Below are positions 1-64,000 of a stretch of 64,000 nucleotides of DNA, in pieces (position 1 is the stretch's first letter; every line of letters begins with the position of its first letter). Made by a program: the position numbers and the translations under genes. The DNA is from Halicephalobus mephisto. Taxonomy: Eukaryota; Nematoda; Chromadorea; Rhabditida; Panagrolaimidae. The notes under the pieces were generated by a model. It was not told the DNA's origin. It worked only from the letters and a program-made list of their open reading frames with translations, and did no database searches. The stretch lies in contig SWDT01000001.1 in the NCBI GenBank assembly GCA_009193035.1, forward strand, positions 682,001 to 746,000. The letters are read 5' to 3'.

Positions 1-1140
1 CAAATTCTTTGTGGCAAACTTCTTCGTCATCGTGCAAAACGATGAACAATTGCATTACGAAAATCTAAAATATAAGAGCACATTATAAAATGCTAGAAGA
101 AAATATTAACAATATTAATTAACAAAGTCTACGTAGTTATATATTAAACTGCAACAAAGGTTGAAAAGGACGGCTATTAACACAGGGAAATGCAAAAAAG
201 TCTGGTAGATAAAAGTAGAAACAAATTGAGACATAACGCCAAAAAAACCGGGCTACTTTAAATGAGTAAATGAAAAGAACTAGCTGCGGCAACGATGGTC
301 TATGTCACATTTCGCCCAAAACGACGAACCTTGAGATTTCTCTTTTTTTAATGTTGGGACCATTCAAATCTTATTTTCAATGATTTTTAATGTTTTTTAC
401 AATATATAAGGCATATAGAAACCGAAAAGACTGACTTTCCACATCAGTATTATTACAATTATTTTAAACTGAGTTATAATGCATTTTATGAATATTTTAA
501 AGAGAATTTCATGAATCTATCAATTGCCATAGTTGAAATAAGGTAGTTAATAGTAGTTCCGAACAGTTGGTCATTTTATGTAATGGTTGTTAGTGATATA
601 GGAGGATATAACTAAAATAGTTGAGTTCATGGGTATATATTTTGAGTTTTTTTCAAGCTTCCGACTCAAGCCTAAGCATAATTCATTAGCAGTTAATCAA
701 GTTCTATCACTAGACACGTGATTTTTAACCTAAACTCCTAACTTGATACATGGCATTTTACTGCAAAGCATTCATCATTTTCCAACTAACATCCAACGAT
801 TCAACTTTTGAATACTCATTCCCACAACAGTTTTTGCACAAGAAGTACAAAATAGGAGTTATAAAATTGGATGGTTATTTAGAAATTAAAATTAAAGTAA
901 ATATAAATCATAAAAATAATAAATTCTTTTACTCAATGATCTAAAATTATCCATGATTTTTTCTTCGTTAAAATTTAGATTTCATCCTATGAAAACTTCA
1001 GAAAAATCACTTTTTTACAATTTTTTAATTTTCAGAAAAATGTTATTTTGATCATAAACTTTACAAGATGACCATTTATTGTTTAAACAAATTCTACTTG
1101 AATTGTCATTACACAGTTAAGTTATTGCAGTTACAGTTAA
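1..1140. other. AT-rich non-coding stretch
   Basis: No convincing exon was seen. A 64-codon frame at 750-944 is AT-rich and has no splice sites or family resemblance. The last ~65 bases hold a TTTATT on the + strand, which is AATAAA on the - strand, and probably serves as the poly(A) signal of the acetyl-CoA synthetase gene ending at 1141. Confidence 0.5.
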
Positions 1141-3424
1141 TTAACCGGATTTGGCCCCACGACGGCCACCCCAGAGCAAGTTAACGACGTTTTCATCAAC
1201 TAAAGTGGACAAATCTCCAAGATCGGCATTTGGATCTCCTTCGGCGACTTTCCGGAGGATTCGACGAGTGATTTTTCCAGAACGAGTTTTCGGTAAACTT
1301 GAAGCGTTCTGGATATCAGTACTTCCAGGAACAGCAATGGCTCCAATTTTTATGCGAACAATTTGCTGAAGTTCAGCGACGAGTTCAGCGTTGAGTTCGG
1401 CATCAGAAGCGAGAGTGATGAAGCAGTAAGGAGTTTGACCTTTGATGTCATGAGGAGCAGCAACAACAGCAGCTTCAATAACGTTCTCATGAGAAGTCAA
1501 AGCTGATTCAATTTCAGCAGTAGAAAGAAGATGACCAGAAACATTCATCAAATCATCAACACGTCCAGTAACCCAGTAGTAACCATCAGAATCTCTACGG
1601 GCTCCATCTCCAGTGAAGTAGAATCCAGGGAAGGAGGAGAAATAAGTCTTCTCAAAACGTTCGTGATCTCCCCAGACAGTTCTCATCATTCCTGGCCAAG
1701 CCTGAGAAATACACTGAAAAAAATAAAAATTACTTCAATCCCCGACATTTTTCCAAATTGCATTCGTTAAAATTCTTGCAAATTGGATAAAAAATGCAAA
1801 ATTGATTTTTGACGCATAATTTCATTCAAAGAAACGTTGGAAAAAGGATGAAAACACTAACCAGGTTACCCTCGTTAGGACCTTCCAAAATGGCTCCGTC
1901 AGAATCCACAATTTGAGGAATAATCCCAAAACATGGTAATGTAGCGGAACCGGGCTTTGTTGGAGTTGCTCCTGGCATTGCTGTAATCACATGTCCTCCC
2001 TAAAAATTTAAATAAATAAAAAACAACAAAAACAAAAAACTTACAGTTTCGGTTTGCCAATAGGTGTCGATGACGGCACACTTTCGTTCTCCAACGACAT
2101 TATATAGCCATTTCCAAGCACTAGGGTTGATGGGTTCGCCAACTGTCCCGATGACTTTCAAAGAAGAACGATCATGTCGTTTGACAAAGTCCTCCGAAAA
2201 GGCCATCAAGGACCGTACAGCAGTGGGAGAAGTGTAAAGTTTCGTCACTCGGTACTTCTCAACGATCTTCCAAGTACGAGAACAGTCAGGGAAGCTGGGA
2301 ACGCCTTCGAAGATGACAGTCGTAAGTCCGTTCAGAAGAGGTCCGTAAACTCCATAAGTATGACCAGTGATCCATCCACAGTCAGCCATACACCAGTAAA
2401 CATCACTTTCGGGATGAGCATCGAAAGACCGGCGGGTAGTTTCAAAGGCATAAGTCATATAACCAGCCGTAGTGTGAACAATACCCTTCGGAGCTCCAGT
2501 AGAACCACTAAAAAGGGAAATTAATGGATTTCATAAATCTTTTTAGACTTACGAAGTATAGAGGATAAAAGAGGGGTCTTCAGCCTCAACCCATTCAACC
2601 AGATCCTCCAGATGACTTGCAGCTTTGATTTCAGAATCCCAAAGTAGGCTGTCAGGCGGAAGAGAGACGACAACGGAGGAGTTGTGGGGTTGCTTGACAC
2701 GCTTGACATGCTCCAGCCAAATGACGTTCTCGATCTGGTGTTGAGCTTCTTTACAGAGTCTGATGGCTTCGAAGACAAGTTCTTTCAAGTTTATAAACTT
2801 GTTAGTGCGGAAAAAACCATCAGCAGTTACTAGAATCTTACTTCCAGCTTGAAGAATCCGCTTAGCTAAGGAATCAGAACTAAAACCGGCAAAAACGACG
2901 GAATGAATAGCTCCAATTCTCGAACAAGCAAGCATCGCAATCGGCAGTTCCACGACCATAGGCATGTAGATAGCGACGACATCCCCTTTTCTGACTCCCT
3001 TGGATCTCAGCACCTTGGAAAACGCAATGACACGTTCACGAAGTTCTTCGTAAGTAATTTCGAGTTGGTCATGTTCGCAATTTCCTTCCCATTTAAAGGC
3101 GACCTTAGAGCCGTGACCTTGTTGAATAATCCGGTCCAAGCAGTTGTAAGAGATGTTGGTTCGAGCTCCCTTCATGAAGTTGACAAAGACACGTCCCTTT
3201 CTGACGTCAAAGTTCCATTCCAATCCTTTGTCAGAAGGGGTTTGGAAGTAGAGATGAGCAGCAACTTTGGACCAGAAAATCTTCGGATTGGCGACGGATT
3301 CGTTGTAGAGTTCCGAGTAAGCACTGATGCTTGGAACGTTGGCTTGAGCCGAAAGAGACATGGGAGGATTGTAGATATCCTCATCGTTGTAATTCAAGTC
3401 GAATTTGACGCTACAGTCAGACAT
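1141..3424 (-). CDS. acs-19: acetyl-CoA synthetase (ACSS2/acs-19 type)
   Basis: It converts acetate, ATP and CoA to acetyl-CoA, AMP and PPi in the cytosol or nucleus. Four exons on the - strand (2553-3424, 2045-2507, 1862-1999, 1141-1713) join in phase to 681 aa, close to human ACSS2 (701 aa). Seen in the sequence: the AMP-binding loop [10 protein letters not shown], split by the first intron around residue 290; YWQTETGG near residue 443; the [14 protein letters not shown] segment; and the C-terminal [12 protein letters not shown], whose lysine is the conserved catalytic and acetylation-regulated residue of this family. The start at 3424 ([10 protein letters not shown]) is the only ATG in frame before an upstream stop. 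There is no mitochondrial presequence, so the cytosolic form is inferred. AATAAA lies about 60 nt downstream of the stop on the coding strand. The family call is secure; the nematode paralogue name is an inference. Confidence 0.95.
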
Positions 3425-4347
3425 CTTGGGCCTTGAGCCTAAATCAAAGAACTTTCAAACACAAAAACAAAACACTCGGAAAATTCACGGTTTATATGTA
3501 GGGCGGGCGAGGGAGTTTGATATGATAATATTCCAAAGAACCACCAAAAACAATATCTCGTCCGATCTGTCAGGCCACAAATAATCACGTGTACAAAGTA
3601 AGGATTTGTGAACTTGGTGAACTAGGTCAAAAAAGATTGATCACAAAAAAAACGAAATCAGACAATCGTCAAATATGAAAAAATCCACTTAAAAAATTAT
3701 ATAATTTTATATTAGTTAGTATTTTAATCAATGAAAAAATAATTAAAAAATCGTTAATATGGAAAGTAAAGAGTAACCCAGTGGCGTCGATATATGAAAG
3801 GACTTTGTCGCGACAAAATCCAAAAAGCAACTGGCTCGCAGCACGAAAAAGCGAATAGACTGGCTTGTTTTCAACCAAGCTTAGCTGCACCAGTCCAACG
3901 GCCGTCAACAAGCATCTGTAACAGAGTAAAGGTTTCGAAATGTGGCAGACGAACAAAACGTGAACTTGTAAGGGTCAACAAGGTAAGATTTTTTAAAATA
4001 AATACCCATGTATTCTTTAAACACTTTTTAAACTTGGATTTTTCGACAAAATGGGAATTTCCATTTTTTTTTCCATTTTTTCCGTTTTTTCCTTTTTGAC
4101 GGATTGGCATATTTTATTTCGTTCCCAGGGGATAAAGCTTAAAGCGTGCATCATCCTGATATTTGATTCTTTGACGTAGTCATTTATTGAAATCGTATCT
4201 TAATTAGTAACATTGGCAGAATATACGTTGTAGATCGTTCAACACCCAGGGCAAGATTTTTGTGAAAAGATCAAAGTGAAAATGCCGTCACATTCGGTTT
4301 CTTTGGTTTCATCGAAGAAAGACTGATGGATAATTGAGGTTGATGGT
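3425..4347. other. intergenic region upstream of the ACS gene
   Basis: This is presumably the promoter of the leftward ACS gene plus the 3' flank of the leftward four-TM gene. Frames at 3794-4099 (+) and 3669-3956 (-) overlap each other and end in poly-T/poly-A, so neither is called. A perfect 14-bp palindrome (TTTGTCGCGACAAA) occurs at 3804-3817. Confidence 0.4.
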
Positions 4348-5193
4348 TTATCTAGCGCTATTGAGGGTCTTCAAAGGAGTACTGTAAGCGAGACAGTAGT
4401 TCATGTAGGTCTTTCGCTCGGTAAAGTACCGGTTACAGTTGTAAGTGATGACGATGAACCAACTTTCGAGGACGAGGGATAGACCGTACATGAAGAGGAT
4501 GGCGTAGACTCTTATCTGGGATTCCACAGGCAAAGCTACAGTCATCTGTCCTGGAAAGTCGTTGAAAGGCGTTGCGTTCAGTAGTCTGTAGAAAAAGCTC
4601 GAATTTGTTACATTTGCGATTATCCCTACGATTAATAAACCCGTGAAGCAAAGAATGGCAATTCCCTAAAACCAGATCATCATGGATGAAAATTTCGCAA
4701 TTATTACCTGAATAAACATATGGGGTACCAAACAAGCGGCAATATTCCTGGTCAAGCCGATGATCATGAGGAATACCGTAACCAAGGCTATCCCTGAGGC
4801 AATGGAGGTGATAATGAAGGCTATGTAGACATAATCGCTGGATCTGTCCCCTTTGTCGTATTCGTAATTATTTTTCTGTTGCAACATGATGAGCAAAGCG
4901 TTCAGAAAATAGAAGAAAATAAAAAATAATTCAATACCTAAAAAAATGGAATTTAGTTTAATTAAATAACGAATTCACCGACCAGCAATGCAGAATCCAC
5001 CCGTTTTAACATGGAAACAACCGCAAAAACAACGATAATTGTCCGACGATTCGTCAAACTGCACACATTTAGGTAGTTGATCTGAATCCAATCGTTGTCT
5101 TTGTCTGTGGTGATGGCTGTGATGGTATCTTCCGAAAGTGTTCCGCATCAGTGGAGAACTCATGATTTGAAGTCTTCCGTTCATTGCCCTCAT
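4348..5193 (-). CDS. four-TM membrane protein, LAPTM4/MTP-like
   Basis: Three exons (4983-5193, 4708-4937, 4348-4665) join in phase to 252 aa. The N-terminal ~50 residues are His/Arg/Gln-rich, then comes a Cys-rich CFCGCFHVKTGGFC motif directly before the first membrane segment. This arrangement (C-x-C-x-H-V-[RK]-T-G followed by TM1) is typical of the lysosomal LAPTM4/MTP-like tetraspan proteins that are numerous in nematodes. Four hydrophobic segments follow: IELFFIFFYFLNALLIML, YIAFIITSIASGIALVTVFL, GIAILCFTGLLIVGIIA and VYAILFMYGLSLVLESW. There is a short loop with an NSS glycosylation site and a short basic/polar C-tail. The start at 5193 lies nine bases after a TTTTTCCAG acceptor, which suits a trans-splice site. 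Function is likely endolysosomal membrane trafficking, by family only. Confidence 0.7.
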
Positions 5194-6814
5194 TGTTTGG
5201 GTCTGGAAAAATCCTTAAATTTAATTATAATATTTTTAAAATTTATTTTTTATGACGAAAAACCTGGGAATTTTAGGATTCTATTTTGTTACAAAAAATT
5301 TTAAAAATATACGAAATCTAAGATAAGGCAAATTTGACTTTGGAAAGGCTTGGGACTCGCCAATTTGGCTGCTTGCCACTGGAGCACCCTCTTGAGCAAT
5401 TTTCTGAACTTTCCGTATTTCCAGGCGAGCTCAAGTCAAAACCGGGCACTTGCTAACATTCAAAACAATGAAAATAAAATAGATGGAAAGAGGAACGAAG
5501 CAGGCGGTGAGTCCATTACTGGGCTTCCGATGGATGCGTTTTATTCGAAGCTTGCCAGTTCTTGAGCTTCTTCAATAAATAACATCACGCTTTTTTTTCA
5601 CATTTTTATCGGAGCAAAAGTGTCTTTAAATAAAGAGTAACAATATATGAAAACGCATCCACATAAGTAAAGAGTGCTGCCAAAAACCGACGACCATCCG
5701 GCAGTCAAGACTTCAACGGACTATTGCTACATTCGGAGTTTGCGTATATACACTTTGCCTCCTGCTATTCTTGAATTTTGCTCAAACTAGGCAACGATGC
5801 ATAACGACATAACGAAAAGACCGCTTGGTTCTCTCGAGGCGGCAGAATGCCGAGGGAAACAGCCGTCCATTTAGGTCTTGAAACTCCTCGAACTACAATA
5901 GAACTTCTCGTCCAAATGAGGAAAACAAATTATCCAGAAAAAGCACGTGAGCTTCTTGAAAAATAAAAGTTTTAAATTCTTAGAAATTATTTTATGTAAA
6001 TTTGGATTTTTTCGTAGAATATCTCAGTTCAAAATTCAGATTTTTTTAATTTTAAAAATTGCCCAAAATACAGTAATCAGATCTGCAGATTATAAATATT
6101 TAAATTTTGGAAGTTAATCTTCAACTCCGATCTCAGATTCAGAATCCATGGGTTTTAGTATTTTGAATAATTTTAAAAATTTTAAAATATCTAAATTTTG
6201 TGTCGAAAATATCCAAAATTACATAGAATGGTTGTTTAAAAAAGTAAAATAAATCAATAGTCATATTTGACCAACAAAACGAAATCGCCAAACAAGTCGG
6301 TTCTGCACGTTCCACCTGGCTGTCCTCCCTCCCGATTCGTGGACGTAACTGGCCCACTTCCAACGAGGGAATAAGCATTATGCAGATGTTCCAACCGCAC
6401 CTAGTTCTGTTGTATTCAATTTTCGAGAGTCATTTCGAAAGTAATTGCATTTTTAATGTGGAATATTGTAGGAAACTAAGAATCAATTTTTATTTTGAGC
6501 AAAAAAGTGATCTAGAAGTTCTGAAAATAACCGGATACATGTTCAACTTCTGCATAATGTGGCCAGTTTCCTTCAAATTGACATCTTTTGTTTCTTCGAT
6601 TGGATCAGTCCCCGAACCTTGTGGAACTTTATTGTCCAGTTACCAAAATGACAAGATTCGTCCGATGAGGAAAGGAATCGGGATAAATGACACCTCTGTT
6701 GTCCAGAGTCCCAAAAACAAAGCAGTTTATTTTGAACCGCCTCGGATTTCTAGCCATATAAAAGGATTATGGACGGTTTCCAAAATATCGGATCTGCTAA
6801 TTTGGTTCGCAATC
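5194..6814. other. intergenic region with unresolved coding-like frames
   Basis: No gene is called. Short + strand stretches look coding: 5424-5509 (after TTCCAG, ending at GTGAGT), 5822-5949 (contains LGLETPRTTIELLVQMRKT, ending at GTGAGC) and ~6253-6400 (contains NEIAKQVGSARSTWL). I could not join all of them in phase, and I recognise no family. They may be a divergent gene or a decayed one. Confidence 0.25.
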
Positions 6815-7733
6815 ATGCAGTGGAAAACTTTTGTTTCTTTGGTTTTGACTACGAATTTTCTAATTGTGAAGGTAAGAATTGGATACTGTAGATTTTGTTT
6901 ATCGATGGATTTAGGGAAACCCCATCGGTCTTCCTAGGATCTTCGATTTGAAGATGAATTCCATTGAATCATCGAGCAATGAAGAAATCGACCTTCCTGA
7001 CGGAGAACCAGTGACTTCTGCTCCTTCAGAATCCACTTCATCTGTCGTTGAAATCAGTACTCAATCCCTTCCAACCAATTCCACCGAAGAACCCGGATCC
7101 ACTGCTGTTTCTATTGAGGAAAGTTCTAACGTTACTGTCACTACTACTGAAGTTACTACTTCTACCAACGAAACTGCTTTGAGGAGATCCAAGAGAAGCT
7201 GTGGAGGATATGACTGTGACGCCCCTCGATGTGGAGGATGTGGTTGCTGTCAATCCAGATGTAGCACTGCCTGTCTGAAAATCCGATCCTGCTGTAGTAC
7301 CAGATGCTGTTCTAGTCCCTGTTGCCAAGGTTGTGGTTCACCCTGTGGATGTGGTTCTCCTTGTGGATGTGGTTCATCCTGTGGATGTGGTTCTCCTTGT
7401 GGTTGCAGTCCTAGATGTGGATGTGTTCCTCGTTGTTGTAACTGTGGTCCTAGATGTTGTGAACGTCGTTGTGGATGTTGCAGTTGTCCACCTCCTCTGC
7501 ATATCCACTTCCACAACCAAGTCAACAATTACCCAGGATGCTGTGGACCCTCCCCCTGCTGTTCTCCCGCATGTCCCTGTGGACCCCGTCCCTACAGCAA
7601 ACTCCCCGATTACGATTACGGACTCGGATCCGTGCCAGACTACGATTATGCCGTCTACCGTCGTAGACGTTCTCTCCAAAGCCTCCGAAACCGTCTGAAT
7701 GCCCTTCTGGAGCCCTTCTTCCTCAAGCAATAA
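6815..7733 (+). CDS. secreted cysteine-rich protein with GCGSPC repeats
   Basis: Two exons (6815-6871 and 6915-7733) give 291 aa. Exon 1 encodes an N-terminal signal peptide (MQWKTFVSLVLTTNFLIV). A Ser/Thr/Glu-rich propeptide-like region follows, ending in a dibasic RRSKRS site at about residue 102 that fits furin-type cleavage. The mature part has roughly 45 cysteines, including tandem GCGSPC/GCGSSC units encoded by an 18-bp repeat at about 7331-7405, then the His-rich patch LHIHFH, then a Tyr/Asp-rich and basic tail. I recognise no named family. It may be a cuticle, eggshell or disulphide-crosslinked structural protein, or a metal binder; this is inference from composition only. Confidence 0.75.
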
Positions 7734-9103
7734 CTACAGTATGACATTCTTGTCGTTCCTAGTAACGACAATGTTAATTCTCATTGCAAATTCATGCATT
7801 CCGTCCAGAAAACATGTTTATTTTAGAGATTAATGAAAAAATAAATTATAGTTTATTTATATTTTTAACCAGAATGAACAAGTTATACTGTACTTTGAGG
7901 TCCAAATCTGAATTTGTTTTTCGCATTTTATCTTTTATAAATTGACTTTAAAATTCTCAAAAACACCAATTTTAGGACTTTTTGAAATATTCACTATTTT
8001 CGAACGTCATTGGCATTTTATATTTTTTCTACCTGTGCTTCTGACGACGACGGAATCTAGATTGCTTCCGTCATTAATGCACAGTTGCCAAACATGTTAA
8101 GTGACTATGCAATGAATATTGATTTACCCCCAGTTAGCTTTTTGAGAGTGTCTCTGTTATAAAGAAATGCCGCTGGCAACGAGAACGCAAGTCAGGGCGG
8201 GCTAAGCAGCTCACTGCCGCTAGTCCTTCGATGACAATGACACGACGGCAGCAATTTCCCAACGAAGCATCTGGGTGCTGCAGTGTGACATTGGAAAAAG
8301 CGTCGCCATACTCTGTGCCGTTTCTGCTTTTTGTTATAATTTCGTCTGTATTCAGAAAAACACGTTTCTAAACTATCAAAGTTTTCTTTATGGATGTTTG
8401 AAATCTTTTTCTCGAATTTGTCAAGTACGAAACTCCAATTTTGCCTCAGGATATTATCGATTTCATCATCGTTTTTTGAGGATAGTATTATAGAAATCCA
8501 TTCTGGACATTGTATCGATTTCAGCTCAAAACGAAATAAAACCACTCTTCTTAGACGGGGATCTAAGAAGAATTAGACTTTTACTGACCCTATTCAGTCC
8601 ATTCTTATTGACCGCTTCCGTGTGTCGAATATCATGGACCTTGTCCTTGTTGCTCTGCTTCAAGGTCGAGGAGGACGTTACCTGACAAAAGTATGGCCAC
8701 TTATGTTGTCTATTTTAAATTTTCATTTTTCTTAAATAAAATAAATTCCAAAAATCAATTAGTCAAAGTACTTGTAATTTCGTTATTGCTCTAAATGCTA
8801 ATATTCCTTGAATAACATTAGGGCGGACGTTTTTCTCGGAACGAAAATTTGCAGTTACAGTTTTCAATTGAATTCTTTTCACATTTTGTGTAGAGGATAA
8901 TTGTTGATTACTCTTTTGAAAATTCAAATTAAATGTTGTTTCATGGATTAAAGAGACATTTCCTGTGTTGAAGATCCTTAATAGGCCGTATTGCGTGACA
9001 GACCTTTTTGAAACTGGCCAGTCGGCTTTGCCCGTTTGTCGATTAAAGCCGTTTTTTCTTTTTTTATCGATTTTGCTCAACATTTAAATTTCAGACCTCC
9101 ACG
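7734..9103. other. intergenic region upstream of the RING gene
   Basis: No certain gene. A 117-codon - strand frame (8192-8545) has no recognisable domain. On the + strand, 8585-8692 reads as an open, amphipathic stretch containing DRFRVSNIMDLVLVALLQG and ends at a GT donor, but I found no partner exon. The ~240 bases downstream of the Cys-rich gene hold AATAAA-type sequence at 7840-7846. Confidence 0.35.
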
Positions 9104-11964
9104 ATGGCATTAAACGTAAAACCGGTGGTTGTCATTTTTTATTTATGCTTTCATTTGAGTTCTGAGGTAATTACTACTTTTACCTTTTTATAAATTACGG
9201 TAATTTTTAGGAATTGTTATCGTGTGGAAACGGTAACGTGTTTTCCACAAATTCTGATAGTAGACCACGTGAAAACGGGCAGTTTCCATTTGTTTTTAAC
9301 TCGTTGGAAAACATCCTCGGGCCAGTTGATGTTTGTTCCTTAACTAAGAACAATGAAACAACCATTTCGTCAACAACGACTCAAACGACCTTTAATCCTA
9401 ACGAATCCGGCGTTCAGTCCATCCACTCTCCTCCAGGACATAATATGGAATCAGAAAGTCCTCGACAGGTCACCAGATGTGATTCATGTCATAGATGTCC
9501 AGATGTCATGTCTCTCGTTCACGACACTATGACGAATTGGGCTCACCGGAAACAGCTACAAGTCATCTACGTCATCGTCCAGAAATCCATGGATGCTCCG
9601 AAAGTCCTCACAAATAACGTGAAATTCGTCTTTGCTGAGACTCATTCAGACAAACCGGCAAAGGAAATCTGTGAGATAGGAGAGTCCGAAGGCAGTGATG
9701 CTCTCAGGAGCTTCTCTAAGACTTCAGTAAGAATCAAATTTCAACCACGAAATTCCGTAAAATTTTTTAGGTCCTCTTTGTGAGTATCTCGTTCATCATC
9801 CTCATGGTAATTTCCCTGGCATGGCTTGTCTTCTACTATGTCCAGAGATTCCGGTATGCTCACGCCAAGGACAGAATGCAGAGAAGACTTTTCAACGCTG
9901 CCAAGAAAGCGCTTACGAGAATCCCCACTAAACCGGTAAAGGCAGGGGATAAGGAATTAGATGCGGATTGTCCTGTTTGCATAGATCCCTACAGAGCTGG
10001 AGACATTGTAAGGATGCTTCCCTGTCGTCACGTATTTCATAAAACTTGCGTGGACCCCTGGCTGCTCGAACACAGAACTTGTCCCATGTGCAAAAGCGAC
10101 ATCCTCAAGGCCTTCGGATATCAAGTCAACTTGAACAACGGCAGAAGAAGGGCCCAATTTTCCGGTCAAGTAGACGATCACGGAGGAATCCATGTCGAAA
10201 GCGACAGATTAAGCAGTAATTCCACAGCTTCCGAATCCAATGCTTATCCTTATCCCGTCGTCAGCGAAATTCACGATCCTTTCAGTTTTACTCCTTCTAC
10301 TTCGCCGCAATTGATGCAGGTAAAGTTTTATTTAAAATAGAAAATGCAAAAAAGATAATAATAATCCCAGCATTTCCGTGTGGGGACCACGGAAGAAAAA
10401 CAACCTGATTTTGGTGGCGCCAATAATTTCCGTTTGAAAACACTCGAAGAACTTTTTTGAATTCCATCAGGAAATGTTTTTTTTGTATTTTTAGCATAGG
10501 CAGGGGATTAGATAACTTGTTTTGTGAAAAATAATCAAAAGCAGATTGAATTTGTTCAATTTCGATTGAAATTAAAAAGCGAAAAAAATTAAATTTTTTT
10601 TGTACTCTCGAACGGAAATTTCATGACACCCACTCTATTACTCATTTCGAATGTGCGACAATTACTCCCCAATAGTGTTTCCTTTCCTCATTTCGTAATA
10701 TTTATGTTTTTTTGTTTTTTTTTCAGTAGTTGGATTGCTTTCTAATGTTCTAATCAAGCAACTAAAAAATCGATATAAAAAACGAGGAAATGAACTCTAC
10801 GATAAATGCTCCCTAGCGATATTTTCCCCTCATTTCGTAATATTTATATTTTTTTTATATTTCTTTTCAGTAGTTGGATTGCTTTCTAATATTCTAATCA
10901 AGTAACTAAAAAACTGATATAAAAACGAAAAAATAAACTACGATAAATGCTCCCGTTTTGTTAGATTTCTTTCGTTTTTATAACGTTTTTAGTAATTGGA
11001 TTGACGTAATATCTCAATTAAGTAAAAAGACTGATTTGAAAAGAAAGAATTTCGAAACCAGCATGAGTTTAAGGAGGAATTGCCCTGAGGGAGCCCCTAT
11101 CCTGTAATTGTTCTTTTGGCATTTTTTCTGTAATTCAGCTGTGGTGTAGACAGTCATGTGTACAAATCACTTTTTATGTACTTTTCTCTAGAGGGTTTAT
11201 ATAAGTTGTAAATTTACAATTTTCAGGTAATGAACGAAATGAATGCCAGAGCTTTCTCTATTATCCCGTTGACAGTCCACAGTGGACCTAGCCCTCACTT
11301 CCCCAACAACCCGAGTACTTCGACCAACACAAGCAACAATCACCGGTCATCCATCGAACAGCCTACTAGTTCGAACAGAATAGTCAGATCCGCAGCAGGA
11401 AGCAGTACGAACAGGAAAGTCAGAGGACATGTGGTGAATCTGGTTCATGTCCGATCCAGATCTCTGAGTCAAACTCAAATGCCTAATGGATCTCACGAAA
11501 CCACCTCTGATGACATTAAAACCGAAAGTCACTACGGAAGAAGACCTTCTGCACTCTTCCGAAGAGGGATTCAAAACACAGAAACAATCGCGATCGAAAT
11601 CCCACCTTCAGAACAAAAACAAGATACTGTAGAAAACGTTCCACCCACAGAACCAGAACCTACAGTTGATCAACAACCTAATTCTGCTTTCGTTAGAATG
11701 GCCATTTCTCAAGAAAATGTAGCCACAAACAAAACAACAATGCCTCGACCTGTTACTCGAGGTCATAGCGTCAAAACAATCGGAACGAGACAACAGCCAA
11801 ATAAGAACTTTTGTCGACGTGTATCAGGTCAACCTCAAATTGCCAGTTTTCCCATGTTGCCTACTGTTGACGTCAGACCAGTCACTGCTGTTGTAAGTGA
11901 TGTCAACTCACAAAACCCTCGTACAGTACCTTTTGCAAGTACGCTCAGTATCGAATCCCTCTAG
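9104..11964 (+). CDS. goliath/RNF150-like transmembrane RING-H2 E3 ligase
   Basis: Four exons (9104-9166, 9211-9726, 9771-10319, 11227-11964) join in phase to 621 aa. Seen: an N-terminal signal peptide, an extracellular region with a CDSCHRC cluster where goliath proteins carry a PA domain, and one membrane helix (residues ~195-217) followed by [13 protein letters not shown]. The RING-H2 finger spans ~260-303 ([17 protein letters not shown]), followed by the conserved DILKAFGYQ. The TM-to-RING segment closely resembles the goliath family (RNF130/RNF150; nematode H10E21.5), which ubiquitinates cargo on endosomes. The C-terminal ~330 residues are low-complexity and polar. The start lies ten bases after TTTCAG, a likely trans-splice site. 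Intron 3 is 907 bp, far longer than its neighbours, and is filled with repeats. Confidence 0.9.
10320..11226 (+). repeat. repeat-filled intron of the RING gene
   Basis: A unit of roughly 130 bp occurs here about three times. Each copy carries CTCATTTCGTAATATTTAT, then TTTTCAGTAGTTGGATTGC, then a CGATAAATGCTCC tail. Copies lie at about 10680-10820 and 10826-10955, with a more diverged third copy at ~10970-11100. The third copy runs into a GAATTTCGAAACCAGCATGAG segment that matches another region of this window (~24840-24930). The units contain internal TTTTCAG sites that could act as decoy splice acceptors. Confidence 0.7.
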
Positions 11965-12201
11965 TTTGCGGAGTAAGTTGCCTACGGTCAAAATGCAATT
12001 GCGTGTTTAATAATTCCATTGTTCAGTTCTCAGAATTTCCTTATCAAAGTACAGAGTAAAATTTTTCTATCCAATAATTGATCCCTTTGGGATACAAATG
12101 ATAAATGTATCTGATTTGAAACTAGTTTTCCTACAGATTACTCAGCTTTTAATCTTTTATAATCGAGCCAGTCAAATAATTCTAATTAGAACGAATTACA
12201 C

Positions 12202-13793
12202 CTACAGACGCCACCAGCTCATTCCATAACGAACCTGGGCATAATTGGGCCAAGCCTCAGTACGGCCAACACCAGCACAGGCGATGTCACGGTCGTAGAC
12301 GTTGCGAGACATGGCTTCACGAACAGAACTAGCGTCAACCTTCTGGATAGCACGTTCCAATTCATCCAATTGGGTAGCATTGCCAGTGTTCAGGACATCA
12401 CGAGCAAGTACATCAGCAAATCTAGTAGAATCATCGGTGACGGAAAGGAGTTCAGCCTTGAGTTGGTTCTTGACACGATCAACCTCCTCATCAGTAACAC
12501 CAGTAGAGAGATGTTTCCATTCACGTTGGACTTTACGGACGATTCCAAAGATATTTTCCATATCATCCCCATTAGCAACAAACTGGAATCCAAAGAGACC
12601 AGTGCTGTTGTAGTTGATGCTGAAGGATCGGTAGCTATGAAGGGCAGGTTCAATGCTGATCTTTTGAACCAGCTTGTTGGGAGAGTTGAGACCAATACGA
12701 GTACGATCCCAAGACCCAACCAATGCAGAAGCAACTTGCAAAGAAAGGGCATCAGGGCTAGAAGCAGGGACACCTTCGACAGCAATAGCTCCATACATGA
12801 ATGGCAAAGTGTCATCACGGTAACGGAATTCAGATCCAGTAAAACGGACACCTCCGTAGTCAGCAATTTTGCGATCGTATTTGTTGTCCAAGTCGCCGAA
12901 ATACTTCTCACCAAAACCAGCAAGTTGTTCGTGGGAAACACCACCGACCCCAGCAAGGACCATACGGATAGGCTTATGATGATCTTCGGCATAATGGACG
13001 AGGTCCTGCTTAGTAATGCTCCTGAATTAGACAATATTAATAGCAGTAACAGAGTGAAAACCAACTTTAGAGCTTCGGTGGTTCCAAGAGGGGAGAGACC
13101 AAATGGAGTGCCTTGGAAAGCAGTAGCATGCAAGTTGTCAAGCACGACATCATTGATGTTGCCTTCGGCTTCTTGAAGTCTGCGGAGAAGAACTTGACGC
13201 TCGATTTCAACAGCAGAATCGTCGAATTTACTGGCTCTCAAGACGTTGGCGAGAATGTCAACAGCTAAAAACTCAAACTGAAGGTTTCTCATGGAGAAAA
13301 TGCTCTACCTTTCTCGACATGTGCATTGGGAACCTGAACAAAGTAAGCCGTGTGTTCACGAGAAGAGTAGGAGTTCAGACGAGCTCCGATCTTTGCCAAA
13401 TCGGTTTCGAGTTGAGTACGATTACGAGAAGAAGTTCCATGGTACAGCATGTTCTCAACAAAGCCTGTAATACCGTTGTTGCTCTGGTTCTCGTAGCGAG
13501 ATCCAGCATCAACCCAGACACCGACCTAAACACCTCAATTGGACAAGATTCATATATGAACGTTACTTACAGTCGTCAAAGGACGGTTGTTTTCCACACT
13601 GGCAATACGGAAGCCATTCTTGAGTTCTGTCAGAGAACCTTTGTTGGTAGAAGCGAGGACGTCTTGAGCAGTGGCAGCAATAGCACTCTAAAGTTTGTAT
13701 TACAGTCAATAAACAATAATCTAGATAAGGCGAACTTACAGCCTTCCGGATGTTAATAATCGGAGTGCAGCCGCTTCTCAGACGCAGGGCCAT
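12202..13793 (-). CDS. ucr-1: ubiquinol-cytochrome c reductase core protein 1 (inactive M16 family)
   Basis: Five exons (13740-13793, 13571-13687, 13309-13525, 13066-13264, 12202-13021) join in phase to 468 aa, the usual length. This is the core 1 subunit of mitochondrial complex III. It shares the M16 peptidase fold with mitochondrial processing peptidase beta. Seen: an N-terminal basic mitochondrial presequence (MALRLRSGCTP), the NNGITGFVENMLYHGT region, LNSYSSREHTAYFVQV, and the C-terminal ending MSWWRL. The zinc-binding HxxEH of MPP-beta reads GFVEN here: both histidines are lost, so the zinc peptidase should be dead and UCR-1 is preferred over MPPB. ARL5 lies upstream on the same strand, 335 bp away. 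Confidence 0.93.
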
Positions 13794-14128
13794 GATTTAT
13801 ACCTACAAAGAGATGATTATCATATGAAATTAAGAAAAATTGAGCTTCACAACGACCACAACGAAGAAAACGCAACAACGGAAGGAACGAGAGTGGAAAA
13901 AAGACAAGTGAGCACGCAAATCAGGCGGTCGCGGCAGGATCAGTCAAAACTGCTTTTTCGTGGAAAAACGGACTTTTTAGTCATTTTTTATAAAAGTAAA
14001 TGTTTTTCACATTTTTGAAACAAAATCTCTTTATTCTTGATATTCAACAACACTGTTGCAATGGACACCCGTAAATCAACTAGGAACAACGGTAGAAAGA
14101 ATCCAAAATGATCGTGCCGTTAGTGTCC
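13794..14128 (-). promoter_or_regulatory. arl-5 to ucr-1 intercistronic region
   Basis: The two genes are co-oriented. On the - strand an AATAAA (about 14027-14032) lies roughly 100 nt after the arl-5 stop. A CTTTGTAG acceptor sits about ten bases before the ucr-1 start. This is compatible with polycistronic transcription and trans-splicing, although the gap is longer than a typical nematode operon spacer. Confidence 0.35.
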
Positions 14129-14809
14129 TCAGGGAATATGGGAAGCGATCCATTCCAACCCCTTCTGAACTCCGACTCCTGTGAGGGCAGAACAAGCTTG
14201 AATATGCCACTGATGTGTTTTGATTGAGGTTAGGTTGAGTTCTGTCGAGATTTCAGCCGCCGTCAGGGCCCCTTTGATGTCCTGTTTATTCGCATAGACG
14301 AGGATCGACGCTTTCTGGAGAGCCTGGAAGTTTCGTTTTCCACAAATCAACCACTAAATTACTTACTTCATGAGCGAGCATCTTGTAGATTTCCTCTTTT
14401 ATAACGGGCAATCTCTTTTTGTCAGTACTGTCGACCACAACTATGACGACCTCGGCTTGGGTGTAGTAGGTACTCCAGGTACTCCGATATGTCTCTTGTC
14501 CCCCGATGTCCCACATCGAGAAGTTGATGTTCCTCCAAGCAAACTGCTCAACATTGCTGCCGATAGTAGGCGACGTATGAACTACTTCCCCGGTGACGCT
14601 AAATTCGATATATCAAAACTCAACAATAAACCTCCAAACTCACAAAGAATACAATATAGTCGTTTTTCCGGCATTGTCAAGGCCAATAATAACAACTTTG
14701 TGTTCTGAAAACCACATTGTTCATATGTAAATTACAATGAAAAATTAAAATCCAACTTACCTTTATCGGACCACCACAATTTCCATAACTTTGTTATTAA
14801 TAAACCCAT
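14129..14809 (-). CDS. arl-5: ADP-ribosylation factor-like GTPase ARL5
   Basis: Four exons (14761-14809, 14644-14704, 14367-14598, 14129-14323) join in phase to 178 aa; human ARL5A/B are 179 aa. Seen: an N-terminal MGLL myristoylation and amphipathic-helix start, P-loop GLDNAGKT, switch I with [12 protein letters not shown], switch [14 protein letters not shown] specificity motif, and the ARL5-type signatures YKMLAHE and [14 protein letters not shown]. Family knowledge: ARL5 sits at the trans-Golgi and recruits the GARP tether for endosome-to-Golgi transport. The model needs intron 2 to end at GAATTTAG; this restores ILYSF...EVVHTSPT at exactly the family length. Confidence 0.95.
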
Positions 14810-15131
14810 TCACTAAAAATTAATCCAATTCAATTTTATCTCGCAACGTGTCCGAAATAAACCAGTTTCCAGATTAGAATCCAGAGTCCAAGCGAAATCC
14901 CTCGAGAAAGAAGCTAATCGATAAAATCGCGCACGAAATCAAATTTCAGAAAACAAAAAAAATAAAATAAATATAATAAACGAAATTCAACGCAGTTTGG
15001 TGATCGGTTACTCGATGAAAACTGGAGATTTATCACAAAAACAACTTTCGTGGTTCGGTCTTTGAAGGAAAAAGTAAAAAACCATCTCATCTACGTCGAC
15101 ATCCGACTTTGTGTACTCCATTGTTGTCGAA
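14810..15131. promoter_or_regulatory. shared upstream region of arl-5 and PPCS
   Basis: The two genes are divergent, with start codons 322 bp apart, so this is a candidate bidirectional promoter. It contains an A-rich run around 14950-14975. No TATA box or other named element could be assigned. Confidence 0.4.
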
Positions 15132-16340
15132 ATGAGTAAGATTAAGTTGTAATTTACCCGTTATCATGTGGATTTTTTAGAAATTGAAGAAATTCGGGAG
15201 TTTGTCAACCGTCACAAGGGAGACGACTCGAAAATTGCCGTCGTAAGCGTGAGTTCTTGTGTTCTGAGCAAACTTCCCAATTTTCGTCTTTTTCAGAGCG
15301 GAGGAACTGCTGTTCCGTTAGAAAAAAACAGTGTCAGATTTATCGAGAACTTTTCCAATGGTACTAGAGGAGCTACGAGTGCAGAGTAAGCAGGAAAATC
15401 AAGCAGGATCGTGATTAATCTGTTTTTCAGGAAGTTCCTCGAGACGGGATATTTGGTAGTATTCTTCCACAGACACAACAGTCTTCAACCTTTCAGTCAC
15501 AGATTCCCGGATTTATTCAATCATCTGGAACTCGGAACAAATGAAAACATCATAGGTAATTTTTATCAATTTTAATAAAAATAAAAATTCGTTTTTATCA
15601 ATTTTAATAAAAATAAAAATTCATTTTTCAGTTCCTAGTTATCCCAATCTTCCGGAGATGATAAGAAAAAGAAAACAGTACGAATCTCGGATACTAATGG
15701 TTCCGTTTGTTACTTATTACGACTACAAGAACGATCTGGAGTTGATATGCAAGGAGTTCGCCGCTGCAGGTAAGAAACTCTGCGTTTATCTCGCTGCAGC
15801 TGTTTCTGATTTTTATATCAACGCCGAAGAACTGGTGAGTTGACAGAGTTCATCAAGGACAAAACCGTCGATTTCGGATTGATCCAAGTTCGAAAATTGA
15901 GGAATCCGAGATTGAAGATCCCAAAAAATCGACGGTTTTGATCGATGACTTTGGTTCTAACTGATCTGCTTCAGCCCGAACACAAGATCCAGTCAGGAGG
16001 CGAAGCACTGAACCTAAAACTAATCATGACTCCGAAGGTCCTCAAAAGAATCGTCAAAGACGTAGTTCCTGAGGCTTTCATTGTGTCTTTCAAACTCGAA
16101 ACTGACCCAAATTTATTATTCACTAAATCCCACAAAGCTCTAAAGGAGTACGGCCATCAAGTGGTCATTGCGAACATGCTCAAAACCAGAAAGCAAAAAG
16201 TCACTTTTATTCGTCCTAATCAGGATCCGCTGGAGCTGGATTTGGAGTCTCCAGAGTACAAAAACCACGGGAACATAGAGATAGAGGACCTCATCGTCAG
16301 CAAGCTCGAAGAAATGCATGACGAATTCATCCGCTCCTGA
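15132..16340 (+). CDS. phosphopantothenate-cysteine ligase (CoaB/PPCS)
   Basis: It joins 4'-phosphopantothenate and cysteine, the second step of coenzyme A synthesis after pantothenate kinase. Six exons (15132-15135, 15181-15248, 15297-15385, 15431-15555, 15632-15834, 15975-16340) join in phase to 284 aa; human PPCS is 311 aa. Seen: [10 protein letters not shown] nucleotide-binding loop, [45 protein letters not shown] and HQVVIANML, all in family order. Exon 1 contributes only four bases (ATG plus one), so the start depends on a correct donor (ATGA|GTAAGA). Intron 4 is an internal tandem duplication, and intron 5 (140 bp, longer than the others) carries a strong inverted repeat. Confidence 0.93.
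15835..15974 (+). repeat. hairpin-forming intron 5 of PPCS
   Basis: Perfect 14-bp inverted arms (AAAACCGTCGATTT at 15861-15874 and its complement at 15926-15939) enclose a second inverted pair (TCGGATT at 15874-15880 and AATCCGA at 15903-15909). The transcript could fold into a long stem inside the intron. Confidence 0.7.
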
Positions 16341-17030
16341 TTAATGACGTTAGAGTTGTCCGAAGGGTAATTCAGCTACAAAAAGTCCAATAAATAAAAT
16401 GAAAAACGCAAAATAAAGAACAAAAATAGCTAGAAAAAAGACCCACATCAGATCTCTCCAAACAACTAAATGACTTTCACATTTTGTTGCTCTGGAAACA
16501 GATAGTTAATCCAGGAATTATGGATATTATTTCTTATATTAACGATTTAAAAATAATTTTTTTATATCAGTGATTTCAAAAAATTTTATATCAATAATTT
16601 TAAAAAATAATTTTTTTTATATCAATGATTTTCAAAAAATTTTATATCAATGGTTTTAAAAAACAAGTTTTTTATATCAATGATTTTCAAAAAGTGTTAA
16701 TTTTCTTATTCAGTACAAGATAAATCTACAAATCAATATTAATTCGTATTAAATCCCTTACAACACCAGATAAACTAAAAAATCAAACGACCTTTTGGAC
16801 AACTTCCTTTCGAAAAGTCAACATTTCTTTAAAGATTAATTTTTTTAATTAATAAATCTTAAATTTACAACTAATCGTTTTGTAATACTTTATTGAGTAA
16901 ATCAAAGGCACGATTACGTCTTGAATAAATACAATATTAGAAGGCCAACCCGCATCTAAAGAATGCTTCACAACCTCTACTAATTTTGAAAGCCAAAACA
17001 GATGACTAATTTAACAAAAATTAAATAATA
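16341..17030. repeat. intergenic region with an AT-rich tandem repeat
   Basis: Tail-to-tail spacer between PPCS and the GalNAc-transferase gene. About 16550-16700 is a degenerate tandem repeat built on TTTATATCAATGATTTTCAAAAA units; a ~58-bp higher-order period is suggested. AATAAA-type signals for PPCS lie near 16392 and 16413. No gene seen. Confidence 0.6.
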
Positions 17031-19001
17031 TCAGAGTTCTTTGTAGTTCTCAAAGTCCCACTGCATTGATAGATCACTAGGGTCACAGTCAGTTAATATC
17101 AAGGAACTAGGCTCCTTCAAACCCACGCAATTGTTCGATTTCCTATGGATTACGATTCCGGAATTAGGCTCATAAGTGAAAATTTGACGATCATTCTTGC
17201 CAGTGAAGCATTTCTCGAGACGAATTTTATTAGAAGCAGTAAAACCAGAAGAAATAGCCAGACAGGTTTCATCCGATCGAATTTGTCCTGTTGCCGTCAG
17301 ACTCCAAGCCTGTAATTTCCCAACTTAAAAAATCCATAAATTTAATTTTACCTGATTGCCACCAATTCCATGACAAGGACTGACTCCAGCATCTTCACCA
17401 CTCTTCCTTCCCAAAGTATCGAAACAAAGATGTGAACGAACATTTCGAATCTGTCCAATCGACAGGAAATTAATAGGAATAGGAGATTCTGGGTAAATGT
17501 TCTCCAAATACCATCTGAATGTCTTGCATTGCAGTCCTTCTCGAAGCTTCTTCCTCTCGCTGGTATCTCCAGCATCCACGTGTTTCGCGGCCGGAACCAT
17601 ATGGTAGAAAAATCCTTTGTATTCGTCCATCCATACATCGGCAGTTCTTGCTGCATTGTGGTGGATGACTTTGGCCGTGCCTCCAGGGAATGTGTAAGGG
17701 GTCTGTTTCCTGAAGACATGTCCGACACGGGAACAGGGATGGATTTCAAGAGAACCTCCGCACATCCAGACTCGGAAAGAAATCTCCAAATTCTCGCCGC
17801 CCCAAACTTGCATTCCTTGATCATAGGTTCCGATGTCGTAGAAGAATTGTCTGTCCACAGCAAAGAGACCTCCGGCAATCGTGGGTGTTCTGATAGGGGT
17901 ACTTCGGTCGTGATTTCTTCTTTCCATTTCTCTTTCTGGGACAGAATACCAGCGGAAATTCAGATGCCAATTGAAACCACCCCAAGTGGTGTCCGAAGCA
18001 GTAACGTACTCAAAGGTATCATCGGAAATAACGTCAATAATCGGGGCCACAACTCTTTTCCGGTCTTCAGCAACTCGAGCAAGAAGAGGTTCAAGCCATC
18101 CATCAGTGACTTCCACATGAGCATCCAGGAACAGCAGAACTTTCCCTTTGGCGATGTCTGAGCCAGCTAATCGAGCTCTAATCAATCCAGATCTCTCAGT
18201 CAGGTGAATAATGTGAGTGGCTATCGGCAACCGTTTCAGATACAAGTCCAGCGGTTTCTTAAGATAATCTGAAAAGTACGTAAATTAAGATATCACGTAG
18301 ACAACAGCGTACCTCTTTCGGAAAGATCATCAATGAGAATAATCTCCTCGATGAGACTCAAAGGACTTCTGGCAATAATGGAGTGCAGAGTCCGCAACAA
18401 CGTAGACCATGCCTCGTTATGAAATACGATAATAATAGACACCTTGGGTAGATAGCTAACGTCATATGATTCAGCATTGGCTTTGCATTTGTGAGAACGG
18501 AAATCTGGAAGAGATCTATTGACGGATATCATGTTGGAAGCCATCAAATTAAATTGATTTTGTTTGAACAGCTCTTGCATCTCTGCTTCTTTATCACTTC
18601 CAATACTGACTCCATTTCCATTAGATCCAGGACCATCAGCAATGAATACAGTATCTGAAAGACGAAGATATCAGAAAATCAATATATTCAAAACTCCAAC
18701 CGGATAAAAGTTTTTCCAAAGCTTGTTCGGCGACGGGATCAATAGGTTCTTTCACGACCGCACGGTTCACAGCTACTTCTGCCGGGACTTCTTTCTTTGC
18801 TTTATCTCCTTCGACAACAAGGGAACGTTGTCCTCGAAGTGGAATCCTAAAATAGGTCGATTTTGGTGGGAAATCGGAAGGAATATCCTACTTCTCGGTG
18901 GTGGAATTGTCAAGGGTATAAAATAGAATCAACACATCGATAACTAGCCACACCAAGGAGGTGAGCAATATAGCTCGACACACATCTGTTCGAATCCTCA
19001 T
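17031..19001 (-). CDS. gly-3: polypeptide N-acetylgalactosaminyltransferase (GALNT1/13, gly-3 type)
   Basis: It starts mucin-type O-glycosylation by moving GalNAc from UDP-GalNAc to Ser/Thr in the Golgi. Five exons (18892-19001, 18701-18846, 18313-18654, 17352-18268, 17031-17309) join in phase to 597 aa, typical of the family. Seen: a short cytosolic N-end and a signal anchor (residues ~10-28), a stem, [35 protein letters not shown], the Mn-binding DxH motif in FLDAH (~residue 247), [31 protein letters not shown], and a C-terminal ricin-B lectin domain (from ~470) with CLAISS and a final [10 protein letters not shown]. Closest remembered relatives are GALNT1/13 and nematode GLY-3; the exact orthologue is inferred. 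It is divergent from the COMM-domain gene, 294 bp away. Confidence 0.93.
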
Positions 19002-19295
19002 AAAATAAATGCGGTAATAAAATAGATAAATAATAAATTAAAATTAAAACTAATAAAATTCGATACAAGTGAAACTCCGAAAACCGCCAACCTGGCAAAA
19101 CACGTTTCGCCAAAATCCCGGTTCTCGCGTTAATTTTTCTTTGAAGTTGTCTAAATTCGCAATTTATTTTTACTTTTTAAAATTAGTTCTAGATTTCGAT
19201 TCTATCGAATTAGTAATTGATTAACATTCAAATAATTCATCTATTTGTTTATTTATAAATAAGAATTTTTTACTTTTCTTCATTCCGGGTTCTCG

Positions 19296-19908
19296 ATGAT
19301 GAGCGAAGAATTTGCAAAAATTGTTGCCGAATCTGCCAGTTCTTTCGATAAATCTCAAAATATTAACGCTGAAGAATGGATTCAAGGTCTATTGGAACGG
19401 TCTCGTAAGTAGAGAACTTTTTTGTGGTTTTATATATGAATATTTCAGATTTTCCTTCTACTTCTCAAACTCCGGCCTTTGGGAAACTTCTTCTTGAAGC
19501 CGCGAGACGCCAGATCACCGTTGACGACTTTAGTAGGACTGTGAACGCCGTTGATCCGCGGATGGGGAAAGTTTTGGATCCTGTTTACGAGGTAGATTTT
19601 TTTCTACTTTTATTCTGATTTAATGATTTTAGAAGTACCGTGGTGAACTTATGAGTCATCTTGAGACGATTGGTTATCGACATCCAAACGTAGTTGAAGT
19701 GAATTGGAGCATTGCTGGTGTCATGGAATCCAACGAGGAGAGGAAGATCAAGGAACCGGCGGTTGATCTGACTATCAAAGCCACTCCTGCTGGAGCGAGC
19801 ATCCCACAGGAGATCACAGTCACTTTCACCAAAGATGAGCTCCAGCAACTCCAAAGCGAGATCAAAGAAGCTCAGAATATGATTTCTAAGCTGAGTGAAA
19901 GGAAATGA
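19296..19908 (+). CDS. COMM domain-containing protein
   Basis: Three exons (19296-19404, 19449-19591, 19633-19908) join in phase to 175 aa. The N-terminal part is helical and polar. The C-terminal COMM domain begins near residue 106 (VVEVNWSI) and has the family pattern: a V-x-W motif, a strand-rich middle with KEPAVDLTIKA, and a final leucine-rich helix (FTKDELQQLQSEIKEAQNMI). COMMD proteins form the Commander complex, which recycles endosomal cargo with CCC/Retriever. I cannot say which of COMMD1-10 this is. A second ATG follows the first directly (19299). AATAAA is at ~19970. Confidence 0.82.
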
Positions 19909-21960
19909 ACGAAATATCAAGTGATTAAAAATATTTTCATTTTTGAATCAACAACGTGAGAAATTGACGAAATAAAATTGTGTAAATCGGTCTATGGAAA
20001 TTAAAATAACTAATATCTTCATGAAAAAGATAATCCAAGATATCGCAGAATATAGTTTAATATGCCGCGATATTAGACGTAATAGTCAACAGCCTTGTAC
20101 CAAGATGCCCAAGTACACCAGACCCCAAGGACAAATCCACGAAAGAAGACAAAAATCACCACAGCAGCTGAGGAATCGTAAAAAAGTAACATTAACAAGT
20201 TCTCTGGATATACGTGGACAGCGCAGGACAAGCTAGGAACCACAACCCGACATTAACCAAGGGCTTAATTGTTATAAATTTCAATCTGATCATACATTGC
20301 CATGTGCTTCGAAAAACCGTTCGGTAAAGTACTGTAAATTGCTAGACTCATAATAGAAGCTTAAGGTCCGTGAAAATAATGTTCAAAGAAATATTCATCT
20401 CTAATTGAGTAAATTTTCTAGACTGTTATTATATCTTTAGTTAACATTGATTATATATTTAATGGAAGAATTGTGGAATATTATTCAAAAGTTCAGATGT
20501 AGGTCGAAGTCAAAAAAATCCGTAAATCTTCGTGTTCTTGTTAAGGCAGAAAACTAAACTAACAAGAGGACTTGAAGCGATGGTCTGAATATCAGGAAAG
20601 ATGCAATACTGTAGGATATAAACGAGACTTTCGGTTGTATTATGTTGAAATCCAACATGAACTCTATTTTTATTTTTATAGTAAAAATTATTATTATACT
20701 TGTTTCTTCTCTTAACAGTTTGTTTTTAATCAATGTAATCCTATCTATTATTAGATTATTGTTAAGGCAGAAAACTAAACTAGCAAGAGGACTTGAAGCG
20801 ATGGTCTGAATATCAGGAAAGATGCAATACTGTAAGGCATGAGCAAGACTTTCGGTTGTATTATGTTGAAATTCAACATTAACTTTACCTTTATTCTTAT
20901 AGTAAAGATTATTGTATTTCTTCTATCCCTATCTTAACTGACACAAGACATGAACTAGTTTCTACCGCGATAATCCCTGAAGTTACGGTAGGAATGTGCT
21001 TGTAGTTTTATAAAACTAATGACTTGAGAGAATTATTATTGTTCTTTTGGATTTTAAATATCGTTTGGAACAAAGAAGTTCGAGAAGTGAATTCTCAATA
21101 GTCTGGTCTGTACCGCAGCTCTAATAATTAGCTAAATGTTTACTTGTTAAAAAACTACAAAATCAATGTCCTTACGTACTAGTTAAGAACTTGTTTGATT
21201 CTATTTCTACTTCCAATCAATTTTACTAATTTTTATTCATCACTAAAATGAATTTTTCGATACATGTTTGAAAAACAACCATAATTATCTACAGTAACGA
21301 AGGGCTGCCACAAATCTTGCATATCTCATAAGTACAGAACAATACCAGTTAATAAAGTAATTATTAAAATTTCTCGTTCAAAATCGAGAAAATTATTTAA
21401 AAAATAAACACCAGAAACGGAAGAACAGATTATGGGAAACACACTACAATATTTCTGTGTACAAACCCCTCTTTCAATGTTGGAAGATGCATTTTGAAGA
21501 ATATTGTGTCTTCGAAACAATGCAAAATATGGTACTAAAGCGGAATAATTGTGCCTAAAATCAACATTGTTTTTGATCGGTAATCGGATCACTTACGTAA
21601 GGTTATCGTTTAAAAAATTTCCTCATTAGTCATTTGAGATTCAGCGATTCACAAAAAGTTTGGTTTAATCTACTTTTATTTATTTATTTTTACATCATTT
21701 GTTTACGTAGAATTATTCCAAATTCGAAACGAATCATGTATTAGGCCATTGAAATTAAATTGTCTATGATTACAGTAGTTTAAAAAAGTAAAAATCGTTG
21801 TTATTTCCCGATAGGATGTTGTTCATTGAGTTTATTTTCCTATTTAAAGATATTATAAATAATTAAGTAATTGAATGAAAAAATATTTCGTTATTTAAAA
21901 TTATCCATTATTTCAATTTGAAAAAACAAATGCTTTAAATTAAGTTGAGGAATTTTAACT
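19909..21960. other. gene-poor region with a direct duplication
   Basis: AT-rich and without a supported gene. It holds two ~180-bp direct copies (20540-20719 and 20761-20939). A - strand frame at 21326-21592 (88 codons) lacks any family resemblance and is not called. Confidence 0.5.
20540..20939. repeat. direct duplication, two ~180-bp copies
   Basis: Copy 1 (20540-20719) and copy 2 (20761-20939) both start with GTTAAGGCAGAAAACTAAAC and share GAGGACTTGAAGCGATGG, then CTGAATATCAGGAAAGATGC, then a CTTTCGGTTGTATTATG block. They diverge more toward the 3' end (TTTATAGTAAA region). The offset is 221 bp. The first ~115 bases are much better conserved than the rest, which hints at a constrained or recently copied unit. 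Confidence 0.75.
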
Positions 21961-22325
21961 GAAATCGAGGGAAATCACGAGTTTTAAGATTATATATACT
22001 TTTACTACGAATACATTCGAAAGTAATATATTTTTAACAATAATAAAAATAAGTGAAATGATCTTATTCGCAAAGTATTTTAGGATCGAGAGAAATCACT
22101 AGTTTTAAGATTATATATACTTTTACTACGAATACATTCGAAAGTAATATATTTTTAACAATAATAAAAATAAGTGAAATGATCTTATTCGCAAAGTATT
22201 TTAGGATCGAGGGAAATCACTAGTTTTAACATTATATATACTTTTATTACAAATACACTCTAAAGTAATATATTTTTAACAATAATAAAAATAAGTAAAA
22301 TAATTTTATTTGCAAAGTATTTTAG
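21961..22325. repeat. tandem repeat, three 121-bp units
   Basis: Three head-to-tail copies with a period of 121 bp: ATCGAG landmarks at 21964, 22085 and 22206, and TAGGAT landmarks at 22081, 22202 and 22323. Copies 1 and 2 differ at a few positions; copy 3 is more diverged. The array ends about 200 bp before the first coding exon of the nuclear receptor, in its presumed promoter or 5' UTR. Confidence 0.85.
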
Positions 22326-22531
22326 GATACAAGTCATTTTGGCACCAAGTTCCACTCGCATTTCGAAACAAGAAGACTTATCAGGGATTTCTTGCCAAGA
22401 GTCGATTTCTGTGTCCACTACACAGGACTGAACTGATGTATTTTGATTTTCTTTTTTCTTTTATTAAGTTTTATCTATTAAATTTTATTTGTAGTTGATT
22501 TATTTCAGGAATAATCCTAATTGTGAATGCT

Positions 22532-24294
22532 ATGGAACCATCCACAAGTCCCATTGCTTTGACTATTGCTGACAGTCTGGCTGAAGCTGCTGCTATCCGT
22601 GCTGCCGCTAGAAACAATGTCCCGGTCGCGGACCCCAAAGGATTGAGCCCTATGGGTTTTCTGGATCATCTGAAGTTGGATTTCCCGATCGGACCTCCTC
22701 CACCTACTCTGAGTCCGTATTTCCCGATTTTCCCTCCAGAATTGACCAGGTTTCTGTCGGATCCACCAAAGTACTTCAAAGATCCCAACGGTACAATTGC
22801 TAATTACCGACATCCGGATATCCCCGTCCTCGGGACACAAGGAAACAGCAATTTCGAAAACAACTCAAGTTCGATTTTCGGAAGTCCAACTACTGCCGCA
22901 AATTTTCGGCTTGGATTCGCTCCTTGGTATGTTTTATTTTCTTGTTTTTTATATTTTTTATTTTCAGGGATCATTCAAGTTTAACTAACCACTTGATGAC
23001 CAAGTCCCCTGATGTTGATTCACCAAGGAATCCAACAGAAACAACTCCTCAAGAGGTCAATAACACCTCAAATTTGTTCTGTTCTTCGATGCCGGCTCTT
23101 AATATGCAACCTAGTAGTCCAACAGCTTTTGGAGGACCTGGAATTTCGAACTTGATGATGTCCGGGATGCCTTTAAGTCCTTTTATGCATCCGTTGTTGG
23201 GTACACCAACGATGTTACCTTCTGGATTGACTTCTAGTCCCGTCTCACCGGACGAAGCCAAGGAATGCGTCGTTTGTGGGGATAAAGCTTCTGGATATAC
23301 TTATCAGGTCATTTGCTGCAATGCCTGCAAAGTAAGTTTGTTTTTATGATCAATTCTAGACAGAAAAATAGTAACTTTTTCGATGATGAAATCAACTGTG
23401 ATGACATGGATTTGTTAACAGAGGAAAATCGCTTTTTTGGTTGATGTTATACTTTTCAGGGGTTCTTTCGCCGGACGATTCAGAGAAACATTGCCCTTGT
23501 TTGCCAGAAAGACAATAATTGCTCCATTAATAAGAACAACAGAAGTAACTGTCCGGCTTGTCGATTCCGGAAATGTATCCTCATGGGAATGAGTGATGAA
23601 ATTTTCAAAACTAACAAGTCTGCGAAACAGGAACTAGTTGACGAAGATGATTCTGAAGGCGTCGACAGTTGTGCTAATGTGGACGAAGAAGAACTTGTCA
23701 AAAGGTGTGCCAAACTTGCTGACGCAGTGTCGTTCTCCTTCGAACAGCACTTTGGTTCTTTCAGAGTATATCTCGCTGAAGATTCCATTGCCCCCATTCT
23801 CAGGATATCGTCCGTCGATGAACTTAGAAGTACCGTGAAGAGTTTCATCGGAACTATATCGGAAAATGCGAAATTCACAGAAAAAGAGAAAACCGACTTG
23901 GCTGATTATGGAATGAGGGCTTTTACTGTAAGTTGGTAATTCCGGTAGTCCCATATTCATCTGGATTTAGGCTCTTGTGTGTTCTCTATTCCAACAGACC
24001 AAACCGTCTTTGTCGAACCTACCGCTGTTTAAGCTTCTTCCCCGGACCCCGAGGGACCTTGATCTCCTTGCCAAATTCAACTTCAAAGAAATCACCGACG
24101 ATGAAATTGCTGTCATGTGTGCCAGTTCTCTCATCCAATCCTCGATGCTTGGACTCGGTAATCACAAAGTCATTGATATCTTCAGTCGTCAACTTGCCCG
24201 CTGTCTTTATTACAGGTTGAAAGAAAGAATCGGCGACAAATGCATGGAAACGCTTAATATTTTTTCTGGATGTCTTTGCAAGTTATACCAGTAA
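22532..24294 (+). CDS. nuclear hormone receptor, orphan
   Basis: Four exons (22532-22926, 22968-23331, 23460-23927, 23971-24294) join in phase to 516 aa. A long Pro/Ser-rich A/B region precedes a C4 zinc-finger DNA-binding domain at ~231-298: CVVCGDKASGYTYQVICC, P-box CNACKGFFRR, second finger ending CRFRKCILMGM. A weakly conserved ligand-binding region (~320-516) follows. The P-box CNACK differs from the usual CEGCK/CDGCK and fits divergent nematode receptors; I cannot assign a subfamily. Start choice: the first ATG (22532) lies 24 nt after TTTATTTCAG. The frame stays open back to that acceptor, so an upstream coding exon is possible. A 121-bp tandem repeat lies just upstream. Confidence 0.85.
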
Positions 24295-24659
24295 AAAGTT
24301 CCAAGTTTTATTTCGGATAATTATTCAATCAAGTTGTAAAGTTTATCACGGAAGATGGAATGGACTTCTGGATTTCAGTGTTTGCAGTGCTGAAGAATGA
24401 AATCTTGTTAGAAAACTGCTAAAGTTAGTTATCTTTTTACATTAGAAATCGTATTTCTATTAAATAGTTTTTAGTAGTAATTAACTGAATATTACGGTAT
24501 TATGATTCGATAAAAGTTGAAATTGTTGAACTATATAATCAATGAAATCGGTGAATGTAATTCAAAAAAATAAAATTAAAATAAACAAGTCGAAATTTGA
24601 GCGGTGGTTTTTCCATAAAAGACAAGTTTTCCCAAATGGCGTTGTTTTGTCGTGGTAAG

Positions 24660-24990
24660 CAAAGGAATTCCCAGCACGAAAATCCCTGAATTTCAGGGAC
24701 TCAACTGCGCGCCAATTTCGTGAACACAGACGCCAGAAGAGCTGTGCGACGGTTGCTCCTCAACGATATTTCCTCTCTTATTTCGCAAGGTTCATCTTAT
24801 TTCTTCCGTTTTTATATTAATTTTTTTGTAATTCGATTAACTTGACATACCAGTTAAGTAGAAAAATTGGTTTAAGAGGAAGAATTCCGAAACCAGTGCG
24901 AATTGAGGGGGAGGAAGTACTGCTGGAGAGCAACTGTCGTACAGCCCACCAGAAGCCAGAGAGGGCTGGATTAGTAGTTATCGTTGTTTT
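24660..24990. repeat. dispersed repeat shared with the RING-gene intron
   Basis: Shares ordered blocks with 10640-11110: a GTGCGAC block, a TTTCCTCTCTTATTTCG-like block, TTGTAATTCGATTAACTTGA-like sequence, CAGTTAAGTAGAAAAATTGG, and GAATTCCGAAACCAGTGCGA followed by GAGGGGGAGGAA. The order and spacing of the blocks are the same, so these are diverged copies of one family. No ORF or terminal repeat was identified. Confidence 0.6.
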
Positions 24991-25232
24991 GTATTGCTTG
25001 TTATGAAGAATAAAATGGGGAATTACCACTGGTGTGAAACCAGACGATTAAAGGAACATTTCAGATTCCTTTACATGGATATATTGATATGATATTTAAG
25101 AAACTACGTCAGCTTTAGAGTTTTCGTAGATTTCGAAAAGTTTAGGGAAATAATAATTTTCATTATATTAAGAGTTTTCAATCAAGAAAGTAGCTTGGAA
25201 ACTTCAAAGTTCTTTAATCGCGTTTATTCAAT

Positions 25233-25556
25233 ACAGGTGTTCTGCAATCGCACCTGAGCGTAATCAACACATAAGAACCTCTGAAGATGTTCTTCATATA
25301 TTGGATTCTGACTGAGCGCAATTGATGGTAAAAGATAATCTAGTGGAAGTTGATTGTAATTGAGCTTGATCAATGTGCTTATGCCTTCTTAAGTGAAGGA
25401 AAGCATGGTCTAAACACATTGTATTCAATTACAGTCGACCTTCTTTGGATTGCGATCCTGCCATCGATTGCACTTGGTCAGAATCCAATATATGAGGAAT
25501 ATCCTCAGAGGTTCTTACGCGTTGATTAGGCTCAGGTGCGATTGCAGAACACCTGT
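25233..25556. mobile_element. foldback (palindromic) MITE-like element
   Basis: The two halves are inverted copies. The outer 26 bases (25233-25258, starting ACAGGTGTTCTGCAATCG) are perfectly complementary to 25531-25556. Homology continues inward through CATATATTGGATTCTGAC blocks to a centre near 25395. It has no coding capacity. Foldback structure of this size is typical of non-autonomous DNA transposons; family and target-site duplication were not identified. Confidence 0.8.
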
Positions 25557-25638
25557 GAAAGATCAGCTTTGGTGAATTTTTAGGGTAACAAAAAACCTTA
25601 AGAATGATCCAACTGTATGCTTACGTGGATATATTGTA

Positions 25639-25815
25639 CAGTAGAACTTCGATATAAGATACCCCTTTGGGACCGGCTAAAGCGTATCTTATAACAAAGG
25701 ATATGTTATAGAGGGGGTTAATTTGAAGGCAGACTAACTAAACACACTCACTCAGACCGTATGCTATAACAAGAGATATGTTGTAGTAAGGGTATTTTAT
25801 ATCCGAGTTCTACTG
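25639..25815. mobile_element. pogo/Tigger-like MITE with TA target duplication
   Basis: A 177-bp element with terminal inverted repeats. The left end is CAGTAGAACTTCGATATAAG; the right end is the complement of CAGTAGAACTCGGATATAAA. It is bounded by TA at 25637-25638 and 25816-25817. CAGTAGAAC(C/T)TCG ends next to a TA duplication are known for pogo/Tigger members of the Tc1-mariner superfamily. No transposase is present, so it is non-autonomous. Confidence 0.82.
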
Positions 25816-26220
25816 TAGTAAAGAATTAATTATTTTCCTAATTTATCTCTAAAGTACTGTTAAATATAGTAAAATTGTAACCAACGGGTCTAGATAACGA
25901 AATTAGAATAACACTAAATCGTCGGATTTTTGATTTTACTTCGAATTCCTTAAAATTTCAACAAAATTATACTTTTTTGTTACTAGCTAAACTAATTCAA
26001 TTTTTTAAAATTAATATTTGGAAGATTTAGAGTGAAATATTTGAAGATTTTTAAGAATAAAGATAAAAATGCCGAAAATATTGGCATTTGGAGAGGGTGT
26101 GGTACGCAGGCTGCGGGTTGTGACGAAATCGTGCGCTGGTTTTCTGATTTTTCTTATTCTTATCGATGTTTCTTTCAGGTGCTTAATTGTCGATCACTTT
26201 TATTCTTATGATTCTGCACA

Positions 26221-28257
26221 ATGTCCCATTTCTCGAAAGCCATTCTGCAAGATTATATTCAAGATGGATTCATGGTGGAAGATCAGACTGGATTGTGCCG
26301 TAGAGTGTTCCCTCAGCCCATTCCGATTTGTCGATCTGGCGGGATTCCTATTCCCCGCACTGTTAGAGAAGAGTATCATTTCTATTCAGGATCGCCTGAA
26401 TTCGAAATCGATATAAGATTCGGAAAGAACCACACGATCTCCAATCCACAGGTCAAGGGACTGAACAAATGTACGAACAGTGAGCCAGCGAGAGTTGCTG
26501 AAGCCAAGCCTATCTCTACTCAATGTCAGGAAAACGCCAAGCAAGAAGTTGAAGCTAAAAAGAAGCGAGATGACAGGTGAGTTTCGGTTGATTTTTATTT
26601 TTCATATATGAATTTTCAGATTGCCACGCAAGCGTATCAAGCGGTATTTTGACAACTATGCCAGATACAGCTACGGCCATGATAAGAGTAAAGGCAAGCA
26701 TTTCCGAGTATTGATCACCTTCATGGAAAATGAAGACGGCGGGAAACTTATTCTCGATGCTTACATTACTGAAGATGCCAAAATGGCCGAGCTGATCGGA
26801 CTTTGCTGTCACTTGTTGGAGATGGATGACATTGAACCTCCTTTCCGTAGTATCAAGGATTATGTATTATATCTTGCCGAGGATGGGAAAGCAGACATGG
26901 ACTTCCCCAGACTGTCCCCCTACACCGGTATCGAGCAGTGTTGTTTTGATTCGCTTGCTTTGGTGAAGAAGTGCGAGGTTCCAGATGACCAGAAGATCAC
27001 TGTTATGGTTTACTTCATCAATGGATTGACTTATGAGATTGAAATCGAAAGTCAGGACACTCCATTGGAAGTGATTCGTGATGAAGCAATGCAGAGGAAG
27101 GCGATTGACGATCCAGAAATCGAGAATCCGCTGTTTCGTTTCCGTAAGTTTGATCACCACTGTTCCTTGATTACTTCTGCCTTTTAGCCAAAGAATTCAT
27201 TTTCGAATTGGCTAACAAGCCAGATGAAGTTGTCAATTTGCAGTTGACTGTAGCTCAAGTTGGATGTTTTGAGTTTGTCGCTCTGAGAAAGAACAGTGCT
27301 AGAGGTACCTTCGTGCCGCCTCCAAAGCCCGTCAACAGTATTGCTTCTCAACCCTTCAAACAATCATCTGTGACTTCTCCTATGGTTCCAGAATCGGCGG
27401 ATTCTAAACAATCTGGAGACTTTGTCTTCCCTACATCAATCACTCATGAAGAATTTGCGGTGGATAGGATCCATAAACTTCGTCCAAAGTGGTCTGCTAC
27501 TTTGTGTAAGTCACTATTCTATTTGCAACATCCTGTAATTGCTATTTAGCTTTCCATCCGGATGCCATTGAAGTTACTCCAGTGAACATTGAGCGACGTC
27601 GGAACATCATGGGACAATCTACCCCGAAATTGACTTTCCTTGATTACGATGCCATAGCCAGTGTCTATCTCGGGAATGATAAGATCAACGGGAAACGGCA
27701 AATCAAAATAATCTGGATATGGGTTCCTAAGGAAAGAATGAGTGAGTTCTATACGGTTTTGAAGGAAGTCAATTCCAAGTCCACCCCTGAATCTCGCTCT
27801 TCTGTCTCCTCTTTTCAAGCTCCTACGGATAGAGGAGAACGTCGGAACTCGGCTGAGTCTTTCACTTCCTTGGAAGTTTCCGCTAAGAGGATCAATATGA
27901 ATTCTCTTCTCGATGGGACTAGATGGAAAACCCTCATTCTTGAAACCAAGGAGGATGATGCTTGGAATATCGTCACCAAGGTTAGCTCTGGTTTTGCAAA
28001 AGTCAACTGATAATCTTTTTCAGTTAAACGCTATTCTGGATAACCATCATTCTTACATTCGTCATCTCTATGAACATTCTCGAAATGGTTCCCGTGGTCC
28101 TTATGAATCTGCAGTCAAGATTGATAAGCAACTTAAAAAGACTTCCACCATTGGCTCCATTCCATCGACTCCGTTGACTCCAACAGGAAAACCTCGAAGG
28201 AAGTTCAACATCAATCCAGTGCCTCGCTTCACTCGTATGCTGAGTAAACAGGAATAG
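26221..28257 (+). CDS. sinh-1: SIN1/MAPKAP1, TORC2 subunit
   Basis: SIN1 is an essential subunit of TOR complex 2 that presents AKT/SGK substrates to the kinase. Five exons (26221-26576, 26620-27143, 27188-27505, 27550-27980, 28024-28257) join in phase to 620 aa; human SIN1 is 522 aa. Seen: an N-terminal QDYIQDGFMVEDQTGLC segment that aligns with the conserved SIN1 N-terminus; a basic linker; the CRIM domain (~125-260) with YVLYLAEDGKADMDFPRL and FDSLALVKK; a ubiquitin-like RBD-type region after it; and a C-terminal PH-like region (~420-590) with LTFLDYDAIASVYLG and WNIVTKLN. The tail carries SIPSTPLTPTGKPRRK, a possible phosphosite cluster. AATAAA is at ~28297. TTTCAG lies about 40 nt upstream of the start. 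Confidence 0.92.
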
Positions 28258-29123
28258 CTTTCATATCGTCCAAAACTCGGGTGTTTTATCGTTCAATAAA
28301 TTGTTTTTGTTGTTTTGAAGTTTTTGTTAAAGTCTACTTTGTAATTGCAAAAATGCAGGAAAATTTCAAGAATTGACCGTAGTTTTGTCTGGATTCCAGG
28401 TCTAGAACCTGGAGAGGATGGAATATCGTTCGAATTTTTATCTTAGTCTTCCTAGATTCTGGTAACTGAGAAGGTTGCTTTGTGGTGGAATGAAGAAGAA
28501 ACTCACCATGAAATTCCCGATAATCATGGTGAAGTTCTTCATTGACATTGTTAGTTTTGATACGAATTCTCATCTGTCCAAATTCAACATAAACTATGAT
28601 TAAAATGTTTAAATTTCATATTAAAAACGTTTTTATTGAAAGATGAATTTTTTCTAAAAAGTACTATATCAGTTGAATTCTAAAATGAAACCTAAGTTAC
28701 ATTTTTGAATCTACTGTAGATACTTCTTTTGTAAATTTTAAAATACCGGATCCAAAAAACATTTATGAAATTTAAAAGATCGGATTTCGAAACTGATAGG
28801 AAACTGAAAAACTGGATTGGTACCTAAAGCTCGCGATTCCAGATAGAAAAATGAAATCAATTCTTAAAAATCACACAATATTCACGATTTTAATTTTTTC
28901 TTTCTAAATGGATTCGAAGCAATACCGTACATGAAAGTGGAATTTCAGACTTCTGAACCCGAGAATTGATCAACGAGTAAAGTTTGGGAATTGGGTCTTG
29001 CACGGAAAAATTTTCGCTGCTTATTCCTGTTTTTCTCGACGAGTTCGTTTTCCTCTTCGCTTCCGTTTGTTCCTAGTTTTTGCTTTGTTATCTCCATTGT
29101 ATTTCATTCTAATTTCAGTAATA
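28258..29123. other. intergenic region between SIN1 and mtSSB
   Basis: The 3' UTR and poly(A) site of SIN1, then AT-rich sequence. A 79-codon - strand frame (28334-28573) has no support. AATTTCAG at 29111-29118 is a trans-splice acceptor only five bases before the mtSSB start. Confidence 0.45.
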
Positions 29124-29744
29124 ATGTTCCGCTCTTGCACCTCTCTTATTCTGCCGTCGATCTCACGTGCTTCTGCCGTCCGTAACTTCCGTCCTACTTC
29201 TGTTCGTTTGGAGAACGACCGCCCAGAGCAGAAGGATGTCGACCGTCTCTTCACGGCTGATTCCCAATCAAGACGTCGTAATGCCATAAGGTATGGTGTC
29301 TTTCTGCACCTAGTTTTGATATATGAAACAACTTTCAGCATCAATCGCGTTGAACTCATTGGTGGTGTTGCTGATCAACCCGTTGCCCGTGTTTCTCGTA
29401 ATGGAGCTGAATATGTTACTTTTGGTCTCTTTACCAACGTTGATTTCAAGAAATCTGACGGTAGTATGGGAGAGCATGTCGAGCTCCACAGCATTCATGC
29501 TTTTGGAGGACAAGCAAATTTCGTTAAGAACAACGTTGCTAGAGGTTTGTAGTTTGTCTCTTGACATGAGTAACTCTTGCTTTTAGGAAGCCGTGTTTTT
29601 GTTGTTGGCCGTCTCCACTATGAAGGTGGACAAATTCGTCCTGATGGAAGTCGTAGTACTCGCGTTGCTTCTGTTACTGCTGATTCTATCGTTCCTCTCA
29701 GTCGTCGTCAGCAAAATGCCGAGTCCCAATCCAAAACTGAATGA
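29124..29744 (+). CDS. mtss-1: mitochondrial single-stranded DNA-binding protein
   Basis: It coats single-stranded mtDNA at the replication fork and stimulates the TWINKLE helicase and polymerase gamma. Three exons (29124-29290, 29339-29544, 29587-29744) join in phase to 176 aa. Seen: an N-terminal Arg/Ser-rich mitochondrial presequence, then an SSB OB-fold starting INRVELIGGVADQPVARVS, with EYVTFGLFTN, HSIHAFGGQANFVKNNVARG and VFVVGRLHYEGG in family order, and a short C-tail without an acidic tip. NIPSNAP follows 186 bp downstream on the same strand, with no AATAAA in between. Confidence 0.92.
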
Positions 29745-29929
29745 TTTTATTGTTCTAATTGATCTGTTAGGGATTGAAGTCTGTAGTTTCTTTGATCAGA
29801 GTCATTTGTTGTTACGTTGAACGAACTCTGAGTTTTTCAGTGATCGATAAGTGGTTCTCTAGCCATGGTTTATCTTTGTAGTACTTGTTTTTCCTTTTTT
29901 ACCTTTGACTTCTTTCAGGTACCGTCACG
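29745..29929 (+). promoter_or_regulatory. mtSSB-NIPSNAP intercistronic region
   Basis: A 185-bp gap between stop and start. It has no AATAAA, is T-rich, and ends in CTTTCAG (29912-29918) 12 bases before the NIPSNAP ATG. This fits an operon-internal spacer with trans-splicing of the downstream gene. Confidence 0.45.
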
Positions 29930-30956
29930 ATGCTGGTCACGCGTGCCTTGGTTTATCGCCCACTATTTCAGAGGTGAATTTGTTTCAGTCGATCCTGTGA
30001 TATTCACGGGCGTTTTCAGCTATTCATCCATCTGTGCTCGACCTGGGCTTGCCTTTTTCAGCACTTCAACTACTGAAGGGAGTCAGAACGACAAGAAAGC
30101 CCAACAAGGAGAGGGCGACAAGAAGTCTCAAGGATGGATATCTCGTTTCTTCTCTGGTCAGTATGATCCTAATAGCATTGACAAACAAAGCCATTCTTCC
30201 ATGCTCGCTGATTCCGAAGTTATATTTGAACTTCAGAGTATGTTTCTATTGATCTACTTCTGTTTATAGACCTTGAATACTTGTAGCTCATGATGTTCGT
30301 AATGGTGAGCGCGACAAGTACCTTGAGAGATTTCAACAATACACGAAAGAAGTTAACAAAGCAACTCCTGGATATGAATTGGTTGGGTCCTGGAATGTCG
30401 TCTTTGGAAATCCCGACCAATCAATTCATCTTTGGAGATATGATAATGGATACTCGGATGTCGATCGGTTTGCTAAGAACTTTGAGATCTCATTGATAGG
30501 AACCATTTCAGACACATTAAAGCCCTTGTTTCTAATTCTTCCGTACGAGCTGCGGAGAAGGATATTGCCAGTATGTGTGGTCGTCGTCGTACAGTCCTCA
30601 TGAAATCCTTCAGCTATTGGGGAGAACCTAAGCCTCGTGCTCCTTCACACGTCTATGACCTTCGTAGCTACGTCTTGAAGCCAGGATCAATGATTGAGTG
30701 GGGTAATGCGTGGGCTAAGGGAATTGCTTATCGTAAGGAGCACAACCAGAATGTCGCTGGATTCTTTGCCCAAGTCGGGCAGTTGTATATGGTTTTCCAC
30801 ATTTGGGCTTATCCGGACATGGCTGCACGTCAAATGACTCGTCAGACAACCTGGTTGAAGCCTGGATGGGACACCACTGTTGCTTACACAGTTCCGCTGA
30901 TCAAAAAGATGCAGTCCAAGATATTGGTGCCAAATGAGTTCTCCCATCTTCGATGA
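29930..30956 (+). CDS. NIPSNAP family mitochondrial protein
   Basis: NIPSNAP1/2 are mitochondrial matrix proteins that can be exposed on damaged mitochondria as a mitophagy signal. Four exons (29930-29973, 30020-30237, 30287-30467, 30512-30956) join in phase to 295 aa (human 284). Seen: an N-terminal presequence (MLVTRALVYRPLF), SSMLADSEVIFELQTHDVR, and GYELVGSWNVVFGNPDQSIH; then a second ferredoxin-like repeat with YDLRSYVLKPGSMIEWGNAW, FFAQVGQLYMVFHIWAYPDM and the final VPLIKKMQSKILVPNEFSHL. Intron 3 must use a GTTTGC donor within DVDR to restore the family sequence. Co-orientation with mtSSB suggests shared expression of mitochondrial genes. Confidence 0.93.
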
Positions 30957-32267
30957 ACGACGTCGAGTATATTAGGTTATTTTGAGGCTACGAGGAAATT
31001 TTGTACCGGTCAACCAAGGGATAACTGGATTGTCCCATTGCCGTAGCTGACAAAGATTACTGTACTTTCTATATTGCACAAATTAGTCATTTTATCTTAA
31101 GAATTCTGGTTCTCAGAGGGAACATTTTATAAATTTATTCATAAGGCTTTAGGTATTCCTTGAGCACAAAACAAAAATCGTGGGAAATCTGCGTTCATCC
31201 GGATTTTGGGGTAGTATCGGCTCTTGAAGAGGATCAAGACTCCAATACTCGAGGGTGCAGAACCGAAGCAAAAATTTATGAAAGCGACAAAAGCATTTTA
31301 TAAAAGGCACGTTCTTGACAGTTTTTGTATAAATGCAAAAATCAAAGGTGAGCAAAGATTATGGTCAAACACCAGTGTAAACTACTAAGAACCGAATGTA
31401 CCGGCAAGTGAGAATATGATGAATTGACTTCTCACACGCTAGTAGATGAGCATACAAAAATAGAAATTTGAGAGATTTCAAAAATGAATAAACTGTTGGT
31501 TTGTTATATTAGGAAGCTGGAACCATGAATGCGATAAATTCATCACACAGCATAAGCAAAACTGCTATCAGAGAGCTTTGAAACTGGATTGTTGAGCAAA
31601 ATAGACAAAAAGAGGCCGCCAATTATAAGTAGTATAGCACAATTATTCAAATGGTCATCTTAATGCTGGACTTCTCTTTTGAAACTGTATTCTTGCGACC
31701 CTTCCCTGTAAATGGCAGTTGAATGAAGTTCGGAGATTAGTGTTCCTGATTCGTCATAGTCGGATAGATCTTTCAATACTAAATACAATCATAAAACATT
31801 GCTGGAGATTACTTCGTAATTGGGTCTACAAAATCTATAATGGGAGAGTTGGTAGAATGAAACTACATTCGTTAGAGCGAGTAAGTTTTTTTATAACAAT
31901 TGCCATATGAATCATTCGCTTTCTTCAAATATGGAGTAGGATATGACAAATATTAGTAACTCAACATTATGTGCATTAGCCGTAGTTTTCCGAAATAAGG
32001 AAATCTGTCCGTACCATGTTGCGATATTGGTAAAGTTTGTCACATTTTACTCCATAATTGACTAAATTAAATGGTCTATATATCAGTTGATATACGAAAA
32101 GTTATTCGTTCTGATGCATATGATCTCATTTTAATACGTCTCTTACTAATTATAGATTTTTAGACCCAATTACGAAGTAATCTTCAGTAATGTTATATAT
32201 GATTGTATTGAATGCTAATAGATCTATCAAACTCTGATGAATTCGTAAACTAGAAAGAGCGAAATTC
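30957..32267. other. intergenic region with a foldback element
   Basis: 3' flanks of NIPSNAP (+) and the large - strand locus. It contains the inverted repeat at 31751-32246. Small frames such as 31719-31910 lie in the arms of this repeat and are not called. Confidence 0.45.
31751..32246. mobile_element. ~500-bp inverted-repeat (foldback) element
   Basis: The left arm (~31751-31850) and right arm (~32145-32246) are inverted copies, with a perfect 22-bp core at 31806-31827 and 32162-32183 (containing TTACTTCGTAATTGGGTC). Matching GATAGATC and CAATACTAAATACAATCAT-like blocks lie on the outer side. About 300 bp of less similar sequence lies between. It is likely a non-autonomous foldback transposon; exact termini are not defined. 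Confidence 0.65.
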
Positions 32268-35200
32268 TTACTTGAAATCAGTGGGGACTCCATCGCGATT
32301 CATGCGACGGCCGGCGTTGGCTTTGGATTCACGAGAGTAGGTTTCGTGACCACCTGGGATTTGTTCATGTCGGTAATCTTTCTCGTTCATGTTGCCATTG
32401 GGAAGTCGCATCAGCAGAGAATCGCGGAATTCATTTTCCAAACGGGCCATGTCATCTTCGTACCTAGAATGGAAGTGTCATTTTTTAATTTTGAAGGAGA
32501 TTACCTTCTGACGGAACTTCCAAAAGGTCCACGACCTTCATCCCAGTCAGCATAACTACGGGATTTGGTGAGTGGACGGTATTGACTTTCTGCAAATCCA
32601 CGATGAGGAGGCAATGTTGGGGGATCACCACGAGCTGAACGAGGAAGTGTCGGAGGAAATTCGACAAGAGGAGCATAGCCACTGGCACTGCCACGACGCC
32701 AGGAACTTTCGCGATCACGAGCTCCATCATGATAGACATCGCCTGGAAGAAATGTTGATTTTTATGTAATCTCCAAATTCTTACGAGTAGAGTAACTCTT
32801 GTGCATTTTACCACTTCGATTGTAGTTTTCTTTGAAGTCTCCGTTGGGGACGTACTTGAGTTCTCCTCTTCGAAGACTGTCAGACAAGGAGCCGTAGCGG
32901 GCATGAGCGAGTCCTCCTCGGTTGTCAATGTAGCGATTTCCGAATTCTCCTCCGAAGTCACGATCACGTCGGGAGGAAGTGGATCGATGGTAACTTTCAT
33001 AAGCAGGTAGATAGCCATTGTGACGTTGCATAGAGTTGCTTCGCCATTGTCCTAGAAAATAAAAGTTTGATTTTGAAAATAAAAATAAAAATGTTAGAAT
33101 AATTAATGAACGAAAAATAAAGCGTACGCAAATCACGATAAGCTCTATCCACCGCCGTGTACGCATTTCTGACTGCTTGGTTAAGTTCTTCAGCAGTGTA
33201 TCTCCTGCCATCGTATCGATGAAGGATTATCTGTTTTCTAGATCCTTTGTCAATTTGATCATGATCTTGACTGGTCTGAGCTGATTTGGAATATCTTTCA
33301 GATTCTTGTTGGTAGAATCGTTGTTGAGAAGCAGATTTCCTTGATTCTTCTTCCTCTAAGCTTTGGTGTTTGAAGGTCCTTTCTGCCGTCGTTTGGACCA
33401 TTCTTTCCCTTTCTTTCTTCTCAGCAGCGAGGAGCTTGGCTTCTGCTGCAGCTCTCCGGGCCTCGGCGACAATGGTTTCTTTATCTTCTCCTAAATGGGA
33501 CGGACAATGAAGCAACGTAAAAACGTTGATATTAGTATTCATGAATATGTGCTGATTATCTCTGTTGTGAGAGGAAGCTCAATCGACCTACCTCCTCCAC
33601 TTCCCCAGTCAACATATTCAGCATGATGACCGTGACCGTAACGATGACGACTGCTCTTGTGACGACGTTCTCGACGGATAATACGACGCTCAACTTCTTC
33701 GGTACGTTTCTGTTCTTCAACTCGTGATACAGTTTCTGTGACCTTTGGCTGCAAGATTAAATGGATAAATCTAGTTTTAAAAAGTTGTGTAACGTTTGTG
33801 TCCCGAGCATTCATCTTCCAATTCTGGAGTTGGAAATGAACAAAAAGTACTTATACTGAGGTAATCAAGCTTGTAAAATCTGAATCTGAAGTCAACAGGA
33901 GAAGTTGGTCTTCAGATTTCTAGATATTGAAGACTAGTCCCCAAGTCTAAGGATATATAAAAGTCTATCCAGGATTCTACAAAAAGTGAAAATTTGTTTA
34001 GAATAGATTTTAAACTGCTATATAAAACAGTTTTTTAAATAGGTTTCTAATTTTTGAATTAAAGTTGTGAAAATTGGAATATAAATACTTGGGACAAGAA
34101 GCTCAACGTATTTCAAAGTAATATTTAATTAGTGTTATTTTTACCTTAGCTCTGACGACCTCAACGACTCTACGCTCGGGTTCAGCGTAAGTCATTTGCT
34201 CTCGGCTCTCCAACTGACTTCGCTTCATGATGCTGCGAGGTTTATCATCATGCTGAAAAATGTTTATTATCACTGAATTCCTGTTTCTAAGTTGTTAGAA
34301 GAAAACACTGCACTAAGGATTAACATCACTGCATTTAAAAAAGTACCTTTGACGACTTGTTAACTTATTTTAACCTATAATTTTAAACCTTTTCCGAAAA
34401 TAAAAAATAGAATCCGAAGAATTCAGCAACAAACCTCGGAATTAGCGACAGTTGTCCGAACTTTCAATAACCCTTCGTCGACTTTGGCACCATTTAGCGA
34501 AACGATGGACTTTGGACTGAAGGAGTTGTTAAACTGCCAGGTAGCAGAGGAAGCATCCTAGAAAATAAGGAAAAGCATAAGGGATAATTAAGTAAAAGAA
34601 GAACAACGAAACATGAGGTATAGAATACAGTAGATTCTTGCAAAGTCCATTATGGCATTTTGCTGGCAGGGCTAAAGCTCTCACCGTGACGTATCCGCTT
34701 CTGTCATGCTGAACAAAAGAACCAGTATCTGTAGAAATTCTGGATTCAAGTATTTCCCGTATTTGCTCCTGCAAAAGCAGCTGTTACAGTAAGCTATAGC
34801 GTCGTAAAAGGAAATTTGGATAATTCAATCGTAAATATCGAAAGCATTAAATTTTGCTAAAGAATTATAATACCAAAAAGTACCTTGAAATGCGATGGTA
34901 ATGGTTCTGGATCAGTTTTAACGATATCTGATCCGACAAGATGGAAATCACTGCGACGGTTTTTGGACCGTTCCGAAAGTTCTTTATTCTTTCGAGCAAG
35001 TTCATCCAAGTCGTCATGCTGTGAAATTAATGCATATGTTATTTATTAATTCACACTTTAATTACGCCAAACCACAGCAGTTAGTAAGTAAGTAAAAAGT
35101 AAAACAAAAACTAACCTTTCTTGGTTCCTGGGCAGCCTAAAAAGAAAAAATTATTAACAATCATTGAATTTAAAATTTTAAAAACAAAAATGAGTTGAGA

Positions 35201-38200
35201 TTATTTTTATAAAAAGTTATTTTTAAATTTGACAAATTAGAACCTGAAAAAGGTAAATATTTGATCCCTGAAATTACCAGTAATTAGCACAAACCTCGAA
35301 TATATCGATGGCGAATTACAAGCCAATCTAGAAGCAACGGCGAAGGATAGCTTCAATACTCAAACAACAGCAACTTAGAATAAAGCAAATTCATAAAAGT
35401 TAAGCCACAAAATAGTTGGCAGTTCGAAGCATTGATGGAAACTGCAGTTTTAAAAACGGATAAAAAATGAAAGACCTGGATAAATTTAATCTGGTTTGTA
35501 TTCGAATAATAACTGAATGCAGACGAAAAGCTATGCACTAGTCCTAGGGAGATGAAGATATAAGCTAGAGATATCTGCTCCCAGCAGGAGAAGCAGGTTG
35601 ATGTCTCATCCCTGACGGTCCCATATAATAGCTAGAATTTGGCTGTGGGGGAGGAGGAGGCGGTGGAGGAGGGTAGCTACTTCTGATCGGAGCGTATTCA
35701 GCTGGATGGATTCCGCTCTGGACTGGCTGAGCCCTATGACTATCATGTCGATGAAGACCCTGAGAAACATGTTGTGCTGCGTTCTGAACAATCTGGACTA
35801 AACGACGAGTGTTTCCAGGTTGCTGTGGTGGAGGTGATCGAGGGGAGATTTGCTGATGTCCATATTGCGGAGATGGTGGACGCTAAAGAAAAAGTAGAAT
35901 GAGGAAAAGAAGGGCCAAGAAATGAACACCAACTTTGTATCCTGGTGGGAGAGGAGGAGGAAGATACGGTCTCGCCCTCTCGTAGCTCGGAGGAGCTGGA
36001 GAAGGCTGAGTAGCTTGTAAGATCCTTTGCAGACGCCTTTGTGAGGTGGCAGAAGCAGGACGGTCTTCGTGACGACTCCCCGGAGGCAAGGAAGAAGTGG
36101 AACTTTGGGGATAGTGAACGTGATGTTGAGAGGGTGTTTCAGATCGGGAATCACGACGTAAGATTTGGCGATCCCCGCCTGTCCTTTCACTTCTGCTGTG
36201 TCTGTGCCTATGCTGATGGGGTTCTCCCCGTGAATCCACTCGCCTAAGCAGAGTGCCACCATTAGGTGTTTGTGGAGTCTAAGATAGAATCGATAAAGAC
36301 AGTATTCAAGTCTCAAAACCCACATATGCTCTTCCAACCGAGTCAGACTGATGGAGTCTCGGAGTGGCGGAAGTTGAATGAAGCTGCTGGAATGCAAAAC
36401 AACATCACACAAAGCTCGGATTAGAAAGCGATCACATCAACTTTCTAAGCGACTCCTCTAGGGAAATTAAGAAACTTACAGAATTACTGCCTCTCTGTTC
36501 GCTGTAGGCCCTTCTTTGGAGAGTTGCCGCTGCTTGAGATTCAAAAAGTTGTAACCTTCTTCGAACGTCGATATTCGGAGGAGGATCCTTATTCGTGACA
36601 GTTGAAGAATGAGGTGGAAGATCGTAAATTTTCTCCCAATCATTGATTGCTAAATTGATAAATTCCTAGTAAAGTTGAGTCATAGAGTAACTTACCAGTC
36701 TTTGATTGAGAAAGTGTGTTCAACGATCGACTCCTCGATTGGCCTTGACCTCTCCTTTTGTCTTGAAGGTTTCTCTCATGAATAATCTCAATATCCTGGA
36801 TTTCTTGATCGACCATGTCTGGAGATAAGCTATTGTGGATCTGACTACTTCTTTTCTTAATGACTTTGACTGTATTGGGAGCATGAGGCAAGAATCCTCC
36901 AGAAGGAGCTTGTCTCGAGGCTTTGAAAGCCGGCTTTGGTCTATGACTTCCATCAGGAGAAGGCTGGATGACGTACTTCGTCTGTCTTTTAGCGACATCA
37001 TCCAGAGGTCCGGTTCCGAGTCCTCGACGAGGGGAATGTGGAGGAGAATGAGTTGGAGTAAAGTTTTTCTGCTCCTTCTTGAATGCTGGATCGTAGATAA
37101 CAGGTTGCCATCTGTATTCAGCATTATCAGGAATCCCTGGAGAAAAGTCGGGATTCTCCATCATTCCAGGTTCAACAGTCACCGGTCTTCTCAGAGTAGG
37201 CCAAATATACGGTTTATCTGGAGGTGGCTGCCATCTTTTGCCGGTTCTAAAGATTTGCGGCTCTTCCTCGGGCTTTTCGATGAAGGCTTCTCGACGTTTT
37301 AACAAATCAACTTCGAATCTTTCCTTTTCCAGAATTTCATCACTGGTCAGAATTTCATTCTTAGCAACAACTTCAGGTTGTTTGTCGAGAACATAGGTTC
37401 TTCTCCAAGTGGTTGCTGTTCCAGGGGAGACAACTTCACGAGAATCTGGAGCAATTTCCCCAGAAAGAACAGAAATCGGTCTAGTTTCGAATACACGGAC
37501 TGGTTGAGGTGTTTCAGCCGGCTCTTCTCTTGATTTCTCTCTTATATCCTCTATTGGGGACATTGCATGGATCTCCGGAATAGCTTGTGGCGGTTCACGA
37601 TATTGTTGAGGTTGCAGTTCAGGTTGTTCGCTGATTAGTTGTTGTCTCTGTTCATACAGCCTTTGTTGTTGGATCTGTATAGCCTGGAGCTGTTTTTGTC
37701 TCAAATAGTTTTCTCGCTGTTCTCGACGTCTAATAGCATCTAATTCTAGTTGTTTCTGCTTCCTAAACTCTTCAATCTTGTCTGGATCCAGAATACTACG
37801 AGCCATAGCACTAGCAGGTCGAGGACGGTCTTTGCTGGAAGGTGGAGGCCAAATAACGACTCCTTCATTCATTGGAGTTTCAGAATGTCTATTCAGTTCT
37901 ATTTCCGATGAAGAGATCTGCTTCATCCGGCTAGCCTCATGGTAACGACTCTCATCGTATTGGTAACGCATTTCTTCTTCGTAACGTCGTTGATCGGAGC
38001 TCGACATCGGGGCGACTGACTGAGATCTAGAAAATCAATCGATAAATCTAATTTTATTTGATTTCTCACCTTGGTCGATCAGCAGAAGTCCTGCCAGGTG
38101 TTACTTCTTCGAGCTTGAAGAAGGGACCGTTGAAGGAAGTCGTCGGATACTTTGGAACATTCTGGGGAGTGTAGCTTCTGTTTTCACGATGTTTCCTAAG

Positions 38201-41200
38201 ATTCTCCTGCATGATCCGGAACCGTTCTGCATCATCTAATTCATAATTACTACCATAATGAGCAGGAGTTCTGTTGGAAACTCTGTTAGATGGTTCTCCT
38301 TGTTCGTGATTCTGGGAGTACGAAGGAGGTTCGTGCATCTCTGTCCTTTCTTGTCGGTAAATTTGACTTCTCTCTTCCCAAGATTGTTCCTGGTCGGAAT
38401 AAAACTGTTGTTGTACGAAACTTTGTTTCAGGATAGATTTAGGTGTTTGCCGACCAGGTGGTGGGGACATCAAACGCTCACTGAAGTCGTCTTCAGGTTG
38501 ACGAGCCGGCGGAATTCGGCTCTGAGAAGTACTTCTTTCCTGATGGGAAGTAGAAGCCTGACTGATATTAACTGCTAAGACACTTGGAGCGATTGGTTTA
38601 TTCTCGTAGACGACCTTTTCCGGGGGACGTGGAGCCGGGGTGTTCTCCGAAAGCACTTGATCCGTGCTTCCTGGAGGATATAGGAGCTATAGAAATATTC
38701 ATTAGGACACATCAATAACCAATCAAGATACCTGACTACCAGATCGTTTTTGCGATGTTAGAGGGGCTGATAATCTATGAGATTCAAATTCTTGCTGAGA
38801 TCGTCTACCTTGATGCTCCGATTCACTTAAAAAAGAGGATCGCCGTCGTTCCTAAATGTCACAGTAATAAAAGTTTACAAAAATTTCTAGTTTTTTGCCT
38901 ATTCCGTTTTTGAGTCTTGTTTTCAAACATTCATCAACCTAGGCATCGATTTAAAAAATGTTGAAGGGCTTGGCGGTTGAAGTGGTTTCGAGGCATGCGC
39001 AACAAGTCGACGATTGTTAGTAAATGCAGGAGCAGAAGAAAAACGACCGCAAAAGCAGTTTCGCAAACATTTTTCTTGGGGAAGCGCTCAATGCTAACAC
39101 TTTCTTGAAAGGGGATCTAACTGAATCCAGTGATTCACAAATTTACTAGAGAATTAACAAGTACCAAAGATGCCTGAGTGGTGACACTGCTTGCACTACT
39201 GCCTTCATGGGGAGCCTCCTGGATGTCCGGCAGAGAAGGGGTGATGTGTCCCAGAGGAGTTCCTGCATAGGCTCTACTTCCTCCAGTGACCCCGATGATC
39301 GGAGCAGTTCTATGATGAGCATGACGCTGAGCGTCCCTTCTAATCTGCTCCAAATAGGCATTCTTAAGTTGTTGGACATTGGAAATCCTCTTCTGACTTT
39401 GTTCTTGATTGAAAGACATTGCACTCAGAAAGATGTCGTTCTACCCCATCAGCTCTTAAGGAGTAGTAGACTTCATCAGATCTCAAAGCTTAAAAGGCCA
39501 AATAAGGTCAAATCTCGCAGAAGACACGAAATAAAACAAATTTAATATTCAAAAAAGGTGAAAAGTTTGAGCTCGAAGAAGAGGTGAGCAATTGAGAATT
39601 TCAGTGTCAATTTAGACAGCTAATTGTAAGGTCGTCGTGTAGATGAAGTGCGATCAGAAAGCGGCCAGAGGATGACAGAGCACCATGAAAGAACAAACTC
39701 TCGGGGATTTGCACAGGAGAAGCACGCACAAAGTGCTAGGTACTATGCTTTTCGCTGTGACTCTCATTGCGTATTTTTGAAGTCCTGAATTTTTGCGATG
39801 TTTGACTCGAGCAAACGGAATAGACTTTTGCGCACAAAAATAAGTCCAAGATCAGAAGCAAGTATCCGATCTTCGACCATGGGAATAATTATGTAAATCT
39901 TCAACATACGATGTACTTGGAGAGATGGAATTCCTTCTTCAACTGCCACGAGAGTTCGTCGACGTTCCTGCTGGGACGACCCCAAACGGATGGATCCTGA
40001 AATTGATATTTTAAGCTGACTGAAGGGTCGAATCAAATCGATGGCCAATTAAAATCATATCAAAGAATCTGATCTCATTCAAGTCCAATAAACAACTTAG
40101 AAAAATACAAAATCAAAAGGGCGGAGTCTTGTCTTAAAGTTGGAAAAACTAGCACATCAGCATTACTTAACGTTTACTATTTCCACAAAGCTTGCTGCAA
40201 CCATTGTTATTTGTGATCTCCGTACACAAGGTACTACAGTTGTCCATTGTTTCTTCTTTACTACAGACTCGAGGACGTACGGACCGTACTTCCCTGATTG
40301 CAACTCTCCTGAGCATGCGCCCACTTGGCGAGCTTCGGAGTTTTCTCTGTCGGCTTAAGCAAGTCCCTCATGAGACGTTTCAATCAGAGGTACACCTAGA
40401 ACTATTCTAGCAAGCTGCGATGCAACGTCAAGTGGAGGACCCGATGCACTATCTCGCCCACCAATGCTTCCCGCAAAAAAAGAAAGTAAGTAGATAAATC
40501 TACGCTGGCTAGCCACGGAATGACTGACTCCTCCGCTTTCGAGAGGAACTGCGCCTGGAACTTTGTCGATCGAAGTCAAACAAGTCAATGACTATTCGGG
40601 AGCCTGGTCCAAAAATTTGTTGTTCAATCAGATCTTGACCGGAAAATGTAAACAGGGATTTCCAAAAGTTGGAAAAGCTAACCAAGAGGGACTAACCTGA
40701 TTTCTCAGATCACCGACAGATCTAGCCTTAGAAGGGATGGAATTTCTGGCATTCTGAAGGTATCGATGAGTTCTGACTTTGACCAGCCATCCAGAATCCG
40801 AAACTTTATTCGGATCATGCTAAAATCAGAACTTGGAGGTTGTATAGCAATAAAGAACTTACTATGTCTTCTTCCTTTACCGGATCCAACATTAACTCTC
40901 CCATCGACTGTGTTCTTTTCATAACACGCTAAAACATGTTGTGTTCTTTTTAGAATTACGAAATCAAAGGGGAAGGGGCTGTGATTCGAAAAATATGAAT
41001 TCAATACAATCCAGATTTTCAAACGATAATTCCAAATTCAAGAGATTAGATAGACAATCAAGAATGAGTTTGACTTGGGGAGGATTTTAATAATTAATTC
41101 GGTAGAGCTACTTACGTGCAATGGGAAGAACAGGAGAAGGCACAGCAGTCAGCTACAGATGGAGCTTGTTTCCCTTGGTTTTGTCAATTTTTTGATTTTT

Positions 41201-43735
41201 TTGATTTTTTAAATCTCAACTCATTTTTGTTTTCAACATAGGGAACATTTAAGGACGCCACAAAACAAAGGATTAAGCTTGACGGATAAAGCAAAACATA
41301 AATAGCTGAAGCTTCCAATAAAAGAAAACAATGATATTAATACTCCGAATGCTGACTGTAAATTCGATATAGTTTGATAGATTTTTGAACGGTGAATCCA
41401 AAGATACTAGAAGTTTTTTACCTGTGTCCATGGAAATTAAAAAAATAGTTTAAATATTTGTAAAAATTATTGAGCTCAGATATAATCCTAGAAGTAGGTG
41501 CTCCAAAAAATTTTCATAGAAAAATGACGCGTGATTATTAATTCTTGATGTGATAAAAGTTTTGGAGTTTTTTGTAATGCTTATTTTTTGTCCAAGTTTT
41601 AGTGTTTTTTAGAATATCTATATATTAAAAGCTATAATAAGTGCAAATGTTATTCTGTAGATTTGAAGAAAAAAGTGATCGATGGTATTCGATCATGAGA
41701 AAAAATATACTGTTACTATACTTTTTAATATCCGAAGAATACAAATTCAAGATGGATGAAGTTCTTCAAGACAGCAGGAACTCTAATTACTCATAGGAAA
41801 CTAAGAAAAACATCACAAGCTGTTGACCGGGGTTTCCAGATGATTTTCAGAGTCAATCCTCATCTGCCAATTTCATTTATAAGGAATGCAATTCTCGGCC
41901 TCAGATGACGATTTCACCAGTAGTCGAACAATAAGATTGATTGAAGTCGGTTTGCATGGTCGTTATGTAGTCAAGAAACCATTGATTTCCTCGAAGAATA
42001 GAAAGATCAGACTTGATTAGACACGGGAGCACCGTCTTTAATCTATTGACATGTGAGTGAAGGTCCTCTGGAGTGACAAAGCAGCATTCCATTTATTTGG
42101 TACTGAAGGAATTCACTAAATACGATGTATCTACGATACAGCATTCGTTCTACATCACCAGATTTCAACAATCAAACTCATCTGGATCTACGTCGGAAGA
42201 AAGTGCTGCGACCAACAAATCAGAAATTGAGATGAAAAATTTGCTTTAATCAAATGGAAATGGAACAATATTGATCGGTCTTTCATTGACAAATTAATCC
42301 GGTCTATGAAAGACAGTTCTCGATCAGTAATTATAGCTCGTAGATGTCCTGCTAGATATTGAGTTTGTGTATTTTAAAATTAAAATAAATTCTGCAGACA
42401 AAAACACTAAATTTTCAAAATCGATCATGTTAAAAATGGAAAATCTCGCGTCGATTTGCGTGAAAATTTCTTAACGTGTATAAAAGTAGCTGCTGGTAAA
42501 ATAATTGATGATAACTTCATAATATTAGCATTTAATTAACAGCTAATTCAACGAATCCAAAGTTATAAAGAAAATTTTAAAATTCCATTACTTTTACTCG
42601 CTATTGTACAAAAATCTATAAGATGTCGAAATAGAAACAAAATCCACTTCAAACCTCCATAAGCCCAGCCAAAAGCGGCAAATACAAATAACTTATAGGT
42701 GGTTTGATTGCTTATTCGACTGACTTTCAGTAAAATCTATTATTCTCGCCATAACTACTGCATTAGTGAAGTTATGATTTTGTAGAAAAATTGAAAAAGT
42801 ACTTTTAAATTTAATTCTTCGTGGACCCAACTGAAGAATTTCCAAAAATTTTCAGTACCATTAGATTCACTGTTCAAAGATCTCTCTATACTGAACTTAC
42901 ATTCAGCACTCGAAGCGTTAAATGTGAAGTTTGTGAACTGAACGAGACAAGGACAAGTGATTGGGTATTAGTTTTAGTGTTACTGACGAGGACTCCACAA
43001 CTTACTTTCTGGAGATTATCTATTTTCTTACGAATAAGCTCAAGTTCACGCATGCTCTCTCCGGTATCATCATTGGCCTAGAATACATAATGACTGTCAG
43101 ATAATCCAAAAAATGACTTTATACCTTCGGTCCGGGCCAAGCTGGTTTATTCCAGGGCTTATTAGCGTCGTCCTCACTAGCTTTGAGGAACTGTCTAAGT
43201 TTAGAAGCTTCCATCTCTCGATGCCTATCCAGGGATTCGGTCAAATAAGTACTGGTAGTGATTGGACGGCTCTGGATGCTCTAAAACCAAGAATTGGATT
43301 TGCTAGATTACTTGCAAAACAAACTCGAATTCGACGTTGCTCCAACGGGTCCAAGTTGAGCAGGGATCTTTTTCCATGCTCGCTGGGAAAATCTCCAACA
43401 GTTCTGCGTCCATAATTCGGGAGGCTTCCAGTTTGACTGGGGATATGGGCATTGGAATTGACTCGAGGATCGATAATCTGCATCCGGAATTGCTCAGCAC
43501 TTCTTTCTGCCTTGTAATCCCCGTTTTGGGCTGAGATTCTTTCAGAATAGGCATGACTCCCACCCATATGAATCTCAGAACCAACTTGTTTTTCTTGGAG
43601 TTTGTAAATAGGAGTGACGATCTTGACACTAGAAGTCTGTGTTTCAGCTTGAGTCTGATCTCTGGGCAGATCCTTTTGTACAGTTTCAATTGTATGTTTG
43701 ATCTGCTCCAGATCTCGAACCATTTCCTCCGTCAT
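32268..43735 (-). CDS. large unrecognised protein, 868-aa model with split exons
   Basis: Six 5' exons (43325-43735, 43125-43280, 43006-43077, 40863-40928, 40697-40819, 39910-39996) all end in phase 0 (305 codons). Ten 3' exons (35116-35136, 34884-35018, 34685-34768, 34435-34557, 34145-34252, 33592-33748, 33128-33490, 32785-33051, 32505-32742, 32268-32463) start in phase 0 and reach a stop (564 codons). Joined, they give 868 aa. Seen: an N-terminal coiled-coil start (MTEEMVRDLEQIKHTI), a KPWNKPAWPGPK motif, SGWLVKVRTHRYLQNARN, a 21-nt microexon (AAQEPRK), a long Arg/Glu-rich coiled-coil region (VAEARRAAAEAKLLAAEKK), and a Tyr/Arg-rich tail. No enzyme domain. It looks like a cytoskeletal or scaffold protein, but I do not recognise it. 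The join across 39910-35136 is inferred; alternatively the 5' exons splice into the 1072-aa model inside that interval. Confidence 0.55.
35116..35136 (-). other. 21-nt microexon
   Basis: Encodes AAQEPRK in phase 0. It is bounded by TTTTTAG upstream and GTTAGT downstream on the coding strand. It may be alternatively included. Confidence 0.5.
35565..39419 (-). CDS. unrecognised Pro/Gln/Arg-rich protein, 1072 aa, inside the large locus
   Basis: Eight exons (39165-39419, 38732-38851, 38070-38686, 36696-38026, 36480-36649, 36324-36386, 35934-36278, 35565-35882) join in phase to 1072 aa, from ATG (MSFNQEQSQKRISNVQQL) to TAG. Mostly predicted disorder. Seen: RQTPKSILKQSF, SFNGPFFKLEEVTPGRTS, a Gln/Arg-rich coiled coil (~450-530), Trp motifs RWQPPPDKPYIWPTLRRP and YRWQPVIYDPAF, GLGTGPLDDVAKRQTKYV, RPKPAFKA, DWEKIYDLPPH, and a C-terminal poly-proline tract of nine prolines that could bind SH3/EVH1 domains. 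No family recognised; a cytoskeletal adaptor is a guess. The first exon has no canonical acceptor before its ATG, so it looks like a separate transcription start, nested in the same-strand intron between the 5' and 3' exon blocks of the 868-aa model. Confidence 0.6.
40355..40588 (-). other. open frame inside the large locus, status unclear
   Basis: A 77-codon frame containing VPGAVPLESGGVSHSVASQ and GRDSASGPPLDVASQLARIVL. The flanking exons (ending at 40697 and starting at 39996) already join in phase without it. It may be an alternative exon or chance. Confidence 0.25.
41116..41152 (-). other. possible alternative 37-nt exon
   Basis: Bounded by CTGTAG and GTAAGT on the - strand. Its length breaks the phase of the 868-aa model. 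It could instead be a 5' leader exon for a shorter form starting at the ATG in the next exon (MKRTQSMGELML). Confidence 0.25.
41901..42092 (-). other. coding-like 63-codon frame in an intron of the large locus
   Basis: Contains TPEDLHSHVNRLKTVLPCL and RGNQWFLDYITTMQTDFNQ, which look coding in composition. It lies in the 2-kb intron 43005-40929 and ends at its own stop. No family recognised; it could be a small gene or a terminal alternative exon. Confidence 0.25.
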
Positions 43736-46060
43736 GATGGATAACAGTTACTAATATAATAAAACGCTGGAAAATATAGATAAATTGAAAAAAGCACGTA
43801 AATCGCGGAGAAAAAGTAATAAACAAAGCGAAACTACAAAAATCGTTCGGTCAAGGAAAAATTGAAGCAAACTTGTAAGACTCCGCCACCCAAATGACCT
43901 CTGCTGGCGGAAATGTGCAGTCGACAAAAATGAATCAATTTCTACTTTGAGACAGATATTTCTATTTACGTAAGTTTTGAAAAAACATCAAAAAAGGAAA
44001 ATCTGGAATTTCTTGTAATTAGGCCCGAGAATATCTGCAAATCAGTCATTATGGCATCTGGAAAAGTAAAAGGAAAAGAGTTGTCAAACTTGGTCGGCAA
44101 AACCGGTTTCCATCAAAGGCTCATAGCTCAACCCCCTTTTGTTTGATGGAGAAGAATTTGCACTAGGTCCAAATAGGTATCTTTCAAGTTGTACAATGGA
44201 CGGATATTGGGTATTAAGTGATTCCATGAGTCACTGGAAACTTGATCAAACACGACTTTCAGGTCTAGGAAGTTGCGGGGTAACAAAATTACGGAACAAA
44301 TCAAAATGGAATCATCAGACTCCCCGGAGTTTTCATTTTGCCAAATCAGATGCATCCAACTGCATCTAATCAATTGCTAATAAAGCCCCAGGCAACAATA
44401 ACAATTAAACGATGGTCGTCACTAAGGGGAGACGATACAAATTCGTTCTATTTTGATTTAAAAGGGAATAGAAGCAGAATTATGGAGGCTGCAGAAGACG
44501 GCCACGAGCAGCAGTTCACCGGCGGAAATTTAACCGAAACCGGTTTACTTCTCCCCGTAATCACGCTAAAATTGGAGGTGTTGCAGAGCAAAACCGCAAA
44601 GATTGTACTGCTACTAAACTTGATACAACGGACCAAGAATAGGAACACTAGCTAGGGATTCTAGGAAAGTAGTAATTCCCTACGAAGGACAACAAACTAA
44701 AAATCATTCATCTTGAGTTCATTACTTAGAGACACCTTAGTTGATGACTGTTTGGGAAGATCTAAATTATTATGTCAATTCGAGAGTGAAGACAGGGTTA
44801 CACCCATGCCGCAACACTTTCTCGCCTTGTAGGTTCAATAAGATATTTCGTGAAAAACAAAATTGGAATGATCGCCTCTTCAAAACAGGCTTGAAGACGA
44901 CGCCCTTCGGAGATGACAAGTGCTCTAACGGGGCGCGGTCGTCTCATTTTATTAGAAGTGTAATTTCAATTCAAGAGATATAAATTGATCCACATTAGGA
45001 AGGAGAAATATTCAAAAAACGATTATCACTTCGGCTTTATCCATTTTAGGGAAACCTTCGAATCGGAGAAGAACGCAAAGACATGTTCATTGACCGCAAT
45101 AACAAAGAAAAGTGAGCGACTTGGATGAGGAAGGTAATCATGCAACATTTGTGGAAGGAATGCATCCGCGTGCACTTTACTGTTCTCCGAGCAAACGTTT
45201 GACCGAACTGTACGAATCAATTTGTCCTGTATTGATTCTTATTCTGAAGAGTTTGCTGACTCATGGACATTCAAATTTCTAAATCCAATCTGGGCAATTT
45301 TTCGAAAACAAAAATATGCAGTTACGCAATAGGAATCAAATGAGGTCGTTAGATCCCACGCAATGTGAATCAAAATCATTCTTTGGACAGAATAGATGTC
45401 TATATGAAAAGGAAAGTGAAAATAAGTAGATAATAATCACTTCCAGGCAAAAACCGAAAATAAATGATTCAAACAATCCGGAAAAATCGAACAATGGAAT
45501 TCCATGTATGAAACAGGAATTTAACGTCGATAAAATTGTCTTACTCGAATACATGGTCAGTCAACATGACAAACTAGTAGTCCGCGCTTCCCTTTTCGCA
45601 CTAAAGTCAGTATAGGATATTGTCGGTAAACCAACTCGGTCGTTAGTGATCCAAAAGAGAGAGACAAACAAACATTCTAAAGAGAAATCTTCGAGCTCGT
45701 CTGACCGCAAATAAAACTGGAAACTATTCCTGTGGATGGCCAAGGACTTATAAAGATAAAATGATTTATCATTTAATGACGATGTGGAGCAACTTGAGTT
45801 CTTGTTCCTTCTTGCTCAAGGCAAATGTCAGAATCGTGGGGGGTGGAAACTTGTTCCAGAAAACTTGGAATTGTTCAGTCCTCTTTCCCGTAGCAGAAGC
45901 TCTTGGAATGCCTGATCTCAAAAACAAACAAGATTATTTTTTACCGCACTTTGCGCATTTTATGATTTTCCCCGGAATCCTGGATGTAAAAGTATTTCAA
46001 AGTTTATTACAATTGAGATGCATATTTACAGCACATAACAAATGCTCAGATTGCACATAT
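43736..46060. other. intergenic, upstream of the large locus
   Basis: Largely non-coding, likely promoter of the large locus and 3' flank of the Thr-rich gene. A + strand frame around 44300-44655 (reading GVFILPNQMHPTASNQLL, then RWSSLRGDDTNSFYFDLKG) looks weakly coding, but no splice-consistent model was found. Confidence 0.4.
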
Positions 46061-47923
46061 TTATATTCTTTTTCGAGGTCGTTTGCGATAACGTGTGTAT
46101 GTAGGACGTTCATAAAAACCAATTTTTGCATTCCGAAGAGCTTTAATCAGATCATCGAAACCATTCTGGCCACTCAGTCGGAACTGATAGTCCTTGACCA
46201 GTCTCTCAAATTGAGTCATCGGTGGACGTGCACCTGAATGCGTATATTTGACTGGAGCAAATGTGTTCTTCCATGGAGGAGTCGTCGTTGTCTGAATATT
46301 TGTCTTTTCCGGTACTTGAAAATCACTCAGTTCATCGCGTCCGAAGATGGAGTCAAATTCTGCTTGTTCTCTTTCCTTGAAGTCTTCAGTCAGGACACCA
46401 GCTTGAACGACTGGATTTCTTATCTGGACATCTCGAGAATTAGAACTTTCTGCTTTGGGCAGGGGCATTATATGTTCTCGGATGGCCAAAACCGGTTTTT
46501 CGAAATCTTGGGTCAAGTTGTAGTTTCGTTGTTCATCTGGTAAATCAACTTCTGAGGACGGTTGGAGTGGTGATTCATAGTCTTCCACATCTGATTCCTC
46601 ATCCGAACCGGATCCGTAACTGAGTCTTGTATCCACTGTTTTTACTTCTAGTTTCTCTTGAATCCTTCGAATTGGATTGGAAGCCACCGATTCTTCATTG
46701 ACAAGTTTGACTGGCTCGGAAATATCCAGAGATGGCTAAAAGTAAGCTTTTTTTAATTCTCGAAAAAATTCCAGCAAACCTGCACATCAGCATTTCCCGT
46801 AGTTGTCAAAACAGTCGTTGTGGGACTCGTTTCAGTAATTGTAACTGTAGTTGGAGGAGTTGTAGTTGTCCTAGCTGGTGTTTTGTGCGTTTCTTCTACG
46901 TGTTGTTGGAGTCTTTTGTGAACTTCCTCTTCCAGAACTTTCTCCACGAGCATCAAAAAATTATGAGCTTCATTTGTGGAGATATTTGTAGCAGCTAAAA
47001 ATGATTCAATCTTCTTGTTCTCCAATTGTTCTGATAGATCTGAAATTAATCAATCAGATTAAAAGTTGCGCGGAAAGAACAAACGAAAAATGGAACCGGT
47101 GTTATTGATTTTTGCTAAGGATTCTGAAGTTGTCGATCGGAACAAGGGAGTTGGTGGTGCTATTGACGTGCTTGTAGAAGTGGAGGGAGTAGCTTCAGTT
47201 GCAGTAGGTGTTGTAATAACCGTTGTCGGCTGAGTTGCAGCTAGATTTACTTCTTCTGATTGTTCACTAGATTGTAAATTTCCAATTTCTTCATTTAATT
47301 CCGTAATATTGATATCTGATAGATTACTTGTGGATACACTGGATTTTGAACCTGATTCAAATCCCTCAGTAGGACTATCATCTTTTGGTCCATTGAACAA
47401 AGTCGCTGAAAGTGCTTTTGGAAGAGTCTGAAATCATCATTTTTTCGTCTATCTAAGTCATCAAATCACCTCTAAAATCTTCAATGGTTCCTTTTTCGTC
47501 TCAGCCACTTTCTTATCATTTACAATAGGAGGTATAACGACCACTGGAATAGGATTTGAGATTTCAGAAGAAGAACTTGGTTGATACAATGGGTTGGGGA
47601 CTGTCACAGTAATGAACTTGTTGTTATGATTAAAGATTGGAGATGGTGTCACTCTGAGGACCGCAAACGGGTCGATTGTTGGTGGTGTTATCGCAATAGC
47701 TCGATGAAGAGCATGGAATCCTTCCAAAGGTGGTATCAGTTCGAATAAAGGCCGATGAGATTGTTGAACCAAAGTTTGAGATGACGTTTTTAGATTTGGG
47801 AACTCTGGCTGTAAATAGTCTGTGAAGAACTGATAAATCAAAGATTATTACCTTCTGCGCTTTTATTTGATAAGAAGTAAGAAACAGCATCCATGGAATA
47901 AGGAAGAGCCGCAGTTTCTGCAT
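46061..47923 (-). CDS. secreted Thr/Ser-rich protein of unknown function
   Basis: Five exons (47852-47923, 47470-47808, 47085-47427, 46780-47039, 46061-46735) join in phase to 562 aa. Exon 1 is exactly an N-terminal signal peptide plus one residue (MQKLRLFLIPWMLFLTSYQI...). The rest is Pro/Thr/Ser-rich, with mucin-like TTTVLTTT and TTVITTPTATEATPSTSTST tracts that would suit O-glycosylation. It has acidic stretches (SDEESDVEDYE) and a basic C-terminal tail ending RYRKRPRKRI. There are few cysteines. No domain recognised; an extracellular matrix, cuticle or mucin-like role is inference. It is divergent from the nucleoside transporter gene, 545 bp away. Confidence 0.65.
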
Positions 47924-48468
47924 TTTGAATAAAGTGACTGGACAAAAGACAAAAACTCGTCAGAAATCCTTGTAAGGAAGTTTTTCGCTTTCTCCACGGT
48001 TTTCCTTTTCATCATCTTCTTCAAAGCCGCAGGCACCATAACATGTTTAAATTGCTATTTTATTGTCAAATGTGCGTAACGGATAGAAACAACAACTGAC
48101 CAAGAACGACCTTCTCGGTGATGCGTGAATCCTTGCAGCCACCCCCGTTTCGAAAAAAGTCCGAATTGATAAAGGTTTCGACTGATCCTATGACTAATTT
48201 GAACAAATGCGGATTCTCAACTGGTTTTTAACTGTTATTCCATTATCCCATCCAGACTAAAAGACGTTGAGAACTGAATTTTGGTCAATTACGCATATTC
48301 CTTTTAATCGATAGTCTTGGAAATTCTTGGAAATGTGAGGACATGCATGTCATGGCTTATCTCCTAATCCTTGCAACTTTTGGGAGCATGTTAGCATGCG
48401 ACGATTATAGACTGAAACGATAAAGTCGTCCAATTGTCATTCACTTTCCATCGCTGTCGGACTCAGAA
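47924..48468. promoter_or_regulatory. shared upstream region of the Thr-rich gene and CNT
   Basis: Divergent starts 545 bp apart, so it should contain both promoters. No ORF of note; no element could be named. Confidence 0.35.
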
Positions 48469-50475
48469 ATGAAAAACGACTTCATTTCAGAAGATGAGAA
48501 CGAATTTGAGGATGTTGACCTCCCCGAAGATGGCTGGATGGCAACAATGGGAGACCAACTGGGGACCATCTGGAATAACAACAAAAGGTAATGGTAACAC
48601 TTGACTTTCTCATGAAGTTACTTTTAGAAAAGTATTCGGTGTTCTAGCAGTTATCCTAATAATAGGCATCCATGTATTCTACGGATTTGCAGCTGCATAC
48701 AACTTTCACAGATCGCTGGTCCTTTTGTTTCTTATGGTTATTGGTTATCTCTACTTTTTCTACAAATTCATAGCCAAACCGTACTACTTGAGGAACGAAC
48801 GTTCTGTTAATCAGAGTCTTTCAAGGATCGGCGATATCTTCAGTATCAAAGTTTTAGGGATTCCTATTTTACAAACGTAGGTTCTGAATAACTAAACTTT
48901 CGTAAAATTTTTATTTAAGGCTTTTTTTCGGAGGCTTTATTATCGGATTCCTCGTTTGGCTTGCAATCGATGCACGCAATAACACTATTCGTTATCGATC
49001 ACTTCTTGCGGTGTTTTGCTACATTCTCATTGGCTTTTTGATTTCTGCCAATCCAGCTAGGGTAAGAGAGAGGAAGAAAATCAATTGAAAACTAAATTTC
49101 CAGATCAAATGGAGACCCGTCTTCGGAGGATTCTTTCTACAAATAGTAGTTGCCTTCTTAGTTCTTCGATGGGAATCGGGGAATAGAGGGTTCAAGTGGC
49201 TAGCTAACAACGTGGTCAGATTCCTTGATTATTCCACTAATGGAACAACTTTCGTTTACGGTTTTGTAGCTGCTCCTCCACCAATTTGTGATTTTGGAAG
49301 TGTTTTCATTTACACAGCTCTCCAAATTATTATTTACTTTGGAGCTATTGTTGCAGTTTTATATTATCTCGGAATCATCCAAGCTGTCCTTTCAGTCATT
49401 GCCCTAATTATGCAGAAGACTGTAGGAACAACCGCTGCAGAAAGTCTCAACGCTGCTGCCTGTATTTTTCTTGGACAGACAGAAGCTGCAATTCTGATCG
49501 AACCTGCCTTGGCAACCATGACGGAGAGCGAAATCCATTCGGTGATGACTGCTGGATTTGCCTGTATTGCCGGATCACTGTTCTCGGCTTACATTGCTTT
49601 TGGAGCGTGTCCCACTTATCTGCTCTCAGCTACAGTAATGTCCGCAGCGATATCCCTTTCAATGTCCAAGTTGATCTATCCAGAAATTCAGAAATCAAAG
49701 CAGACAACTCCGGGTAGTTTTAAGTTTGCCCAGAAAGAGACCAGTAACATTCTGGAGTGTATCAGCAATGGAGCCTGCCATGCTTCTGGATTCGTCTTCG
49801 CAATTGGAGCTAATTTGATTGTGTATATTGCATTGTTGGCAATGGCAAACACTTGTGCTGGATGGGTGGGGAACATGCTGGGATATGATGACTGGAGCTT
49901 TAACGTAAGTGAATCTCCTCCAAGAAATAAAAAACATTGAATTTCAGAAGCTCATGGGTTACATCTTCTTCCCTTTAGCTTATATGATGGGAGCTTCAGA
50001 TGCCGACGATCATCATGTATGTTTTTGCAGCTCTTGCATAACTTCATATTCAAAATTTCAGAGAGAGATCCAAGAAACTCTTCGAGTGGCGGAACTCATG
50101 GGGATGAAGACTATTCTCAACGAATTCATTGCCTACAACGAGATGAAACAGATGATAGCCGATGGTAGAATTACGGGAGCCAGAGCGCAGATGATCGCTA
50201 CTTATGCTTTGTGTGGATTCTCGAACATTTCAATGATCGGGTCCCAACTTGGGATTTTGGGAGCCATGTGTCCGAAACGGAAAGCTGTGTTTGCTAAAGT
50301 TGTAGTCAGAGCTTTATTTGCTGGAGCCATGTCTTGTTTCGTAACAGCAAGTGTTGCTGGAATGCTCGTGAATGAAGCCACCATGTGTCAGAGCACATCT
50401 GGATGCTTAACGACGTTCCAGTCTATCAACGATACCCTTGGTCCGTATTTTTCTAATAACACATTTCTGAAATAA
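48469..50475 (+). CDS. concentrative nucleoside transporter (CNT/SLC28)
   Basis: A sodium- or proton-coupled nucleoside importer of the plasma membrane. Six exons (48469-48587, 48628-48876, 48920-49061, 49104-49904, 49948-50016, 50062-50475) join in phase to 597 aa. An acidic cytosolic N-tail precedes about ten or more hydrophobic segments. Seen: the family core GTTAAESLNAAACIFLGQTE followed by AAILIEPALATMTESEIHSV, AGSLFSAYIAFG, and later GMKTILNEFIAY and GARAQMIATYALCGFSNIS. These include the QTEA and NEF motifs that bind the ribose and base in this family. The C-terminus has an NDT and an NNT glycosylation sequon and is short, as in CNTs with an extracellular C-end. AATAAA is at ~50495. 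Confidence 0.94.
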
Positions 50476-51085
50476 TTAAGCAGTGTAAATACTCAAATAA
50501 AACACCCGTTGAAATGAGGTTGGCACTTTAAGTGGAGTTGTTTTCAATAAAACTGTATCAAAAACTTTGATTTAGCTGGAGATTTTCTGTAAGACACTAT
50601 CAAAAGTATCTTTTATTACAACAAATTTGTCCCATAAAAAGGCGATACTCTTTCTCATGTAAATTATGTCAGTAATAACTATTAGATCTATTCATGATTA
50701 GCACCATTTAGTAGTATATAATTGGGGTTTGTGACGCACCTTCATTCTCCTTCCTCCCTGGAGGCGAGAATTATGCGAGATTCACTAGTAATATTATATA
50801 TACTATGAATAAATAATTTGGTTTCCGACAAAATTGTTACTGCAAGTAATAATTCGACAAGTCGAACTATTAGTTTATGACCATTACAATTATCTATTGT
50901 TAATGTCTCTAACATCAGTTCGACTTGTCAAATTATTATTGCTTTTTGACAAGGGGTCGCTTTAACAAAAATTCTGGCACACCCATTCCCCCCTTCATCG
51001 GGTATTTATGCGATCTGGTTAGTATGTAACTATATCTGATCACTTGAATTCAGTGTATTCACAATTTTCCTTGATTATAAATGTT
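50476..51085. repeat. intergenic region with inverted repeat at 50842-50942
   Basis: After the CNT poly(A) region, a ~27-bp arm (50842-50868, containing AATTCGACAAGTCGAACT) is inverted at 50917-50942, with one mismatch and a one-base gap and a 48-bp loop. The left arm itself holds TTCGAC/GTCGAA. It lies between CNT and the protease relic, so it may be an end or internal part of the same decayed element. Confidence 0.5.
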
Positions 51086-51438
51086 TATTAAAAAATTACG
51101 ACATTGCAAATTTAGCTAAAGAGTTAAAAATAAAAAATTTCGGAGGAGTATTCATGAGGGATACTCTTCCAAATAAAGTCAATGATAAAGAATATGGAAT
51201 CTTAAATCTTGATATAAGTAAAAATAATGGTGCTCATTGGATCTGTTACTACCGCATGAGTGACGTTGACGCCAAGAATAAAGACAAGTATTATTATTTC
51301 AATTCTTTTGGATTGGATTCCCCTATTGAATTACAAAATTACTTAAATTCAACAATAATAAAATTATTCTGGATGAAACTCATTTGCTGGTTAGGAAGAT
51401 CTTTCTTCTTTGCAAATTTTGGCCAATTCCAGTCATGA
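51086..51438 (+). pseudogene. relic of an adenain-like (Maverick/Polinton-type) cysteine protease
   Basis: The frame is open from about 51086 and resembles the N-terminal two thirds of the adenain-like protease of Maverick/Polinton elements: NLAKELKIKNFGGVFMRDTL, GILNLDISK, the GAHWICYYR segment with the catalytic-type His, and YYYFNSFGLDSP. The acidic residue expected in the (D/E)-x-F-G position reads Asn, and the frame loses similarity before the catalytic cysteine, so this copy should be inactive. No polymerase, integrase or ATPase frames were seen nearby. The call rests on motif memory; a cellular ULP-like protease is the main alternative. Confidence 0.6.
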
Positions 51439-52533
51439 CTTTGAGCAGAGAACAAAACTTTACCTTTCCTAACAACACTTTATTTCATATAACAATTTGG
51501 CAAATGATTCTACGAGGTATATTGTCTTGAACTGTAGGATTAATATAAAGATGGAGTCTAATTTCCTCATCCATATCTATTCAGCCAATAAGGATCATAA
51601 CACGGCTATCATAATTCAAAAAGATAGTTGACCTTTCAGAATAGAACATTTTCTTCCACTTGAACTTCTTTTGAGGCATTTTCAATGACAGGAAGCTGTA
51701 AATTCTGGTAAAAGTCATTCTTCAGAAACAACATACTTAAAACCACAAATAATCAATATAAAGTATCCATAAAATATGGCAATAAAACTCAAGATATCAA
51801 TAATTATTCGAAACCAACGTAAATAACATCAAAAAGAGGAAAATTACTTCGAACTAGTAACGATTTGTATTTCTCCTTACTTACAGTAACAGACATTCTC
51901 TCTAATAAAATCATGTTAGTCATTCACTCCATTAGTAAGTCGTTTCTTTTCTTCATTTACTTTCTTACATAAATTTCATTCATTTTCTAAATACTTCTAT
52001 TGTAATTTTTTTTCAGAGATATTACAAACGAAGAGCAAATTTACCTGATGAACATTAAGTAGAATGTTTCTTCATGAATCCTAACATCCGAATCTGATAA
52101 TGAAGCCATCACGGTTTATGGGACTATATTCTTTATTTCGAGACCAAGATCAACTGTTGTGATATCAAATTCGGTGTTGAGAGATGCCACAAATCACGAT
52201 TCAAGTATCAATTTTTCGTCTCACATGGATTTCCATGTGATTTGGAACTAGTTGATTGGAATGGAACGCGAGTTTAATCGGAGATATCACAATATTCTTC
52301 AAAACTATTAATTGAAATCTTGAACTCTTTAGTTGCCCTATTTACGAAATAAATTCTTGAAAGAACTGCATAATCTGAAGTGGTCAACAAGTATCACGCG
52401 TTTGGAAAAGTGAAATGGTGAACAAAGGAACAAGTGAAACCTCGTCTCATAAATGGATTTGACTTTGATTCACTTGAAGAACGGTATATAAAGGATCATC
52501 TGTTGACTAGTTTACTTTCAATTTGAATCAAAC
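51439..52533. other. intergenic region upstream of the Gly/Met-rich gene
   Basis: AT-rich and without a supported gene. A TATA-like GTATATAAAG lies at ~52485, about 45 nt before the Gly/Met-rich start, and may be its core promoter. Confidence 0.4.
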
Positions 52534-53236
52534 ATGAATTCTAAGAAATCTTTTCTGTCGCTGCTATTTCTGATGTGTGCTCCAGCTGTGGTTTGGTCCC
52601 AACTTTACAATGGACTTGGCATGTACAATTCCCCATACGGTAGTGTATTTAGGCAACTGATAGTTTCAGGTTTCATTCAGCTTTGCTATCTTTTAGATTA
52701 CAACCCTTACATGTACGGACTTTACGGCGGTTATGGAATGGGGTCTGGGATGGGATCTGGAATGGGTTCCATCGGGAGCATGGGCAGTCTGGGAGGGATG
52801 GAGAAAATGATGGGTCAGTATAACAGCTTGCTGATGAACCCCTTCATGGACGGCATGGGTGGAATGGGGATGATGAACGGCCTTGGGTCCATGGGAGCGT
52901 ATGGTCCTGCCATGGGAATGACCGGAATCAATTCTTTTGGTGGTTATGGTTATGGTATGCCCGGAGGTGGTGGTAATTACTTCAACAATGGAATGTCGTT
53001 TTCCAATTATGGGAACGCCGGAGTGCCCTTCGGACGAAGCGGAAACTTTGGGAAATCTTATGGTTAGTGATGCTATTGATGACGACCAGTTAAGTTTTCT
53101 TTCAGGAACATCTTCTGCTTCCAACGCTTCCCGATACGGTCAAGCATCTGAAAACAAATATTCTGGAGGCTGCGGAAGCCGTCCATGTTCAAAAAATTCC
53201 TGGGATAATTTTGCTTCTACAGTTACTGCTCATTAA
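52534..53236 (+). CDS. secreted Gly/Met/Tyr-rich protein
   Basis: Three exons (52534-52639, 52697-53062, 53106-53236) join in phase to 200 aa. An N-terminal signal peptide (MNSKKSFLSLLFLMCAPAVVWS) is followed by a low-complexity region of GMGSGMGSG, GMGGMGMMNGLG and GYGYGMPGGGG units, then a polar tail with a single CGSRPC pair. Such Gly/Tyr/Met-rich secreted proteins occur in nematode cuticle, eggshell and glue, but this one is not recognised. A TATA-like box sits close upstream, and there is no TTTCAG just before the ATG, which fits a single-gene promoter with strong tissue-specific expression (inference). Confidence 0.75.
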
Positions 53237-53654
53237 TCTTGTTAATTACCATTATTTATTTTGTTATAAATTTTAACATTATTAAAACTCGAAATTAGTA
53301 CAAAATGTAAAAGGAAACAAAAAATAGTGACTAAAGAATCACTCGACTTATAGTTCCCGTCGAGTTGCAGGATTGTAGCATTCTGGCCATACTCTTTTGC
53401 TAGCACGAAAGACCGAAGAAGTTTGTCCGGCTATCGGCGTTGATTTTGTTCTCGCATATGCTTTACCCCATCAAAGAAAGAAAAGTGGTCAGGAAGTTGT
53501 GTCTCTATTTTATCTGCTTTCCCTTGATCTATTGCATTTCTAGCGTAATTAGGAAGTAATTTATCCTTGAAGTTAGTAGCAGCTATACTCAAGGTGTCGG
53601 GGTGTTTTTTTAATAGGAACGCTAGAGGTTTTGCTTCGGAATGTAAATAGGTTA
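53237..53654. other. spacer before the ankyrin kinase gene
   Basis: 3' UTR of the Gly/Met-rich gene (ATTAAA-type signals near 53281) and upstream region of the kinase. No ORF seen. Confidence 0.4.
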
Positions 53655-56600
53655 ATGGGAAACTACAAATCCCGACCGCCGCTTATTTGTGCAGGTTTGT
53701 TACATTATTGTTTCATGATGACGTTGAATTTATTTCTTTCCAGACGAGATCAAAAAGCGAATCAGTGAAGGCTACGCCATCATCAGATCAAGACTAAATG
53801 ATGAGTCTAAAACGAGAAACGAGTGCTTGAACCCTCTTCAATCTGTTTGCTAGTAGGTGTATTGTGTTTAAAATAGTGGTTCATATATCCATTTCAGTCA
53901 GGGCAGTGCTACAGCTCTTCAGGAATTGCTAAACGAGGGAAGTTATTCAGTAGATGAGAAATTACTACCTAAGGAGTTGACTTTACTCCATTTAATTTGT
54001 ATTGGAACCAGCTCCAGTGAGGAAGTGAGTCTTTCGAAATTTCCTCCTGTATGAGTCATACAATTTCAGCAATGCAGCAAGATCCAAGTCCTCTTGAATT
54101 ACTTTGCAGAAGATGACTCCCATCATCGATCCTTTCTTCAAGCCTGTACCAGAAGCGGATTTACAGCTCTCCACGCTGCTATTTATAAAGGACACCCCAA
54201 AGTTGTCCAGGAGCTCCTGATTGCCGGAGCTGATCCGAATGTCTTCTTCCAGACTCTTCCTCCTCCTCTTCACTTGGCTGCAATGTGTGGAAATGCAGAA
54301 ATAATTAGAATTTTGGTTAGATACGGAGCTGATCCCCATACTCTAGATTTTGCTCAATTCTCTGCCCTCCATTGTGCCACTTATTTCGGGAATGAATCAG
54401 CAGTTAGGGCGTTGTTGAAATCCCAAGCTGATCCGAATTGCAGTGGCGGGGTCCATGACAGACCACTTCATATTGCAGCCAGTAAGACCCAAGTATCGAT
54501 TGTAAATCTTCTACTTGATGCTGGTGGAGATCGTTAGTTTTTATATAATTATTGACCTCATCTATTTTTACGTACTAATTTCAGCTTGTTTGACCGACGA
54601 TGAAGGAAACACCGCCTTACATTTTGCCGCCAAAATGGGCCATTCTTCCATTATCAACTACTTGCTCAAAAAGTGTGAATCAAATAAACGCCAACTAGTC
54701 TTTCAAGCTAATATTTACGGTGATACTCCTCTTCACACTGCCTGTTACAGAGGACGATTAGATGCAGCTAAACAGATTCTCGCCGTCGCCGGGAGTTCTA
54801 TTCTCAATGTCGAGAACATGTTTTCTGAAACCCCTTTCCTGGCTGCTTGTACTTGTGGAAAAAGTATCGAACTAATTGCTTTTCTTCTGAGACAACCTGG
54901 AGCCAATCCAAATTACCAAGGGAAAGATGGACATACTGCTCTCCACAGTGCATGTTATCACGGTCATTTCAGAGTGGTTCAGTATCTACTGGAAAATGGA
55001 GCCGATCAATCTTTGACTGCCAGAGCTGTTGAAAACCACTTGGCCCATGGACTGACGGAGAATAGCAGATCTACAATCGTCTCTACTATGTTTGCCTTAA
55101 CTAGACTGGATTCTGGAGGATCTTTAGGAGAATCTTCATCATCAACTTATTCCATGTCGGATGAACAGACCCCGATTCTGTGGGCTTATGAGAAAGGCCA
55201 TGATCAAATAGTTGCTTTGCTCAAACACTACGCTAATAAGCGAATGGATTCAGATGTTTGTTCTGAATATAGTTCAGGGGATAGCAGTTACACACCTCTT
55301 CCCAGTCCGATAGGCAGATTGAGGTCAATTACGAAAGAAAAGGCGGATATTCTTCTACTACGGGCGAATCTCAAAAGCGTCTGTCACTTAGCTTTGCCCG
55401 ATATTGAACTCTTAAACGTCATTGGAAGTGGCTCCTTCGGGAAGGTCTATCATGGGTCATTCAAAGGGAGAAGTGTGGCTGTCAAAAGATATCGGGCCGT
55501 AGCTTTCGGCTCCAAGACGGAAGTGGACATGTTCTGTCGAGAAGTATCAATTCTTTCTCGATTGAAGCACCCAAACGTTGTAGCTTTCGTGGGAGCTTGT
55601 CTGGATGACCCTAGTCAATTTGCCATCGTAACGGAGTTTATTGCTGGAGGTTCTCTTTACAATCTTCTCCACGTTGAAAAAAGGTAATTATGTTTGTGAG
55701 TTTAATTTGTTGACTTCGGAATTCCAGAGTTATTGAGATGAAATTCAAGCTCTGCATTGGGGTAGATGTTGCTCGAGGAATGCGATATCTTCACGAATTG
55801 ACTGAAGAACCCGTAATTCATCGAGATCTAAACAGCCACAATATCCTTCTTCATAGCAACGGTAGGGCTGTGATTGCTGATTTTGGGGAATCTAGATTCA
55901 TGACCCAATACGAAGATGACAACATGACGAAACAGCCAGGGAATCTCAGATGGATGGCCCCAGAAGTCTTCACCCAATCTTGTAGATACGACCAGAAAGT
56001 GGACGTGTTCAGCTATGCTCTAGTTATTTGGGAGATCCATACAGCAGAACTTCCGTTCTCGAGTCTGAAGCCGGCTGCAGCAGCTGCTGAAATGGCATAC
56101 AAGAAGTCAAGACCTGAATTACCCAAAGCACCGACTACGCAATTCCCGGAGCACATTCTAAAGATGATAACTGCTGCCTGGAATCCGAACCCGGAGCTGA
56201 GACCGGAATTTTCTCAAATTCTAGCTGACCTGGAGTCTCATGCAATCCCTGATGACCAGAGACAGTTCTTTATCGGAGAAACATCGAAAGCTAAACCCCA
56301 TCATTCAGATGTCGAAGACGAGTTTGATGGACTGACTACAGTATCAAGGTTAAAGAGCCAGTTTGAACAACAGAGCGGGAATCAATGTGAGCTTTGGTTC
56401 GCTTACTTTTTTAATGGAAAAATTATAGCCTCTATTCTGATAGAGTCCGAGAAGACTTCCTCCATGGGGAAGACTATAGACAATCTCAAAAACCGTCTAG
56501 ACAATCACGGATACGTCTCTCATGCAGCTAGAACTATAAATGCCGCGAAAAGTGCCATTCAGTTGAGAGATAGCTTTGTTCTTGCCAGATCGGCTAATAT

Positions 56601-56781
56601 AGCTCAACGGCAGTCTGCTTTTAAGGAGCCTGATCAACAACCGCCTGGGAATTTTACTAATGTAGTTTTGCCTTCAATAGTTCCGAAACCAGTAGTTATC
56701 AACGAACCAGATGAAGCAGAACCTGAAAAATGGCACAAAAATGGAAGTGTAGAAACATTGACTCAGGCTTTTGACGGGTAG
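53655..56781 (+). CDS. TNNI3K-like ankyrin-repeat protein kinase
   Basis: Seven exons (53655-53694, 53744-53852, 53898-54024, 54070-54532, 54585-55683, 55728-56386, 56429-56781) join to 949 aa. The N-terminus MGNYKSRP is nearly identical to human TNNI3K and offers a Gly-2 myristoylation site. About ten ankyrin repeats (~85-470) precede a tyrosine-kinase-like domain (~520-790). The domain has glycine loop [17 protein letters not shown] lysine, HRDLNSHN catalytic loop, DFGES, and [10 protein letters not shown] Ser-rich tail with NHGYVSHA matches the end of human TNNI3K. In vertebrates this is a heart-enriched kinase of the integrin-linked/MLK-like branch; its nematode role is not known to me. 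The last intron is only 42 nt and divisible by three, so retention would give 963 aa. Confidence 0.95.
56387..56428 (+). other. 42-nt in-frame (3n) intron of the kinase gene
   Basis: Bounded by GTGAGC and ATTATAG, and free of stop codons in the reading frame, so an unspliced transcript would insert 14 residues in the C-terminal tail. It is close to the minimum intron length. Confidence 0.6.
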
Positions 56782-58660
56782 TTTTTACTGAACGGATATC
56801 GAAAGACTTGTGCATCATTACTAATAAACAGCTTATGAAATCTTGCTAATAAAGTTGTGTCTAGTTCATAAGGTCCGTTTTTATGACTAAAGATATATTA
56901 AACTGAAAGAGCCTTTCAACGTGAGATTGTCATAGTCAATTCATACAAGATATTGGTGTTTCTGAGTAAGCTTACACCGAGAAACTGCGAAGATCGATGA
57001 AAATGTTCTAAAGTTTTACAGATTTCATATATCAGCTGTTATGCAAAACCTATTTGACAGTGAGCATTCCAACAGGACAATATCCAGCATAATTATGAGA
57101 AATTATATCCTCAAAATAGAGATATTATAATACTTTCTACCATCTTTAAATTGAACTGTTATATCTATAAAGCACAAGAATATTCTATCAATTAAGTTGT
57201 TGAAATCATAATGGAAATTCTTTGTTTTTATTAATTTAAGAAAAATTGCTGAAAATCTCCACTTTCCTTCATAAGTTTTTCAATAGACTCTGAGAATTCT
57301 AAAAATAACTTATAATGAACTTGTGTTATTTTCTTCATGCTTTCCGAAAGAATTAAGATTTTGTATTTATTTAGAAAACTGAGCAATTTATTATTTGTCA
57401 TTCTACTTCATTGATACAATGATAATTTGACTATTTACTGTAGACGAATTTAGTCTACGCTTTTTTCTAATCTTCATCAAGAAATTCTTCATGTAGAATT
57501 TATTTGAAAATATAGCATTTTAGAAACACTTACATGGAATACATAGCATCAACACAATTTACTGCAATTAACAATAATTATTAACAATATGATTTATATA
57601 TATAACGATTGAACTCACTTTTCAGGTTTGTAACTCGCTTAGTCTGTTTACACATGTGCGTAGTAAAACATTGCAGTAACGAACTTGAATCAATTCTTTT
57701 ACAGTGAGTTTCTTTTTAACAAACACATTGTTTTATTTCATTTTCTTCTCATATCTTCCATGGATAATCTTCAAGCATCATAAATTTAATTTCGCTATTT
57801 TGAAATTGCTGTTAAAATAATGAATGTAATCCAGTACTTATCTCCAAAATCTTATATTGCCCTAGTATAGATAGTCTTGGGGTTCAGAGTTATTTCATTA
57901 AAAGAAAACAACAATCATACATTTTAGAAATGAGACTTTTATTGTTCAAAAATGTGTTAACAAGCAAGTTACAGCGCTCTCGTTTAACAATCAGTGGATC
58001 TCGAAGCTACTAATGTAGGAATGTTCATACAAGACATACAGTAAGAAAAGACGTCACGCTGCTTACTTGGTGTTCTATTGTTAATATATCAGGTTTTTCC
58101 TCTGATCTCCGTTACTTTGCACTTTTATATTTTTATTCTTTAAATGAAATCATCTATGACTATAATGCTTATTAGAAACTGTAATTCAGTATATTAATTT
58201 AAAATTACTACTTGATGTAATTTATATTGATATTATGGGTTATTTTGGATATAATTCAACCAAATAATTTTTGTGGAATGCTATTTCTCTTCAAAATCCT
58301 AAGGAGTTTGGTTCTTTAGTACACTTTGAAACCTCAAACGAAGGACGATTTTCGAGGTCTATATTCAAGTGCTGTTCAGATTTACAATAAATTGAGTTAA
58401 AAAGAATATTAGTTACAATAATCCACAAATCTGTAAAACTATAATGCTTTTTGTAAGCATTAATAAAACTTCTTTCAATTGCCCTGCCGATGACAGCAAA
58501 TTCCTAATATTATCTCTGGAGTAGAGTCAAATATAACTTTATTTCCTTGCAGTTCCTAACATATTCTGTTTCAAGTAGTGAAACTTGATTAATGTAGATC
58601 TTCTAAAACAAAGGTTATTCCCGATGAATGCTAGATCCTAAGGAACAGGAAGGGAAGCGC
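56782..58660. other. AT-rich intergenic region
   Basis: Poly(A) signal TAATAAAG near 56848 for the kinase gene. The rest has no ORF over 60 codons and no recognised element. Confidence 0.5.
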
Positions 58661-58893
58661 GTATAGAAAGATATTGTTTATTACAAGAACAAGTATTAAA
58701 CCTATTGTAGACGCATAGTCCCCACGATCGGAGATATTCAGAACACCGAAAACTTAACAGTCCCTTCTCCCCACTGAGAAGTATAAAATGAAACACTTCG
58801 GTGTATCGGCAGTCCTCCCCGGGTGTAGCTCTGATATTAATAATATTTGTTCCTATTTTGTATTCTGTCTCATTCTAAGCAAAAGACATAACA
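58661..58893 (+). promoter_or_regulatory. possible LTR-like leader of the gag element
   Basis: A TATAAAA at 58782-58788 is about 110 bases before the gag start. The sequence changes from AACA to GTGGC at 58890-58896, which could be an LTR end followed by a TGG-type primer-binding site. No second copy of this sequence was found downstream, so the LTR reading is tentative. Confidence 0.3.
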
Positions 58894-58899
58894 GTGGCA

Positions 58900-59445
58900 A
58901 TGTCATTTCCGGAACTCACGATGACTACGAATAATGAGAAGGATCTCCTGGCGCTCAGACTTAATTGCCCTACTCTCAGAAGATTCGTACCTACAGATGA
59001 TTACGACAAGTGGATCCGTGAAGCAGAGCTACACCACTCATTACTGACAGACGAATGTTCAAACAAGGTGAAAGCAGTCTCGTTTCTCACACTTTTTACC
59101 GCAGAAGCCCTAGATCGAATGGAAGCATGCTCTGCAGGGAACAAGAGATTAGTTGATCTCTCTTTTGAGGAAATCAGGGACCTAGCAAACTCGACATTCT
59201 CCATAAAGGCTCCGGTAATCACAGAACGGTTTATGCTATTCAACATGAAACAGACGCCTCAAGAAAGTGTCCAGAATTGGCACACACGGCTGGTCAAACA
59301 AGGAACCCGAATCGACTTAAAATCCATGGATTTTAACGCAATGCTATCAATCCTTTTCGTATCCGGATTATTTGATGAACGACTTAAGAAAGAAGTGATG
59401 GAGCTAATCCAGAAGGCCACAACAAAACCCTATACAATACAATGA
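58900..59445 (+). CDS. retrotransposon gag (capsid) fragment, Ty3/gypsy-like
   Basis: An intronless 181-aa frame (ATG at 58900). Pattern typical of gypsy-type capsid: FVPTDDYDKWIREAELHH, AEALDRMEA, then ERFMLFNMKQTPQESVQNWH with the conserved Q...ESV..W, then LSILFVSGLFDERLKKEVME with the conserved LFV.GL.D. No zinc knuckle, protease or reverse transcriptase follows before the stop at 59445, and downstream sequence is non-coding. It is either a truncated insertion or a retained, possibly domesticated capsid ORF. Long introns and splice sites are absent, unlike the neighbouring genes. Confidence 0.75.
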   Translation: MSFPELTMTTNNEKDLLALRLNCPTLRRFVPTDDYDKWIREAELHHSLLTDECSNKVKAVSFLTLFTAEALDRMEACSAGNKRLVDLSFEEIRDLANSTFSIKAPVITERFMLFNMKQTPQESVQNWHTRLVKQGTRIDLKSMDFNAMLSILFVSGLFDERLKKEVMELIQKATTKPYTIQ

Positions 59446-61282
59446 ACACAGAAAAGTAGATCTAGGGACATTATTTCATAAGATTAAGGCTCTTTATATT
59501 CTAGTTCTGACCGTTAAAGTTTTGTTGGTTAATAATCGCCAGGATCAGATTAGTAAACATGTTAAATTCGTAGTTTCCAAATAAACTCAGTAGTACATTT
59601 TTATTAACTTCAAGTATTTGATTATTCTTGTCTGTCACATTCTGTGCTCCCATCAAAAGTATCGATCGACAAACAGTAGCTCTGAACATCTTAATATAAT
59701 TGTGGATATTGGTAATAATGCTAATTTGTGCATTCTCTCTTTCAATAAACTTCTTGAAGATGACAATTGAATTATTCTGAGATTAATCATAGGTCATTAT
59801 TATGGAGTTTTCTCTGATTTGGTATACTTTCGCAGTAATATTAAACATTATGTCAAAGCTAAGTGAGTGCAATTTAAAGAATGAGATAAATTAAGCCATT
59901 CAGGAATTTTTCTTGTTAGAGATTAGATTACTAATTGCTGAAGATTGCTTTGTAGGAATATATTCTTAAATTCCATCTCATCAACTCCGTTAGAAATTCC
60001 GGCAGTTGGAGTTTGTTCTCAGAACAAGGTATTTTTTACTGCTTGTTGAGTTGGTTTCCTTATATTTGATTTCTTTACTCATAGGCTCGTGGTTATAATT
60101 TTACTCTTGATTCTGTTGTATTATGCGATTTTTAGTTTAAATGATACATATAATTTTGGAATTTCGGTAATTAATGCCAAAGTAAAGCATTTTACATGTT
60201 GAAACACGGTTCCAAGTGGACACCTGCAGTGTCCTCACATTCCAAGGGTTCCGCAATACAGGAGATAATGAAAGGGCAGAAAAACAATGACCGCTTACCG
60301 AAAACAAGTTGGTGCCATATTGCAAATTTTTAATAGCGATCGGCAATTTTCTTTCATAGGATTTCCAGGTTGCTAAACTCAGCTCAACAAGAGCTCGTCC
60401 CTGATGATTGACAAGAGCTTGACGATATGCCAGACGTCACTCATAATTTTTGTTGTTAAAATATTTGCTAATCATTCTCTTATATACTTCTAATGATAAA
60501 TAACAAACGTCTTTTGAGCTGGAACTAGGAGCAACTGGTTTTTAAATCTTTCCCTCAAGAAAAAGAGTTTAATATAGGATTAATCTTCCTCCGGTACAAT
60601 AATATAAATTTGTTATAAAAAGCATTGCTGTTGTCGCCTTCCCGCATATTTTGTTTATATTTATGAATGCAGCAGTGATCCTAAGAAAATTTGCGCAACG
60701 TCTCGTTATATTATGTTTATATCAAAACTTGGACCATCTTAGATGGAGGAATCTGACAAGCCTGTTTGTTTACAAGTTGTAGACGACTCCATCACAACTC
60801 GCAAAATTGAATTCTAAATTTGCAAATTCTTCACCAGAGCATCTTCATATAAAAACCATTGCCGCCAAACTGGTGTCGATGACAAGAGATTGGCAACTGA
60901 CAATGATTTGACCTAGCTTTCCTTTGCCGCTTCCGATATCCCCCGGAGGATCATTTCAATTGATTCCGCCTGGCGGAGGGCAAATCGCAGAGGCGCGTTA
61001 ATCCTGTTCTTGAGCGGATCGAATTTTGATACCCGAAAGAGAACAACGCAAAATGTGTGAGGCAATCATCTTTGAAGATTCCTCCAGGTCTCTAAAATAT
61101 AAACAATCTTGTTTTATCGATACATAGGAAGCTGAACAGTTTTACATTTGGCAAATGAATAGAATCTGAGTAAGCTCATAAAATTACAGACAAAACCCTT
61201 TTGCGATCATGGAAGGACACGCCGGAATGTTCAGCGCCTTGCCTTGTTTCCAAAATAAGACGTTAAAGCTAATAATGTCCGA
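59446..61282. other. intergenic region between gag and the forkhead gene
   Basis: No supported gene. GC content rises around 60930-61020 (CCCCCGGAGG, CGCCTGGCGGAGG), with no ORF. The 3' UTR of the forkhead gene is expected at ~61100-61282. Confidence 0.4.
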
Positions 61283-62549
<1,267 letters not shown>

Positions 62550-64000
62550 CTTGAAGATCACGCTGGATTCGCTAAAATTTTAATTGTAAACATCGCAACT
62601 ACAAATCGTGAGCTGAGTGATTTCGAAAATTCGCGTATAAGTGGATAATCAAATGTACAACAGTAATTTAGTTGACAATTGTTTGTTCGACAACATTAAG
62701 GCAAAAACAAAATCAACGAGTTGTCGAACGACCGTAATCAGTCTGTCAGTCAATGGCACTTTCTTCAGAGATGATGTCGAACTGACATTCAACAAATTTA
62801 GTGTATCATTGACTTTGCTTTGGTGGGCGTGGCTAAATCACATTGTAGTGGTTCAACTAAAGCAAAACGAACGCGTTATTGTATGCACACAGGAGCAAGG
62901 GACGGCTGGCGTTTGGCTTGGCCAGACGGGCGGTCCTTTAGAATCACTAGCGAACCAATTGACGAGCGCTTCAACTAAGTGGATACAGTAGAACAAAAGA
63001 GCTTTGGACAAAAGGTGAATTGGCCCGGGGGAAAGGTGACATGTCCAAGGAATGGATCAAAAAATCAAAACCTTGCCCGATAGTCTAATATCCGGTTGAT
63101 GAATGGACACCTGTTGGAACGGAACTTACAACTATCCCTAGACAATCAAGATTAATCGGTAAACAATGAAATATCAATGGCCATGAAAAGACAATAAAAG
63201 AAAGATGAATAATCCAAGAAGACATTCTTAATCGTTTTCTAAGTCGAGGATTGAGTAAGTAGATGGTTGCCTGAGAGACGTGAGAATTGACAGGAATGGA
63301 GTAGTAATGGAAATTCATTCCATTAGATAATATACGGTAAATAAAGTTGTGCTGTCAATGAAGCTGTTAGACAATGATAAATGAGAGCTTTTCATCCATC
63401 AATTTCGACGACCAATCGCAGAGAACAAGAGTAAAGGATTTATTTCATCTGGCATTTAGCAGCTCAAAGACAAAGGTGGTCAACCACCGGCATAGTAAGA
63501 ATAAAGAGCGTTTGCTAATTTTCAGATTAGTGGATCCCAACGCGTGTGTTTTTGCGAGTCAAAGTTGGGCATCATATTTCCGGGAATAATCCACAAATTG
63601 CCTTTGAGGTGATTTCAAAGAAGCAATGGGTCAAAACAAATGCAGATTCGGCATGAATAAAAAGAACAAAAACACTAACAGAAGCGAGCTTGTTGCGCGA
63701 ACGGATTAATGGGAAATTCGTTGCCGAAATTGTTTTTCTTTTGTGGATCCGCTTGTCAAGAATTTCGCGAGGACAGTCCAGGATATTACTCAAAATCCGA
63801 GTCAAGTGGAGACTTCTGTTTTTGGACATTCTTTGTTCTTAAGTCCTAGAGTTTTCCCAAAAGCGGTTTTCTTTGAGAGGACAGGCGTCGGCAATTGTCA
63901 ACTTTCAAGTTAAAATTCCATTCAAGTGAACCCTGTTTTAGAGGTGTTAAAAACTAAATGGATGCCGCAAAGAGAAAAGGTCACGGAATATGAGGAAGAT
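62550..64000. other. upstream region of the forkhead gene to window end
   Basis: A 116-codon + strand frame (62641-62991) shows no family resemblance, and its 5' part overlaps a 10-bp inverted pair (GTTCGACAAC / GTTGTCGAAC at ~62685 and ~62720). Other short frames (63085-63829) are unsupported. This is probably regulatory sequence for the forkhead gene; no element could be named. Confidence 0.35.

What the first reader, a model, noticed from the sequence alone, without database searches (positions are those of the whole stretch)
32268..43735. Two large unrecognised proteins interleaved on one strand
Six 5' exons (43735-39910) and ten 3' exons (35136-32268) all meet in phase 0 and give an 868-aa protein. 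Between them lies an eight-exon, 1072-aa model with its own ATG and stop. It may be a same-strand nested gene or one locus with alternative promoters and alternative C-termini. Neither product matches a family I know, despite clear motifs (KPWNKPAWPGPK, RWQPPPDKPYIWPT, GWLVKVRTHRYLQN) and coiled coils. This is the best candidate here for an undescribed system, perhaps a cytoskeletal scaffold pair.
Basis: partly seen in the sequence, partly recalled or inferred. Interest (0 to 1): 0.75.

Follow-up and report, generated by a model that had tools for sequence, protein, structure and literature searches.

The report
Nematode pat-12 hemidesmosome adaptor gene
The two 'unknown' interleaved proteins are alternative products of one known roundworm gene, pat-12, which helps anchor muscle through the skin to the cuticle, so the finding is a well-read but ordinary gene.

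Summary
They are not an undescribed system. Both match nematode PAT-12/GEI-16, implicated in fibrous organelles (hemidesmosomes). A Halicephalobus relative carries the modules of both, except exons B2 and A8, in one annotated 1836-aa protein, at 77-97% identity. Matches in its own genome lie only at this locus.

So it is one gene with several starts, two protein ends and in-frame exon skipping, not two nested genes. Two corrections:
1. The join 39910->35136 is unsupported. Exons 5-6 (40819-39910) appear in 17 of 104 relatives, always with 'inner' exons, never in the 19 outer-type relatives. Of 13 relatives readable after exon 6, nine continue with 38851-like sequence, including C. elegans isoform d; none with 35136-like sequence. 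The outer isoform runs 43006->35136.
2. The outer protein does not end at 32268. That stop straddles a splice donor; the last exon is 31705-31660.

The parts
43325..43735 (-). pat-12 exon A1 (start codon 43735)
   Evidence: start and sequence conserved in Halicephalobus P0058
43125..43280 (-). exon A2 (KPWNKPAWPGPK motif)
43006..43077 (-). exon A3; in 13 of 19 outer-type relatives continues directly to an A7-like micro-exon (35136)
40863..40928 (-). exon A4 (KRTQSMGEL); A4-like sequence also seen in one outer-type Haemonchus isoform (P0015)
40697..40819 (-). exon A5 (GWLVKVRTHRYLQN); relatives use it together with B exons
39910..39996 (-). exon A6 (ELSWQLKKEFHLSKYI); continues to B2-like sequence in 9 of 13 relatives, including C. 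elegans isoform d
39165..39419 (-). exon B1, alternative first exon (ATG 39419); internal in some relatives
   Evidence: P0057 starts here; P0031, P0058, P0081 reach it after A6
38732..38851 (-). exon B2
38070..38686 (-). exon B3
36696..38026 (-). exon B4 (RWQPPPDKPYIWPT); holds the conserved region used
36480..36649 (-). exon B5
36324..36386 (-). exon B6
35934..36278 (-). exon B7 (phase-0 donor, so it could also splice in frame to 35136)
35565..35882 (-). exon B8 with stop; alternative C-terminus SPAGSRYL*
   Evidence: 21 of 38 B-type relatives end SP...[YF]L
35116..35136 (-). exon A7, 21-nt micro-exon AAQEPRK
34884..35018 (-). exon A8, cassette (skipped in P0001)
34685..34768 (-). exon A9, cassette (skipped in P0001)
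34435..34557 (-). exon A10, cassette (skipped in P0002)
34145..34252 (-). exon A11
33592..33748 (-). exon A12
33128..33490 (-). exon A13, cassette (absent in P0001, P0002); weak donor
32785..33051 (-). exon A14
32505..32742 (-). exon A15
32272..32463 (-). exon A16, corrected end at donor CAA|GTAAGA (reader read on into it to a stop at 32268)

Best explanation
The window holds, on the minus strand at 43735-31660, the pat-12 (gei-16) orthologue of a nematode close to Halicephalobus. One gene makes several proteins from alternative first exons (A1 at 43735, B1 at 39419, probably one near A5 and one just before A7), two alternative protein ends (B8 stop at 35565, A17 stop at 31660) and in-frame skipping of phase-matched cassette exons. 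The main classes are: A1-3 + A7-17 (790 aa with all cassettes), A1-6 + B2-8 (1292 aa), B1-8 (1072 aa) and forms with the outer 3' block only. By homology to C. elegans, the products are largely unstructured, partly helical intracellular adaptors of the epidermal fibrous organelle (hemidesmosome), tying plakin (VAB-10A) and other components together so that muscle force reaches the cuticle. Shown here: homology, exon structure, frame compatibility, no second copy found, module combinations in relatives. Inferred: isoform expression in this species, the extra start sites, localisation and adaptor function (from C. elegans and filarial literature; VAB-10A binding recalled).
For: Outer model: 57 proteins at E<=0.001, named pat-12 in C. 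elegans, C. briggsae, Dirofilaria and Aphelenchoides. Inner model: 57 proteins, including 'Isoform d of Protein pat-12' of C. elegans and a C. elegans entry under the name T17H7.5. The modules of both models, bar exons B2 and A8 and part of B8, lie in one annotated Halicephalobus protein, P0058. Of 104 relatives, 20 carry B plus outer 3' block sequence and 20 carry exons 1-3 plus B sequence, so the parts are exchangeable. Exon 3 is followed by an A7-like micro-exon in 13 of 19 outer-type relatives, A6 by B2-like sequence in 9 of 13. P0001 is a 606-aa frame on a 2420-nt contig, so most likely a spliced transcript (inference). The only matches in the own genome are at this locus. Function: passages in PMC2063515, PMC11373843 and PMC10909979; the title of Hetherington et al. 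2011 seen only in reference lists.
Against: Most relatives are, by their source labels, gene predictions rather than cDNA, and several rows come from one gene (Haemonchus gives six of the 19 outer-type rows). No transcript of this species was available. The long fusions (e.g. P0058) could be over-joined predictions, and P0058 skips B2 and A8. The splice from B8 into A7 implied by P0057 and P0058 (after EYAP) has no GT donor at that place in the window; the best phase-0 donor inside B8 is weak (2.0 bits at 35769) and the nearest one (35681) is out of phase.
Confidence: 0.93

Rival explanations
1. Two independent genes: an 868-aa gene whose large intron holds a complete second, same-strand gene of 1072 aa.
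For: Each model has its own ATG and stop. Other genomes annotate what look like two neighbouring genes here, judged from consecutive tags (Haemonchus V3C99_001708/001709, Strongyloides SRAE_2000281500/281600, Pristionchus), and the B tail is conserved in 21 of 38 B-type relatives.
Against: 20 of 104 relatives carry exons 1-3 with B exons and 20 of 104 carry B with the outer 3' block. C. elegans names both kinds pat-12. Exons 5-6 travel only with B (17 of 17).
Confidence: 0.04
2. The reader's exact outer isoform (exons 1-6 joined to 35136) is a genuine major product.
For: All its junctions are in frame with GT/AG splice sites, A6 donor 6.0 bits and A7 acceptor 10.4 bits. One Haemonchus isoform carries A4-like sequence before A7 (P0015).
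Against: 0 of 19 outer-type relatives contain A5 or A6 at the 50% threshold; 0 of 13 relatives readable at the end of A6 continue into A7.
Confidence: 0.1
3. A previously undescribed cytoskeletal protein pair.
For: No Pfam family at E<=0.1 for either full model; no solved relative at E<=0.1 for the outer protein or at E<=1 for a profile of B-type relatives.
Against: Both are PAT-12, already named and studied in C. elegans and discussed as a nematode-specific component.
Confidence: 0.01

Closest known systems
C. elegans PAT-12 (pat-12 / gei-16; gene name T17H7.4 recalled, T17H7.5)
   Same: Homologous in the modules: 55% identity over the best local stretch (25% of the outer protein), 40% over 83% of the inner one. 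The outer isoform P0007 lacks exons 4-6 and the B exons. Isoform d (P0076) joins A6 to B2-like sequence and ends ...SPNPRFL like the window's ...SPAGSRYL.
   Different: Isoform d has no B1 start and begins just before A5; P0007 lacks exon A13 and has a different segment in place of A7.
Halicephalobus sp. NKZ332 FO519_003382 (P0058, 1836 aa)
   Same: Nearest named relative; modules 77-97% identical.
   Different: Annotated as one fusion through A6-B1 and B8-A7, without B2 and A8; the window also supports separate ends.
Filarial OvB20 antigen (pat-12/gei-16 homologue)
   Same: Passages of PMC2063515 describe it as encoded by a filarial pat-12/gei-16 homologue and located in hypodermis and cuticle foci.
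   Different: Not compared directly here.

Membership tests
PAT-12 / GEI-16 | Sequence homology to C. elegans PAT-12 over the exon 1-3, B and A8-A17 modules | tested here: met
PAT-12 / GEI-16 | Single-copy locus, no better-matching paralogue in the genome | tested here: met
   5 and 14 matches, all at this locus (the genome search scores only its best candidates: 5 and 12)
PAT-12 / GEI-16 | Multi-isoform gene with exchangeable 5' and 3' modules | tested here: met
   frame compatibility in the window; module combinations in relatives. Expression in this species not tested
PAT-12 / GEI-16 | Restricted to nematodes | tested here: met
   66 hits at E<=1 with a conserved B region, all at E<=6.1e-25; each hit listed with an organism name is a nematode, as. 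A few hits are unnamed, the search needs shared 5-residue words, and searches scored only about 7985 candidates
PAT-12 / GEI-16 | Localisation to fibrous organelles / hemidesmosomes and binding to the plakin VAB-10A | not testable with these tools
   literature passages and titles only
ZASP-like (ZM motif) proteins | Pfam/SMART-type ZM-related domain | tested here: inconclusive
   Six relatives bear the automatic name 'ZM domain-containing' (P0041, P0046, P0063, P0071, P0095, P0111). Pfam scans at E<=1 of 15 and 14 relatives gave no ZM-related family; the most frequent match was DUF501 in 2 of 15 (best E 0.009), and none in the 14. SMART itself was not available

The most novel reading that the evidence does not exclude
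PAT-12 is in effect two proteins under one gene name. The B product, with its own start, exon A5-A6 lead and C-terminal SP..(Y/F)L tail, and the outer A product share few or no exons in many isoforms, so a single 'PAT-12' function may be two distinct hemidesmosome components whose separate roles have not been dissected (the full text of the main C. elegans paper was not available to check this).
Probability: 0.25. Interest if true: 0.35.

Novelty: new member of a known kind. Interest (0 to 1): 0.12.

Why it matters
It settles a candidate 'undescribed system' as a known, nematode-specific attachment gene and corrects its model (one missed last exon, one unsupported junction). It also suggests why some annotations split this locus into two genes. 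Modest use: the conserved tail of the B form and the strict pairing of exons A5-A6 with B point to two separable PAT-12 products that could be tested in C. elegans.

Tried and rejected
Pfam: four ORF pieces gave only matches at E 0.057 or worse; both full models gave none at E<=0.1; 29 relatives gave only scattered weak matches, best DUF501 at E 0.009 in 2 of 15 and none in 14. PDB sequence searches gave nothing at E<=0.1 for the outer protein, nothing at E<=1 for a B-type profile and two weak hits at E 0.38 and 0.51 for an outer-type profile. AlphaFold2 on a B-type (C. elegans isoform d, P0076) and a 3'-block-type (Plectus, P0024) relative gave mean pLDDT 43.8 and 48.6, i.e. mostly low confidence with isolated helices, so no fold search was run. 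A third protein search with a conserved B region sought relatives outside nematodes and listed none. A search for a nucleoside-transporter neighbour (suggested by a C. briggsae protein, P0027) found four matches, none on the window's contig. The protein-kinase search served only to learn the genome's size and handle. The key paper (Hetherington et al. 2011) is not held; its title was seen only in reference lists.

The 57 hits each give 104 distinct proteins, all used; the 8 extra proteins (P0105-P0112) were not put through the exon-usage count. Thresholds were set by eye (A5b = A5 or A6 at >=50% positive positions). The 28 of 66 3'-block relatives that lack the strict C-terminal motif were not examined one by one, and 16 of the 38 B-type relatives do not end in (Y/F)L.

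Full report
What was claimed and what is there. I rebuilt both from the window: the exons, splice dinucleotides and phases are as described, giving 868 aa and 1072 aa with no internal stop. The window lies in a 59.9-Mb assembly of 331 contigs. The nearest named relative is Halicephalobus sp. NKZ332, a genus of the nematode family Panagrolaimidae, so the host is probably a close relative of it; the exact species is not known to me.

Identity. The outer protein finds 57 proteins at E<=0.001, among them 'Protein pat-12' of C. elegans, CBR-PAT-12, and PAT-12 of Dirofilaria and Aphelenchoides. The inner protein finds 57 proteins, among them 'Isoform d of Protein pat-12' of C. elegans and a C. elegans entry named T17H7.5. 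Together that is 104 distinct proteins. The hits listed with an organism name are nematodes; a few are unnamed. Both searches scored only the roughly 7985 candidates that share most words. In this genome both proteins match only this locus.

Architecture. I aligned all 104 relatives to the window's exons laid in genomic order and scored exon use. Classes by set thresholds: 27 carry only the outer 3' block, 25 only B, 19 exons 1-3 plus the outer 3' block, 8 exons 1-3 plus B plus 3' block, 7 B plus 3' block, 6 exons 1-3 plus A5/A6 plus B, 6 A5/A6 plus B, 5 everything, 1 exons 1-3 plus B. The modules are freely combined, which two independent nested genes would not show. Exons A5/A6 occur in 17 of 104, always with B (17 of 17), and in 0 of the 19 outer-type proteins. 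At the junction level, 13 relatives are readable at the end of A6: 9 continue with B2-like sequence (E followed by RR or HRR), including C. elegans isoform d; 3 reach B1-like sequence after some extra residues (P0031, P0058, P0081); 1 is unclear (P0086); none continues with A7. Of the 19 outer-type proteins, 13 show a 7-8-residue segment like the micro-exon right after exon 3; the other six are P0015 (A4-like sequence first), P0007 and P0008 (a different segment) and P0049, P0050 and P0052 (no micro-exon). The rows are not independent: Haemonchus supplies six of the 19, Pristionchus three, and Meloidogyne two plus a similar unnamed one (P0050). The A4-like sequence in the Haemonchus isoform P0015 means that A4 alone may enter outer-type forms.

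Transcript-like evidence. P0001 (606-aa frame on a 2420-nt contig) and P0002 (636-aa frame on a 2132-nt contig) join exon 3 to the micro-exon A7. P0001 then skips A8 and A9; P0002 skips A10; both lack A13. Contigs that short with unbroken frames are most likely spliced transcripts; that is inference, as the listing does not say.

Correction of the 3' end. Of 66 proteins with the 3' block, 38 match a strict form of the motif; the other 28 were not examined one by one. After a 566-nt intron with acceptor TTTACAG, the exon 31705-31660 reads EGSQEYSFKREVQH and a stop, in frame. The outer isoform A1-3 + A7-17 is then 790 aa and A1-6 + B2-8 is 1292 aa.

The inner stop is probably real. Of 38 B-type relatives without the 3' block, 21 end in SP followed by up to four residues and (Y/F)L, and 22 in (Y/F)L; 16 do not, among them filarial and root-knot forms and some that look cut short. 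The window ends SPAGSRYL. P0057 and P0058, which run from B into the 3' block, leave B8 after EYAP; the window has no GT donor there, and the best phase-0 donor inside B8 is weak (35769, 2.0 bits). Skipping B8 from the phase-0 donor of B7 (6.1 bits) would keep the frame.

Function. [quoted passage not shown] its filarial homologue is the OvB20 antigen (PMC2063515). PAT-12 is among hemidesmosome proteins enriched in PTPN-22 proximity labelling (PMC11373843, passages) and a putative PPH-7 target (PMC10909979, passages). The title of Hetherington et al. [quoted passage not shown] I saw that title only in reference lists. Predicted structures of two relatives are mostly of low confidence with isolated helices (mean pLDDT 48.6 and 43.8), which fits an extended adaptor but proves nothing.

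Verdict. A correct and careful reading of a complicated gene, but the gene is known. It is scored low for novelty. The remaining open point is whether the B and outer products of pat-12 have separate roles.

Noticed in passing
window 31749-32242: The last intron of pat-12 (A16-A17) is mostly a ~494-bp near-palindromic (foldback, MITE-like) sequence: arms 31749-31832 and 32157-32242, and 70% identity of the whole stretch to its own reverse complement. No other copy was found in the genome, in a search that skips very common words.
   Followed up: partly
window 30486-30956 (+): A frame matching the NIPSNAP family (PF07978, E 2.9e-31) ends tail-to-tail with pat-12, about 0.7 kb from its true last exon.
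   Followed up: no
window 35565-35590 and relatives: C-terminal tail SP..(Y/F)L of the B-type PAT-12 form, shared by 21 of 38 B-type relatives. Function unknown.
   Followed up: partly
   Followed up: no
relatives P0041, P0046, P0063, P0071, P0095, P0111, P0110: Automatic names of PAT-12 relatives are scattered and probably wrong (ZM domain in six, CCDC66, SDP_N, PEHE, 'Bifunctional protein GlmU'); Pfam scans of 29 relatives, which did not include all of these, gave no support.
   Followed up: partly
protein searches: No relative named as Enoplea (e.g. Trichinella, Trichuris) is listed in any of three searches; Plectus was the most outlying named nematode (placement of these taxa recalled). 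The family may be limited to Chromadorea or too divergent for the search.
   Followed up: no
window 46061-47844 (-): A run of long Thr/Pro/Ser-rich open frames, possibly exons of a neighbouring gene; the one frame scanned had no Pfam match.
   Followed up: no
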